The notes under the pieces: model-generated
What the model was told of the DNA's origin: nothing
Seen by the model: only the letters and a program-made list of their open reading frames with translations
The model's database searches: none
Shown: in pieces, positions 1 to 64,000 of the stretch
Layout: every line of letters begins with the position of its first letter
How positions within the stretch are numbered: position 1 is the stretch's first letter
Assembly: GCA_019117605.1 (NCBI GenBank)
Contig: DWZK01000116.1
Span: forward strand, 1-64,000
Length of the DNA: 64,000 bases
Direction of reading: 5' to 3'
Source: Candidatus Intestinimonas stercoravium
GTDB lineage: Bacteria > Bacillota > Clostridia > Oscillospirales > Oscillospiraceae
Made by a program: the position numbers and the translations under genes

Positions 1-29
1 AAAAGTCTCTTGACTTTTTCGACACGCTG

Positions 30-68
30 AAAGCGGACCGCCGCCCGATACGGGCGGCGGTCCGCTTT
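30..68. terminator. Perfect 18-bp stem, 3-nt loop hairpin
   Basis: AAAGCGGACCGCCGCCCG-ATA-CGGGCGGCGGTCCGCTTT, intergenic. Confidence 0.6.
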
Positions 69-81
69 GGTATCAGGCTGC

Positions 82-116
82 GCAGAGGGCCGGGACATCA
101 CGTCCCGGCCCTCTGC
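82..116 (-). terminator. Hairpin downstream of SCFA transporter
   Basis: GCAGAGGGCCGGGAC-N5-GTCCCGGCCCTCTGC, 3' of the minus-strand ORF ending at 153; no clear T-tract. Confidence 0.5.
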
Positions 117-152
117 CGTCAGGTATAGTTATAGAAAGAAGGTAAAGTCTGT

Positions 153-1547
153 TCACACGAACATGGGGATGAAATAGAGGCCCAGGCAGGTGATGACGAT
201 CCAGAACACACAGATGAAGGCCATGAAGCCCCACACATCCTTCAGCTTCATGCCGACCACGGACAGAGCCGGGATGACATACAGAGGCTGGAGCAGGTTG
301 GTGCATTCGTCGCCCAGGACGAAGGCGTTCAGGCAGGTGGCCAGGTCGGCGCCCTGGATGTTCTGCACGGTCTGGACGATCAGGGGGCCCTGCACGGTGA
401 ACTGCCCGCCCTGAGAGGGGATGAACAGGTTGACCAGGCAGGCGGACAGGAAGGTGAACACGGGCAGGGTCTGAGCGGTGGCGATGGAGGTGATGGCGCC
501 GATCAACACGGAGCCCAGGCCGCCCTCGATGTACATCATGCCCATGATGGCCCCATAGAAGGGGAACTGCATGATGATATCGGTGGCCAAGTGCATGGAG
601 TCGGCGTGGGCGGTGATCCAGGCGCTGGGCTGGGGGAAGAGGAAACAGTTGATGCCCACGAACAGGAAGATGACCAGATTCATGTTCAGGGCACCGAAGA
701 AGCCCTTGGTGGCGAAGTCATAGATGATGTTGGCGAAGATGAAGACGCCCACGATCCCCATGATGGGCTTGCAGGTATTCATCTTCTGGGCGAAGGTGGT
801 GGCCTTCTCGGTGATGCGGTAGCTCTCGGGCTCCACATCGGCCTGGGTGGCTACGTCGCGTAGCTCTACCAGCTCGTCCTCGCCGGGTTGGGTGAACATG
901 ACCACCAGGATGAACACGATGGCCAGTACGAAGAAGAGCACCACGTTGGGCGTATTGTAGCAGGTCTCCAGGACAGTCATGGTGTGGCCCACGATCTCAG
1001 CGTAGGAGCTGCCCTCGGTGGCCAGGTTGGAGTACAGAGTGGCGGAGGGCCCAAGGCACTGGCCCAGGATCATGCAGGTATAGCCGCCGGCCACCATCAT
1101 GGGGAAGTGGAGGCCCTTGACCCGCTTGGCCAGCTGCATGGACAGGATGGGGGTGACGATGGTGCAGAAGGCGTAGTTGATCATGGAGGTGACATAGCCG
1201 AAGATCATCATCAGCAGGATGGCCGCGTAACGGTTGTGCACATGGTCGGCCATGGCGTTGAGCAGTCTGGTGACCTGGGGGCTGCGGGCACAGGTGGCGC
1301 ACACGCAGACCATGATGCCCATCTGGAAGGCCAGGGTGAACTGGCTGCTCAGGCCGCCCCACCAGGCCGTCATCAGCTCCACGGGGCCCTTGCCGATGAT
1401 CAGGGACAGTACGAACACCAGGATCATCAGGATGACGCAGAACACGAAGGAATCGGGGATGATCTTCTCAGCGGCGAAGTTGAACTTTTTGCTGATGTTC
1501 CACAGAGGAGTTCCTTTCAGCCGCTTGGTCTGGGGTCGCTGGGACAT
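153..1547 (-). CDS. Short-chain fatty acid transporter (AtoE-like family)
   Basis: 464-aa multi-TM ORF resembling AtoE/SCFA transporters. Confidence 0.8.
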   Translation of the reverse strand: MSQRPQTKRLKGTPLWNISKKFNFAAEKIIPDSFVFCVILMILVFVLSLIIGKGPVELMTAWWGGLSSQFTLAFQMGIMVCVCATCARSPQVTRLLNAMADHVHNRYAAILLMMIFGYVTSMINYAFCTIVTPILSMQLAKRVKGLHFPMMVAGGYTCMILGQCLGPSATLYSNLATEGSSYAEIVGHTMTVLETCYNTPNVVLFFVLAIVFILVVMFTQPGEDELVELRDVATQADVEPESYRITEKATTFAQKMNTCKPIMGIVGVFIFANIIYDFATKGFFGALNMNLVIFLFVGINCFLFPQPSAWITAHADSMHLATDIIMQFPFYGAIMGMMYIEGGLGSVLIGAITSIATAQTLPVFTFLSACLVNLFIPSQGGQFTVQGPLIVQTVQNIQGADLATCLNAFVLGDECTNLLQPLYVIPALSVVGMKLKDVWGFMAFICVFWIVITCLGLYFIPMFV

Positions 1548-1614
1548 GAGATCGCTTCCTTTCTCTCTTGGTTCGTTGATAAGGATCTATGCAGATACGG
1601 GAGGAAGCAGGCGC

Positions 1615-2544
1615 TCATTTCCCGTAGAGCATCTTGACCAGGTACTCGTTGAGGCCCTCATTGGAGGCTTGGATCTGCTCGGGGGTCCACTTCTGGAAGC
1701 CCTCGCCGGTCTTGAAACCGATCTTCCCCTCATCCCGGAGCTGCTTGAGCAGGGGAGAGGGCTCGTGGGAGTCCTCCAGGTCCTTCAGGATGTAGTCGTG
1801 GATGTTATAGGTGAGGTCGGTGCCCACCATGTCGGCGTTCTCCAGGGGGCCCAGCTGGGGCAGACGGAGGCCGAAGGAGTACTTCACGGCCTTATCCACA
1901 GTGGCGGCGTCGGCGATGCCGTGCTCCACGATGGAGATGGCCTCCCGCCACAGGGCGTGCTGCATCCGGTTGGCGATGAAGCCGGGCACGTCCTTCTTGC
2001 AGAGGACGGGCTGCTTGCCCACGGAGGCGAGCACCTCCATCACGGTCTGAGCCACCTCGTCGGAGGAGGCGTCGGACTTGACCACCTCCACCAGAGGGAT
2101 CAGATGGCCGGGGTTCCAGAAGTGGGTGCCCACGAAGCGCTCCCGGTGCTGGAGCTCGGCGGAGATCTCGCTGGGGCTCATGACGGAGGAGTTGGTGCAG
2201 AAGATGGTGTCGGGACGGCAGCGGGCCTCCAGCTTGGCGAAGGTCTCCCGCTTGATCTTCATGTCCTCGAACACGGCCTCGATCACCAGGTCGGCCCGAG
2301 TGACCAGCTCGCTGTCCATGTCGGTGGTGAAGGAGATGCGGGAGAGGCGGTCCTCCAGCTCCTGGGAGGTGATGACCCCCTTCTCCACCAGCTCCTTGGT
2401 GCTGGTGCGGATGCCGGCGTACACGTCGGTATCCTTCAGGTCGTACACGCCCACCTCGAACTTGGGGTTGGACGCCATGACATAGGCGATGTTCTTGCCC
2501 ATGAGCCCGGCGCCGCAGATCAGGATGTACTTGATGTCTTTCAT
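1615..2544 (-). CDS. 3-hydroxyacyl-CoA dehydrogenase family protein (HBDH/L-carnitine dehydrogenase-like)
   Basis: N-terminal Rossmann ICGAGLMGKNIA, FCTNSSVMSPSEI, HFWNPGHLIPLVEVV, FIANRMQHALWREA. Confidence 0.85.
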   Translation of the reverse strand: MKDIKYILICGAGLMGKNIAYVMASNPKFEVGVYDLKDTDVYAGIRTSTKELVEKGVITSQELEDRLSRISFTTDMDSELVTRADLVIEAVFEDMKIKRETFAKLEARCRPDTIFCTNSSVMSPSEISAELQHRERFVGTHFWNPGHLIPLVEVVKSDASSDEVAQTVMEVLASVGKQPVLCKKDVPGFIANRMQHALWREAISIVEHGIADAATVDKAVKYSFGLRLPQLGPLENADMVGTDLTYNIHDYILKDLEDSHEPSPLLKQLRDEGKIGFKTGEGFQKWTPEQIQASNEGLNEYLVKMLYGK

Positions 2545-2569
2545 GGCTCAGATGGCCTCCTAATAAACT

Positions 2570-2761
2570 TCAGTCTGCTGTGTCCTCGTAGTCGTTGGCG
2601 TCGGGGGGATACGTCTTGCCGCTCTCGCCCACCAGCTCCCCGTCCGCATGACAGACGGGACACTTGCCGAAGGTGGGCTCGGTGATGGTATCCGTGCCCG
2701 ATCTGAATTTTTTACCGCACTTGGGGCAGCGGTAAAACATCCAATAGACGCCCCAGCTCAT
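2570..2761 (-). CDS. 63-aa zinc-ribbon protein
   Basis: MSWGVYWMFYRCPKCGKKF...GKCPVCHADGE; two CxxC knuckles; ATGA overlap with the stop of the upstream BKACE gene. Confidence 0.7.
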   Translation of the reverse strand: MSWGVYWMFYRCPKCGKKFRSGTDTITEPTFGKCPVCHADGELVGESGKTYPPDANDYEDTAD

Positions 2762-3597
2762 TTCTTCAGCCCCAGGATCTCCCGGGCCTCGTCGGGGGTG
2801 GCGGGCTCGTTGCCGTACTCGCGGATCACCCGGACGGCGCGCTCCACGAACTGGGCGTTGCTGTCGGCCAGCTGGCCCTTGGCGTACATGACGTTGTCCT
2901 CCATGCCCACCCGGACATGGCCGCCCAGGGCGACGGCGCCGTAGAGCATCTCCATGGCGGAGTGGCCCACGCCGAAGCAGCTCCAGGTGGAGCCGGGGCA
3001 CAGGGACTCCATGGTCTCCTTCATGAACACCAGGTTCTTCATGGTGCCGGGGATGCCGTTGGCGCAGCCCATGCAGAACTGGAAGTGGAGGGGGGCCTTC
3101 AGCACGCCCTTCTTCAGGTAGTAGGCGGCGTTGGCGATCATGCCGGGGTCGAAGGCCTCGATCTCAGGCTTCACGCCCCACGCCTGCATGTTCTGGCCCA
3201 GCTCCTCCAGGAACTTGGGGGGGTTGAGGAAGAGACTGGAATTGAGCCAGTTCATGGAGCCGCAGTCGTAGGAGCCCATCTCGGGGCGCAGCTCCTTCAG
3301 ATGGATCTGACGGGTCTCGTCGGTGGCGTTCAGGTCGCCGGAGGTGGTCATGTTCAACACGATGTCGCAGTCGGGGTGGTCTTTCCGCAGCAGCTCCACC
3401 GTCTCGCGGAACTTGTTGACATCCATGGTGCCGTTCCCGGCGTCATCGCGCATATGCAGGTGGGCCACGGCGGCGCCGGCCTTCCAGCAGGCGTACACGT
3501 CCTCTGCGATCTCTGCGGGCGTCATGGGGACGTTGGGGTTGTTCTCCTTCTTGGGCCACGCGCCGGTAGTGGCCACGGTGATGATGGTCTTTTTCAT
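2758..3597 (-). CDS. Beta-keto acid cleavage enzyme (BKACE, former DUF849; 3-keto-5-aminohexanoate cleavage-like)
   Basis: 279 aa; MKKTIITVATTGAWPKKENNPNVPMTPAEIAEDVYACWKAGAAVAHLHMRD typical of the family. Confidence 0.88.
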   Translation of the reverse strand: MKKTIITVATTGAWPKKENNPNVPMTPAEIAEDVYACWKAGAAVAHLHMRDDAGNGTMDVNKFRETVELLRKDHPDCDIVLNMTTSGDLNATDETRQIHLKELRPEMGSYDCGSMNWLNSSLFLNPPKFLEELGQNMQAWGVKPEIEAFDPGMIANAAYYLKKGVLKAPLHFQFCMGCANGIPGTMKNLVFMKETMESLCPGSTWSCFGVGHSAMEMLYGAVALGGHVRVGMEDNVMYAKGQLADSNAQFVERAVRVIREYGNEPATPDEAREILGLKK

Positions 3598-3651
3598 TGC
3601 GATACACCTCGTCTTTGCGTCTCGCGCGTTTTGTTTTGCGCCTATTATTCA

Positions 3652-3667
3652 AGCAAAAGACGTGCCA
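3652..3667 (-). promoter_or_regulatory. Sigma-54 promoter (-24/-12)
   Basis: Minus strand TGGCAC-GTCTT-TTGCT matches TGGCAC-N5-TTGCW. Confidence 0.9.
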
Positions 3668-3761
3668 AAGATCGCGCATGGGATGCAAAAAAGGCAGGGG
3701 AGCCTTCTGGCTCTAAGAAAACGCGGTTCTGGGACAGGCAGTGGGGCGGCAAAAAGAAGAA

Positions 3762-3795
3762 GGCGCACATGGTGAATCATTTCACCATGTGCGCC
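3762..3795. promoter_or_regulatory. Upstream activator site: 15-bp-arm perfect inverted repeat
   Basis: GGCGCACATGGTGAA-TCAT-TTCACCATGTGCGCC, ~95 bp upstream of the sigma-54 promoter. Confidence 0.75.
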
Positions 3796-3904
3796 AAAAG
3801 AGGGAAAAGGGATCGTGCATAAAAAAGTAAGTAAAATACGGATAGATATTGGACAGATCGCCACCACAGAAACGCCAAAGAAAAAAAGCCGGCGGGTGGT
3901 GACA

Positions 3905-5431
<1,527 letters not shown>

Positions 5432-5558
5432 TTTGTCCCCCCATCTTCTCGGATAAGGCTGTCCGGACCGGGACGCCTTTCCTATCTATCATAACAAGGA
5501 TCCGGTCCGGCGTCCAGGGCGGATCTGTTGAAAAAGACGATCTTTTGTCCGGCGCTGC

Positions 5559-5594
5559 AAAAAAAATCCGAAACGCGGCCCACCGCGTTTCGGA
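5559..5594 (-). terminator. Intrinsic terminator of DUF2812 operon
   Basis: Minus strand TCCGAAACGCGG-TGGG-CCGCGTTTCGGA-TTTTTTTT. Confidence 0.9.
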
Positions 5595-5617
5595 CATGAA
5601 GGGGGCGGAGAGGGCCG

Positions 5618-6745
5618 CTACAGCCCCAGCCGCTGACGCAGGACGGCCAGCACCGCCGGATCGGTGAGGTCCGCCGGGCCCTCCACCGAGGCCACCACCG
5701 TGCCCTCCCGGAGGAGGAGGGACTGCCAGTCCCCGCCGTCGTAGAGCCAGCTCTCGTCAAAGCCCAGGTCTACCGGGGAGAGGGACACCGGGTCATGGAA
5801 GTGCAGGGCGTCCCCGTCGCCCTCCTCCTCCACCAGGGAGGCGCACACCGCCCTGGCCAGCCGCTCCCAGCGGCAGGCGTAGTACACCGAGCGGACCAGG
5901 TGGTCCCCCGAGTAGGTGAGGGCCTCTCCGTGGCGGAGGAGGGAGGAGCCCTCCCAGAGCAGGTAGCCGCTGTCCCGGGACGAGGGGAGCCCCAGGTCCT
6001 CCGCCCGCACCAGGGGGTACTGGTCGCCGGGGTGCTCCACCGCGTTGATCCGGCCGGAGGGCAAGAAGGGCGGGAGGAAGGCCAGCAGCAGGCAGGCCGC
6101 CATGGCCAGGCCGCAGGCGGCGGAGGCAAAACGCCTGCCACGGGCGGCCCGGCGGGAGGGGAGGGGGAGGCCGTATCCGCGTTCCACCGCCTCCCGGCAC
6201 CGCCGCCGGAAGCGGCCCAGCCACAGGAAATACCCCAGGTCCCAGGCCAGGATCAGGAGCAGGAGGGGGATGAAGAGCAGGTACACCGGGTCGAGGAAGA
6301 TCTCCCACCAGTGGACCACGCTCCGGGCGAAGAGAAGGGAAAAGAGCAGGTCGATGAGAAAGACCATAGGGAGGTAGAGGGCGTTGGCACGGGCCTCCCG
6401 CAGCACGGTGCGCCAGTTCTCCTGGAAGTCCAGGGCGGCGTCGGTCTGGAGGGGGGCGGGGCAGGTCCCGGGCCGGGAGGCGAAGATCCGGAACACGGAG
6501 GTCTCTTCCGCCAGCTCCCACCCGGCGTCGGCGCAGAGGGTCAGGTAGTCCTCGTCCTCCTCGGAGGCGCGGGGCTTCAGCTCCACGCAGTAGCGCAGGT
6601 CCCGCCGGTCCGTCCGGCGGAAGCAGGCCAGGCCCGCGATCAGCCACTGGAGGGCCCAGCCCGCCTCCGCCCGGCGGGAGAGGTCCGCCTCCAGAGCCTT
6701 GGCGTCGGGGGCCAGATAGTTGAGATAGGAAAAACGGATGTCCAC
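5618..6745 (-). CDS. DUF2812-containing membrane protein
   Basis: 375 aa; N-terminal DIRFSYLNYLAPDAKALEADLSRRAEAGWAL pattern plus TM segments; paralogue of the next gene. Confidence 0.7.
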   Translation of the reverse strand: MDIRFSYLNYLAPDAKALEADLSRRAEAGWALQWLIAGLACFRRTDRRDLRYCVELKPRASEEDEDYLTLCADAGWELAEETSVFRIFASRPGTCPAPLQTDAALDFQENWRTVLREARANALYLPMVFLIDLLFSLLFARSVVHWWEIFLDPVYLLFIPLLLLILAWDLGYFLWLGRFRRRCREAVERGYGLPLPSRRAARGRRFASAACGLAMAACLLLAFLPPFLPSGRINAVEHPGDQYPLVRAEDLGLPSSRDSGYLLWEGSSLLRHGEALTYSGDHLVRSVYYACRWERLARAVCASLVEEEGDGDALHFHDPVSLSPVDLGFDESWLYDGGDWQSLLLREGTVVASVEGPADLTDPAVLAVLRQRLGL

Positions 6746-6748
6746 AGC

Positions 6749-8050
6749 TCACGCCTCCCCTTCCATCAGCTCCTGGGCCCGGCGGATGTCCCCGCGGTCC
6801 AGAGGGCGGTCCCGGCCGTAGATCTCCAGCACGCTCCGCCCGCCTTTCAGCAGGAGCTGGGACTCCACGTCGCCGCCCCCCAGGTCCGCCTGGTGGAGCC
6901 AGGCGCCGGGGACGCCCTCCAGAGCCGGGAGCCAGGACGCCTGCTTCAGGGCCAGCACCAGCCGGGAGAGCCACTCCCACCGGGCGGTATAGCAGTCGAC
7001 GACGAGCTGTTCCTCTCCACGGAACTCCCACCAGTGCTGGTGGCGCAGGCCGAGGGACCCCTCGTCCACCGGCTCCAGCTCCAGGAAGGTGGGGCGGAGG
7101 AAGTCGTCCCCGAAGTCCTGGTCCAGCCGGTCCGCGCCGGGCCAGAAGGTCCCCTCTGCCAGGGGAGAGGCGGGCGGGATGGTGTCCATGACCGGCCGCA
7201 GGAGGGGACAGGCCAGGGCGGCGGCCAGGATGACGCCGTAGATGACGGCGGTGGAACGGAAACTCTTTGGAACGGTCCGCCCGGCCTTTTCCTCCCGCTT
7301 ACGCATGTGGGACAGCCCCACAAGAGAGCCGATAAAGAGGCCCAGGGCGTTGCCGACGTCTCCCTCCGTGAGGATGTCCAGCAGGAAAAGGGCAAAGAGG
7401 ATCAGGAGCCACAGCCGCGCGGCCAGCGACAGCCAGACCGCTGCCCGGACGCTGGCGGGCCCGGGGCCGGGGAGGGGAGTCCCTTCCTCTGCCGCCCGCC
7501 GCCACTGCCGCAGCCGCAGGGCCAGCCGGAGGAACCAGGCCGCGCCCCCTGCCAGGAGCAGGGGGGAGGTGAGAAAGAAGAGCATCCCCGTGTTGGAGAG
7601 CAGGACCTGGAGCAGCAGCTCCGCGGGAGAGGTCCCCAGCCACAGGAGGAGGGCGGCCAGGATCAGCACGATCCCGGCCAGGATGGCCCAGGAGCGGGCC
7701 AGGTTGCGGAGGACCTCGCCCCGGAACCGGCGGAGCTCTTCGTCGGGGTCGGTCTGGATAGGGACCGCGCCGGGGGCGGCCCGGTACAGGTGGAAGCTCC
7801 CCACCCGCTGGACGAAGGTCCACCCCGCCTCCTGGCAGAGGGCCAGGTAGTCCTTCCGCTCCCCCTTGTCGTACCGCACCCAGTCCACCGCCCAGATCTC
7901 CCGGCTCTCTGCGGGGACAAAACGGGCGAAGGAGCCCAGATACACCCGGTCCAGGGTCCAGCCCTCCTCTGCCCGCCGGTCCAGGAGCTCCTGGGCGGCC
8001 TTGATGTCCATCACAGGAAAAGTGAACAGAGACCAGCTATGCTCCTTCAT
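6749..8050 (-). CDS. DUF2812-containing membrane protein
   Basis: 433 aa; SLFTFPVMDIKAAQELLDRRAEEGWTLDRVYLG; adjacent to PadR gene. Confidence 0.7.
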   Translation of the reverse strand: MKEHSWSLFTFPVMDIKAAQELLDRRAEEGWTLDRVYLGSFARFVPAESREIWAVDWVRYDKGERKDYLALCQEAGWTFVQRVGSFHLYRAAPGAVPIQTDPDEELRRFRGEVLRNLARSWAILAGIVLILAALLLWLGTSPAELLLQVLLSNTGMLFFLTSPLLLAGGAAWFLRLALRLRQWRRAAEEGTPLPGPGPASVRAAVWLSLAARLWLLILFALFLLDILTEGDVGNALGLFIGSLVGLSHMRKREEKAGRTVPKSFRSTAVIYGVILAAALACPLLRPVMDTIPPASPLAEGTFWPGADRLDQDFGDDFLRPTFLELEPVDEGSLGLRHQHWWEFRGEEQLVVDCYTARWEWLSRLVLALKQASWLPALEGVPGAWLHQADLGGGDVESQLLLKGGRSVLEIYGRDRPLDRGDIRRAQELMEGEA

Positions 8051-8387
8051 GGTGGACCTCCCCTCTCAGTACCCGCTCTCCGTCGGCCGCACGGCGCTGG
8101 AGCCGCTGGAGCTCTTCTTCCAGGGCCCGCCGGCCCTCTGGGGTGAGCACATAATATTTCCGCTTGTCCACGTCCCGGGTGAGGCGGATGAGCCCATCCT
8201 TCTCGAACCGGCCCAACAGGGCGTACAGGGTGCCCGCGCCGATCGCCACCCGCCCGCCGGTGAGCTCTGAGACGTACTGCATGACGGCGTACCCGTGGCG
8301 CTCCTCGGTGAGGGAGAGCAGGACGTAGTACATGGGCTCGGTCAGGCTCTCCAGAGGCTTCCTGGCCACAGGGACACCTCCTCTCAT
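8037..8387 (-). CDS. PadR family transcriptional regulator
   Basis: 116 aa; MYYVLLSLTEERHGYAVMQYV...IGAGTLYALLGRFEKDGLI. Confidence 0.9.
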   Translation of the reverse strand: MRGGVPVARKPLESLTEPMYYVLLSLTEERHGYAVMQYVSELTGGRVAIGAGTLYALLGRFEKDGLIRLTRDVDKRKYYVLTPEGRRALEEELQRLQRRAADGERVLRGEVHHEGA

Positions 8388-8389
8388 AC

Positions 8390-8441
8390 TATAGCGAGAC
8401 TCGTTATACATCGACACCATAGTATAACGAGCCTCGCTATA
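8390..8441. promoter_or_regulatory. Two 19-bp dyad operators upstream of padR
   Basis: TATAGCGAGACTCGTTATA (8390-8408) and TATAACGAGCCTCGCTATA (8423-8441). Confidence 0.75.
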
Positions 8442-8457
8442 TGTCAAGGGGATGGAC

Positions 8458-8489
8458 AAAAAAAGCCCGCCCCTGGAAAAGGGGCGGGT
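8458..8489 (-). terminator. Intrinsic terminator of XRE regulator gene
   Basis: Minus strand ACCCGCCCC-loop-AGGGGCGGGC-TTTTTTT. Confidence 0.85.
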
Positions 8490-8501
8490 GGGGAGAGGGA
8501 T

Positions 8502-9428
8502 CTACTGCACCTGGGCGATCTCCACCTCGTGGAAGCGGAGGGAGCCGTCCTGGGGGGAGAGGACCAGGGTGATGACCAAATTCTGTGTACTCTCCTCCAG
8601 CACGGCCTCAAAGCTGCCGTCCGGGAGAAGGGTCAGGGAGTCCAGGGCATATCCTCCACCGGAATAGCCGCCGCAGTCCGGGCGGTAGCCCTCCTCTGTG
8701 AGGGGGAAGTGCTCCGTGCCCTGGTGCCGGTAAGAGACGGTGCCGAAGAACTGGGCGATGGATGCGTCCACCTGCTCGGTGGTGAGCAGGCCGCCGCCGC
8801 TGGTCCCCGCGCGGTAGAGCCATAGGAGCAGCTGCTCCCAGTCGGAGAGGAAGGCCCCGTCCCGGAAGGCGGGGAGGAAGCGGAGCTCATACTGCCCGGC
8901 GAAGTAGTCGAAGGTGTCCCACAGGGCGGCGGTCCGCTCCACCGGCCCCGGCTCGCCGCCGGACAGGTCCTCCAGCAGGGCGGAGAGCTCCTCCGCCCCG
9001 TCGGCGTCGGTGATGCAGGTGATGCCGCTGGGGGTGGTGTAGCGTACCCGGTGGGGCGGCAGAGAGAGGGCGGCGGGGGACGCCTCCGGCTCCTCCGGGG
9101 CAGGGGGCACGGCCCGCCACAGGGCGGAGAGGCAGAGGGCGGCGCACAGGCAGAGGCACAGGGAGGAGAGGAGCGGGACACGCCGCCGGGAGCGGGGAGC
9201 GGGCGCAGGGGCGGGAGCCAGGCCGCACAGGGCGTTCATATCCGTCCCCAGCTCCCGGGCCAGGGAGAGGAGCATATCCAGGTCAGGGACGGTCTGCTCC
9301 CGTTCCCAGTTGGACACCGCCTGCCGGGTCACGGAGAGCCGGTCCGCCAGGGCCTGCTGGGAGAGACCGGCAGCCTGCCGGAGCCGGGCCAGGCGAGGGC
9401 CAAAGGAGACGCTGGGCTGTTCATCCAT
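8502..9428 (-). CDS. XRE-family HTH regulator with TM segment and C-terminal domain
   Basis: LRQAAGLSQQALADRLSVTRQAVSNWEREQTVPDLDML, then a hydrophobic segment. Confidence 0.88.
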   Translation of the reverse strand: MDEQPSVSFGPRLARLRQAAGLSQQALADRLSVTRQAVSNWEREQTVPDLDMLLSLARELGTDMNALCGLAPAPAPAPRSRRRVPLLSSLCLCLCAALCLSALWRAVPPAPEEPEASPAALSLPPHRVRYTTPSGITCITDADGAEELSALLEDLSGGEPGPVERTAALWDTFDYFAGQYELRFLPAFRDGAFLSDWEQLLLWLYRAGTSGGGLLTTEQVDASIAQFFGTVSYRHQGTEHFPLTEEGYRPDCGGYSGGGYALDSLTLLPDGSFEAVLEESTQNLVITLVLSPQDGSLRFHEVEIAQVQ

Positions 9429-9522
9429 GGAGAGCCCTCCTTTCTGTCCCCATCATACCAGAGAGCAGGGGGGATGAAAAGCAATTCCCGGGAAAAGAGG
9501 GGGCAACGGTCCGTTGCGGGGG

Positions 9523-9557
9523 GAAAAAGCGGCGCAGGTCCATCTTGGACCTGCGCC
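9523..9557 (-). terminator. Intrinsic terminator of ilvD
   Basis: GGCGCAGGTCCA-N3-TGGACCTGCGCC followed on the minus strand by gcTTTTTCC. Confidence 0.8.
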
Positions 9558-9623
9558 GGGATCGGATGCGCCGCCAATATTTCCAAAAGCCGTGAAAGCG
9601 CACTGGATCCTCTTCAAAGGGGC

Positions 9624-11285
9624 TTACTCCAGCACGGCGCCGCGGGCGGCGCTGGTGACCTGCTTGGCGTAGCGGCGGAGATAGCCGGTCTGGACCCGGG
9701 GCTCGGGACAGACCCACTTGGCCTTCCGCTCCTCCAGGACGGCGGGGTCCACCAGCACGTCGATCTTGCAGTTGGGGATGTCGATGGAGATGGTGTCCCC
9801 CTCCTCCACGAAGGCGATGGGCCCGCCCAGGGCAGCCTCGGGGGAGACGTGGCCGATGGAGGCGCCACGGGTGGCGCCGGAGAAGCGGCCGTCGGTGATC
9901 AGGGCTACGGACTTGTCCAGCCCCATGCCGGCGATGGCGGAGGTGGGGTTGAGCATCTCCCGCATGCCCGGGCCGCCCTTGGGCCCCTCGTACCGGATGA
10001 CCACCACGTCCCCGGGGCGGATCTGGCCCTGGTAGATGGCCTGGATGGCCTCGTCCTCACTGTCAAAGACACGGGCGGGGCCGGTGTGGACCATCATCTC
10101 CTCTGCCACGGCGGACTGCTTCACCACGCAGCCGTCGGGGGCCAGGGAGCCCTTGAGCACCGCGATGCCGCCGTAGGGGGAGTAGGGGCGGTCGATGGGC
10201 CGGATGATCTCCGGATCCAGGTCCTCCACGCCCTCCAGGTTCTCGGCCACGGTCCTGCCGGTGACGGTCATGAGGGAGGTGTCCAGCAGGTCTTTCTTGG
10301 TGAGCTCCTTCATCACCGCGTACACGCCGCCGGCCCGGTCCAGGTCCTCGATGTAGGTGTCTCCGGCGGGGGCCAGGTGGCAGAGGTTGGGGGTGCGGCG
10401 GGAGATCTCGTTGGCGTGGTCCAGAGAGAGCTCGATGCCGCACTCGTGGGCGATGGCGGGCAGGTGGAGCATGGAGTTGGTGGAGCAGCCCAGGGCCATG
10501 TCCAGGGTCTCGGCGTTGTGGAAGGCGGCCTCGGTCATGATGTCCCGGGGCCGGATGTCCCTCTTCACCAGCTCCATGATCTGCATGCCGGTGTGCTTGG
10601 CCAGCCGCAGGCGGGCGGACATGACGGCGGGGATGGTGCCGTTGCCCCGGAGGGCCATGCCGATGCCCTCGGTGAGGCAGTTCATGGAGTTGGCGGTATA
10701 CATGCCCGAGCAGGAGCCGCAGGTGGGGCAGGCGTTGACCTCATAGTCCTCCACCCCGGCCTCGTCCAGCTTGCCCGCCTTGTAGGCGCCGACCGCCTCG
10801 AACATGTGGGACAGGCAGGAGCGGCGGCCGTCGCTGAGCCGGCCGGAGAGCATGGGGCCGCCGGAGCAGAAGATGGTGGGGATGTTCAGCCGGGCGGCGG
10901 CCATGAGCAGGCCGGGCACGTTCTTGTCGCAGTTGGGGATCATCACCAGGCCGTCGAACTGATGGGCCATCACCATGGCCTCGGTGGAGTCGGCGATCAG
11001 CTCCCGGGTCACCAGGGAGTACTTCATGCCCACATGGCCCATGGCGATGCCGTCGCACACGGCGATGGCGGGGAACTCGATGGGGGTGCCGCCGGCCATG
11101 CGGATCCCGGCCTTCACCGCCTCGGCGATCTTGTCCAGGTGCATATGGCCGGGGACGATCTCGTTCTTCGAGCAGACCACCCCGATGAGGGGCCGCTCCA
11201 GCTCCTCCTTGGTGTAGCCCAGCGCGTAGAACAGGGACCGGTTGGGGGCGCGCTCCACGCCCTTGGTGACGTTGTCGCTTCTCAT
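9624..11285 (-). CDS. ilvD: Dihydroxy-acid dehydratase
   Basis: 553 aa; canonical IlvD motifs [35 protein letters not shown]. Confidence 0.96.
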
Positions 11286-11374
11286 GAAGAAAGACCTCCC
11301 CTTGCATTCGGATAAAAAATGTTGTATGATGTCTAAAGAGTTGTATGATCATATCTTAGACGTTCCAAAGCCGG

Positions 11375-12082
11375 ATGTCAAGAGGGAGGGAGCCCACCGT
11401 GGAGAAAACGAGCCTGACCCAGCAGACTGCCCAGCGGCTCTATACGCTGGCAGTGGTGGAGGGGCGGCTCCGGCCGGGGGAGAAGCTGCCCAACGAGCTG
11501 GAGCTGGCCCGGGAGCTGGGGGTGAGCCGCACCACCCTCCGGGAGGCGGTGCGCACACTGGCCGCCCAGGGGGTGCTGGAGGTCCGCCGGGGGCGGGGCA
11601 CCTTCGTGAGCCAGCGGGTCCGGGAGATCGACGACTACGGCTTCGCCTCCCTGGACCGGGTGAAGGGGCAGCTCCGGGACCTCTTCGAGCTGCGCAGCAT
11701 CTTCGAGCCCCAGGCGGCCCGGCTGGCCTGCCGCAGAGCCACGGAGGAGGAGATGGGGGAGATCCTGGCCCGGGGAGCGGAGGTGGAGGCGCGCATCCGG
11801 GCGGGAGAGGACCGGAGCGGGGCGGACGGGGCCTTCCACGCCGCCATCGTCCGGGCCACCCACAACGAGTTCATGGTGCGCCTCCTCCCCCTGATCCAGC
11901 GGGCGGTATCCACCGCGGTCTCCTCCGGCCCGGAGGGGGAGCGGCTGGCCGCCGACACCCTCCGGGACCACGCCCTGCTCATGGAGTTCTTCGCCCGCCG
12001 GGACGAGAGCGGGGCGGAGCACGCCATGAGCATCCACATGCGCCACAGCATGGATGCCATGGGCCTGGAGGCAGAGCCTTAG
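11375..12082 (+). CDS. GntR/FadR (FCD) family transcriptional regulator
   Basis: 235 aa; wHTH LPNELELARELGVSRTTLREAVRTLAAQGVLEVRRGRGTFV plus FCD-type C-terminus. Confidence 0.92.
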   Translation: MSRGREPTVEKTSLTQQTAQRLYTLAVVEGRLRPGEKLPNELELARELGVSRTTLREAVRTLAAQGVLEVRRGRGTFVSQRVREIDDYGFASLDRVKGQLRDLFELRSIFEPQAARLACRRATEEEMGEILARGAEVEARIRAGEDRSGADGAFHAAIVRATHNEFMVRLLPLIQRAVSTAVSSGPEGERLAADTLRDHALLMEFFARRDESGAEHAMSIHMRHSMDAMGLEAEP

Positions 12083-12095
12083 AGGACCTTGAGAT

Positions 12096-12141
12096 ATAAT
12101 GACTTGCCCCGCCCGTATCCTCGGGCGGGGCAAGTCATTAT
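12096..12141. terminator. Bidirectional intrinsic terminator
   Basis: ATAATGACTTGCCCCGCCCG-N6-CGGGCGGGGCAAGTCATTAT-TTTTT. Confidence 0.9.
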
Positions 12142-12888
12142 TTTTTCAGGATACGCTTCAGATAGGCGGTGTCCAGCAAGTTCACGGTCTCGAAACGTCC
12201 GTGGTAGAACACCGCGTAGTCGTTGAAGACACAGGGCAGGGCTTTGGCCTCCTCCAAAGTGTCCACTTCGATCAGGACGAAGGGGACGCCCTGGGCCTCG
12301 CAGTATTTCCTGACCGTCTGGAGGCTCTGCCAGACGTAGGGGCACTGGGCGTCATAGTAGATGGTCAGCCGCTCCTCCTCGATCGTCCCCCTTTTCGCGC
12401 TCTCTGCGAACCTGGGGACGGTCCCGTCGAAAGCGTGGGCCAGGAGCCGGTATCCCTGAGGGGTGGCATCCACCGCCCGGAACCCGTATCGCCCGGCGAA
12501 GGACTGGTCGGACGACCAGGACTTCTGCTTCTCCGCCCCTAGCATACAGGCCCCGGATCTGCCCCGGGCCCTGGCGTCAGCCAGACAGTGCTCCATGAGC
12601 GCACGGCCATAGCCCTGCCCTTTATGGGCGCTGTCCACCCACAGACAGTACAGATAGAGGTAGTTGTCCCCCTCGATGGGGGACCCAGGCCGTCTCCAGA
12701 GGGGCGTATTCGATGAATACTGTGGCCTTGGCCTGGAGCTTCCGAAACACATGCCCCTCCTGGAGACGGTCGGCCAGCCATCTCCGCTTCGCCTCTGCTC
12801 CGGGATGGGGCTTCTTGCTGCGGATGATGCAGCAAAGGTGTTCATCGGCCAGGCTCTCCGGCGTCAGATCGATGAAATGGCCATCCAT
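12138..12888 (-). pseudogene. GNAT acetyltransferase with YoaP-like C-terminus, frameshifted
   Basis: N-terminal half in ORF 12622-12888 and C-terminal half in ORF 12138-12845; one base removed from the G5 run at 12678-12682 joins ...PLETAWV to PIEGDNYLYLYCLWVD... Confidence 0.8.
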
Positions 12889-13053
12889 GGAGAGCCTCCT
12901 TTCCGTAGCCCGGATGTGTGGTCTGAGTTTTTTTCATCATAGCACATCTGCGCGCACATTTCAAACTGGTTTATAAGATCGCTGCTTGTGCGACCACTAG
13001 GATCATGATATAATTTCAAAGACTACGGCTCGGCCAGCGGAGGAGGAGGACCT

Positions 13054-13644
13054 ATGCCAGTGAATATGAAGGGCGTCATCGCGGATGCCTTCGTGGAGAT
13101 GTCCAGACACAAGAGCGTGGACAAGATCACAGTGACCGACCTGGTAGAGAACTGCCATATCTCCCGGCAGACCTTCTATTACCATTTCAAGGACATCATG
13201 GATGTAGTGGAGTGGGTGATACAGCGGGCCGCTCAGGAGGCCCTGGAGAAGAGCCTCCAGGCGGAGTCGGACAAAGAGGCGCTGGCGCTCTTCCTGGACC
13301 TGGCGGAAGAGAACCAGAGCTGGATACGGCATCTGCTCCTCTCACAGCGGCGGGCGCAGGTGGAGCGCATCGTGGTGGACGTGCTGCGGAGCTATCTCAA
13401 GGAGATGTTCCAGATGAAACAGGCAGAGCTGTCCATCAGTCAGGCGGATCTGGAGACCGCGCTGGACTTTTTCGCCTGTGGGACTGCTGGGCTCCTCCTC
13501 ATGCTCCATGAGCGGAAGAAGGTGGAGCGGCGGGTCCTGGTGGATCAGATCTACCGGCTGCTCACCGGAGGGATCGTACATATCGTGCCCGCCTCAGGCG
13601 CTGCGGCGCCGGCGGAAAGGCTAGACACATCCCCCGGAGTGTAA
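13054..13644 (+). CDS. TetR/AcrR family transcriptional regulator
   Basis: 196 aa; ITVTDLVENCHISRQTFYYHFKD. Confidence 0.9.
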   Translation: MPVNMKGVIADAFVEMSRHKSVDKITVTDLVENCHISRQTFYYHFKDIMDVVEWVIQRAAQEALEKSLQAESDKEALALFLDLAEENQSWIRHLLLSQRRAQVERIVVDVLRSYLKEMFQMKQAELSISQADLETALDFFACGTAGLLLMLHERKKVERRVLVDQIYRLLTGGIVHIVPASGAAAPAERLDTSPGV

Positions 13645-13674
13645 AAAATTTTTACACTCCGGGGGATGTGTCTA
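13622..13674. repeat. 53-bp palindrome (26-bp arms, 1-nt centre)
   Basis: TAGACACATCCCCCGGAGTGTAAAAA-A-TTTTTACACTCCGGGGGATGTGTCTA; overlaps TetR stop codon. Confidence 0.9.
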
Positions 13675-13770
13675 TACAGAGTGGAGAGATCGCAAGTAGG
13701 CGGGAGATGCCTGAGATGGTATAACGGACACAGATCGGTCGATCGTACCAGAAAGAGAGGCGATACAGGG

Positions 13771-14220
13771 ATGGCGACCGGACAAGAGACGTTCACAGCC
13801 AAGCTCGGCGAGCTGGAGGATTGGTATGGAGAGCTGCGGCACAGGGTGCTTGCCTGCCAGCGTGTGGACCGGAAGGCGCTCCGGGAGGAGCTGAAGGCTG
13901 CCCTGGAGGAGTATCGGGAGGACAAGGTCCGGCTGCAGCAGAGCGTGGCGGCCTGCCGTTTCCCGCAGGTGGCGGAGATGGTACGGCTCCAGTTCCAGTG
14001 CATGGAGCAGATGGAGGAGAAACTGCGGAAGGGATGGGCCCAGTGCACGGAATGGCGGGGGACAGGGGAGGAGCAGGTGGAGGCGGCGGAGCTCTACGGG
14101 GAATACGCCATCGACTTCGCCGTCCAGGCGGTGAGCCAGGCCATGCTGGCCGCCCTCTCCGCCCTGGTCCTCCAAGCCGACAGGAGAGATGTCCTGGAGG
14201 AGGGGGGAGAGCAGGAGTAA
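13771..14220 (+). CDS. Hypothetical helical protein
   Basis: 149-aa E/R-rich probable coiled coil; ATG choice MATGQETFTAKLGELEDWY is more plausible than the longer ORF. Confidence 0.55.
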   Translation: MATGQETFTAKLGELEDWYGELRHRVLACQRVDRKALREELKAALEEYREDKVRLQQSVAACRFPQVAEMVRLQFQCMEQMEEKLRKGWAQCTEWRGTGEEQVEAAELYGEYAIDFAVQAVSQAMLAALSALVLQADRRDVLEEGGEQE

Positions 14221-14233
14221 GGGAGGAGATGCA

Positions 14234-14266
14234 GCGGGCCCCGGCACGAGATGTGCCGGGGCCCGC
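14234..14266 (-). terminator. Hairpin 3' of ilvC
   Basis: GCGGGCCCCGGCAC-N5-GTGCCGGGGCCCGC; no strong T-tract. Confidence 0.6.
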
Positions 14267-14290
14267 CCTGTCATATCAGTGCAGAGGCGA

Positions 14291-15310
14291 TCAGTTGGAA
14301 GCGGTGTCCAGGTCGGTGTCGCCGCCCCAGATCATGTTCTTGCGGAGCTCCTCGCCCACGATCTCCATCTGGTGCTTCTTGAGCTGGTCCCGCTTGGAGT
14401 TGAAGAAGCAGCGGCCGTTCTTGTTCTCGGCGATCCACTTGCCGGCGAAGGTGCCGTCCTGGATGTCGGAGAGGACAGCGCGCATCCGGGCCTTGGTCTC
14501 CTCGTGGGGGATGACCCGGGGGCCGGAGACGTACTCGCCGAACTCGGCGGTGTCGGAGATGGAGTAGTTCATGGCAGCCACGCCGCCCTTGTTGATGAGG
14601 TCGATGATGAGCTTCATCTCGTGGATGCACTCGAAGTAGGCGTTCTCCGGCTCGTAGCCGGCCTCCACCAGCACCTCGAAGCCGCAGCGCATCAGGTCCA
14701 CCACGCCGCCGCAGAGGACGGTCTGCTCGCCGAAGAGGTCGGTCTCGGTCTCGTCGTGGAAGGTGGTCTCCATGACGCCGGCCCGGGCGCCGCCGATGCC
14801 GGCGATGTAGGCCAGGGCGATCTTGTAGGCGTTGCCGGTGGCGTCCTGCTCCACGGCCACCAGGCAGGGCACGCCCTTGCCGTTGACATAGGTGGAGCGG
14901 ACGGTGTGGCCGGGGCCCTTGGGGGCGGCCATGAACACATCCACGCCGGCGGGAGGCACGATCTGCTTATAGCGGATGTTGAAGCCGTGGGCGAAGGCTA
15001 GGGCGTTGCCCTCCTCCAGATAGGGGGCGATATCCTTCTTGTAGACCTCCGCCTGGACCTCGTCGTTGATCAGCATCATGACGATGTCGGCCCACTTGGC
15101 GGCCTCGGGGATGGTCTTGACGGCGAGGCCGGCGGCCTCCGCCTTGGCCCAGCTCTTGGAGCCCTCCCGGAGGCCCACGCATACGTCGCAGCCGGAGTCC
15201 TTCAGGTTGAGGGCATGGGCGTGGCCCTGAGAGCCGTAGCCGATGATGGCGATCTTCTTGCCGTCCAGATAGCTGAGCTCGCAGTCCTTCTCGTAGTACA
15301 TCTTAGCCAT
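14291..15310 (-). CDS. ilvC: Ketol-acid reductoisomerase
   Basis: 339 aa; [35 protein letters not shown]. Confidence 0.97.
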
Positions 15311-15435
15311 GGTAATACACTCCTTTTTATCCAGTGGTGGCTGTTGATAGTTTATGATAGCACAGGCGGGAACGAAAGAATGATAACTATGTTACGATCT
15401 CGGAAAAGATCTGGGTGGCATCCCCGGCAGGGGAC

Positions 15436-15888
15436 TCAGTCGAGCACCCGTTCCAGCTCGATCTCATCCTCGTCCGCCCGGCCGGTGGCAGAGAAGTGCA
15501 GGGTCTGGTACAAGTGGCAGGCGGCGAAATTTTCCGGGCTGACGGTCAGCCGGACGATGCTGGGATCCCCAAAGGGCCTGGAGCGGATATAGGCGAGCGC
15601 CGCCTCCATGGCCGCTCTCCCATAGCCCCTGCCCTGGTGCTGGACGTCGATCATCAGATGCCAGATGAAATAGGCTTCTTCGTCATAGTCATAGATGACC
15701 ATCAGATATCCGATCACTTCACCGGCGCGGCAGACCGCGAAGGGGGTGCACTGCTCGCGGTATACATACGCCTGGGCCAGGCTTCGGATGGGGTGGGATA
15801 CGAATTTTTCCTGTTGGGCGCCTAATTTTAGGGAAAAGCACGCAAGAAAATTGGATCCATCCACTTTCTGCAGGGTGATACGGTCCAT
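15436..15888 (-). CDS. GNAT family N-acetyltransferase
   Basis: 150 aa; LMIDVQHQGRGYGRAAMEAAL acetyl-CoA motif. Confidence 0.88.
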   Translation of the reverse strand: MDRITLQKVDGSNFLACFSLKLGAQQEKFVSHPIRSLAQAYVYREQCTPFAVCRAGEVIGYLMVIYDYDEEAYFIWHLMIDVQHQGRGYGRAAMEAALAYIRSRPFGDPSIVRLTVSPENFAACHLYQTLHFSATGRADEDEIELERVLD

Positions 15889-16075
15889 ACTTCCTCCTTC
15901 GTTTCTGGAGGGCTAACGGATGAAGACCCTCCTTCTGGCTGACAGGGACCTGTTTTCATACAGTTTCATATCTGCTCTCCCCCTTTCTTCGGAAGAAATG
16001 TTCATTATATGAAAACACAGAGGCATCTGTGGGATCTGTCAAGGCCCATGTTCCGCGCGCTGGGGAACGAGATCT

Positions 16076-16636
16076 TTAGAGGGAGGCCTTGCCCAGGTTG
16101 AACTCCGCCTTCTCCTTGTTCTCATCGCTGATGGTGTAGGCGCCCCGCTCCAGGGCCACCATGCCGGTGCGCACCAGCTCCAGGATGCCGAAGGACTCCA
16201 GCAGTTTCTGCATGGCGTCCGCCTTGGACTCGTCGCCGATGAGGGCCAGGGTCAGAGAGGCCAGGGACACGTCGATGATGGACGCCCGGAAGATGTTGGC
16301 GATCTGGATGACCTCGTTGCGGGTGTCCGCGTTCTCCGCCTTCACCTTGAACATCACCAGCTCCCGGCGGATGGACCGCTCGGGGAGCAGCTCCTGCACG
16401 GAGTAGACGGGGAACTGCTTGCGGAGCTGGTTCATGATCTGCTCGATCATGGCCGCGTCGGCCATGACCTCGATGGTGATGCGGGAGACTGCGGGGTCGT
16501 CGGTGGTGCCCACGGCCAGAGACTCGATGTTGTACCCCTTCCGGGAGAAGAGGCGGGAGACCTGGGAGAGGACGCCCGCGGCGTTCTCCACCAGCACGGA
16601 CAGGGTGTGCCGGGTCACGTTTGGATTCATACGCAT
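16076..16636 (-). CDS. ilvN: Acetolactate synthase small subunit
   Basis: 186 aa; ACT domain HTLSVLVENAAGVLSQVSRLFSRKGYNIESLAVG. Confidence 0.95.
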   Translation of the reverse strand: MRMNPNVTRHTLSVLVENAAGVLSQVSRLFSRKGYNIESLAVGTTDDPAVSRITIEVMADAAMIEQIMNQLRKQFPVYSVQELLPERSIRRELVMFKVKAENADTRNEVIQIANIFRASIIDVSLASLTLALIGDESKADAMQKLLESFGILELVRTGMVALERGAYTISDENKEKAEFNLGKASL

Positions 16637-16658
16637 ACTTGCAGCCCTCCTTCTTGAC

Positions 16659-18368
16659 TCAATCCAGCAGGAAATCGGTGACGGGCACGCCGCCGGGGAC
16701 CATAGGATGGACCATGGCGTCCTTGTCGATGGCGCACTCGATGACCCAGGGCCGCCCGGAGGCCACCGCCTCTTTGAGGACGGCCTCGAACTCCGGCTGG
16801 GTGCCGCACCGGGCGCCGTCGATGCCGTAGGCGTTGGCCAGCTTGACGAAGTCGGGCCCCCGGTCCAGGTCGGTCTGGGAATAGCGCTCCCCATAGAGCA
16901 GGTGCTGCCACTGGCGGACCATGCCCAGGGTCTGGTTGTTGAAGATGACGATGATGATGGGGATGTGGTAGTGCTCCACGGTGGAGAGCTCGTGGCAGTT
17001 CATGCGGAAGCAGCCGTCGCCGGTGCACAGCACCACCGGCTTGTCGGGATTGCCCAGTTTGGCCCCCATGGCGGCCCCCACCCCGAAGCCCATGGTGCCG
17101 AAGCCGCCGGAGGTGATGAGCTGCCGGGGCCGGGAGAAGTGGTAGTACTGGGCCGACCACATCTGATGCTGGCCCACATCGGTGGCGATGATGGCGTCTC
17201 CGTCGGTGACCGCCTGGATGGTCTCCAGGATCTCGTGGGGGTGGAGGATATCGTCCTTCTTCAGGGGGATCTCCTTGTGGGCGAACACCCACTCCTTCCA
17301 CTCGGGGTAGTCGTGGGGCTTCATGCCCTGGTTGAGCAGCTCCAGCACCCGCCTGGCGTCGCCGATGATATGGTGGTCGGTCTTGACGTTCTTGTCGATC
17401 TCCGCCCGGTCGATGTCGATCTGGACGATCCGGGCGTTGCGGGCGAAGGTGGGGGGATCCAGGGCCACCCGGTCGGAGAAGCGGCAGCCGATGGCGATCA
17501 GCAGGTCACACTGGTCCACGGCGAAGTTGGAGGCGTGGGAGCCGTGCATCCCCACCATGCCGGTGAAAAGGGGGTGGTCGCCGGGGCAGGCGCCGCCGCC
17601 CATGATGGTGGAGGTGACGGGGGCGTTGAGGGTCTCGAAGAACTTGCGGAACTGGGGCACCGCGTCCCGGGAGCGGATCACGCCGCCGCCCACCAGCACC
17701 AGGGGCTTCTTGGCCTCTTCGATCATGTCCAGCAGCTTCCGGATGTCCCCGTGGTCGGGCTCGGGGGTCTTCAGGTCGTGGGAGGCCCGGCGGAGCATGG
17801 CCGCCAGCCGGCCGTGGGAGGCGTGCTCCTCCAACGGGAGGGGCTCATACTCCACCTCCTCATAGGTCACGTTCTTCAGGATATCGATGAGCACTGGGCC
17901 GGGGCGGCCGGAACGGGCGATGGCGAAGGCCTCCCGGATGATGTCGGCCAGGTCCTCCGCCCGGCGCACCAGATAGTTGCACTTGGTGATGGGCATGGTG
18001 ATGCCGGTGATGTCGACCTCCTGGAAGGAGTCTTTGCCGATGAGGGACTCGCCCACGTTGACCGTGATGAACACCACGGGGGAGGAGTCCATGTGCGCGG
18101 TGGCGATGCCGGTGGTCAGGTTGGTGGCCCCGGGCCCTGAGGTGGCGAAGCATACGCCCACCTTGCCGGTGGAGCGGGCATAGCCGTCTGCGGCGTGGGA
18201 GGCGCCCTGCTCGTGGGCGGTGAGGATGTGGCGGATCTTCTCCTTGTACCCGCTGCGCTCGAACTCATCGTAGATGTTCAGGATCGTCCCGCCGGGATAG
18301 CCGAACACCGTGTCCACGCCCTGCTCCAGCAGACACTCCAGCAGTACCTGTGGGCTTTTCATCTTCAT
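16659..18368 (-). CDS. ilvB: Acetolactate synthase large subunit
   Basis: TPP enzyme: FGYPGGTILNIYDEF, EQGASHAADGYARSTGKVGVCFATSGPGATNL. Confidence 0.96.
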   Translation of the reverse strand: MKMKSPQVLLECLLEQGVDTVFGYPGGTILNIYDEFERSGYKEKIRHILTAHEQGASHAADGYARSTGKVGVCFATSGPGATNLTTGIATAHMDSSPVVFITVNVGESLIGKDSFQEVDITGITMPITKCNYLVRRAEDLADIIREAFAIARSGRPGPVLIDILKNVTYEEVEYEPLPLEEHASHGRLAAMLRRASHDLKTPEPDHGDIRKLLDMIEEAKKPLVLVGGGVIRSRDAVPQFRKFFETLNAPVTSTIMGGGACPGDHPLFTGMVGMHGSHASNFAVDQCDLLIAIGCRFSDRVALDPPTFARNARIVQIDIDRAEIDKNVKTDHHIIGDARRVLELLNQGMKPHDYPEWKEWVFAHKEIPLKKDDILHPHEILETIQAVTDGDAIIATDVGQHQMWSAQYYHFSRPRQLITSGGFGTMGFGVGAAMGAKLGNPDKPVVLCTGDGCFRMNCHELSTVEHYHIPIIIVIFNNQTLGMVRQWQHLLYGERYSQTDLDRGPDFVKLANAYGIDGARCGTQPEFEAVLKEAVASGRPWVIECAIDKDAMVHPMVPGGVPVTDFLLD

Positions 18369-18434
18369 ATGCTTGACCTCCTCTGATGTGATCTTTCCGC
18401 CTCTCCGTATGTGTCGGGACGGTCCGGAGATGCG

Positions 18435-18680
18435 AAAAAGCACGGCCCTTCGCCCTCTGATAGGACGAAGACCGTGCTCCGCGGTACCACCTAAATTCGC
18501 AGACAAAGACCTGCGCGCTCTCTCCCCGGTAACGGAGGGAGACACCGTCGCCCCCTACTGCTGCTTCAAGGGCGCGGCTCACGGGAGACGTTCATCCGGC
18601 CCCTCACGGGAGCTTACACCAACCGCTCCCTCTCTCCGCTTATAGGACCTTCTTACTCATCCGGTCATTGCCATTTGTCT
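18435..18680 (-). ncRNA. T-box leader upstream of ilvBN
   Basis: Minus strand T-box core TAGGTGGTACCGCGGA, AGTA-type stem I loop GATGAGTAAGAAGG, terminator AGCACGG...CCGTGCTTTTT at 18435-18478. Confidence 0.9.
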
Positions 18681-19150
18681 GAGTATTTATAGTGTTGCAA
18701 ACTATCATACGATTTTTTGCGCGGATCGTCAAGCCCCAAAAGGGGAGAGAAAAAGGATCTTTCCTTTTCCTACAAGAAACGAGAGATCGGGCGGGGAAAG
18801 TCCTGGCCGATATGGCAAAAAGCAGAAGGGGAGGGAAAGGATACAGGAACGAGAAAACATACAAGTTAAATATGATTAAATCGTTCGATTTTTTTCTCTG
18901 GAAACACTGGACTTTTTCCTTTGATGGTAATATGATATATACTGCTTTCGGTCCGGGACGATCCGAACAAAGGCAAAAGCAGGCGGGCTGGGGGACACCA
19001 GGCTGCCGCCATCTTATGTCTGCGCGGAAACTGAACAGACCAGCCGCAAGGGGGCGGGAGCGCGGGCGGGGGGAACGTCCGCCGGCTCCGATGCGGACAG
19101 CAGAAAAGAAGAAAAGAAGAATGAGGTAGAAGAATGTCAGAGGTGATGCT

Positions 19151-20494
19151 ATGAGTCATAAGTTTTATGGCGGCGTCCACCCCGCCGAACACAAGGAAGC
19201 GACAGAGCGCAAGCCTGTCGTCCCTCTGGAAGAGGCGCCTGCACAGGTGGTGATCCCCATGTCCATGCATGTGGGCGCGCCCTGCAAGCCCATCGTAGCT
19301 GTGGGCGACGGGGTCAAGGTCGGGCAGAAGATCGGTGAGATCGCCGGTCTGGGCGCTCCCATCCATGCCAGCGTCTCCGGCAAGGTAGTGGCGGTGGAGC
19401 CCCGTCCCCATCCCGGCGGTGGGAAGATGATGTCTGTGGTCATCGAGAACGACTTCCAGGACACCCCCTGCGAGAGCATCCGGCACAGGGAGGACGTGGA
19501 CGCCCTCACATCCCAGGAGATCATCGACATCGTGAAAGAGGCCGGCATCACCGGCATGGGCGGCGCGGGATTCCCCACCCACGTCAAGCTCTCCGGCGCC
19601 GTGGGCAAGGTCGATGCCATCCTCATCAATGGCGCCGAGTGCGAGCCCTATATCACCGCCGACCACCGGCTCATGCTGGAGCGGGGCGAGGCGGTCCTGG
19701 GCGGCGTGAGCTTCATCATGAAGGCCCTGGGCCTGAAGGAGGCCACTATCGGTATCGAGGGAAACAAGCTCGACGCGGTGGAGCACCTCAAGAGCCTGCT
19801 CCCCTCCGGCAGCGGCATCCATATCGAGACCCTGAAGACCCGGTATCCCCAGGGCGCTGAGAAGCAGCTCATCCAGCGGATCACGGGGCGGCAGGTCCCT
19901 CCCGGAGGTCTGCCCGCCGACGTGGGCTGCTGCGTGTTCAACGTGGGCACTGCCGCCGCCATCTATGACGCGGTGACCGAGTGCAAGCCCCTCACCCACC
20001 GGAACGTGACGATCACCGGCGGGGCCATCTCCCGTCCCATGAACGTCAACGCCCCCATCGGGACTCCCATCGAGCACCTCATCAAGATGGCAGGCGGCTT
20101 CAAGACCCAGCCCCAGCGCCTGCTCATGGGCGGCCCCATGATGGGCAACCCCCAGTACGACCTGACCTCCCCCATGATGAAGGGCACCAACTGTATCCTC
20201 GCCCTCACCAAGGAGGAGGCCGCCATCGAGGACGACGCCCAGACCTGCATCCGCTGCGGCAAGTGCGTCAACGCCTGCCCCATGCATCTCATGCCCCTCT
20301 ACATGCGTCTGTACAGCATGAAGCGGGACTGGGACAAGGTCCAGGAGTATAATGTCATGGACTGCATGGAGTGCGGCTCCTGCAACTACATCTGCCCCGC
20401 CCGCATCCACCTGGTCCAGACCTTCCGGATGGCCAAGTTCGAGATCCGCGGCCTGCAGGCAAAACAGAAAGCAAAGGAGGCGGCGAAAGCATGA
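19151..20494 (+). CDS. rnfC: Ion-translocating ferredoxin:NAD oxidoreductase subunit C
   Basis: 447 aa; FYGGVHPAEHKE, GMGGAGFPTHVKL, two CxxCxxC clusters. Confidence 0.95.
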   Translation: MSHKFYGGVHPAEHKEATERKPVVPLEEAPAQVVIPMSMHVGAPCKPIVAVGDGVKVGQKIGEIAGLGAPIHASVSGKVVAVEPRPHPGGGKMMSVVIENDFQDTPCESIRHREDVDALTSQEIIDIVKEAGITGMGGAGFPTHVKLSGAVGKVDAILINGAECEPYITADHRLMLERGEAVLGGVSFIMKALGLKEATIGIEGNKLDAVEHLKSLLPSGSGIHIETLKTRYPQGAEKQLIQRITGRQVPPGGLPADVGCCVFNVGTAAAIYDAVTECKPLTHRNVTITGGAISRPMNVNAPIGTPIEHLIKMAGGFKTQPQRLLMGGPMMGNPQYDLTSPMMKGTNCILALTKEEAAIEDDAQTCIRCGKCVNACPMHLMPLYMRLYSMKRDWDKVQEYNVMDCMECGSCNYICPARIHLVQTFRMAKFEIRGLQAKQKAKEAAKA

Positions 20495-21549
20495 GCGAAG
20501 AAAAGAAGCTGTTAGGGGTCGCTTCCTCGCCCCATGTCTCTTCTCCCACCGGCACCCGCTCCCTGATGCTGGATGTGCTGATCGCCCTGCTGCCCGCTCT
20601 GTGCGCGGCGGTATACTTCTTCGGCCCCCGGGCCCTCATCGCCACCGTCATCTCGGTGGTGGCCTGTGAGTTCTTCGAGTGGGGCTACCGCAAGCTCCTC
20701 CACAAGCCCCAGAGCAACGGGGACCTGTCCGCCGCCGTCACCGGCGTGCTGCTGGCCTTCGTCTGCCCCGTGACCCTGCCCTACTGGACCCTCGTCATCG
20801 GCGATCTCTTCGCCATCGTGGTGGTCAAGCAGCTCTTCGGCGGCCTGGGCAAGAACTTCCTCAACCCCGCTCTGGCCGGCCGTGCCTTCCTGATGCTCAG
20901 CTACCCTGTGGCCATGACCACCTGGGTGAAGCCGGGCTCTGAGAACTGGGCAGGCCTGGTCTCCGCGGCCGACGCCGTCACCGGCGCCACCCCCCTCTCG
21001 GTGGACTACATGCACTCCGGCAACCTCCAGGGACTCATCGACAGCGGTGTGGACCTTGCCGACATGTTCATCGGCAACGTGGGCGGCTGCATCGGCGAGG
21101 TCTCTGCCGTGCTGCTGCTGATTGGCGGGCTGTACCTTATCTTCCGCGGGGTCATCAAGCCCCACATCCCGGTGGCCTTCATCGGCACCGTGGCTGTGCT
21201 CACCTTCCTCTTCCCCCAGGGCGGCAGCGACCGGCTGACCTGGATGCTCTATGAGCTGCTGGGCGGCGGCCTGTTCCTGGGCGCCTTCTTTATGGCCACC
21301 GACTATGTCACCAGCCCCACCTCCTCTCTGGGCGAGGTGATCTTCGGCATCGGCTGCGGCCTGCTCACCGTGTTCATCCGCTATTTCGGCGGCTATCCCG
21401 AGGGCGTGAGCTATGCCATCCTCATCATGAACGTGTGCGCCTGGCTGATCGACCAGGTGTGCCGGCCTTCCCGCTTCGGCATGACCAAGGAGCTCAAGGA
21501 GAAGCTGAAGGCCGCCAAGAAAGCTGCGAAGGAGGGATCTGCGTCATGA
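20491..21549 (+). CDS. rnfD: Rnf complex subunit D
   Basis: SSPHVSSPTGTRSLMLDVLIALLPA, DAVTGATPL flavin site; ATGA overlap with rnfC. Confidence 0.94.
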   Translation: MSEEKKLLGVASSPHVSSPTGTRSLMLDVLIALLPALCAAVYFFGPRALIATVISVVACEFFEWGYRKLLHKPQSNGDLSAAVTGVLLAFVCPVTLPYWTLVIGDLFAIVVVKQLFGGLGKNFLNPALAGRAFLMLSYPVAMTTWVKPGSENWAGLVSAADAVTGATPLSVDYMHSGNLQGLIDSGVDLADMFIGNVGGCIGEVSAVLLLIGGLYLIFRGVIKPHIPVAFIGTVAVLTFLFPQGGSDRLTWMLYELLGGGLFLGAFFMATDYVTSPTSSLGEVIFGIGCGLLTVFIRYFGGYPEGVSYAILIMNVCAWLIDQVCRPSRFGMTKELKEKLKAAKKAAKEGSAS

Positions 21550-22097
21550 GCGAGACTGCTGCTGTTACTGCGAAGAAAGAAGCCGGCCCTGTGCAGCTGG
21601 TCGTGACCCTGTTCCTCATCAGCGCCATCTGCGCGGTGCTGCTGGGCCTGGTGAACAACATCACTGCCGGCCCCATCGCGGCTGCCAACGAGGCCGCTAC
21701 CCAGGAGGCCATGCAGGCTGTGCTCCCCTCCGACGCCTATGAGCAGGTGGAGTACACCGGCGGCGATTCCCTGGTGACTGCCGTCTATCAGGCCGGGGAC
21801 GCCGGCTATGTGGTCCAGGTGGCCCCCTCCGGCTTCGGCGGGGCGCTGGATATCATGGTGGGCGTGAACAATGACGGCACCTGCTCCGGTGTGTCCATCA
21901 TCAGCCATTCCGAGACCTCCGGCCTGGGCGCCAACGCCACCAAGGAGGATTTCCGCAGCCAGTTCGTGGGCAAGTCTGACGTGGCTGTCACCAAGGACGG
22001 CGGCGACATCAACGCCCTCACCGGCGCCACCATCACCTCCCGGGCGGTCTGCGACGGCGTGAACGCCGCCATCGCCGCTGCCGCATCGGTGGGTTAA
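21546..22097 (+). CDS. rnfG: Rnf complex subunit G
   Basis: SHSETSGLGANA, ALTGATITSRAV FMN-binding; ATGA overlap with rnfD. Confidence 0.94.
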   Translation: MSETAAVTAKKEAGPVQLVVTLFLISAICAVLLGLVNNITAGPIAAANEAATQEAMQAVLPSDAYEQVEYTGGDSLVTAVYQAGDAGYVVQVAPSGFGGALDIMVGVNNDGTCSGVSIISHSETSGLGANATKEDFRSQFVGKSDVAVTKDGGDINALTGATITSRAVCDGVNAAIAAAASVG

Positions 22098-22108
22098 GGA
22101 GGTAGACC

Positions 22109-22762
22109 ATGGATATCAAGAGACAATTCAAAGAGGGTCTCGTCACCCAGAACCCGGTGCTGGTCCAGCTGTTGGGCATGTGCTCCACCATGGCCATCAC
22201 CACCGTGTTCTTCAACGGCGTGGGCATGGGCCTGTCCGTGCTCGTCATCCTCACCTGTTCTAACATCGTCATCTCCGCCCTGCGGAAGGTGATCCCCGAC
22301 TCCATCCGTATCGCCTGCTTCGTGGTGGTCATCGCCACCTTCGTGACCATCGTGGATCTGATGCTCCAGGCCTTCGTCCCGGCATTGGCCGAGAGCCTGG
22401 GCGTGTTCATCCCCCTCATCGTGGTCAACTGCATCATCCTGGGCCGCGCCGAGGCGTTCTGCTATAAGAACGGCGTGGCTGCCTCTGCGGTGGACGGCGT
22501 GTTCCAGGGCATCGGCTACACCTGGGTACTGGTGGTCATGTGCCTGGTCCGTGAATTCCTGGGCAACGGCACCATCCTGGGCGGTCTGAGCTTCCTCAAC
22601 GACGGGGAAGGTATCCGCATCCTGCCCGAGGGCGTGGGCGCCCTGGGCATCTCCCTCCCTGTGGGCGGCTTCCTGGTGCTGGCCTGCCTCATCGCCTTCA
22701 TGCAGTGGGCCCTGTCCCGCAATGAGGGGAAAAAGACCGAGACTGAGGAGGTGGCCAAGTAA
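22109..22762 (+). CDS. rnfE: Rnf complex subunit E
   Basis: 217-aa multi-TM protein in conserved operon order. Confidence 0.94.
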   Translation: MDIKRQFKEGLVTQNPVLVQLLGMCSTMAITTVFFNGVGMGLSVLVILTCSNIVISALRKVIPDSIRIACFVVVIATFVTIVDLMLQAFVPALAESLGVFIPLIVVNCIILGRAEAFCYKNGVAASAVDGVFQGIGYTWVLVVMCLVREFLGNGTILGGLSFLNDGEGIRILPEGVGALGISLPVGGFLVLACLIAFMQWALSRNEGKKTETEEVAK

Positions 22763-23376
22763 TGGACCTGACTTCTCTCTTTTCCATCGCCCTGGGGGCC
22801 ATCCTCATCAACAACTTCATCTTTGCCCAGTTCCTGGGCTGCTGCCCCTTCCTGGGCGTGTCCAAGAAGGTGGACACCGCCATCGGCATGGGCCTGGCCG
22901 TCACCTTCGTCATGGGCCTGGCCTCCGCGGTGTGCTGGGTGGTCAACGAGTACCTGCTGGTGAACCCCGCCATCTTCGGCGAGGAGGGTCCCAACCTGGC
23001 CTTTATGCAGACCATCGCCTTCATCCTGGTCATCGCGGCCTTGGTGCAGTTCGTGGAGATGTTCCTGAAGAAGAGCGTCCCCTCCCTGTATCAGGCGCTG
23101 GGCATCTACCTGCCCCTGATCACCACCAACTGCGCCGTGCTGGGCGTGGTGCTGCTGAACGTCCAGAACGACTACAACTTCATCGAAAGCGTGGTCTATG
23201 GCGTCACCGGCGGCCTGGGCTTCCTGCTGGCCATCTTCCTCTTCGCCAGCGTCCGTGAGCGGCTGGACGCCACCATGGAGTGCCCCAAGTCCTTCGAGGG
23301 CTTCCCCATCGCTCTGGTCACCGCCGGCCTCCTGGCCCTGTCCTTCATGGGCTTCAGCGGCCTGAGCGTGTTTTAA
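22762..23376 (+). CDS. rnfA: Rnf complex subunit A
   Basis: 204 aa; NNFIFAQFLGCCPFLGVSKKVDTAIGMGLAVTFVM. Confidence 0.95.
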   Translation: MDLTSLFSIALGAILINNFIFAQFLGCCPFLGVSKKVDTAIGMGLAVTFVMGLASAVCWVVNEYLLVNPAIFGEEGPNLAFMQTIAFILVIAALVQFVEMFLKKSVPSLYQALGIYLPLITTNCAVLGVVLLNVQNDYNFIESVVYGVTGGLGFLLAIFLFASVRERLDATMECPKSFEGFPIALVTAGLLALSFMGFSGLSVF

Positions 23377-23388
23377 GGAGGGTCGGAC

Positions 23389-24300
23389 ATGTCGAGTATG
23401 AATCTGGTTTTATTCGGACTGGCGGTCATGGGCGGTCTGGGCCTGCTCTTCGGCGCGGTGCTGGCCTTCGCGGCCCGGGTGTTCGCCGTCGAGGTGGATC
23501 CCCGTGAAGAGGCCATCGTGGGCTGCCTGCCCGGCGCCAACTGCGGCGGCTGCGGCTTCCCCGGCTGCGCCGGCTACGCCGCCGCAGTGGTGAAGGGGGA
23601 GGCCCCTGTCAACCGCTGCGCCGCCGGCGGCGCTGCCGTGGCGGCCCAGATCGCTGAGATCATGGGCGTCACTGCTGATGCTACCGTTCGGAACGTGGCC
23701 GTGGTCCACTGCACCGGCTGCGGCGCCAACATCAAGAAGTACGAGTACATCGGCGTGGATGACTGCGTGGCCGCGGCCCGTCTGCCCGGCGGAGGTCCTC
23801 TGGGCTGCGACTACGGATGCCTGGGCATGGGCTCCTGCGAGAAGGTCTGCCCCTTCGACGCCATCCATGTCATCGACGGCGTGGCCAAGGTGGACGAGGA
23901 CAAGTGCAAGGCCTGTAACCAGTGCGTGGATATCTGCCCCCGCCACATCATTGCCCTGGAGCCCTACAAGACCAAGAAGCATGTGTCCATCCCCTGCTCC
24001 TCCAAGGACAAGGGGCCGGCCGTCACCAAGGTCTGTACCAACGGCTGTATCGGCTGCTCCCTGTGCGCCAAGTCCTGCCCCAAGGAAGCCATCACCATGG
24101 TGGACAACCTGGCCCACATCGACTACGACAAGTGCATCGGCTGCGGCATCTGCGCCCAGAAGTGCCCCCGCAAGCTGATCACTGTGGATGGCAAGGTGCC
24201 GGTGGTCAAGCCCGCCGCTCCCAAGGCCGCCCCCGCCGCTGCCGCCAAGCCCGCGGCCCCCGCCGCCGAGCCTGCCAAGACCGAGACGGAGGACAAGTGA
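23389..24300 (+). CDS. rnfB: Rnf complex subunit B
   Basis: 303 aa; GANCGGCGFPGCAGYA plus several ferredoxin clusters; Ala/Pro-rich tail. Confidence 0.95.
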   Translation: MSSMNLVLFGLAVMGGLGLLFGAVLAFAARVFAVEVDPREEAIVGCLPGANCGGCGFPGCAGYAAAVVKGEAPVNRCAAGGAAVAAQIAEIMGVTADATVRNVAVVHCTGCGANIKKYEYIGVDDCVAAARLPGGGPLGCDYGCLGMGSCEKVCPFDAIHVIDGVAKVDEDKCKACNQCVDICPRHIIALEPYKTKKHVSIPCSSKDKGPAVTKVCTNGCIGCSLCAKSCPKEAITMVDNLAHIDYDKCIGCGICAQKCPRKLITVDGKVPVVKPAAPKAAPAAAAKPAAPAAEPAKTETEDK

Positions 24301-24324
24301 GCTTCAGACAGTCAGCAGAATAGG

Positions 24325-24361
24325 AAGCGGCCTCGCATCTAAGGATGCGGGGCCGCTTTTT
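24325..24361 (+). terminator. rnf operon intrinsic terminator
   Basis: AAGCGGCCTCGCATC-loop-GATGCGGGGCCGCTTTTT. Confidence 0.9.
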
Positions 24362-24397
24362 CATGCTTTGCTCCCGGAGGGCGACAATGGGTAGGGC

Positions 24398-24670
24398 TCA
24401 TATATCTCTAGATCTCATTTTTTTGATCTGCGCTTCTTCGTATCTCCGCGAGTTTATACGGCCAGCCACCCATACTGCAGTCAGCGCAAGGACACAGAGC
24501 AGGCCCGCAGGGACGTACTCCATAGTCTGCCCCACAAAGCTTCCGACAGCGATCACCAGGGCTATGGCAGTGGGAAAGAGCGCACCCAGCAAACGCTTTT
24601 TCCGCGATCCCCAGTGGAATTGAGCAGCCAGGAGCGCGAGGGTCAGAAGGAGTATGAGAAAGTCTTTCAT
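24398..24670 (-). CDS. Small membrane protein
   Basis: MKDFLILLLTLALLAAQF...; several hydrophobic segments; operonic with next two genes. Confidence 0.6.
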   Translation of the reverse strand: MKDFLILLLTLALLAAQFHWGSRKKRLLGALFPTAIALVIAVGSFVGQTMEYVPAGLLCVLALTAVWVAGRINSRRYEEAQIKKMRSRDI

Positions 24671-24681
24671 GGATCCACCTC

Positions 24682-24963
24682 CTATCCATTCATATCTTTG
24701 GCGGACATTTTCCGCAGCTCTCTTTTGCTGGCATTCTGATGCCCCTTCAGCCATATCAGAAGAAGGATCAGGGTGGGGAAGGTGAGCATTTTCCAATCCT
24801 CCCTAAAATGGAGCAGGCCATTGAAGAAGAGGAAGGCATTTACACCGAGCCACAGGAGGGGCACGACCCCTCCGAGATACCAATATTTGGGACTGCGGTT
24901 GCTTGCCCAGATATGGAAGGCGGTCAATACGATAGCAGCGCCCAAGACGGCGGCAGTATGCAC
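24682..24963 (-). CDS. Small membrane protein
   Basis: 93 aa; hydrophobic segments. Confidence 0.6.
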   Translation of the reverse strand: MHTAAVLGAAIVLTAFHIWASNRSPKYWYLGGVVPLLWLGVNAFLFFNGLLHFREDWKMLTFPTLILLLIWLKGHQNASKRELRKMSAKDMNG

Positions 24964-24966
24964 AGG

Positions 24967-25260
24967 CTATCTCTCCTTTTCCTGTTGGTATTTTTCGATG
25001 ATGAGCTTTGCGGTCTCCAAGTCCAACCGCGAGTCCACGGCCAGGCCCTTGATGAAAGCGGGGAACGGCTCCTCCTGCTGATCGTTCAGCTCGATCTTTT
25101 GGATCAGGCGGTCCAGCCGCAGGCGCACAGTAGGATAGGAGACTTGGTACGACCTTGCGATCTCCTTGAGCGAGCCGGAACACAGGACGAAGTTCTTTAA
25201 AAAGGCGGCGTCCTCTGGCTCCAGCGCCAGGATCCAACGTGGGATCTTATCAAGTTCCAC
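24967..25260 (-). CDS. DUF2089-like HTH protein
   Basis: 97 aa; FVLCSGSLKEIARSYQVSYPTVRLRLDRLI. Confidence 0.75.
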   Translation of the reverse strand: MELDKIPRWILALEPEDAAFLKNFVLCSGSLKEIARSYQVSYPTVRLRLDRLIQKIELNDQQEEPFPAFIKGLAVDSRLDLETAKLIIEKYQQEKER

Positions 25261-25383
25261 TTCAACCCTCCATTCACTTTGGATTTCATTATATTAAGTA
25301 TATCATAAATTTTATTGAAGTCAATATAGAAGGAGGAGTGAATTATCGCAGACGGCGGCGAAGAGCGAAGGATAAAGATAGAA

Positions 25384-25413
25384 GCCGCCCTGCATCTTTT
25401 GATGCAGGGCGGC
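25384..25413 (-). terminator. Hairpin 3' of rubrerythrin
   Basis: GCCGCCCTGCATC-TTTT-GATGCAGGGCGGC. Confidence 0.7.
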
Positions 25414-25430
25414 CGTTGTCTATTCGACTG

Positions 25431-26027
25431 TTAGAGGAAGGGGACGGCGGACAGGCGGATGAAATAGCCCTGGGGGTGTTTGCACACCGGGCAGGTCATG
25501 GGCGCGCCGCTGCTCTCCACGATCTGGCCGCAGTTGAGGCACATCCACTTCTCCTTGCCGTCCGCCGCCCGGAAGAGGCCGCCGGACTCCAGGAGATCGG
25601 CGAACCGGCCGAAGCGGTCGCCATGGGTCTGCTCGATGGAGGCGATCATGCGGAAGGTCCGGGCGATGTCGGAGAAGCCCTCCTCTTCCGCCGTTTTGGC
25701 GAAGTCGGCGTAGTCGTGCTCCCACTCCTGATACTCATTGTGCTGGGCGGCGCGGAGCTGCTCCAGCACGCCGGGATACAGGTCCACCGGGTAGCTGCCG
25801 CCGATGGAGATGTTCTTCCCGCACAGGGGCTCCAGATAGCCGTAGAACACCTTGGCGTGGGCCCGCTCCTGCTCGGCGGTGAAGAGGAAGGCCCGCTCGA
25901 TGACCTGCAGGCCCTCCTTCCTCGCCTGCCCGGCCGCGAAGGTATAGCGGTTACGGGCCTGGCTCTCCCCGGCGAAGGCCCGGAGGAGGTTGCGGTGCGT
26001 CTCGCTCTTTTCCAGCGTAACGGACAT
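25431..26027 (-). CDS. Rubrerythrin
   Basis: Ferritin-like domain (FAGESQARNRY, EQERAHAK) and rubredoxin-like CLNCG...CPVCKHPQ. Confidence 0.94.
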   Translation of the reverse strand: MSVTLEKSETHRNLLRAFAGESQARNRYTFAAGQARKEGLQVIERAFLFTAEQERAHAKVFYGYLEPLCGKNISIGGSYPVDLYPGVLEQLRAAQHNEYQEWEHDYADFAKTAEEEGFSDIARTFRMIASIEQTHGDRFGRFADLLESGGLFRAADGKEKWMCLNCGQIVESSGAPMTCPVCKHPQGYFIRLSAVPFL

Positions 26028-26090
26028 GTACATCCACTCCTTGTCTGTGATAAAGGAAGGATGCCCCTTTTCCGGCGGATCATACATGGG

Positions 26091-26128
26091 ACAGGCCGCC
26101 CTCGTAAGTACTTACGAGGGCGGCCTGT
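26091..26128. repeat. 38-bp perfect palindrome
   Basis: ACAGGCCGCCCTCGTAAGT|ACTTACGAGGGCGGCCTGT, no spacer. Confidence 0.95.
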
Positions 26129-26135
26129 GCGGTCT

Positions 26136-27194
26136 CTATCGATCCCAGGGGTCTTCCCGGTCCCTGCGAGGGGGGCGGGGAGGGGCGTCCGGCCCGTAAG
26201 TCCCGGGCTCCCAGGGCTCTCCCGGGGAGCGGAGGGTGGGCTCGCGCATGGAGTAGGGCTGTCCGCCGGTGGAGGGGGGCTCCTGGGCCCTGGGGCCGGG
26301 GCGGCCGACGGCACAGTCGTAGAATCCGGCCACAGCGGCGGACATATAGGGCAGCAGCCACAGCAGCAGAGGGGCGGCGCACAGCAGGCCCAGCAGGAAG
26401 GACAGCCCGGTACAGATCAAGACCATGGCATAGTTGAGATAGATAAGGCCGGAGAGGGCCACAGCGGCGAACATAGACAGGTAGAACACCGCCAGGAAGA
26501 CGGCGGACGCCAGGAGGCCCCAGCCCAGGAAGGAGAGGATGAGGACGAAGAGGGACCAGCGGCGGCCCCGCATAAGAGCCTTGCTCTCGTTGAGACACTG
26601 CCGGGCGGTGAGCTCGGGCCGGTCCACCAGCACGTTGTAGGCCAGGGCGTAGCGGAGGAGGCGGGCGAGCAGGAGGATCAGGAGGGGGATCGTCAGCAGG
26701 ACGCTCGCGGCCTCCCGGAGCTGATAGGGGAAGAGGGAGACGAGAAGGGCATAGATCAAGGTCAGCCCCAGGGTCCACAGGAAGGTGAACACCAGCACCA
26801 GCAGAGAGAGGAGCAGCACCCGGCCCACCTGGGAGAGGGGGGCGAAGAGAGCGGCGTAGCCGGTCTCTCTCCGCCGGTAGAGGTCCATGCCGTAGCCGAT
26901 GAAGCCTGTCTGGAAGATCAGAGAGAAGAGGTAGCAGAGGAGATAGAGGAAGGCGAAGATCCATCTGCTCCCCTGGATCTGGGCATGGATGTGGTAGGGG
27001 TAGAGGTAGTTCGCCTCCATCACGAGGAAGGAGAGGTAGAGGCCCTGCACCAGGGAGAGGATCAGGCTGGGCAGGAGGGTGAGGGCCAGGAAGACCAGGG
27101 TCACCATGCGGGGGCTGGGCCGCCGGCCCCGGAGGGAGGCCTTGGCGGCGTTCTTGACGCCGGCGCGGGAGTAGTCCATAGGGGTGTCCTCCAT
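26136..27194 (-). CDS. DUF975-like integral membrane protein
   Basis: 352 aa, multiple TM helices; NAAKASLRGR N-terminus. Confidence 0.65.
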   Translation of the reverse strand: MEDTPMDYSRAGVKNAAKASLRGRRPSPRMVTLVFLALTLLPSLILSLVQGLYLSFLVMEANYLYPYHIHAQIQGSRWIFAFLYLLCYLFSLIFQTGFIGYGMDLYRRRETGYAALFAPLSQVGRVLLLSLLVLVFTFLWTLGLTLIYALLVSLFPYQLREAASVLLTIPLLILLLARLLRYALAYNVLVDRPELTARQCLNESKALMRGRRWSLFVLILSFLGWGLLASAVFLAVFYLSMFAAVALSGLIYLNYAMVLICTGLSFLLGLLCAAPLLLWLLPYMSAAVAGFYDCAVGRPGPRAQEPPSTGGQPYSMREPTLRSPGEPWEPGTYGPDAPPRPPRRDREDPWDR

Positions 27195-27213
27195 TCGATC
27201 GATCTTGACACCA

Positions 27214-28869
27214 TCATACCATAGGCGTGCCCGCTTTGCAAACCGGAAGCTCCACCCAGAAGCGTACGCCCCAGGGCATATCCTTCACCCCGCAGCGGCC
27301 CCCGTGGAGACGGGTGGTCTCCCGCACGATGGCCAGCCCCAGCCCGGAGCCACCGCTGTCCCGGCTCCGGGCGCTGTCCACCCGGTAGAAGGGATCCCAC
27401 AGATGGGGCAGGGCCTCCGGGGGGATCGGCTCTCCGTCGTTGTCCACCTGCAGCCGGGCGGTGTGGCCGTGGACCGCCAGCGAGACGGAGACCTCTCCTC
27501 CGGCAGGGCAGTGGCGGAGGGCGTTGGAGGTCAGGTTGGACAACAGGCCCCGCAGCCGGCGGCTGTCCCCGGAGAGGACACAGGGGGACAGGTCCGCCTC
27601 CAGGACCACCTTTTTGGCGGCGGCGGGCCGCTCCAGAGTGCGGAGCACTTCCTCGGTGAGGGCGGTCAGGTCCACCGGCTCGGGCTGGAAGGGGGCCTTC
27701 CCGGAAGAGAGGCGGCTGAGCTCCAGCAAGTCATCCACCAGAGCGGCCACGCGGTCCGACTCGTCCATGAGCGTCTCCAGGTATTCTTCCCGCTTTTCCG
27801 GGGCGATGTCCTCCCGGAGCCCCTCGGCGTAGGAGCGGAGGAGGGCCAGAGGGGTCTTGAGCTCGTGGGCCACCGCGCTGGTGAGCAGCCGCTCCCGCCG
27901 GAGGCTGTTGGCCTGGGCCCGGGCAGTGGCGTAGGCCAGCAGCAGGGCCAGGAGGAGGGTGCCCATATAGACCATGCCCAGTCCCTGGAAAGCCAGGGTC
28001 CAGGGACGGTACGAGACGCCTATGGCGGCGGACAGGTCCTGGGAAAAGGGGACGGAAGAGCTCCGGGCGTAGCCCTCCCCACCGCCCTGATAGGGCGTCG
28101 TGCCGCCGTCCCGCGAGTCGTCCAGCCGCCCCTCCGCCTGCCGGAAAAGGGTGAGCGCCGTCTCCGGCGTGTCCTCGCTCCAGATGAGAGGGGAGCTGAG
28201 CTGGGCGGCGTCGAAAGTGATGGTGGAGAGCTCCTTCCCGTCGAAGAAGGCGCTGTCTGCGTCCAGCAGGGTCACCGGACCGTCTTCATACCAGTAGACC
28301 AGCTTCTGGGGGTAGACCACATTCCCCTCCACCACCCCGGTGACCTCTCCCCGAAGGCCGACGGTGAAGTTTTCCCCCTGGTCTGCCCCCAGATATTCGT
28401 CGTAGAGGCCGCTCTCGGTACCGTAGAACCGGAGGAGGCTCCGCTCCTCCCGGAGCCTGCGGGCAAGGGAGAGGATCTCCTCGTCGGTGAGCACGGCTTC
28501 GAAGTGGAGAAAATGATCATAGGTGCCGGTCCCGGGAAGGGTGAAGGAGCCGTGGAAGAGAGGAGAGCGGACCAGCTCGTTCCCATCGCTGTCCTCCAAC
28601 TGGTACACGGCCATGGCGCCTTTGTGGTAGTAGCAGCTGCCGATCCAGTACTCCATCAGGGCGGGCTTTTCCCACTCCTCCGCCGTTCCCTCCAGGACCA
28701 GCTGGACGTTACGAAGGGCGGAGTCCAGCCCTTCTTCCGCATCCCGGGTAAAGGCAGTCCTCTGGGCGTCCAGATTATAGAGGGAGAGCAGCCCCATGGT
28801 CAGCAGCCAGAACACCAGGAACAGGGCGGCGGTGCGTAAAAACAGGGGCAGAAAGGTGTCTCGTCTCAT
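27214..28869 (-). CDS. Sensor histidine kinase
   Basis: 551 aa; H-box SAVAHELKTPLALLRSYAEGL, G-box GSGLGLAIVRETTRLHGG. Confidence 0.94.
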   Translation of the reverse strand: MRRDTFLPLFLRTAALFLVFWLLTMGLLSLYNLDAQRTAFTRDAEEGLDSALRNVQLVLEGTAEEWEKPALMEYWIGSCYYHKGAMAVYQLEDSDGNELVRSPLFHGSFTLPGTGTYDHFLHFEAVLTDEEILSLARRLREERSLLRFYGTESGLYDEYLGADQGENFTVGLRGEVTGVVEGNVVYPQKLVYWYEDGPVTLLDADSAFFDGKELSTITFDAAQLSSPLIWSEDTPETALTLFRQAEGRLDDSRDGGTTPYQGGGEGYARSSSVPFSQDLSAAIGVSYRPWTLAFQGLGMVYMGTLLLALLLAYATARAQANSLRRERLLTSAVAHELKTPLALLRSYAEGLREDIAPEKREEYLETLMDESDRVAALVDDLLELSRLSSGKAPFQPEPVDLTALTEEVLRTLERPAAAKKVVLEADLSPCVLSGDSRRLRGLLSNLTSNALRHCPAGGEVSVSLAVHGHTARLQVDNDGEPIPPEALPHLWDPFYRVDSARSRDSGGSGLGLAIVRETTRLHGGRCGVKDMPWGVRFWVELPVCKAGTPMV

Positions 28870-28872
28870 GAT

Positions 28873-29541
28873 TCACGCCTCCTCCAGCTTGTACCCGGCC
28901 TTGAAGACCGTCTTGATCTGCCGCCCCGCCGGGCCCAGGGAGGCCCGCAGGTTCTTGATCTGGCCGTCCACCGCCCGGTCGCCCCCCTGGAAGTCCCAGC
29001 CCCATACCCGGGTGAGGAGCTGGTCCCGGGAGAGGACCCGGCCCCGGTTCCGCATCAGACAGAGGAGCAGATCGTATTCCTTCGGGGATAAGATGACAGG
29101 GATATCACTGACTGTACATGTTTTTCCCCTGGTATCCAGGCGGATGGCCCCGCAGACCAGGGCCCCGTCCTCTGTCCCGCGGCTCCTCCGGATGAGCGCG
29201 GTGGTCTTGGCGTAGAGCAGGGACAGGGAGAAGGGTTTGGTGATATAGTCGTCCGCCCCCAGGGCGTATCCCCGGAGGGCGTGGTCCTCACCGCCCAGAG
29301 CGGTGAGGAAGAGGATGGGCACGGTGCTCTCCCGGCGGAGGGCCCGGCATACCCCATAGCCGTCCAGGCCGGGCATCATCACATCCAGCAGCACCGCGTC
29401 GTAGTCCCGGGCGGCCGACCGCTCCAGGGCGGCGAGACCGTCGGGGACCCAGTCAGCCTCCATCCCGTGGGCGGCGAAGAGATCCTGAAGGATGCGGCCC
29501 ATCTTGGGCTCATCCTCCACGATCAGGACAGTATCCGGCAT
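28873..29541 (-). CDS. OmpR-family response regulator
   Basis: Receiver VLIVEDEPKMGRIL...DVMMPGLDGYGV plus wHTH LSPKEYDLLLCLMRNRGRVLSRDQLLTRVWG. Confidence 0.94.
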   Translation of the reverse strand: MPDTVLIVEDEPKMGRILQDLFAAHGMEADWVPDGLAALERSAARDYDAVLLDVMMPGLDGYGVCRALRRESTVPILFLTALGGEDHALRGYALGADDYITKPFSLSLLYAKTTALIRRSRGTEDGALVCGAIRLDTRGKTCTVSDIPVILSPKEYDLLLCLMRNRGRVLSRDQLLTRVWGWDFQGGDRAVDGQIKNLRASLGPAGRQIKTVFKAGYKLEEA

Positions 29542-29654
29542 AGGGCCTGCCTCCTTTCTCGATGGACAGTATAGCACCGGGATGTGTAGAAGTTATGTTG
29601 AAGAGGAAAAACGCCGTCCCGGAAAGACCGGAACGGCGTGGTAAGAGATATGGA

Positions 29655-30707
29655 TCAACGGTGGAAACCACCGCCCCGGGAGCCTCCTCCGCGGCCGAAG
29701 CCCCCGCCGCCGCGGCTGCCGCCAAAGCCCCCGCCGCGACTGAAGCCTCCGCCGCCGCGGCTGCCGCCAAAGCCTCCGCCACGGCTGAAGCCGCCCCCTC
29801 CGCGGCCGCCTCCGAAACCGCCGCCACGAGGGGGAAAGCCGCCGCCAAAGCCGCTGAAGCCGCCGCCCCTGGGAGGGCGGGGCCCGCGAGGGGGCGGGGG
29901 AGGAGGACGGTGCCAGTGCCGGCGGTACCAGGGGTAGGCGGGCCCGTGCCAGAACAGGATGGGCCGGAACACCACCGGCGGCACGGCCACGCCGTAGTAG
30001 CGGGCGCGGTAGGCGTTGTACCGGGCCCGGTCGATGAGAGTGAGGATCGCTAAGAGGATCGCCAGCCAGAAGATCAGGTCGATGAGCCAACCACCGTCCC
30101 AGCTGCGGACGGGCTGAGGCTGTTGGGGCTGGACCTGCGCCGCAGAGAGGTGAGCGGCGAAATAGCCGTTAAGGGCTCCGTACAGATCTTCCACGCCTTC
30201 CCCGTAGTCCCCTGCCATAAAGTCCGTGTAGAGATACTGGTCCATGTACTGTGTCACGGTATCCGCGCCGAAGCGGGCGTCAAGGTCCGGACCTGTGGCC
30301 AGATAAGCGTCCTGCCCCTGGATATCCAGCACCAGCAGAGCGTCCCGGCTGCCCAGGCCGATCTCTTCGCCCAGCTGATAGGCATAGTCGGAGAGGGAGA
30401 GACCGCCGGTGCCGTTGACGGTGGCCAGCGCCACCAGTGTGCCGTACCGGGCGTCCCAGTTGGCGTTGTAGAGGCACACCGTATCCTCTACGGAGGAGGA
30501 GAGGACATCGGCGCCGTCGGAGAGCAAGTTCGTATAGGGAGAGGTATCCAGAGCGGTGTCCAGCACTTCGGAGGAGGCAGAGGGCTCGGCGATATCCGGG
30601 GACTCGACGGTGTAGTCAGTGCGCCGCAGCTGGCCCAGCACGATCCCCGCCACCACGGCCAGGATCAGCACCGCCACGGCCACCGAACGCTTTTGAAAGA
30701 TCTTCAT
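29655..30707 (-). CDS. TPM-domain protein with Gly/Arg-rich repetitive tail
   Basis: N-terminal TM, TPM-like domain (DGADVLSSSVEDTVCLYN...), C-terminal RGGGG[FS][SG]R repeats. Confidence 0.75.
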   Translation of the reverse strand: MKIFQKRSVAVAVLILAVVAGIVLGQLRRTDYTVESPDIAEPSASSEVLDTALDTSPYTNLLSDGADVLSSSVEDTVCLYNANWDARYGTLVALATVNGTGGLSLSDYAYQLGEEIGLGSRDALLVLDIQGQDAYLATGPDLDARFGADTVTQYMDQYLYTDFMAGDYGEGVEDLYGALNGYFAAHLSAAQVQPQQPQPVRSWDGGWLIDLIFWLAILLAILTLIDRARYNAYRARYYGVAVPPVVFRPILFWHGPAYPWYRRHWHRPPPPPPRGPRPPRGGGFSGFGGGFPPRGGGFGGGRGGGGFSRGGGFGGSRGGGGFSRGGGFGGSRGGGGFGRGGGSRGGGFHR

Positions 30708-30740
30708 GGGAACTCCTTTTCTTCAGGTGGAGGGCCTCGC

Positions 30741-31940
30741 TCAGCCCCGGAGCTCCAGCAGCTTCTGCTTGAGCTCGCCTTCGATGCGGCCCAGCTCGGC
30801 CTCGGCCTCCCTGCGCTTCTGGGCGCCCTCCTGCTGGATCTTCATCACCTCGTCCAGGGTGGAGATCAGCTGCTGGTTGGTGTGCTGGAGGGTCTGGATG
30901 TCCACCACGCTGCGCTCCGCCTCTTTGGCGGTCTCGATGGTGCCCATCTTCAGCATATCCGCGTTCTTCTGGAGGAGCTGATTGGTCATGTTGGTCACCG
31001 CGCTCTGGGCGGCGGTGGCCTGGCGGGAGTGCTCCAGGCCCAGAGACAGGACCATCTGGCTCTTCCACAGGGGGATGGTGTTCACCAGAGAGGACTGGAT
31101 CTTCTCCAGCATCAGGGCGTCGTTGTTCTGGATGAGCCGGGTCTGGGGGCCCATCTGGATAGAGATCATCCGGGTGAGCTCCAGGTCGTGGATCTTCTTC
31201 TCGAAGCGAGAGCACATGTTCACCAGGTCGTTATATGCCTGGGCGTCCTCCTGCGCCCCGGAGGCGGCGGCCTTCTTCCGCAGCTCTTCCAGCTCCCCGG
31301 CGCGGACCTGGGCCAGGCGCTTCTTCCCCGCCAGGATATACATGGTGAGCTCTTTGTAATACTTGGTGTTCAGCTCGTACATCTGGTCCAGCATGGCCAC
31401 GTCCTTCATCAGGGTGAGCTGGTGGCCCTCCAGGATCTCCACGATCTTGTTGACGTTGGTCTCCGCCTTGGCGTACTGGGCCTTCATGGCCTCCAGGTCG
31501 TTCTTCTTTTTCTGGAAGAAGCCGAAGATGCCCGACTTCTCCTCCTGGCCGAAGTTCTGCAGCTCCCCCACCAGGCCGGCAAGGGCGTCGCCGATCTCCC
31601 CCAGGTCCTTGGTACGCACCGAGTTGAGGGTGTTCTCGGAGAAGGAGGCGATGTTCTTCTGGGCCGCCGCGCCGTACTGGAGCACCACATTGGAGTCGGT
31701 GATATCGATCTTCTGGGCGAACTCGTCCACCATCTTCCGCTCCGCCTCGGACAGCTGGCTCTCGTCCAGCTTCACGGCGTTGGCGTCCCGCAGGGCCTGA
31801 TCGGCGGCCTGCTGCCGGTCGGCCGCGCCCGGGTCCAACGTGAGGGTCGGGGCGGCCGGGGCCTGCTGCTGGGCCTGGGCACCGCCGCCCAGGTCGGGGG
31901 TAAGAGTCAGCTCAGGGGTGAAGTCGGTCTGGTCAGCCAT
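30741..31940 (-). CDS. telA: Toxic anion resistance protein TelA family
   Basis: 399 aa; helical TelA sequence; downstream of xpaC-like gene. Confidence 0.88.
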   Translation of the reverse strand: MADQTDFTPELTLTPDLGGGAQAQQQAPAAPTLTLDPGAADRQQAADQALRDANAVKLDESQLSEAERKMVDEFAQKIDITDSNVVLQYGAAAQKNIASFSENTLNSVRTKDLGEIGDALAGLVGELQNFGQEEKSGIFGFFQKKKNDLEAMKAQYAKAETNVNKIVEILEGHQLTLMKDVAMLDQMYELNTKYYKELTMYILAGKKRLAQVRAGELEELRKKAAASGAQEDAQAYNDLVNMCSRFEKKIHDLELTRMISIQMGPQTRLIQNNDALMLEKIQSSLVNTIPLWKSQMVLSLGLEHSRQATAAQSAVTNMTNQLLQKNADMLKMGTIETAKEAERSVVDIQTLQHTNQQLISTLDEVMKIQQEGAQKRREAEAELGRIEGELKQKLLELRG

Positions 31941-32664
31941 CTTGCATCTTCCTTTCAGTCTCTTGAGTGCCGCTCTCCGGGTGGAATGGGGAGCTGGTGA
32001 GGCCCTCCTGGGCCAGGAGACCCTCCATCACCGTGATGTCGGTGGAGATGTCCAGGGCCTCATCGGCGAAGAGGGCGTCCAGCTGCCGGTCGAAAGCCCG
32101 GACCACGGTGTCCATCATGGACTCTATCTTTCCCATGGTGCCGTCGATGTTCTCTCCGGACACGCCGGCGGCGCCCATGCGGTCATATGCGTTGAGGAGC
32201 TTGAGGGTGGTGGGCAGGTAGTATCTCATGAAGCGCCGGATCTGGGGCAGCTTCTTGGGATGCTCCACCACATGGGAGAAGATCTTGGCGGTGGTGCCCT
32301 CCAGATGGTCGATCTGGGCGGAGACGGTGGGGTCCTCGATGGCGTCGTTGAGGCGGCGCATCTCGGAGAGGGCCAGGTCCCGCTCGCGGATCAGGGCATC
32401 CAGTTCCGGGTCGCCGGTGGTCTCGGCCTTGGGGGGCTCCTCCTGCTTCGGGGGCGTCTCCGCCTTGGGCGGGGCCTCCGGCTCCGGGGTCTGGAAGGTC
32501 CTGTCGGGGAAGACGGCCTTGCCGATGATATAGACGGCCACCGACACCAGGGCCGCGGCCGCATAGTGGACCGGCCGGTAGAAAGGCAGGAACAGCCCGC
32601 ACAGGGGCCAGACTGCCGCTGCCAGATAGAGGGGCGCACAGGATCTTTTGACGACCTTTGCCAT
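31933..32664 (-). CDS. xpaC: XpaC-like (5-bromo-4-chloroindolyl phosphate hydrolysis) family protein
   Basis: 243 aa; two TM segments plus helical C-terminus RRFMRYYLPTTLKLLNAYDRM; overlaps telA. Confidence 0.82.
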   Translation of the reverse strand: MAKVVKRSCAPLYLAAAVWPLCGLFLPFYRPVHYAAAALVSVAVYIIGKAVFPDRTFQTPEPEAPPKAETPPKQEEPPKAETTGDPELDALIRERDLALSEMRRLNDAIEDPTVSAQIDHLEGTTAKIFSHVVEHPKKLPQIRRFMRYYLPTTLKLLNAYDRMGAAGVSGENIDGTMGKIESMMDTVVRAFDRQLDALFADEALDISTDITVMEGLLAQEGLTSSPFHPESGTQETERKMQDG

Positions 32665-32702
32665 GGGGGCCTCCTTTTCGGATGCGAACGGGATGTAAGG
32701 TT

Positions 32703-32731
32703 ATTGTACCCTGCGGGGCTATGGGTGTCAA
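32703..32731 (-). promoter_or_regulatory. Sigma-A promoter for xpaC-telA
   Basis: Minus strand TTGACA-N17-TACAAT. Confidence 0.85.
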
Positions 32732-32743
32732 TGGCCGGGGCCA

Positions 32744-32772
32744 TTGACAGGGGGCGAAAATTTCCCTATTAT
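32744..32772 (+). promoter_or_regulatory. Sigma-A promoter for ilvA
   Basis: TTGACA-N17-TATTAT. Confidence 0.88.
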
Positions 32773-32835
32773 ATATAGATATATCTAATGCACAGGCCCG
32801 GAAAACTGGGCGGCAGCTGGGAGGAAGAGATACAG

Positions 32836-34050
32836 ATGATGACATTGGAAGACTTCAAGGCGGCCCGAAACGTGCTCTCCGGGGTGATATTGGACACCCG
32901 GCTCATCTACAGCCCAGCTCTGTCCAAGTCCACCGGCAATCAGATATACATCAAGCCGGAGAATATGCAGGTCACCGGCGCCTATAAGATCCGGGGGGCC
33001 TATTACAAGATCAGCACCCTGACCCGGGAGGAGAAGGAGCGGGGGCTCATCACCGCCTCGGCGGGCAACCACGCCCAGGGCGTGGCCTACGCCGCCCAGG
33101 CCGCCGGAGTGAAGGCCACGGTGGTCATGCCCACCACCACCCCCCTGGTGAAGGTGAACAACACCAAGGACTATGGGGCGGAGGTCATCCTCCATGGCGC
33201 GGTCTTCGACGACGCGGCCGAGCTGGCCGCCCGGCTGGCGGAGGAGGAGGGGTATACCTACATCCACCCCTTCAACGACCCGGTGCTGGCCACCGGTCAG
33301 GGCACCATCGCCTATGAGATCCTCTCCGACCTGCCCGACGTGGATGTGATCCTGGTGCCGGTGGGAGGCGGTGGCCTGGCCTCCGGCGTGGCCACCCTGG
33401 CCAAGCTCCTCAACCCCAACGTGAAGGTGATCGGGGTGGAGCCCACCGGCGCCGCCTCCATGAGGGCCAGCCTGGAGGCGGGGCATATCGTCACCCTGGA
33501 CAGGGTGGAGACCATCGCCGACGGCGTGGCGGTGAAGACCCCCGGGGACAAGATCTTCCCCTATATCCAGGAGAACTTGGACGGCATCATCACCATCGAC
33601 GACAAAGAGCTGGTGGACGCCTTCCTGGACATGATGGAGAAGCACAAGATGATCGTGGAGAACGCGGGGCTGCTGCCTATCGCCGCCCTGAAACACCTGG
33701 ACTGCAAGGGGAAGAACGTGGTGCCCATCCTCTCGGGGGGCAATATGGATGTGATCACCGTCTCCTCCCTGGTCCAGCACGGCCTGGTGAGCCGGGGGAG
33801 GATCTTCACCTTCTCCGTGCAGCTGCCCGACCGGCCCGGCGAGCTGGTGCGGGTGGCCGATCTGGTGGCCCGGCACAACGGGAACATCATCCGCCTGGAC
33901 CACAACCAGTTCGTGAACATCAACCGCCAGAGCGGCGTGGAGCTGCGGGTGACCCTGGAGGCCTTCGGGCATGTCCACAAGAGGGAGATACTGGCCGGGC
34001 TCCAGGAGGCGGGCTATGACGTCCAGGAGGTCATGACCACCGCCGTCTGA
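32836..34050 (+). CDS. ilvA: Threonine ammonia-lyase with C-terminal ACT domain
   Basis: PLP motif YKIRGAYYKI, GGGGLASGVATLAK, C-terminal FSVQLPDRPGELVRVADLVARHNGNI. Confidence 0.92.
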   Translation: MMTLEDFKAARNVLSGVILDTRLIYSPALSKSTGNQIYIKPENMQVTGAYKIRGAYYKISTLTREEKERGLITASAGNHAQGVAYAAQAAGVKATVVMPTTTPLVKVNNTKDYGAEVILHGAVFDDAAELAARLAEEEGYTYIHPFNDPVLATGQGTIAYEILSDLPDVDVILVPVGGGGLASGVATLAKLLNPNVKVIGVEPTGAASMRASLEAGHIVTLDRVETIADGVAVKTPGDKIFPYIQENLDGIITIDDKELVDAFLDMMEKHKMIVENAGLLPIAALKHLDCKGKNVVPILSGGNMDVITVSSLVQHGLVSRGRIFTFSVQLPDRPGELVRVADLVARHNGNIIRLDHNQFVNINRQSGVELRVTLEAFGHVHKREILAGLQEAGYDVQEVMTTAV

Positions 34051-34061
34051 GGCAGACCAGC

Positions 34062-34260
34062 GCCGCCGCCGGGGGGAGCATATCCCCCCGGCAGGCGGCT
34101 ATCGTCAAGCGGCGGGCGTGCCGGGTCGTCGCCGCCGGGCGGGAGACGGCGTGGGGCCGCCATGCTGGGGCGCAGCAGCGCGCCCGGGGAGGCCGGCGGC
34201 TGTCCCGGTGCCAGGGCCCGGCGGAGGGCCGGACCACGATCCGCTGGCACATCCTATGCC
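34062..34260. other. GC-rich multi-hairpin intergenic region (candidate structured RNA)
   Basis: GCCGCCGCCGGGGGGA-N5-TCCCCCCGGCAGGCGGC (34062-34099), GCCGCC..GGCGGC arm pair, GTGCCAG..CTGGCAC (34208-34250). Confidence 0.45.
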
Positions 34261-34373
34261 GGCGCGCCCCCGGCGGTGTGCCCCGGGCGATAGGGACAGT
34301 ATACGCCCGTGACGTTAAGAGTTTCCCGCAAGAAATTTAAAAATTTCATGAAGATCGAAAGGAGGAGGGCAGG

Positions 34374-35021
34374 ATGGCGAAGATCGCGCCCTCGATACTC
34401 TCCGCGGATTTCTGCGAGCTGGGCCGGGACATCCAGCGGGTCTCCACGGCGGACTGGCTCCATGTGGATGTGATGGACGGCATGTTCGTGCCCAACATCT
34501 CCATCGGCGTGCCGGTGGTGGCCTCGATCCGCAGGCATACGTATATGTTCCTGGACGTCCACCTCATGGTGGAGAAGCCTGTACGCTATGTCGACGCCTT
34601 CGCCCGGGCGGGGGCGGACCTGCTCACGGTCCACCTGGAGGCGGACATGCCGCCCCAGATCCGGGAGGCCCTCCGGGCCATGGAGGCCGCCGGGGTGAAG
34701 AAGGGGATCGCCCTGCGGCCCATCACCTCGGCGGAGGCGGTGCTGCCCTATCTGGAGCTGGGGGTGGATCTGGTGCTGGTGATGACGGTGGAGCCCGGCT
34801 TCGGCGGCCAGAAGTTCATGGCCGACCAGCTGCCCAAGCTCCAGGCCATCCGGCGGTACATCGACCGCTATCGGCCCGGCTGTGAGCTGGAGGTGGATGG
34901 AGGGGTGGGCCTCTCCAACGCCCGCCAGGTGGAAGAGGCGGGGGCCAGCGTCCTGGTGGCCGGATCCGCCGTCTACGGCGCGGCCGACCCGGCGGCGGCG
35001 ATCGCCGCCCTGCGGGGCTGA
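34374..35021 (+). CDS. rpe: Ribulose-phosphate 3-epimerase
   Basis: 215 aa; APSILSADF, HVDVMDGMFVPN, MTVEPGFGGQKF. Confidence 0.96.
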   Translation: MAKIAPSILSADFCELGRDIQRVSTADWLHVDVMDGMFVPNISIGVPVVASIRRHTYMFLDVHLMVEKPVRYVDAFARAGADLLTVHLEADMPPQIREALRAMEAAGVKKGIALRPITSAEAVLPYLELGVDLVLVMTVEPGFGGQKFMADQLPKLQAIRRYIDRYRPGCELEVDGGVGLSNARQVEEAGASVLVAGSAVYGAADPAAAIAALRG

Positions 35022-35053
35022 GGCGGCGCAGCATCTTCTTGGAGGTTCGTGAT

Positions 35054-35656
35054 ATGCAGTATTTTCCGCCCGCGCTGGAGCGGCTCACCGAGCAGTTCGC
35101 CCGGCTGCCCGGCATCGGCAGCAAGACCGCCCAGCGCCTGGCCTTCTATGTCCTCTCCCAGCCGGAGGAGGACGCCCAGGAGTTCGCCGATGCCATCCTG
35201 GCGGCGAAAAAGACGATCTCCCTCTGCCCGGTGTGCCAGAACCTCACCGAAGGGGAGGGGCCCTGCGCCATCTGCCGCAGCGACAAGCGGGATGGCGGCG
35301 TGATCTGCGTGGTGGCCGACCCCAAGGACGTGGTGGCCATGGAGCGGGCCCGGGAGTACAGCGGGCGCTACCATGTGCTCCACGGGGTGATCTCCCCCAT
35401 GAACCATGTGGGACCGGATGACCTCCACATCAAGGAGCTGGTGGAGCGGGTGGCGGCCGGCGGGGTCCGGGAGGTCATCATGGCCACCAACCCGGACACC
35501 GAGGGAGAGGCCACCGCCATGTATCTGGCCCGGCTCCTCCGCCCCTTCGGGGTGAAGATCACCCGCCTGGCCTACGGTGTGCCGGTGGGCGGGCACCTGG
35601 AGTACGCCGACGACGCCACCCTCATGCGGGCCCTGGAGGGCCGGAGGGAGATCTGA
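35054..35656 (+). CDS. recR: Recombination mediator RecR
   Basis: LPGIGSKTAQRLAFYVL, zinc finger CPVCQNLTEGEGPCAIC, Toprim. Confidence 0.96.
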   Translation: MQYFPPALERLTEQFARLPGIGSKTAQRLAFYVLSQPEEDAQEFADAILAAKKTISLCPVCQNLTEGEGPCAICRSDKRDGGVICVVADPKDVVAMERAREYSGRYHVLHGVISPMNHVGPDDLHIKELVERVAAGGVREVIMATNPDTEGEATAMYLARLLRPFGVKITRLAYGVPVGGHLEYADDATLMRALEGRREI

Positions 35657-35664
35657 ACACACAG

Positions 35665-35702
35665 AAAGCTGGTCCCCACAGGCAGTGGGGACCAGCTTTT
35701 TT
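35665..35702 (+). terminator. Intrinsic terminator of recR
   Basis: AAAGCTGGTCCCCAC-AGGCA-GTGGGGACCAGCTTTTTT. Confidence 0.93.
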
Positions 35703-35749
35703 CGGCCGGTCAGATATAGAGGTGCGCACGGCGCCCCGGGCCAGCGCGC

Positions 35750-36340
35750 TCATCCCCGTTCGGGCAGGAGATGGCTCCTGCGGAGGGCGGAGAGGAGGAC
35801 CACCGCCAGAGGCGGGGCGGCCACGATGGCGATGACCGAATTGAAGAGAGAGGCGGAGACCTTCAGGGGGAGGATCGCCAGAGAGGCCTGGAAGGTGAGC
35901 CCTTCCACCAGCATCCCGTTGTACCAGATGTTCTTGGCGAAGTAGAGGATATAATAGACGATGCAGCCCACCACGGCGGAGGCCAGGAAGCGGGGGTAGC
36001 CCCCCTTCTTCATGGGCAGATCCAGATGGCCCCTCCGCCCGGCATAGGCCGCCAGCCCGGCGGCCAGGCCCATGAGGCCCTTATTGATGAAGGTCAGCCA
36101 GGCCTCCGAGGCGTAGGCGGGGAAAGTCAAGTCGTAAAGGGCGGAGCCCAGGCCGGAGGCCAGCCCGCCGGCGGGGCCGAACAGGAGCCCGGAGAGCACG
36201 CAGACGATGTTGGCCAGGGTGAAGCTGGTGTTCCCCCCGATGGATACGGGGATGACGATCCGGGCGTAGTTGCTGACGAACACCAGGGCGGTCATCATGC
36301 CCAAAAAAGCCACATGGCGGCTGGAGAAACGCTCTTTCAT
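35750..36340 (-). CDS. ECF transporter S component (substrate unknown)
   Basis: FLGMMTALVFVSNYARIVIPVSIGGNTSFTLANIVCVLSGLLFGPAGGLASGLGSALYDL. Confidence 0.8.
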   Translation of the reverse strand: MKERFSSRHVAFLGMMTALVFVSNYARIVIPVSIGGNTSFTLANIVCVLSGLLFGPAGGLASGLGSALYDLTFPAYASEAWLTFINKGLMGLAAGLAAYAGRRGHLDLPMKKGGYPRFLASAVVGCIVYYILYFAKNIWYNGMLVEGLTFQASLAILPLKVSASLFNSVIAIVAAPPLAVVLLSALRRSHLLPERG

Positions 36341-36499
36341 GGGATGCACTTCCTTTTCCTCAGATCCTTGTGTCCCTATTATATGCAGATACTGGACCTG
36401 TTTCAAATCTCAGTTTTAGAAAAAATGATAAGGTCAGATTTGAATGAAAATAATTCATTGACTATAGTTCGATCATGTGTTAAGCTGTTGCGTGGAGGG

Positions 36500-37081
36500 A
36501 TGAGGATGAGAGGGAAACGGATCGTCAAGGCGCCGGAGGAGCGCCGGCAGGAGATCTTGGACGCGGCTATGAAGCTCTTTTCGGAGAAGGGCTATGAGGA
36601 GACCTCCATGGCGGACATCGCCCGGGAGGTGGGGGTGGTCCAGGGCCTGTGCTACCGCTATTTCGACTCCAAGCAGAAGCTCTTCCAGGAGGCCATGGAG
36701 CGGTATGTGGAGGAGTGCTGCGCCGCCTTCCTGCCGGTGATCCACGACCGGAGCCGCACCATCCGGGAGCGGCTGGGGCGGATGGCGGCGGCGGTGGCGG
36801 CCAGCGACCGGCAGGAGCGCTACAGCGCTTTCTACCACCACCCGGGGAACCAGCTCCTCCATGAGGAGCTCAGCCTCCGCATCTGCCGCTATCTGCTGCC
36901 CCATGTGACGGAAGAGCTCCGGGCGGCCTGCGCCGCGGGGGAGCTCTCCCTGCCCTATCCGGAGGTGACGGCCAGCTACCTGCTCCACGCACAGATCGGA
37001 CTGGTGGGAGAGGGGGAGCTCCCCCTGGAGGCGCGGATGGGGGAGGTCCTCCGCTACGCGGAGAAGATCCTGGAGAGATAG
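36500..37081 (+). CDS. TetR/AcrR family transcriptional regulator
   Basis: RRQEILDAAMKLFSEKGYEETSMADIAREVGVVQGLCYRYFDSKQKLF. Confidence 0.92.
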   Translation: MRMRGKRIVKAPEERRQEILDAAMKLFSEKGYEETSMADIAREVGVVQGLCYRYFDSKQKLFQEAMERYVEECCAAFLPVIHDRSRTIRERLGRMAAAVAASDRQERYSAFYHHPGNQLLHEELSLRICRYLLPHVTEELRAACAAGELSLPYPEVTASYLLHAQIGLVGEGELPLEARMGEVLRYAEKILER

Positions 37082-37185
37082 CAGGCATCTATATCCGCTA
37101 TCGCCCCGGCGGCTGTGCCGCCGGGGCAGCTGCGGCCCATCAAATGAATCAAATTCAATGAATAGAAGTCAAAGGAGCGATATGT

Positions 37186-37821
37186 ATGCGCGATCATCTG
37201 TACGATTCCCGGGAAAATTTCGACCGGCAGGCGGACCGGTACGACACAGCCGGCTGCGGCGCCCACGCCAGGAAGCTCTACCCCCTGGTCCTGGCCCAGC
37301 TCGCCCAGATCCCCCACCGGAGGATCCTGGACCTGGGCTGCGGGACGGGGGAGCTGCTGGCCTCCATCCGGGGGCGGTGGCCGGAGACGGTGTGCGCCGG
37401 GCTGGACTTGTCCCCCAGGATGCTGGAGGTGGCCCGGCGGAAGCTGGGAGAGGGAGCGGAGCTGGTACAGGGAGAGGCGGGGAGCCTGCCGTTCCGGGAG
37501 GAGCAGTTCGACGTGGTCCTCTGCACCGACTCCTTCCACCACTACCCGGACCCCGGCCGGGTCCTGGAGGAGGTGGCCCGGGTGCTCCTGCCCGGGGGCG
37601 TGTTCCTCCTGGCGGACACCACCGCGCCCGGCCCCTTCCGCCAGGCGATCGACCTCCTGCTGCCCTACGGGCGGGGCGGGGACGTACACCTTTACGGCAC
37701 GGAGGAGCTGCGGCAGCTGCTCTCGCGCTATCTCCAGGGGGCGGAGTGCCGCCGGGCGGACGCCACCAGCCTCCTGGCCTGGGGGATCAAGGGCCGCGCC
37801 TCCGGGGCAAAAGGGGGTTGA
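37186..37821 (+). CDS. Class I SAM-dependent methyltransferase
   Basis: 211 aa; ILDLGCGTGELLASI. Confidence 0.92.
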   Translation: MRDHLYDSRENFDRQADRYDTAGCGAHARKLYPLVLAQLAQIPHRRILDLGCGTGELLASIRGRWPETVCAGLDLSPRMLEVARRKLGEGAELVQGEAGSLPFREEQFDVVLCTDSFHHYPDPGRVLEEVARVLLPGGVFLLADTTAPGPFRQAIDLLLPYGRGGDVHLYGTEELRQLLSRYLQGAECRRADATSLLAWGIKGRASGAKGG

Positions 37822-37858
37822 CAGGAGGGGGAGATCCGGGTATCATTACAAATGATAC
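37818..37858 (+). promoter_or_regulatory. Sigma-A promoter of his operon with 19-bp palindromic operator on the -10
   Basis: TTGACA (37818)-N17-TATCAT (37841); palindrome GTATCATTACAAATGATAC 37840-37858. Confidence 0.8.
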
Positions 37859-37899
37859 TTTAGCATGGTAGCATACTAAATTACAGGAGGCGGCACGCC

Positions 37900-38955
37900 A
37901 TGTCCACCTTTTTCAGTCCGCTCCTGGCGGACCTGGCCCCCTATGTCCCTGGGGAGCAGCCCCAGGACCGGGCCTATGTGAAGCTCAACACCAATGAATC
38001 CCCCTACCCCCCTCCGCCGGGGGTGGCCTGGGCCCTGGGCGGCCGGGAGGTGGAGGACCTGCGCCTCTATCCCGACCCGGCGGCCAAGGCCCTGAAGGCG
38101 GCCCTGGCCCGGCAGTACGGGGTGGGGGAGGACCAGGTCTTCGTGGGCAACGGCTCGGACGAGGTGCTGGACTTCGCCTTCCTGGCCTACGCCACCGACG
38201 GCCGGGGGGTGGCCTTCCCCGATATCACCTACGGGTTCTACCCCGTGTTCGCGGCGCTCCACCGGGTGGAGGCCCGGGCCATCCCCCTGCGGGAGGGGTT
38301 CCGGCTGGCGGTGGAGGACTACGCCCGCCTGGGCCGGACGATCGTCATCGCCAACCCCAACGCCCCCACCGGCCTGGCCCTGCGCCGGGACGAGGTGGAA
38401 CAGGTGGTCCGCGCAAACCCGGACAGCGTGGTGGTGATCGACGAGGCATATGTGGACTTCGGGGCGGAGAGCGCGGTGCCTCTGGTGGCCCGGTACGAGA
38501 ACCTGCTGGTGGTGCAGACCTTCTCCAAGTCCCGCTCCATGGCGGGGGCCCGGCTGGGCTATGCCATCGGCTGCCCCGCCCTCATCCGGGACCTGGCGAC
38601 TATCCAGTTCTCCACCAACCCCTACAACGTGAGCCGCATGGCCCTGCGGGCGGGGGAGCAGGCCCTGGCGGAGCAGGCCTATTTCGACGACAACTGCCGG
38701 AAGATCCAGGAGACCCGGGCCTATACCAAGGCGGCCCTGGAGGCGCTGGGCTTCTTCTGCACCGACTCCCGGGCCAACTTCCTCTTCGCACGGCACCCAC
38801 GGCTGGCGGGGGAGGCCCTCTACCGGGGGCTGAAGGAGCGGGGGGTCCTGGTGCGCTGGTTCGACAGCCCCAGGATCCGGGATTTCAACAGGATCACCAT
38901 CGGCACCCGGCCCCAGATGGACCTGCTGCTGGAGAAAGTGAGGGAACTGCTGTGA
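37900..38955 (+). CDS. hisC: Histidinol-phosphate aminotransferase
   Basis: 351 aa; KLNTNESPYPP, FSKSRSMAGARLGYAIG. Confidence 0.94.
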   Translation: MSTFFSPLLADLAPYVPGEQPQDRAYVKLNTNESPYPPPPGVAWALGGREVEDLRLYPDPAAKALKAALARQYGVGEDQVFVGNGSDEVLDFAFLAYATDGRGVAFPDITYGFYPVFAALHRVEARAIPLREGFRLAVEDYARLGRTIVIANPNAPTGLALRRDEVEQVVRANPDSVVVIDEAYVDFGAESAVPLVARYENLLVVQTFSKSRSMAGARLGYAIGCPALIRDLATIQFSTNPYNVSRMALRAGEQALAEQAYFDDNCRKIQETRAYTKAALEALGFFCTDSRANFLFARHPRLAGEALYRGLKERGVLVRWFDSPRIRDFNRITIGTRPQMDLLLEKVRELL

Positions 38956-39542
38956 GGAGAGCGGATATCGCGCGCAAGACAGCGGAGACGGATATCGCCC
39001 TGGCCCTGGACCTGGACGGCCGGGGGGAGAGCCGCATCGAGAGCGGCGTGGGCTTTTTGGACCATATGCTGACCCTCCTGGCCCGGCACGGCGGGCTGGA
39101 TCTGGACCTCACCTGCCGGGGGGATACCTGGGTGGATGACCACCACAGCGTGGAGGACACCGGCATCGCCCTGGGGGACGCGGTCCGGCAGGCCCTGGGA
39201 GACAAGCGGGGCATCCGCCGGTACGCATCCCTCTGCCTGCCCATGGACGAGGCCCTGGTGCTCTGCGCGCTGGATGTCTCCGGCCGGGGCGGGTGCTATG
39301 GGGCGCTGGACTTCCCGAGCCAGAAGATCGGGACCTTCGACACCGAGCTGGTGTGGGAGTTCATGACCGCCTTCGCGGTCCATGCCGGCGTGACCCTCCA
39401 CTTCCGGCAGCTCAGCGGCCGCAACGCCCACCACATCGCGGAGGCGGCCTTCAAGGGACTGGGCCGGGCCCTCCGGGAGGCGGTGTCGATCGACGGAGCC
39501 TTCCAGGATCGGGTGCCCTCCACCAAGGGCACGCTGGGATAG
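38952..39542 (+). CDS. hisB: Imidazoleglycerol-phosphate dehydratase
   Basis: GTG start; GVGFLDHML, DDHHSVEDTGIALG. Confidence 0.96.
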   Translation: MRRADIARKTAETDIALALDLDGRGESRIESGVGFLDHMLTLLARHGGLDLDLTCRGDTWVDDHHSVEDTGIALGDAVRQALGDKRGIRRYASLCLPMDEALVLCALDVSGRGGCYGALDFPSQKIGTFDTELVWEFMTAFAVHAGVTLHFRQLSGRNAHHIAEAAFKGLGRALREAVSIDGAFQDRVPSTKGTLG

Positions 39543-39553
39543 GGGGAGCGGAT

Positions 39554-40633
39554 ATGCTGGAACAGGAGCTCAGCCGCCTCTACGAGGGGTATGGCTATCG
39601 GAAATTCCGGATGTCCAAGTTCGAGGAGTACGACCTGTACGCCCGGAACAAGGACTTCCTCAAGAGCGGACATATCATCACCTTCACCGACGTGGACGGG
39701 TCCCTCAAGGCCCTGAAGCCGGACGTCACCCTCTCCATCATCAAGAACGACCGGGGAGAGGGGGGGAAGGTCTACTATAACGAGAACGTCTATCGGGAGA
39801 TGGGCGGCGTGTTCCGGGAGATCCTCCAGGTGGGGGTGGAGTCGGTGGGCGATATCGACCCCTATGCCGAGGCGGAGGTGCTGGCCATGGCGGTCCAGTC
39901 CCTCCAGGCCTTCTCCCAGGACTATGTGCTGGACGTATCCCACATCGGCTTTTTGGGTGGCCTGCTGGACGGCATGGGCCTGGAGGGGGCGGACCGGACG
40001 GGGGTGCTGGGCCTCCTGGCGGAGAAGAACGCCCCCGGCGTCCAGTCCATGGTCCGGCAGGGGGCCCTCACCGGGGAGCAGGGGGAGGCCCTCCGGCGGC
40101 TCATGGAGATCTGCGCCCCTCTCCGGGAGGGGCTCGCCCAGGCGGGAGCGCTGGCCCGGGGCGGGGCCGCGGCGGAGGCCCTGGAGCAGCTCTCCCGGAC
40201 GGCGGACGTGCTGGAGGCCTTCGGCCTCTCGGACCGGGTGCGCCTGGACTTCTCCCTGGTGAACAGCCTGGACTACTACAACGGCGTCATCTTCCAGGGG
40301 TTCCTCCAGGGGGTCCCCTTCGCCGTGCTCTCCGGCGGGCGCTATGACAACCTGCCCCGGAAGATGGGGAAGAAGGTGGGGGCGGTGGGCTTCGCCCTGT
40401 ACATGGGGCTGGTAGAGCGCTATTTCGGCGGCCAGCGGCCCCAGGAGGCGGACCTGCTCCTCACCTATGGGCCGGACGCGGACCTGGAGGGGCTGGCCGC
40501 TCTGACCGCCGAACTGCGCGGAGCGGGCCTGCGGGTCCTCTGCCGGCGGGAGGGCGGCAGTGGCCCGGCGGTCCCCTGCGCCCGGCAGGCGCGGTATCAC
40601 ACCGGCATGGGCCGGGAGGAGGTGGGCGTATGA
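39554..40633 (+). CDS. hisZ: ATP phosphoribosyltransferase regulatory subunit
   Basis: HisRS-like; FTDVDGSLKALKPDVTLSI, LDYYNGVIFQGF; precedes short hisG. Confidence 0.93.
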   Translation: MLEQELSRLYEGYGYRKFRMSKFEEYDLYARNKDFLKSGHIITFTDVDGSLKALKPDVTLSIIKNDRGEGGKVYYNENVYREMGGVFREILQVGVESVGDIDPYAEAEVLAMAVQSLQAFSQDYVLDVSHIGFLGGLLDGMGLEGADRTGVLGLLAEKNAPGVQSMVRQGALTGEQGEALRRLMEICAPLREGLAQAGALARGGAAAEALEQLSRTADVLEAFGLSDRVRLDFSLVNSLDYYNGVIFQGFLQGVPFAVLSGGRYDNLPRKMGKKVGAVGFALYMGLVERYFGGQRPQEADLLLTYGPDADLEGLAALTAELRGAGLRVLCRREGGSGPAVPCARQARYHTGMGREEVGV

Positions 40634-41247
40634 TCAGCGTGGCGCTGCCCAAAGGGCGGCTGGGAGAGAAGGCGTACAGTCTCATGGCCGCCGCGGGCTA
40701 CGACTGCCCCTCCATCCTGGAGAAGAACCGGAAGCTGACCTTCGAGGACCCGGAGAAGGGGATACGCTACTTCTGGGTGAAGCCCTCCGACGTGAGCATC
40801 TATGTGGAGCGGGGGGCCGCCGACGTGGGCATCGCGGGCAAGGACATCCTGGCCGAGTACCGGCCCGATCTCTACGAGCTGCTGGATCTGGGCATCGGCC
40901 GGTGCCGGATGTGCGTGGCCGGTCCCGAGGGCTTCCGGGACGACCCGGACCGGGCCCTCCGGGTGGCCACCAAGTTCCCCCACATCGCGGGGGCCTACTA
41001 CGAGTCCCGGTCCCGGGATATCGACGTGATCAAGCTCAACGGCTCCATCGAGCTGGCCCCGATCCTGGGCCTGTCCGATGTGATCGTGGACATCGTGGAG
41101 ACGGGGAAGACCCTGCTGGAGAACCATCTGGCCCCCCTGGAGACGATCATGGAGATCAGCGCCCGCTTCGTGTGCAGCAAGGTGAGCTACAAGTTCAAGC
41201 GGGAAGAGGTGCTCCGTCTCCGGGACGCCCTGGAGCGGGGACTGTGA
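40630..41247 (+). CDS. hisG: ATP phosphoribosyltransferase (short form)
   Basis: 205 aa; ALPKGRLGEKAYSLM, ADVGIAGKDIL. Confidence 0.96.
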   Translation: MISVALPKGRLGEKAYSLMAAAGYDCPSILEKNRKLTFEDPEKGIRYFWVKPSDVSIYVERGAADVGIAGKDILAEYRPDLYELLDLGIGRCRMCVAGPEGFRDDPDRALRVATKFPHIAGAYYESRSRDIDVIKLNGSIELAPILGLSDVIVDIVETGKTLLENHLAPLETIMEISARFVCSKVSYKFKREEVLRLRDALERGL

Positions 41248-41261
41248 GGGGAGAGACGACG

Positions 41262-42548
41262 ATGAAGATCTATGATATGAGCCAGGTGGCGGACAGGGAC
41301 ATCTTCCTCCGCCAGAGCGGCGGGCGGGACGTGTCCGCCCCCGTGTCCCAGATCCTCCGCCGGGTACGGGAGGAGGGGGACGCCGCCCTCTTCGACCTCA
41401 CCCGGCAGTTCGACGGGGCGGAGCTCACCTGCCTGGCGGTGAGCGAGGCGGAGCTGGACGAGGCGGCGGCCCAGGTGGAGCCGGAGTTCCTGGCTGTCCT
41501 GGAGGAGGCGGCGGAGAACATCCGGGCCTTCCACAGCCGCCAGAAGCGGGAGAGCTTCGTGATGACCGAGAAGGAGGGGGTCATCCTGGGCCAGCGGGTC
41601 CTGCCCCTGGAGCGGGTGGGGATCTATGTCCCCGGGGGCACCGCCGCCTACCCCTCCACCGTGCTCATGAACGCCGTCCCCGCCCAGATCGCGGGGGTGA
41701 AGGAGATCGTCATGGTGACGCCCCCGGGGCGGGATGGGAAGGTGAGCCCCAGCATCCTGGCCGCCGCCCGCACCGCCGGGGTCCACAGGATCTTCAAGGT
41801 GGGCGGCGCCCAGGCCGTGGGGGCCCTGGCCTACGGCACGGAGAGCGTCCCCCGGGTGGATAAGATCGTGGGGCCGGGGAACGCCTATGTGGCCGAGGCC
41901 AAGAAGCAGGTGTTCGGCCAGGTGGCCATCGACATGATCGCCGGGCCCTCCGAGGTGCTGGTGGTGGCCGACGCCGCCTCCGACCCGGCCTATGTGGCGG
42001 CGGACCTCCTGTCCCAGGCGGAGCACGACAAGATGGCCTCCGCCGTGCTGGTCACCGACTCCATGGAGCTGGCCCGGGCGGTGTCCGCCGAGGTGGAGCG
42101 GCAGCTCCCCCTGCTGGAGCGGGAGGAGATCGCCCGGGCCTCCATCGAGGACAACGGCAAGATCCTGGTGACCAGGGACCTGTGGGAGGGCATCGAGGTG
42201 GCCGACCGCATCGCCCCGGAGCACCTGGAGCTGTGCCTGGACCGGCCCTTCGACTACCTGGGGGCGGTGCACAACGCCGGGTCGGTGTTCCTGGGCCGGT
42301 ACGACCCGGAGCCCCTGGGGGACTACTTCGCCGGGCCCAACCACACCCTGCCCACCTCGGGCACCGCCCGGTTCTACAGCCCCCTGTCGGTGGATGACTT
42401 CGTGAAGAAGTCCCAGTTCAGCTACTACACCCGGGAAGCCCTGGAGAAGGAATACCGGAAGGTGAGCTGCTTCGCCCGGAAGGAGGGGCTCACCGCCCAC
42501 GCCCGGGCGGTGGAGATCCGCTTCGAGGGCCGGGAGGGACAGGCATGA
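41262..42548 (+). CDS. hisD: Histidinol dehydrogenase
   Basis: VGIYVPGGTAAYPSTVLMNAVPAQIAGV, LSQAEHD. Confidence 0.97.
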   Translation: MKIYDMSQVADRDIFLRQSGGRDVSAPVSQILRRVREEGDAALFDLTRQFDGAELTCLAVSEAELDEAAAQVEPEFLAVLEEAAENIRAFHSRQKRESFVMTEKEGVILGQRVLPLERVGIYVPGGTAAYPSTVLMNAVPAQIAGVKEIVMVTPPGRDGKVSPSILAAARTAGVHRIFKVGGAQAVGALAYGTESVPRVDKIVGPGNAYVAEAKKQVFGQVAIDMIAGPSEVLVVADAASDPAYVAADLLSQAEHDKMASAVLVTDSMELARAVSAEVERQLPLLEREEIARASIEDNGKILVTRDLWEGIEVADRIAPEHLELCLDRPFDYLGAVHNAGSVFLGRYDPEPLGDYFAGPNHTLPTSGTARFYSPLSVDDFVKKSQFSYYTREALEKEYRKVSCFARKEGLTAHARAVEIRFEGREGQA

Positions 42549-43174
42549 TCGCGGTGGTGGACTACGGCGTAGGGAACCTCTTCTCCCTGCGCAGCTCCCT
42601 GGCCGCCATCGGGGCGGAGGCGGTGGTCACCCGGGACCGGGGGGAGCTGGACCGGGCGGACCGGATCGTCCTCCCCGGCGTGGGCGCCTTCGGCGACGCG
42701 GCGGAGCGCCTGCGGGAGACCGGCATGTTCCAGGCCGTGCTGGACCAGGCGGGGAGGGGGAAGCCCCTGCTTGGCATCTGCCTGGGGATGCAGCTCCTCT
42801 TCCAGCGCTCTTTCGAGTACGGGGAGCACCGGGGCCTGGGCCTGATCCCCGGGGAGGTCCGGGCGATCCGGCCGGCGATCCCGGAGGAGCTGGACGTGCC
42901 CCACATGGGCTGGAACGCCCTCCACTTCCCCAAAGACCGGCCCCGCAGCCCCCTCTTCTCCGGGCTGGAGGAGGGAGAGCATGTGTACTTCGTCCACTCC
43001 TACGCCGGCTTCGCCTGTGCGGAGAGCCTGATCGCCACCGCCGAGTACGGCGTGGAGCTCACCGCCGCCGTGCAGCGGGGGAACGTGTTCGGCACCCAGT
43101 TCCACCCCGAGAAGAGCGGGGAGACGGGACTGAAGATCTTGCGCGCCTTCTGCGCACTGGAGGGATCACCATGA
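42545..43174 (+). CDS. hisH: Imidazole glycerol phosphate synthase subunit HisH
   Basis: GLGICLGMQLLF-type Cys motif (LLGICLGMQLL), MGWN, GTQFHPEKS. Confidence 0.96.
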   Translation: MIAVVDYGVGNLFSLRSSLAAIGAEAVVTRDRGELDRADRIVLPGVGAFGDAAERLRETGMFQAVLDQAGRGKPLLGICLGMQLLFQRSFEYGEHRGLGLIPGEVRAIRPAIPEELDVPHMGWNALHFPKDRPRSPLFSGLEEGEHVYFVHSYAGFACAESLIATAEYGVELTAAVQRGNVFGTQFHPEKSGETGLKILRAFCALEGSP

Positions 43175-43884
43175 TACTGCTGCCTGCGATCGACCTCTAC
43201 GGAGGGAAGGTGGTGCGGCTGACCCGGGGGGACTACCGGGAGATGACCGTCTACCGGGACGACCCCACCGCCCAGGCCGGGGACTTCCAGGCCGCCGGGG
43301 CGTCCTGGCTCCACACCGTGGACCTGGAGGGGGCCCGGGACGGCACCGCCCCCAATTTCCCCGCCGTGGCCGCCATCTGCCGCTCCACCGGCCTGAAGGT
43401 GGAGGTGGGCGGCGGCATCCGCAGCCTGGACACGGTCGACCGCTACCTCCAGGCGGGGGTGGAGCGGGTGATCCTGGGCACCAGCGCGGTCACCGACCCG
43501 GACCTCCTGGCCGAGGCCCTGGCCCGCTATGGGGAGCACATCGCCGTGGGCGTGGACATCAAAAACGGGAGGGTGGCCATCCGGGGCTGGACCGAGACGG
43601 CGGAGGGCACTGTGGAGGACTTTTTCGCCAGGCTCTGCGGCCTGGGCGTCAAGACCGTCATCTGTACCGACGTGTCCCGGGACGGCATGCTGGGCGGCGC
43701 CAACTGCGGCCTCTACCGGGCGCTGTCCGAGGCCTTCCCCCTGGACCTCATCGCCTCCGGCGGGGTGTCCGGCTACGGGGACATCGACGCGCTGGAGGAG
43801 CTGGGCCTCTACGGGGCGATCCTGGGCAAGGCCCTCTACACCGGGGCCGTGGACCTCTCCCGGGCCCTGGAAGGGAGGCGCTGA
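43171..43884 (+). CDS. hisA: ProFAR isomerase HisA
   Basis: LLPAIDLYGGKVVRLTRGDY. Confidence 0.96.
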   Translation: MILLPAIDLYGGKVVRLTRGDYREMTVYRDDPTAQAGDFQAAGASWLHTVDLEGARDGTAPNFPAVAAICRSTGLKVEVGGGIRSLDTVDRYLQAGVERVILGTSAVTDPDLLAEALARYGEHIAVGVDIKNGRVAIRGWTETAEGTVEDFFARLCGLGVKTVICTDVSRDGMLGGANCGLYRALSEAFPLDLIASGGVSGYGDIDALEELGLYGAILGKALYTGAVDLSRALEGRR

Positions 43885-43887
43885 GGG

Positions 43888-44646
43888 ATGGTGACCAAGC
43901 GGATCGTCCCCTGCCTGGACATCAGGGATGGCAGGGTGGTGAAAGGGGTCAACTTCCAGGGCCTCCAGGACGTGTCCGACCCGGTGGAGCTGGCCGCCCA
44001 CTACTCCCGCTCCGGCGCGGATGAGCTGGTGTTCTACGACATCACCGCCTCACACGAGGGGCGGCGGCTCTTCACCGACGTGCTCGCCCGGGTGGCCTCC
44101 CAGATCTTCATCCCCCTCACCGTGGGGGGCGGCATCCGGGGCCTGGACGACTTCGAGCGGGTCCTCTCCTGCGGGGCGGACAAGGTGTCGGTGAACTCCG
44201 GGGCCATCCGGCGGCCGGAGCTCATCCGGGAGGCGGCCAAGCGCTACGGCGACCAGTGCGTGGTCCTCTCGGTGGACGCCAAGCGGGTGGACGGGGCCTA
44301 CCATGTGTTCCTCAACGGCGGCCGGATCGACACCGGCATGGACGCCCTGGACTGGATCGAGCGGGGGGTGGACAGCGGCGCGGGAGAAGTGGTGGTGAAC
44401 TCCATCGACACCGACGGCGTGAAGAAGGGCTTCGATATCCCCATGCTCCGGGACGTGAGCCGGCGGGTGCGGGTGCCCATCGTGGCCTCCGGCGGCGCGG
44501 GGAGCGCGGAGGACTTCGTGGACCTGTTCCGGGCCCTGCCCGGCCTGTCCGCCGGCCTGGCGGCCAGCATCTTCCACTTCGGCGAGGTGACCATCCCGGA
44601 GCTGAAGCGAAAATTGGCAGAGAATGGAGCGTGTGTGCGGCTGTGA
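43888..44646 (+). CDS. hisF: Imidazole glycerol phosphate synthase subunit HisF
   Basis: [21 protein letters not shown]. Confidence 0.97.
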
Positions 44647-44978
44647 TCGAGATAGAAGGGCTGAAGTTCGATGACAGGGGGCTCATACCGGCTATCGTGC
44701 AGGATGCGGAGTCGGGGAAAGTGCTCACCCTGGCCTATATGGACCGGGAGTCCCTGGCCATCACCCTGGAGCGGAAGCTCACCTGCTTCTGGTCCCGCTC
44801 CCGGCAGGAGCTGTGGCTCAAGGGGGAGACCAGCGGGAACTACCAGCATGTGGTGGAGCTCCGGGCGGACTGCGACAGGGACGCCCTGCTGGTGCGGGTC
44901 CGCAAGGAGGGGCCGGCCTGCCACCTGGGCACCGACTCCTGCTTCGACGGCGGGCGCATCTATCCAAAGGAGGACTGA
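44643..44978 (+). CDS. hisI: Phosphoribosyl-AMP cyclohydrolase
   Basis: GTG start overlapping hisF stop; [34 protein letters not shown]. Confidence 0.94.
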
Positions 44979-44979
44979 C

Positions 44980-45312
44980 ATGGAGGAGACATTCAGCTAC
45001 GAGGGGCTCTACGAGCTTCTGGAGGAGCGGGACCGGCTGCGCCCCGCGGGCTCGTACACGACCTACCTCTTCGAGAAGGGCCTGGACAAGATCCTCAAGA
45101 AGGTGGGGGAGGAGTGCACCGAGGTGATCATCGCCGCCAAGGACCAGGACCACAGGGAGACCGTGTATGAGATCGCCGACCTGGCCTACCATGTGATGGT
45201 GCTGATGGTGGCCGCCGGGATCGGCCTGGACGAGGTCCGGGAGGAGCTCGCCAGCCGCCACGTCATCGACCACAAGGTCAAGCAGGAGAAGATGGCCTCG
45301 GACCACCAGTGA
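44980..45312 (+). CDS. hisE: Phosphoribosyl-ATP pyrophosphatase
   Basis: KKVGEECTEVIIAAK, ADLAYHVMVLM. Confidence 0.94.
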   Translation: MEETFSYEGLYELLEERDRLRPAGSYTTYLFEKGLDKILKKVGEECTEVIIAAKDQDHRETVYEIADLAYHVMVLMVAAGIGLDEVREELASRHVIDHKVKQEKMASDHQ

Positions 45313-45353
45313 TCCGCCGCGGGCGCGACAGGCGGCCCGCCATAACGATAAAA

Positions 45354-45386
45354 ATGTGCCGCCCTCGGTAAGCGAGAGCGGCACAT
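45354..45386. terminator. Hairpin between convergent hisE and SGNH hydrolase genes
   Basis: ATGTGCCGC-CCTCG-loop-CGAGA-GCGGCACAT. Confidence 0.75.
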
Positions 45387-45406
45387 ATCTTGACCATGCC
45401 TGGGAC

Positions 45407-45982
45407 CTATACGGGGACTGGGGGCAGGGCGGCGGCGAAGGCGGCGGCCATGAGCCGGTGCCCTTCGCGGCCAAGGTGGAGCCCGTCCAGATAGAGGGCC
45501 TCCCCCCGGGGCGGCGCGAAGGCGGGGAGGGAGAAGTCCACGGTCCCGATCCGAAAGACGCGGGCGGACCGGATCAGCCAGTCCCGGTAGGCCGCCCGGA
45601 CGGGCTCCAGAGCCTGGAAGTCCGCCAGCTCCCTCCACGGGGCGGGGAGGAGGGAGGGATACACCGGAGCGGGGAGGCCCAGCAGGACCTTGAGCCCCAG
45701 GGCCAGGGCCTGATGGACCAGGGCGGCCATGTCCGCCCTGGCCTGGGCGTCTGTGCCGCTGAAGAGGATATCGTTGCCGCCTCCCATGACGAAGAGCAGC
45801 CGGGGGGCCTCCTCGGCCACGTCCCGCCGGAATCGGGCGAGCATCCCGCCGGCGGTGTCCCCATTGACCCCCTTGTTGACGATCGTATGGCCGGTCATCT
45901 CCGCAGCCAGGGAGACCCAGCAGTCTCTGCGGGGGACGCCGTAGCCGTAGGTGAGGCTGTCCCCCAGGCAGACGATCTTCAT
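45407..45982 (-). CDS. SGNH/GDSL-type hydrolase
   Basis: VCLGDSLTYGYG, GGGNDI, DGLHLGREGHRLMA. Confidence 0.9.
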   Translation of the reverse strand: MKIVCLGDSLTYGYGVPRRDCWVSLAAEMTGHTIVNKGVNGDTAGGMLARFRRDVAEEAPRLLFVMGGGNDILFSGTDAQARADMAALVHQALALGLKVLLGLPAPVYPSLLPAPWRELADFQALEPVRAAYRDWLIRSARVFRIGTVDFSLPAFAPPRGEALYLDGLHLGREGHRLMAAAFAAALPPVPV

Positions 45983-46929
45983 GCCCGCTTCAGGGCCAGG
46001 GCGGCCCGGACCTTGCCGGCGATGCCCTCGGCGGTGAGGCCGAAGGCGGCCAGCACCTCGGCCGCCTTGCCGGAGCGGCCGAACACGTCCTCCACGCCGT
46101 GGCGCACCACCGGCACCGGGCAGGTGCCGGAGAGATATTCCGCCACAGCGGAGCCCAGGCCGCCGACGATGCTGTGCTCTTCGGTGGTGACGATGGCGCC
46201 TGTCTCCCGGGCGGCCTGGAGCACCAGCTCCCCGTCCAGGGGCTTGACGGTGTGCATATCGATGACCCGGACGCTCACCCCCTCGCCGGAGAGGGCTTCG
46301 GCGGCCTTCATGGCCTCCTGGACCATGAGCCCCACGGCGATCACGGTGACGTCGCTCCCCTGCCGGAGAGTGACCCCCTTGCCCAGCTGGAAGGAGTAGC
46401 CGGGCAGGTCGTCGGTGAGGCCCTCCACGGCGGAGCGGCCCAGGCGCAGGTAGGCGGGGCCTTCGTAGTCCACCAGGGCCCGGACGGCGGCCCGCATCTC
46501 GTTGCCGTCGCAGGGGCAGCAGACCACCATGCCGGGGATGGCCCGCATGATGGCGAGATCCTCACAGCACTGGTGGGTGGCGCCGTCCTCTCCCACGGAC
46601 AGCCCGCCGTGGGAGCCCACCACCTTCACGTTGAGGTGGGGATAGGCGATGGAGTTGCGCACCTGCTCGAAGGCCCGCCCGGTGGCGAACATGGCGAAGC
46701 TGTTGGCGAAGGGCTTCTTCCCACAGGCGGCCAGTCCGGCGGCCACGCCCATCATGTTGGCCTCGGCGATGCCCATATTGAAGAACCGGTCGGGATAGGC
46801 CTTGGCGAAGCCCTTGGTCATGGTGGAGCCGGAGAGATCGGCGTCCAGGACCACCAGCTCCGGATGGTCGGCGCCCAGGGCGACGAGAGCGTCGCCATAG
46901 GCGGCGCGGGTGGCGATCTTCTCTCCCAT
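45979..46929 (-). CDS. Transketolase, C-terminal subunit
   Basis: TRAAYGDALVALGADHPELVVLDADL, GIAEANMMGVAAGLA. Confidence 0.93.
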   Translation of the reverse strand: MGEKIATRAAYGDALVALGADHPELVVLDADLSGSTMTKGFAKAYPDRFFNMGIAEANMMGVAAGLAACGKKPFANSFAMFATGRAFEQVRNSIAYPHLNVKVVGSHGGLSVGEDGATHQCCEDLAIMRAIPGMVVCCPCDGNEMRAAVRALVDYEGPAYLRLGRSAVEGLTDDLPGYSFQLGKGVTLRQGSDVTVIAVGLMVQEAMKAAEALSGEGVSVRVIDMHTVKPLDGELVLQAARETGAIVTTEEHSIVGGLGSAVAEYLSGTCPVPVVRHGVEDVFGRSGKAAEVLAAFGLTAEGIAGKVRAALALKRA

Positions 46930-46930
46930 G

Positions 46931-47776
46931 TCACATCTCCTCCATTTCCGCCAGACGGGCCTCCAGCTCCGCCATGGCCTGCTCATACTGCTCCTTGTTG
47001 GGGGCCTTGCCGTGCCAGCCGGGGTCGCCCTCCATGAAGGAGACTCCCTTGCCCTTGACGGTGTGGGCCAGGATGACGGTGGGCTTGTCCTTGCAGCGCT
47101 CCGCCAGGACGAGGGCCGCTTCGATGGCGGCATAGTCGTGGCCGTCGATCTGGAGCACGTTCCAGCCGAAGGCGGCGAATTTCCGGTCCAGAGGCTCGGA
47201 GGGCATGACATCGGCGGTCCGCCCGTCGATCTGGAGGCCGTTGACGTCCACGATGGCGCACAGGTCGTCCAGGTGGTACTTGGCCGCGGCCATGGCCGCC
47301 TCCCAGACCTGCCCCTCTTCGATCTCGCCGTCGCCCAAGACGGCGTAGACCCGATAGTCCGCCCCGTCCAGCTTGCTGGAGAGCGCCATGCCCACGGCGG
47401 CGGAGATCCCCTGGCCCAGAGAGCCCGTGGACATATCCACCCCGGGGACGCTGTTCATATCCGGGTGACCGGAATAGTGGCTGTGGATCGAGCGGAAGAG
47501 CTTGCAGTCCTCCACCGGGAAATAGCCGCGGAGGGCCAGGAGGGCGTAGAGGGCGGGGGTGCAGTGCCCCTTGGAGAGCACGAGCCGGTCCCGGCCGGGC
47601 AGCCGGGGATCCTTGGGATCGATACGCATGTGCTGGAAATACAGGGTGGTCAGGATATCCATGACCGATAGTGAGCCGCCGATATGTCCGGAGGCAGCGG
47701 TGTAGACCATATCCAGGGCCAGTATCCGGGCCCGCTGAGCGGTGAGCGCCAGCTGGCGGAGGCGGGGCTGTTCCAT
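46931..47776 (-). CDS. Transketolase, N-terminal subunit
   Basis: ASGHIGGSLSVMDILTTLYF, LSKGHCTPALYALLA, TPP motif GDGEIEEGQVWEAAM. Confidence 0.93.
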   Translation of the reverse strand: MEQPRLRQLALTAQRARILALDMVYTAASGHIGGSLSVMDILTTLYFQHMRIDPKDPRLPGRDRLVLSKGHCTPALYALLALRGYFPVEDCKLFRSIHSHYSGHPDMNSVPGVDMSTGSLGQGISAAVGMALSSKLDGADYRVYAVLGDGEIEEGQVWEAAMAAAKYHLDDLCAIVDVNGLQIDGRTADVMPSEPLDRKFAAFGWNVLQIDGHDYAAIEAALVLAERCKDKPTVILAHTVKGKGVSFMEGDPGWHGKAPNKEQYEQAMAELEARLAEMEEM

Positions 47777-47899
47777 TGTGATCATCCTTTCCTGCGCGGG
47801 TCTTGAACTGGTCTTAGTATAATCCAAGGGAGGGGAGGGCGCAAGAGGAATTATGATCGTTTTCTTTACTTCCACTTGCGTTTTGGACCAAAATGCGCT

Positions 47900-48706
47900 A
47901 TGATACTTTTTAAGAAAACCGCCGGGATTTCATACGGCGGACAGGAGGCTTTCGCATTGTTCAATCAAAGGCAACTGGAGATCATCGATCTCCTGCAGAC
48001 GGAGGACAAGGTCAGCGTCAGCGAGCTCACCCAGCGCTTCGGCGTGTCTCTGGTCACTGTGCGGCAGGACCTGAAAAAACTGGAGGACCAGGGGGTCCTC
48101 AAGCGGACCCACGGCGGTGCGGTCCCCGTGGATAACGGATATGATACCTCCACACGGATGTGGAACAATTACGAGCAGAAGCTGCAGATCGCCCAGCGAG
48201 CGGCCGCCATGGTGTCCGATGGTGAGACGATCATCGTGGAGACGGGCTCCACCTGCTCCCTCCTGGCCCGGGAGCTGGCCTCCAAGCGGGGGATCACAGT
48301 GATCACCAACTCGGTATTCCTCTGTAATTTCGTCCGCCGCAGCCCCTCTCTGGACGTGGTGCTGCTGGGCGGCTCTTTCCAGCACGACGCCGAGGCCAAC
48401 GTGGGCCCGCTGACGAAGCTGGGACTGGCCCAGTTCTCGGTGGACAAGTGCTTCATCGGCGCGGACGCCATCAGCGAGGAGAAGGGCGTCTCCACTATCA
48501 ATCTCTTCCGGGCCGAAGTGGCCCGGGCCATGGCCAAGTCGGCAAAGAAGATGATCGTGCTGGCCACCTCTGATAAGGTGGGCGCCAGTGCCGTGGCCTC
48601 CAGCTTCCCCCTGTCCGCCGTGCACACCGTCATCACGGATAAGGGCCTGAGCGCCGGCGGCCGGCAGCTCTTGGAAAAAGCAGGCGTGGAGGTCATCACG
48701 GTCTGA
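47900..48706 (+). CDS. DeoR/GlpR family transcriptional regulator
   Basis: RQLEIIDLLQTEDKVSVSELTQRFGVSLVTVRQDLKKLEDQGVLKRTHGGA; exact start uncertain. Confidence 0.92.
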   Translation: MILFKKTAGISYGGQEAFALFNQRQLEIIDLLQTEDKVSVSELTQRFGVSLVTVRQDLKKLEDQGVLKRTHGGAVPVDNGYDTSTRMWNNYEQKLQIAQRAAAMVSDGETIIVETGSTCSLLARELASKRGITVITNSVFLCNFVRRSPSLDVVLLGGSFQHDAEANVGPLTKLGLAQFSVDKCFIGADAISEEKGVSTINLFRAEVARAMAKSAKKMIVLATSDKVGASAVASSFPLSAVHTVITDKGLSAGGRQLLEKAGVEVITV

Positions 48707-48732
48707 GCACATTTCTTTGGATGGTGATATGG

Positions 48733-48798
48733 GTTCATAAAAAGTTCATGTATCCTTCAAGGACTGTCCATCTACAGAGGAGAGGGGTATGGTATAGT
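48733..48798 (+). promoter_or_regulatory. PHO-box-like 11-bp direct repeats and -10 of sRNA unit 1
   Basis: GTTCAT/GTTCAT/CTTCAA/GTCCAT at 48733, 48744, 48755, 48766; TATAGT at 48793-48798. Confidence 0.65.
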
Positions 48799-48804
48799 AA
48801 GGGC

Positions 48805-48914
48805 GTGGACAGGAAAGCAAGACCAACTTCATCATCTCCAAACCTCCTCTCTCTTTCTTCTCAACGACTAAACAGGCAGAAGGGCCCCGCCACGGGACAT
48901 GGCGGGGCCCCTTT
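48805..48914 (+). ncRNA. Candidate sRNA, unit 1 of 3
   Basis: Follows TATAGT; CU-rich CCTCCTCTCTCTTTCTTC; terminator GGGCCCCGCCA-N7-TGGCGGGGCCC-CTTT at 48882-48914. Confidence 0.7.
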
Positions 48915-48949
48915 GTGTCCTGCGCGGAGATATCCAGGGAGAGGCCCAA

Positions 48950-49015
48950 GTTCATAAAAAGTTCACGCATCCTTCAAGGACTGTCCATCTACAGAAGAGG
49001 CGGGTATGGTATAGT
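48950..49015 (+). promoter_or_regulatory. PHO-box-like repeats and -10 of sRNA unit 2
   Basis: GTTCAT/GTTCAC/CTTCAA/GTCCAT at 48950, 48961, 48972, 48983; TATAGT 49010-49015. Confidence 0.65.
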
Positions 49016-49021
49016 AAGGGC

Positions 49022-49130
49022 GTGGACAGGAAAGCAAGACCAACTTCATCATCTCCAAACCTCCTCTCTCTTTCTCTCAACGACTAAACAGGCAGAAGGG
49101 CCCCGCCACGGGACATGGCGGGGCCCTTTT
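49022..49130 (+). ncRNA. Candidate sRNA, unit 2 of 3
   Basis: Near-identical to unit 1; hairpin 49098-49126 then TTTT. Confidence 0.7.
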
Positions 49131-49165
49131 GTGTCCTGCGCGGAGATATCCAGGGAGAGGCCCGG

Positions 49166-49231
49166 ATTCATAGAAAGTTCACGCATCCTTCAAGGACTGT
49201 CCATCCACGGATGGGATGGGTATGGTATAGT
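49166..49231 (+). promoter_or_regulatory. PHO-box-like repeats and -10 of sRNA unit 3
   Basis: ATTCAT/GTTCAC/CTTCAA/GTCCAT at 49166, 49177, 49188, 49199; TATAGT 49226-49231. Confidence 0.65.
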
Positions 49232-49237
49232 AAGGGC

Positions 49238-49350
49238 GTGGACAGGAAAGCAAGACCAAACTTCATCTCTCCGATCTCCTCTCTCTTTCTTGATCAAAAC
49301 ACCGATCGACCGAAAGGGCCCTGCCGTGTCAGGCGGCAGGGCCCTTTCGC
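49238..49350 (+). ncRNA. Candidate sRNA, unit 3 of 3 (diverged)
   Basis: Conserved GCGTGGACAGGAAAGCAAGACCAA start and TCTCCTCTCTCTTTCTT tract; different hairpin CGAAAGGGCCCTGCCG-N7-CGGCAGGGCCCTTTCG. Confidence 0.65.
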
Positions 49351-49380
49351 TGCGTTTGGAGAGGCCGGAGCATCATCAGG

Positions 49381-49414
49381 AAGGCCCTGCACGGCAGATG
49401 CCGTACAGGGCCTT
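49381..49414 (-). terminator. Hairpin 3' of ABC transporter operon
   Basis: AAGGCCCTGCACGGC-AGAT-GCCGTACAGGGCCTT, one mismatch. Confidence 0.7.
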
Positions 49415-49443
49415 CTCGGTGTTCGATATCGTGGATAGGAGGT

Positions 49444-50238
49444 TCAAGACAGCAGGAGCTTGTCATCGGCCTCGTCGGAGCCGCTGGCCCGGCTGAACAG
49501 GGCCAGGAGCTGCTCCACGGTGAGCTTCTTCTTCTCCTCGCCGGAGACGTCCACCACGATCCTGCCGTCATACATCATGATGAGCCGGTTGCCGTGGGCG
49601 ATGGCGTCACGCATGTTGTGGGTGATCATCAGGGTGGTGAGATGGTCCTGCTGGACGATCTTCTCAGTGGTAGAGAGCACCTTGGCGGCAGTCTTGGGGT
49701 CCAGGGCGGCCGTATGCTCGTCCAGGAGGAGGAGCTTGGGCTTTTTCAGCGTGGCCATGAGCAGGGTCAGGGCCTGCCGCTGTCCGCCGGAGAGGAGGCC
49801 CACCTTGGTGGTCAGACGGTCCTCAAGGTCCAGATCCAGGATCTTCAGGAGCTCCCGGTACTGCTCCCGCTCAGCCTTGGTGATGCCCGGGCGAAGGGAG
49901 CGGGGCTGCCCACGGCGGGCCGCCAGAGCCAAGTTCTCCTCGATCTGCATGGTGGCCGCCGTGCCCATCATGGGATCCTGGAAGACCCGGCCGATGAGGG
50001 CGGCACGCTTGTGCTCGGGGAGGCGGGTCACATCCTGCCCGCCGATAGAGATGGTGCCGCTGTCGGCGGGGTAGACGCCGGCCACCAGGTTGAGCAGCGT
50101 GGACTTACCGGCGCCGTTGCCGCCGATGACGGTGGCGAAGTCCCCCTCCTCCAGAGTGAGGGACACCCCCTTCAGAGCCACCTTCTCATTGATGGTCCCG
50201 GTGTTGAAGGTCTTGCGGAGATCTTTGACCTCAAGCAT
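49444..50238 (-). CDS. ABC transporter ATP-binding protein
   Basis: Walker A GGNGAGKST, signature LLSGGQRQALTLLMA, LLLDEHTAALD. Confidence 0.95.
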   Translation of the reverse strand: MLEVKDLRKTFNTGTINEKVALKGVSLTLEEGDFATVIGGNGAGKSTLLNLVAGVYPADSGTISIGGQDVTRLPEHKRAALIGRVFQDPMMGTAATMQIEENLALAARRGQPRSLRPGITKAEREQYRELLKILDLDLEDRLTTKVGLLSGGQRQALTLLMATLKKPKLLLLDEHTAALDPKTAAKVLSTTEKIVQQDHLTTLMITHNMRDAIAHGNRLIMMYDGRIVVDVSGEEKKKLTVEQLLALFSRASGSDEADDKLLLS

Positions 50239-51178
50239 GGCGGCCGGCCTCCTTTTTCGCGGACTTGCTGAAATAGCGGCCCTTCCAGTAGGGAACAGCC
50301 AGGAACACGGCCACCACCAGAGCGGTGAGGAGCTTCAGGTCGTTGGTGTCCAGGCCCAGGCGCAGGACGAACTGGATGACCACATAATAGATGATGGCGC
50401 CGATGACGGCGGAGAGGAGCTTGAGGGCAAAGTTGTGGAACAGCTTGGAGAAGATGACCTCGCCGATGATGACGGCGGCCAGGCCGATGACGATGGCGCC
50501 GCGGCCCATGTCGATGGTGGAGCTGCCCTGGTACTGGGCCAGGAGGGCGCCCGAGAGGGCCACCAGGCCGTTGGAGACCATCAGGCCCAGGACAGTGGTG
50601 AAGTTGGTGTTGATGCCCTGGGCCCGGGCCATGTTGGGGTTGGCGCCGGTGGCCCGGAGGGCGGAGCCCAGCTCCCGGCCGAAGAACCAGTAGAGCACCG
50701 CGATGAGCGCCGCCGTGATCACTGCGAGCAGCAGGATGGGGTTATTGAGGGCCACGTCCCGGATATAGCGGGAGGAGACCAGCAGGTCGAAGTCGTTGAC
50801 GCTCACCGCCAGGCTGGCCTTGGTCCCCGCGTCCGTGCCGAAGCCCATGATGCGCAGATTGATCGAGTAGAGGGCCAGTTGGGTCAGGATACCGGAGAGG
50901 ATGGCCGGGATCCCACACAGGGTGTGGAAAAGTCCCGTCACCAGTCCGGCCAGCATACCGGCCAGGATCGCGCAGAGCACTGCGATCCAGATGTTGCAGC
51001 CGTTGACAGTCAACAGCACACAGACCGCGCCGCCGGTGGCCAGAGAGCCGTCTACCGTCAGATCGGCCACGTCCAGGATGCGGAAGGTGATATAGACGCC
51101 GATGGCCATGATGCCCCAGATCAGGCCCTGGCCCACCGCGCCCGGCATAGCGCGCAGCAGCGCCGTCAGGAAGTCCAT
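50231..51178 (-). CDS. ABC transporter permease (TrpY-like/branched-chain-type)
   Basis: 315 aa, multi-TM; overlaps ATPase gene. Confidence 0.9.
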   Translation of the reverse strand: MDFLTALLRAMPGAVGQGLIWGIMAIGVYITFRILDVADLTVDGSLATGGAVCVLLTVNGCNIWIAVLCAILAGMLAGLVTGLFHTLCGIPAILSGILTQLALYSINLRIMGFGTDAGTKASLAVSVNDFDLLVSSRYIRDVALNNPILLLAVITAALIAVLYWFFGRELGSALRATGANPNMARAQGINTNFTTVLGLMVSNGLVALSGALLAQYQGSSTIDMGRGAIVIGLAAVIIGEVIFSKLFHNFALKLLSAVIGAIIYYVVIQFVLRLGLDTNDLKLLTALVVAVFLAVPYWKGRYFSKSAKKEAGRHA

Positions 51179-51328
51179 GGTTCATTCCTCCAAAAGTTTA
51201 TGATCGTCACATAGTATAGCAAAAGGAGGCGGGAAAGGGAAGCCCCTTTCCCGCCCGGATCGCGGAAGACCTGCCGGCGGGGAGAAGAGGACCGGCGCGG
51301 CAGGGAGAGCACGGAGGAGAGCGACGCC

Positions 51329-52360
51329 TCAGGCGATGGGCTCGTAGTCCTCGGGAGGCGTGATGCCCAGGGCCTCGCAGTTGTCGGCGTTGTAGAGCTT
51401 GGTGAGGGTGGTATCGTACTCGATGGCCATCTCGGACACGTCCTCCTCACCGGTGAGGATGCGCACGGCCATCTGGCCGGTGATCTGGCCCAGCTCGTAG
51501 TAGTCGATGGACAGCGTGGCCACGCCGCAGCCGGAGCAGATGCCGGACTCGCCCGCCACTACGGGCACCCCGGCGGGGATGACCACGTTGGCGATGGTCT
51601 CGGTGTTGTTGGCGGCGGTGTTGTCGGTGGGGACGTAGATGACGTCGGAGTTATCACAGGCGGTCTGGGTCACAGAGGCCAGATCGTTGACGTCGGTGAA
51701 GGCATACGCGGCGCAGGTGTAGCCCATCTCCTCCAGATAGCCCTGGATAGTCTCCACCTGGAAGATGGAGTTGGGCTCGGCGGAGCAGTAGAGAAGGCCC
51801 ACGTTGGGATGGCTGTCCACGGGGAAGAGCTCCTGGAGCAGCTCCGCCTGCTGGTCCAGGGGGGCCAGGTCGGAGGTACCGGAGATATTGCCGCCCAAGA
51901 CGCCGTCCTCCGTGCTGTCCAGGTTCAGGGCCACGCCGTAGTTGGTGATGGCGGTGCCCAGGATGGGCACGGTGTCGGTGGCGGAGGCTGCGGCGGTGAG
52001 GGAGGCGGTGGCATTGGCCAGGATCAGGTCCACGTCCTCGGACAGGAAGCCGTCGATGATGGTGATGCAGTTGTTGGAGTCGCCGCCGGCGTTGCCCTCG
52101 CTGAACTCCACCTGGTCGCCCAGCTCCTCGGTGAGGGCGTCTTTGAAGCCCTGAGTGGCGGCGTCCAGCGCGTCGTGGGGGGCCAGCTGGCAGATGCCCA
52201 CCAGATAGGTCTCGCCGGCAGTGCCGGTCTCCTGGGCAGGAGCGCTGCCAGAGGGGGCGGGGGACTCGCTGGAGCCGCTGGTCCCGCCGGAGCAGGCGGC
52301 CAGGGACAGGGTCATGGCCGCGGCGGCCAGAAGGGCGCAGGTCTTTGACAGTTTCTTCAT
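51329..52360 (-). CDS. ABC transporter substrate-binding lipoprotein (TrpX-like)
   Basis: Lipobox LSLAACSGG; YLVGICQLAPHDALDAATQGFKDAL typical of ABC_sub_bind. Confidence 0.9.
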   Translation of the reverse strand: MKKLSKTCALLAAAAMTLSLAACSGGTSGSSESPAPSGSAPAQETGTAGETYLVGICQLAPHDALDAATQGFKDALTEELGDQVEFSEGNAGGDSNNCITIIDGFLSEDVDLILANATASLTAAASATDTVPILGTAITNYGVALNLDSTEDGVLGGNISGTSDLAPLDQQAELLQELFPVDSHPNVGLLYCSAEPNSIFQVETIQGYLEEMGYTCAAYAFTDVNDLASVTQTACDNSDVIYVPTDNTAANNTETIANVVIPAGVPVVAGESGICSGCGVATLSIDYYELGQITGQMAVRILTGEEDVSEMAIEYDTTLTKLYNADNCEALGITPPEDYEPIA

Positions 52361-52424
52361 CTTTTCCGATCCTCCTAGTGATACCATGCGCTTTAGCGCT
52401 TTTAGGTATTAAAGTATGGTAGAT

Positions 52425-52452
52425 ATTATAAACCTTTTTCTACAAATGTCAA
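52425..52452 (-). promoter_or_regulatory. Sigma-A promoter of ABC transporter operon
   Basis: Minus strand TTGACA-N16-TATAAT. Confidence 0.85.
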
Positions 52453-52567
52453 TGGGCATTTCCCTGTTTTTCCGAAAGTTTTCAAAAGCCCGTCAAGTGG
52501 AGATAGACTTTTCCGCGCCGTTATGGTATGATACACAGGATCTATGACTAGCATACGGGCGGGAGGC

Positions 52568-53308
52568 ATGGCCTTGCGTACAGATATCATGGGGGTGGGT
52601 TTCGACGATCTGACCCTGGACGAGGCGGCGGAAAAAGGCGCCGCGCTGCTGAGAGAAGAGGGGTTCCACTATGTGGTGACCCCCAATCCGGAGATCGTGG
52701 ACCGGGCCCGCCGGGAGGAGCCCTTCCGGCAGGCGCTCAACGGGGCGGATCTGGTGCTGCCCGATGGGATCGGGATCGTCTATGCCGCCAGGCTCCTGGG
52801 GCGGCCCCTCCGGGGGCGCTGTCCCGGCATCGATCTCGCCGGGCGGCTCATGGCGCACATGGCGGAGAGCGGAGAGCGGCTCTACCTGCTGGGGGCCAAG
52901 CCGGGAGTGGCGGAGGCCGCGGCCCGGAACCTGGAGGAGAAGTATCCCGGCCTTACGATCTGCGGCACCCACGACGGCTATTTCAAGGAGGACGCTCCGG
53001 TAGTGGAGGACATCCGGGCCTCCGGGGCGGACGCGGTGTTCGTCTGCCTCGGGGCGCCCAAGCAGGAGTACTGGATGATCGAGCACGGCCCCGCCACCGG
53101 GGCGAAGCTCATGGCCGGTCTGGGCGGGAGCCTGGACGTGTTCGCCGGGGTGGCCCGCCGGGCCCCGGAGGCCTGGCAGAAGCTGGGACTTGAGTGGCTC
53201 TACCGGCTGCTCCGGGAGCCCCGGCGCATCGGGCGGATGGCCCGGCTGCCCCTTTTCCTGGTAGAGGCCGCCGCCGTACGCCTGAAAGGGGGTGGGGACC
53301 GTGGATAA
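52568..53308 (+). CDS. WecG/TagA/CpsF family glycosyltransferase
   Basis: YVVTPNPEIVDRARR, LPDGIGIVYAARLLG, FVCLGAPKQEYWM. Confidence 0.93.
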   Translation: MALRTDIMGVGFDDLTLDEAAEKGAALLREEGFHYVVTPNPEIVDRARREEPFRQALNGADLVLPDGIGIVYAARLLGRPLRGRCPGIDLAGRLMAHMAESGERLYLLGAKPGVAEAAARNLEEKYPGLTICGTHDGYFKEDAPVVEDIRASGADAVFVCLGAPKQEYWMIEHGPATGAKLMAGLGGSLDVFAGVARRAPEAWQKLGLEWLYRLLREPRRIGRMARLPLFLVEAAAVRLKGGGDRG

Positions 53309-53975
53309 GCAGGGGAGGCTCATCGTGCTGGAGGGCACGGACGGCTCCGGCAAGTCCACCCAGTTCCAGCTCTTGTGCCGCCGCCTGGAGGCGGCGGGGA
53401 AGCCCTTCCACCGCCTGGTGTTCCCCCAGTATCAGGAGCCCTCTTCCGCCCTGGTGCGGATGTATCTGGGCGGGGCCTTCGGCTCCCACCCGGAGGACGT
53501 GGGCCCTTACGCCGCCTCCACTTTCTACGCGGTGGACCGGTATGCCTCCATGAAGCGGGTATGGGGGGAGATCTACCGGGCGGGCGGGCTCGTCCTCTCC
53601 GACCGGTACACCACCTCCAACGCGGTCCATCAGACCGGGAAACTGCCCCCGGAGGAGTGGGAGACCTTCCTCCGCTGGCTGGCGGACTTTGAATACGACA
53701 AGCTGGGCCTGCCCCGGCCCGACTTGGTCCTCTATCTGGACATGCCCACGGAGCGGGCGGTGGAGCTCCTCCGCCGCCGGGAGAGGGAGACCCACAGCAA
53801 GGGGGACATCCACGAGGTGGACGAGGCCTATCTGGCCCAGTGCCGCCGGGCGGCCCACACTGCGGCGGCGCTGTGGGGCTGGGTCCGGATCTCCTGCGTC
53901 ACACCGGAGGGGCAGGTCCGCCCGGAGGAGGACATCCATCGGGAGATCTGGGATCTGGTGAGCGAGCACCTGTGA
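53301..53975 (+). CDS. tmk: dTMP kinase-like protein
   Basis: LIVLEGTDGSGKSTQFQLL, SDRYTTSNAVHQ; GTG start presumed. Confidence 0.85.
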   Translation: MDKQGRLIVLEGTDGSGKSTQFQLLCRRLEAAGKPFHRLVFPQYQEPSSALVRMYLGGAFGSHPEDVGPYAASTFYAVDRYASMKRVWGEIYRAGGLVLSDRYTTSNAVHQTGKLPPEEWETFLRWLADFEYDKLGLPRPDLVLYLDMPTERAVELLRRRERETHSKGDIHEVDEAYLAQCRRAAHTAAALWGWVRISCVTPEGQVRPEEDIHREIWDLVSEHL

Positions 53976-54018
53976 GCGCATCCGCGCATCATTATGATAT
54001 GGACTGGGAGGAAAGAAA

Positions 54019-54564
54019 ATGGTATACGTTCTGCTGGGTGAGGGCTTCGAGGAGTCGGAAGCGATCGTCCCCGTGGACCTGCTGCGGCGGGCGGGGGCGG
54101 AGGTGGCCCTGGTGGGCCTGGGCGGGAGCCAGGTCCGGAGCAGCCACGGGATCGTGGTGCAGGCCGACGCCGGACTGGACCAGGTGGACCTGGAGACGAT
54201 GGAGATGCTGGTGCTCCCCGGCGGTCTGGGCGGTGTGGACACCATCCTCAAGACCCCCGCCGCCCTGGAGCTGGTCCAGGAGGCCGGCGAGCGGGGCTGC
54301 TGGATCGGAGCCATCTGCGCCGCGCCCTCCATCCTGGCCCACATGGGCCTGCTGGACCGCCGGCACGCCGCCTGCAATCCCTGTGTGTGGGATGACATGG
54401 GTTCTGCCGCCGTGGACCGGCAGGCCCAGGTGGTGGCCGACGGGCGCATCATCACCGCCCAGGCGGCGGGGGCGGCTTTCCTCTTCGGCCTGAAGCTGGT
54501 GGAGGCCCTGAAGGGGCCGGAAGCGGCGGAAAAAGTGCGCGGTGGAGTCCTCTACCGCGGCTAA
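54019..54564 (+). CDS. DJ-1/PfpI family protein
   Basis: MVYVLLGEGFEESEAIVPVDLLRRAG, IGAICAAPSILAHMGLL. Confidence 0.92.
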   Translation: MVYVLLGEGFEESEAIVPVDLLRRAGAEVALVGLGGSQVRSSHGIVVQADAGLDQVDLETMEMLVLPGGLGGVDTILKTPAALELVQEAGERGCWIGAICAAPSILAHMGLLDRRHAACNPCVWDDMGSAAVDRQAQVVADGRIITAQAAGAAFLFGLKLVEALKGPEAAEKVRGGVLYRG

Positions 54565-55153
54565 ACGGGCGCTGCGGGCCCGGATCCGGGCGGCAGCGGA
54601 CGCCCTCTCACCAGAGGAGCGGCGGGTGAGCGACGGCGCTCTCTTCCGGCGATTCCTGGCCCTGCCCCAGGTGGAGACGGCCGGGGCCATGCTCCTCTTC
54701 CGGGGCGTGGGCCGGGAGCCGGACACCCGCCTCCTGGTGGAGGCCCTCCTGGAGCGGGGCAAGACGGTGTGCCTGCCCCGGTGCCTGCCCCAGAGCGGGA
54801 TGGAGGCCCGGGCGGTCCGCGGCCCGGAGGACCTGGCGCCCGGGCGCTGGGACATCCCGGAGCCGGGGGAGGCCTGTCCGCTCCTCCCGCGGGAGATGCT
54901 GGACCTGATCCTGGTCCCCGCCCTGTGCTATGACCGGCTCTGCCGCCGCCTGGGCCAGGGGGGCGGCTACTACGACCGGTATCTGGCGGGCTATGGGGGA
55001 GCGACGGTGGGGCTCTGCCGGGAGGGGCTGCTCCAGGAGGCGGTGCCCGTGGAGGCCCACGACCGGCCGGTGGACTGCGTGCTCACCGAGCGGGAGACCA
55101 TCCTCCGTCCCGGCGGCTCCGCCTGCGGGGGGAAAGGCATGGGCGGGGCCTGA
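54542..55153 (+). CDS. 5-formyltetrahydrofolate cyclo-ligase
   Basis: LILVPALCYDRLCRRLGQGGGYYDRYLA. Confidence 0.93.
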   Translation: MESSTAAKRALRARIRAAADALSPEERRVSDGALFRRFLALPQVETAGAMLLFRGVGREPDTRLLVEALLERGKTVCLPRCLPQSGMEARAVRGPEDLAPGRWDIPEPGEACPLLPREMLDLILVPALCYDRLCRRLGQGGGYYDRYLAGYGGATVGLCREGLLQEAVPVEAHDRPVDCVLTERETILRPGGSACGGKGMGGA

Positions 55154-55258
55154 CGGCCCCGCCCATGTCCGGAGGGATACGAGGGGTCTGATCGCCGCCT
55201 GCCGGACGCCCCGGCAGTTCTGCGCAAGGGGCGTTAAGTAGGCCTGTTCCCAGGTCCC

Positions 55259-55429
55259 TCAGCAGCAGGAGTCACAGCCGCAGTTGTTGCAGCCGCAGTT
55301 GTTATTGCCGCAGCCACAGCCGTTGCAGCCGCAGCTGTTGGCGGAGCTGATGCCCCAGCCGCCGCAGCAGCAGCACAGCAGGATGATGATGAGGATGATC
55401 CAGCAGCAGCTACCATTGTTACCGAACAT
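55259..55429 (-). CDS. Small Cys/Asn/Gly-rich protein with hydrophobic segment
   Basis: MFGNNGSCCWIILIIILLCCCCGGWGISSANSCGCNGCGCGNNNCGCNNCGCDSCC; plausible RBS gaggtg 5' of the ATG. Confidence 0.6.
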   Translation of the reverse strand: MFGNNGSCCWIILIIILLCCCCGGWGISSANSCGCNGCGCGNNNCGCNNCGCDSCC

Positions 55430-55593
55430 GAGAAACAACACCTCGCTTTATGATTTGGAGCGCCCGCCGGGGGAGGCCCTGGGGGCTGCCCTCCAACTGG
55501 CCTATTCTATGTGGAAGGCGCGGGGCTGGTTCCGCCCCGGAGCAGATCTTCACCGATGGGGCCCTACTTGAGCGATATTAAGGAGAAACTGCC

Positions 55594-56799
55594 ATGGCAC
55601 AGGAAGAAAGACGGACCTCCGGAAGGAGACAGACCGGACGGAGGGCCCAGAGGACTGAGCGGGCGCCGGAACAGCCCAGGAAAAGGAAGAAGCAGCGGGG
55701 AGCGGCGGGCGTGCTCCTCTATCTCGTCTTCGTGATCGGGGTGTCCGCCCTGCTGGCCGCTGTGGGCTGGGTGGCGGCCAACGACGTGCTGGCCCTGAAC
55801 AAAGGGGAGCACTCGGCGATCATCACCCTGTCCGAGGACCTCTTCACCGAGGAGGAGATCACGGTGGAGGAGGAGACGGAGACGGGGAAGCAGACCACGA
55901 CCGAGACCGTGCTGAAGGCGGATGTGGGGGCAGTGGCCGACATCCTCAGGGAGAACGGGATCATCGAGTTCAAGCCGGTGTTCCTGCTGTACTCCGCCTT
56001 CTCCAACGCCGATGAGAAGATGACGCCGGGCACCTACCAGCTGGACACGGACATGGACTACCGGGCCATCGTCACCAACCTGGGCTCCAATTCGGCCAGC
56101 CGCCAGCAGGTGACCGTCACCATCCCCGAGGGATTCACGGTGCAGCAGATCTTCGAGCGGCTGGAGGAGTACGGGGTCTCTACGGTGGAGCGTCTCAACG
56201 ATATGGCGGCCACCCACGACTACGCCTTCTCCTTCCTGCAGGAGATCCCTCTGGGGGACCCGGATCGGCTGGAGGGCTATCTCTTCCCCGACACCTATGA
56301 CTTCTATATGGGCGAGGACCCCAGGACGGTCATCAACAAGATGCTGGTGAACTTCGACCGCAGATACACCGACGAGATGCGGGCGGAGACCACCGAGATG
56401 GGCTATACGGTCCGGGACATCGTGATCATCGCCTCCATGATCGAGCGGGAGACCGACGGCACCGACCGGGCCACCATCGCTTCTGTCATCTACAACCGCC
56501 TGAACAACACCAGCGCGGAGACGGTGGGCACCCTGGGCGTGGACGCCACCCTGGTATACGCCCTGGGCCGCCCCATCACCCAGGCCGACTATACGGCGGA
56601 TACGCCCTATAACACCTATACCAACAAGGGGCTCCCCCCGGGACCCATCTCCAATCCGGGCATGGAGTCCATCAACGCGGCCATGGAGCCGGCGGATACC
56701 AACTACTATTACTATGCCCTGGGCAGCGACGGCAAGCACCAGTTCTTCCGCACCCTGGCGGAACAGCAGGCCTTCATCGCCCAACAGCGGGGAGAGTAA
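55594..56799 (+). CDS. mltG: Endolytic transglycosylase MltG
   Basis: 401 aa; N-terminal TM; IIASMIERET, GLPPGPISNPGMESINAAM. Confidence 0.95.
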   Translation: MAQEERRTSGRRQTGRRAQRTERAPEQPRKRKKQRGAAGVLLYLVFVIGVSALLAAVGWVAANDVLALNKGEHSAIITLSEDLFTEEEITVEEETETGKQTTTETVLKADVGAVADILRENGIIEFKPVFLLYSAFSNADEKMTPGTYQLDTDMDYRAIVTNLGSNSASRQQVTVTIPEGFTVQQIFERLEEYGVSTVERLNDMAATHDYAFSFLQEIPLGDPDRLEGYLFPDTYDFYMGEDPRTVINKMLVNFDRRYTDEMRAETTEMGYTVRDIVIIASMIERETDGTDRATIASVIYNRLNNTSAETVGTLGVDATLVYALGRPITQADYTADTPYNTYTNKGLPPGPISNPGMESINAAMEPADTNYYYYALGSDGKHQFFRTLAEQQAFIAQQRGE

Positions 56800-56808
56800 G
56801 GACACGGC

Positions 56809-56838
56809 GGCGGCCGCCTTCGGGCGGCCGCCCTTTTT
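56809..56838 (+). terminator. UUCG-loop intrinsic terminator of mltG
   Basis: GGCGGCCGCC-TTCG-GGCGGCCGCC-CTTTTT. Confidence 0.9.
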
Positions 56839-56857
56839 GAGACAGGAGGATCTGTAG

Positions 56858-58087
56858 ATGAGTATCGAGCTTCTCGCCCCTGCGGGGGACATGGAGCGGC
56901 TGCGGATGGCGGTGGCCTACGGGGCGGACGCGGTGTACCTGGCGGGCAGCGACTTCGGCATGCGGGCCTTCGCGGGGAACTTCGACCGGGAAGAGCTGGC
57001 GGAGGCGGTGGAGCTGTGCCATCACAACGGGGTGCAGGTCCATGTGACCTGCAACACCATGCCCCGCTGCGAAGAGGTGGAGCGCCTCCCCGACTGGCTG
57101 GGGTACCTGGACGCCGCAGGGGTGGACGCGGCGATCGTGGCCGATCTGGGGGTGTTCCGGCTGGCCCAGCGCTATGCGCCCCGGCTCAAGCTCCATGTGT
57201 CCACCCAGGCGGGAGTCACCAACCACGAGGTGGCCCGGGCCTGGCATGAGCTGGGGGCCAGCCGGGTGATCCTGGCCCGGGAGCTCTCCCTGGATGAGAT
57301 CCGGGAGATCCGGGCCAAGACCCCCAGGGACCTGGAGATCGAGGCCTTCGTCCACGGGGCCATGTGTGTGAGCTATTCGGGCCGGTGCCTCCTCTCCAAC
57401 TATATGACCGGCCGGGATGCCCAGCGGGGCGCCTGCGCCCAGCCGTGCCGGTACAAGTACGCCCTGGTGGAGGAGAAGCGGCCCGGGGAGTACTTCCCCG
57501 TGTTCGAAGAGGCGGGGGAGACCTACATCATGAACTCCCGAGACATGTGCATGATCGGGCACATCCCTGAGCTGCTGGAGGCGGGACTGGACTCCCTGAA
57601 GATCGAGGGGCGGGCAAAGTCGGCTTACTACGCCGCCGTGGTCACCGGAGCCTACCGCCATGCTGTGGACGCGGCCCTGGCGGGGGAGCCCCTGGACCCG
57701 GTATGGGCCGCCGAGGTGGACAAGGTCTCCCACCGGCCCTGGTCCACCGGCTTCTACTACGGCCAGCCCGGCCAGTACACCGGCGACGCCCGGTACATCC
57801 GGGACTTCCAGGTCTGCGCCGTGGTGGTCTCCTGCGACGGGGCGGGAGAGGCCGTCCTCTCCCTGCGCAACAAGTTCTCCGCCGGCGACGAGGTGGAGCT
57901 GATAGGGCCGGGGCTCCGTCCGGTGCGCTTCACCGCGCCCAGGATGGAGGATATGGACGGCTACCCGCTGGACCAGCCCAAAAAGCCGGAGATGACGTTC
58001 CGTATGCGCCTCCCCATCCCTGTCAAGCCCCTCTCCATCCTGCGGCGGCAGGTGGACCTGAGCCCCCGGGGCAGCCGATCAGAATAG
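56858..58087 (+). CDS. Peptidase U32 family protein
   Basis: ELLAPAGDMERLRMAVAYGADAVYLAG, EAFVHGAMCVSYSGRCLLSNYMTGRDAQRGACAQPCRYKY. Confidence 0.95.
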   Translation: MSIELLAPAGDMERLRMAVAYGADAVYLAGSDFGMRAFAGNFDREELAEAVELCHHNGVQVHVTCNTMPRCEEVERLPDWLGYLDAAGVDAAIVADLGVFRLAQRYAPRLKLHVSTQAGVTNHEVARAWHELGASRVILARELSLDEIREIRAKTPRDLEIEAFVHGAMCVSYSGRCLLSNYMTGRDAQRGACAQPCRYKYALVEEKRPGEYFPVFEEAGETYIMNSRDMCMIGHIPELLEAGLDSLKIEGRAKSAYYAAVVTGAYRHAVDAALAGEPLDPVWAAEVDKVSHRPWSTGFYYGQPGQYTGDARYIRDFQVCAVVVSCDGAGEAVLSLRNKFSAGDEVELIGPGLRPVRFTAPRMEDMDGYPLDQPKKPEMTFRMRLPIPVKPLSILRRQVDLSPRGSRSE

Positions 58088-58116
58088 GATGTCATACAAA
58101 TTAGACAAAAATATAG

Positions 58117-58145
58117 CTGTACTTCCCCGGGAAATATGTTATAAT
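58117..58145 (+). promoter_or_regulatory. Sigma-A promoter
   Basis: CTGTAC-N17-TATAAT upstream of the 58181 membrane protein. Confidence 0.65.
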
Positions 58146-58180
58146 GTGTGGAGTATCGAGGGGAAGGGGGAAAGCGCCAT

Positions 58181-58765
58181 ATGAGACGGCTCTTGCTGCG
58201 GCCCTCCCTGCTGGAGTTCTGCCGCGCCCACCTGCTCCTCACCGCGCTGGGGGATGTGGCCGCCTTGGTCATCGGTGTGCTGAGCGCGCTGACCGGAACG
58301 GGGAAAGGCATTCTGGAGTCCCTGCCCGCCCAGGGAGCCGGTCCCTCGGGGAGCGGCCTCCTCATCACGGCGGCTATGGCCCTGTGCCTGCTGGCGTACC
58401 TGCCGGCGGGGCGGCTCTCCCGCCAGAAGGGCGGCTGGCCCAGGCCGGATGTCGCCGATGCGGTGGTGCTCCTGCTGCTGCCTGCCCTGGCCTTCTGGCT
58501 CCTGCTGGCTATCCCCATGGCGCTGCTCCACAATGTGGGCTTCCAGATCGCGGCGATCCTCCTCAATGCGCCCGCCTACGGGCTCTTCGTCTTCCTCGCC
58601 GGCCTCTTGGATCTCCAGGGGGCTCTGTGGGGCTGGCTGGGCTATGTAGGCGCCATGGCGGCGGGCCTGCTGCCCCCGCTCCTCTTCCTCACCGGGAGCT
58701 ATCTCCCCATCCGGGACCTGGACGGCGCGGAGGAGAGCATCGAGGAATACATCGAAAAACAATAA
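58181..58765 (+). CDS. Integral membrane protein, paralogue 1
   Basis: Multi-TM; LLAYLPAGRLSRQKGGWPRPDVADAVVLLLLPALAFW shared with the next two genes. Confidence 0.7.
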   Translation: MRRLLLRPSLLEFCRAHLLLTALGDVAALVIGVLSALTGTGKGILESLPAQGAGPSGSGLLITAAMALCLLAYLPAGRLSRQKGGWPRPDVADAVVLLLLPALAFWLLLAIPMALLHNVGFQIAAILLNAPAYGLFVFLAGLLDLQGALWGWLGYVGAMAAGLLPPLLFLTGSYLPIRDLDGAEESIEEYIEKQ

Positions 58766-58772
58766 ATATATA

Positions 58773-58835
58773 TTGACTATCAGCAAAGCATATGGTATCA
58801 TCTCTGTGCGAAGAGGTGATAGCATATGCTTTGCT
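58773..58835 (+). promoter_or_regulatory. TTGACT-N17-TATCAT promoter within a 23-bp-arm inverted repeat
   Basis: Arms 58782-58804 and 58813-58835 with 2 mismatches; covers -10, RBS and ATG of the 58826 gene. Confidence 0.7.
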
Positions 58836-59413
58836 GCGCTCTTGTGAAAAAGCGTTTCCTCGGCTTTGCTGTGGGCCACCTGGCTGCCTCCCTGCTGGGG
58901 TTCCTGGTCTACTGGGGGTTTGGAGCCCTCGTGAGCGGCGGGGAAGAGAAAATGTGGTCCCTGACAGGGATGATGATGCTGCTCTATGTCCCCGCCGGAG
59001 CGGTGAAAGCCCGGCTGGGCGGGTGGGCCCGGCCGGGCTTTCGGGAGGGAGCGCTGGCGGTGCTGCTGCCCGCGCTGTGCGCCTGGGCCTGGGCCTACGG
59101 CGGCTGGGGGATGATCATGACGGGGATAGGCAGGGAGGTGGATGCCGCCATGGCCTCGGTTTCCGTGGTGGGCTTCTACCTGCTGCTCTCCTCTGTGCTG
59201 CTGGCCAGCCCCTCCTTCTGCATGATGCTGACGATCTTCATCTTCATCGTGGAGCACCCGGAGCGCGACTATCTGCTCTGGTACGGCGGCATCTTCCTGG
59301 CGGGGCTTCTTCCGCCGCTGCTCTTTTTCCTGGGGTCCCTGCTGGGGGCGAAGTCCCCGGCGGAGGGAGAGACGAAAGGAGGGGAGGGGCCATGTCCGGC
59401 AGGGCCGCAGTGA
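58826..59413 (+). CDS. Integral membrane protein, paralogue 2
   Basis: 195 aa; LLYVPAGAVKARLGGWARPGFREGALAVLLPALCAWAWAYGGW. Confidence 0.7.
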   Translation: MLCCALVKKRFLGFAVGHLAASLLGFLVYWGFGALVSGGEEKMWSLTGMMMLLYVPAGAVKARLGGWARPGFREGALAVLLPALCAWAWAYGGWGMIMTGIGREVDAAMASVSVVGFYLLLSSVLLASPSFCMMLTIFIFIVEHPERDYLLWYGGIFLAGLLPPLLFFLGSLLGAKSPAEGETKGGEGPCPAGPQ

Positions 59414-59937
59414 AACGGCGCTTCCTGGGCTTCGCCGGGGGGCACCTGGTCCTCTCTGTCCTGGGCCATATGGCCGCCGTGCTGCTCCTCATCGTCGCCA
59501 CAGGGGTGATGTGGGCACTGGCGGCAGGACTGATGCTCCTCTATGTGCCGGTGGGCGCGCTGGCGGCCCGGGCGGGGAAGTGGCCCCTGCCCGGGCCGCG
59601 GGAGGGCGCGCTGGCGGTGCTGTTGCCCGCCCTGTGCGCCTGGGTCTGGGCCTTCGGAGGCTGGGCGCTCCTGACGGCGGGCCTGGACCCCCTGAGCGTC
59701 GTGAGCGCGTATCTGCTGCTCTCCACCGCCCTGCTGGCCAGCCCCTCCTTCTATATGATGCTGGCCATCCTGACCGATGTCCCAGGGGGGATGGGGGACT
59801 GGGCGCTCTTGTGGTACGGCGGGATGTTCCTGGCAGGTCTGCTGCCGCCGCTGCTCTTCTTCCTGGGGTCCCTCCTGGGGGCGCGGCGGCACACACCGGA
59901 AAAAGAGGACGAGAAAGGGGGAGAGATGCTGTGTTGA
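59392..59937 (+). CDS. Integral membrane protein, paralogue 3
   Basis: 181 aa; LLYVPVGALAARAGKWPLPGPREGALAVLLPALCAWVWAFGGW. Confidence 0.7.
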   Translation: MSGRAAVKRRFLGFAGGHLVLSVLGHMAAVLLLIVATGVMWALAAGLMLLYVPVGALAARAGKWPLPGPREGALAVLLPALCAWVWAFGGWALLTAGLDPLSVVSAYLLLSTALLASPSFYMMLAILTDVPGGMGDWALLWYGGMFLAGLLPPLLFFLGSLLGARRHTPEKEDEKGGEMLC

Positions 59938-60248
59938 ACACAGTGATGTGGCTGCTCTTCAGCGTCCTGGCCTGCCTGCTGGCCACCGCAGACCTGGGGC
60001 GGGCGCTTTTGAGAAAGGAGAGAGGGTGGACCTTCCTGCTGTTCGGGAGCCTCGCCAGCGTAGGGGCGGCGGCTCTTGCGGGATACCGCATGGCGCTGGA
60101 CTGGGTGCAGAAGGAGGACTGGTCGGCCCTGATGGACGTGCTGCCCCCCCTGGCGCTCTTTTCGACTGGGACGCTCTGCCTGGTACTGGTGCTGGATCTG
60201 GCCGCCCTCCTCCTTCACAGCGGCCGGGAAAGAGAAAAAACCAGTTGA
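59931..60248 (+). CDS. Small membrane protein
   Basis: 105 aa, GTG start, overlaps the preceding gene; three hydrophobic segments. Confidence 0.55.
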   Translation: MLNTVMWLLFSVLACLLATADLGRALLRKERGWTFLLFGSLASVGAAALAGYRMALDWVQKEDWSALMDVLPPLALFSTGTLCLVLVLDLAALLLHSGREREKTS

Positions 60249-60272
60249 CATTGCCCCCAAACGTGATAGAAT
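60245..60272 (+). promoter_or_regulatory. Sigma-A promoter of alaS leader
   Basis: TTGACA-N16-TAGAAT. Confidence 0.8.
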
Positions 60273-60278
60273 ATAACA

Positions 60279-60513
60279 GCTAAAGAGGCGATGACGAAGC
60301 CAAGCGGACCGCGCCGCGACAAGCGAGAGGGGATGGTGAGAGCCCTCCGCGATACGGGCCCGCACGCCACTTCACCAGCCGCCCGGGAGGACCGGGCCGG
60401 GACATCCCCGTTACAGGATGGAATGAGACGCGCTTTTTCTACGAAGCGCAATCAGGGTGGTACCGTGGAAGCATTTCCGCCCCTGGCCTTGGCCGGGGGC
60501 GGTCTTTGTTTTT
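60279..60513 (+). ncRNA. T-box leader upstream of alaS
   Basis: T-box AGGGTGGTACCGTGG at ~60454; terminator CCGCCCCTGGCC-TT-GGCCGGGGGCGG-TCTTTGTTTTT at 60477-60513. Confidence 0.92.
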
Positions 60514-60569
60514 CCGGGCCGCCGCCCCCCGAAGAGACAAGAAAGAATAAAGATATGGAGGTCTTTCCC

Positions 60570-63245
<2,676 letters not shown>

Positions 63246-63248
63246 GCC

Positions 63249-63428
63249 ATGCTGCCCAAGGATCCCAACATCCTCCTGAGCGTGGTCAACACCAAGCTGC
63301 GGGACGAGTTCTCCAGCCTGGAGGACCTCTGTGCCGCTCTGGATGAGGACCAGGAGGCCGTCTGCCGGGCCCTGGCCGCCCTGTCCTACCGCTATGACAG
63401 GGAGCAGAACCGATTCATCGCCGTCTGA
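63249..63428 (+). CDS. DUF4250-like small protein
   Basis: 59 aa MLPKDPNILLSVVNTKLRDEFSSLEDLCAALDEDQEAVCRALAALSYRYDREQNRFIAV; absent from the ORF track. Confidence 0.8.
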   Translation: MLPKDPNILLSVVNTKLRDEFSSLEDLCAALDEDQEAVCRALAALSYRYDREQNRFIAV

Positions 63429-63454
63429 CCCACGGCGGAAAGGAGCGCTGTAAC

Positions 63455-64000
<546 letters not shown>

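Follow-up and report, generated by a model that had tools for sequence, protein, structure and literature searches.

The xpaC-telA/ilvA intergenic region most probably carries two divergent housekeeping promoters that are conserved among relatives, and the conspicuous palindrome between them is probably a by-product of their two outward-facing -35 boxes. Judging from the loci compared in the genus and family, the promoters are strongly conserved and the palindrome is not; the full palindrome appears to be particular to the window species. The window, i.e., the whole stretch of DNA analysed, comprises 64 kb (64,000 nt) of an Intestinimonas-like genome of 2.35 Mb, whose related named records are Intestinimonas. 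A divergent promoter pair is ordinary in kind, and a literature search, with subscription journals mostly outside its coverage, returned no report on the xpaC/ilvA locus.

The two promoters and their flanking genes

The following features were located in the window.

29655-30707, minus strand: TPM-domain protein gene (PF04536, 350 aa)
30741-31940, minus strand: telA (PF05816, 399 aa)
31933-32664, minus strand: xpaC-like gene (PF10112, 243 aa, RBS AAGGAGG)
32703-32708, minus strand: xpaC-telA promoter, -10 box TACAAT (start predicted at ~32696)
32726-32731, minus strand: xpaC-telA promoter, -35 box TTGACA (same hexamer in 46 of the 47 ilvA-paired family loci)
32726-32749, no strand: inverted repeat TGTCAATGGCC-GG-GGCCATTGACA, holding both -35 boxes back to back with 12 bp between the hexamers
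32744-32749, plus strand: ilvA promoter, -35 box TTGACA (47/47 loci have TTGACA or TTGACT)
32767-32772, plus strand: ilvA promoter, -10 box TATTAT (start predicted at ~32779)
32776-32787, no strand: palindrome TAGATATATCTA of 12 bp, spanning the start predicted for ilvA (~32779), not conserved
32836-34050, plus strand: ilvA, threonine deaminase (PF00291 and a weak ACT match, 404 aa)

Every element named in the original prediction was recovered at its position, and the flanking genes had been correctly assigned as xpaC-like (PF10112), TelA and threonine deaminase. The TPM-domain gene is probably in one operon with xpaC-telA; beyond these three genes on the left lie an OmpR-type response regulator and then a histidine kinase. 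The start codon of ilvA is most likely at 32836 and not at the upstream ATG at 32788, because the former has an RBS (gggaggaag) and a conserved MMTLEDFKAA start. No Rfam family of RNA leader or riboswitch was found ahead of ilvA. Previous studies showed that the membrane-stress response CesSR of Lactococcus includes xpaC-like and telA genes (PMC3139573) and, going by the title of a paper in the reference list of PMC12791056, that TelA adds to the nisin resistance of Listeria. Since XpaC and TelA homologues are tied to envelope stress elsewhere, the label "envelope-stress operon" for xpaC-telA-TPM is a fair guess by analogy and not a demonstration. The same genome has a second, more distant xpaC-like gene (G000:C44:2213-2659, 52% identity), which is also present in congeners.

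One promoter is directed at xpaC-telA-TPM and the other at ilvA, with their -35 sides toward each other. Both match the consensus at 11/12 positions with a spacer of 17 bp, and the predicted transcription starts are ~83 bp apart. Promoter statistics were obtained for the window, together with pattern searches of the genome. This is the only back-to-back pair in the 64-kb window with both promoters matching at least 10/12 positions and a gap of at most 20 bp, and back-to-back pairs at 11/12 averaged 0.0 in 40 block shuffles. Likewise, the 24-mer palindrome gave 0 matches in 100 shuffles; the combination of palindrome and promoter pair is not a chance match. A further promoter-like pair in back-to-back arrangement, with weaker matches (11/12 and 9/12; -35 gap 18 bp), was seen at ~36401 (minus) and ~36425 (plus), where it separates a membrane-protein gene (minus) from a TetR-like regulator reading frame (plus).

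A bidirectional promoter with a shared -10 element was considered and rejected, as the -10 boxes are separate (32703-32708 and 32767-32772) and the predicted starts lie far from each other. The bidirectional promoters described by Warman, Grainger and colleagues (PMC12825309) resemble the locus in their near symmetry and in the steric competition expected between two polymerase orientations; however, they share or overlap the -10 element and their starts are commonly 10-23 bp apart, against ~83 bp predicted here. Divergent sigma-70/sigma-A promoter pairs between head-to-head genes, e.g., E. coli ilvY/ilvC (mentioned in PMC4469952), are alike in layout: each strand bears a complete promoter, and the -35 sides are turned toward each other. 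The window locus differs from these systems in the short distance of 12 bp between its -35 boxes (other genera have 7 bp) and in the symmetric sequence around them, and no shared regulator was found at the window locus.

Conservation of the promoters and variation of the gap

Homologues of XpaC were gathered from the genus and family and 74 loci were examined. ilvA divergently adjoins xpaC in 47 of them (the window and 46 others), representing 17 genera of one GTDB family, although this proportion is not an unbiased frequency since the locus set was ranked by XpaC similarity. The original prediction of two divergent promoters is supported by these loci, as each of the two is strongly conserved across the genera. 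The locus shows the sequence features of a divergent back-to-back sigma-A pair, i.e., opposite strands, facing -35 sides, a gene ahead of each promoter, and conservation of both promoters in relatives. Spacers in the 47 loci were 16-18 bp and the -10 boxes were near consensus. Most positions of the -35 and -10 boxes reached nearly 2 bits of information each, with little between or upstream, and in the genus-weighted profile the boxes and their immediate neighbours carried most of the information; therefore the promoters are the conserved elements. It might be argued that the palindrome arose by chance and that no functional promoters exist, as consensus promoter scans alone are no evidence of function. 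Nevertheless, both promoters are conserved across genera while the surrounding DNA turns over, which makes such an explanation extremely improbable.

Several other arrangements were found in the family. Three genomes from another genus (L115-L117) have telA directly opposite ilvA at approximately locus position 1500, and xpaC is not between them; these loci keep the promoter block TGTCAAGAACACGTTGAC, an 18-bp back-to-back -35 block, exactly as in several other genera. Thus the divergent promoter block persists where the first gene of the operon is missing from that place. In family loci with xpaC not opposite ilvA (such as L082, L085, L088, L090, L095, L099, L101, L102 and L104), the -35 box of the xpaC promoter is often TTGACC instead of TTGACA, so the type of xpaC promoter goes with the neighbour or the clade.

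The gap between the two -35 boxes ranged from 2 to 87 bp among the 47 loci: it was 12 bp or less in 22 loci, 19-30 bp in 7 and 35-87 bp in 18. Within the genus it was 12 bp in the window, 10 or 11 bp in six congeners, 2 bp in L010 and, owing to a longer intervening segment, 77 bp in L007; 8 of the 9 genus loci are thus in the tight class. Outside the genus, a gap of 7 bp occurred in 13 loci of seven genera and one of 9 bp in a single locus, the others having 19-87 bp.

Possible competition between polymerases and proposed joint repression

The original prediction was that transcription from the two promoters is mutually exclusive or jointly repressed. Steric competition between polymerases is plausible at gaps of 2-12 bp, a spacing at which two holoenzymes could clash, and to this extent the first proposal stands. 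Its stronger form, an evolved switch, is weakened by the 18 of 47 loci with 35-87 bp, one of them in the genus. Since the boxes are at least 35 bp apart in these loci, competition is not required for the xpaC/ilvA gene pair; mutual exclusion is possible in the window species, judging from the spacing, and is not a conserved feature.

We consider it unlikely that tight spacing has been selected as a polymerase-competition switch, in which strong firing of one promoter would shut the other and so link envelope stress with isoleucine synthesis. The recurrence of tight gaps in the genus and family, including exactly 7 bp in seven genera, would fit such a switch, and both promoters are near consensus, the condition (improved -35 elements) under which the E. 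coli bidirectional promoters competed (PMC12825309). On the other hand, the widely spaced loci, including the congener L007, have the same boxes; competition between the E. coli promoters was small at basal activity, and separate divergent promoters are excluded from the term "bidirectional" in that work (PMC12825309). Moreover, no functional link between the xpaC operon and ilvA was found. The persistence of the compact block (-35 gap 7-12 bp) in several genera, even where xpaC is missing from the locus, could also suggest a conserved regulator-free toggle in which a polymerase loaded for the envelope-stress operon keeps another off ilvA, and vice versa; this is quite unlikely as well.

The comparison lends no support to joint repression through the palindrome. 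An operator for a dimeric repressor silencing both operons together would be consistent with the perfect 11-nt arms, which overlap both -35 boxes, and with the 8-nt arms common to several congeners. However, a dimeric operator should have a fixed and conserved half-site spacing, and the gaps in the genus were 2, 10, 11, 12 and 77 bp, shifting by 1-2 bp even between sister species. With the other genera included (gaps of 7 and 9 bp as well), half-site spacing and sequence drift while the promoters stay. In addition, no other site in the 2.35-Mb genome matches the palindrome when up to 3 mismatches are allowed, and a regulon search with the palindrome, or with its half-sites at variable spacing, yielded no second copy in the same genome. 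A rigid dimeric repressor is disfavoured for these two reasons. The sole regulator identified beside the operon is the OmpR-type response regulator, and regulators of this type usually bind direct repeats. The operator explanation is accordingly very unlikely, and nothing supports a dedicated repressor.

The further dyad that had been noted, TAGATATATCTA, is indeed present in the window. It was absent from all eight congeners examined, for which reason it was rejected as an operator; it is probably incidental.

Other pairs of TGTCAA and TTGACA in the genome amounted to 19 sites, mostly copies of an unrelated dispersed repeat. This repeat is ~187 bp long, starts with a 42-bp palindrome (CAGCGTGTCAAAAAAGTCCAWWTGGACTTTTTTGACACGCTG) and is present in ~40 full or partial copies (e.g., G000:C28:495-681, C2:708-894, C111:66092-66192 and C111:68252-68435). 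The C111 copies sit 2-4.4 kb past the window end, and none was found in the window. The copies read often follow a terminator-like hairpin. The CAGCGTGTCAAAAAAGTCCAWWTGGACTTTTTTGACACGCTG palindrome was matched once in one congener and had no match in nine others; the repeat resembles a REP- or MITE-like element that has expanded recently.

Origin of the palindrome

The original prediction of a perfect 24-bp inverted repeat was correct for the arms, which are 11 nt each and 100% complementary; however, the 2 nt between them (GG) are not self-complementary, so that 22 of 24 positions are symmetric. The central bases between both -35 boxes are GGCCGGGGCC. A back-to-back arrangement of two TTGACA boxes yields 6-nt arms by itself, and therefore only five extra symmetric bases per side need explaining. 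In the tight pairs outside the genus the arms consist of exactly the 6 box bases (one has 7), and in the tight genus loci they are 8-11 nt long. The extra bases differ by species, extending inward in the window, outward in L010 and in both directions in L005. An 8-nt arm (TGTCAATG/CATTGACA) is common to 6 of the 9 genus loci. An insertion of 2 bp (GC) distinguishes the window from the L004-type sequence TGTCAATGGCCGGG-CATTGACA and lengthens the arm, so that the window sequence is derivable from that type by this change. Symmetry beyond the hexamers exceeded that of permutations in the tight set (P ~0.001 inward and ~0.02 outward), although the rows are related and the test is inflated; the excess is suggestive only. 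Together with the 8-nt arm it leaves room for some symmetric constraint.

Selection on two separate promoters explains everything that is conserved at the locus. The near-consensus pair of sigma-A type, one promoter for xpaC-telA-TPM and one for ilvA, would have been inherited as a unit across the family, with selection maintaining each promoter through its own -35 and -10 boxes. The outward-facing boxes would have provided the seed palindrome, and symmetry could then have been extended by a few bases in the genus and to 11-nt arms in the window species. This extension could possibly be caused by drift or by template-switch correction of the imperfect inverted repeat. Template-switch mutation is a known process that perfects imperfect inverted repeats (e.g., PMC7202029); its templated changes resemble what the 2-bp insertion would have done here, but for the extra symmetry it is no more than a possible source. 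At the 12-bp gap two polymerases would probably not be fully loaded together, leading to passive competition between promoters that may otherwise be constitutive.

An eye-catching promoter palindrome can thus arise without being an operator, as a by-product of two outward -35 boxes. The family also offers a natural series of gaps within one gene pair (2, 7, 9-12, 19-30 and 35-87 bp), which is suited to testing the distance below which two bacterial promoters interfere.
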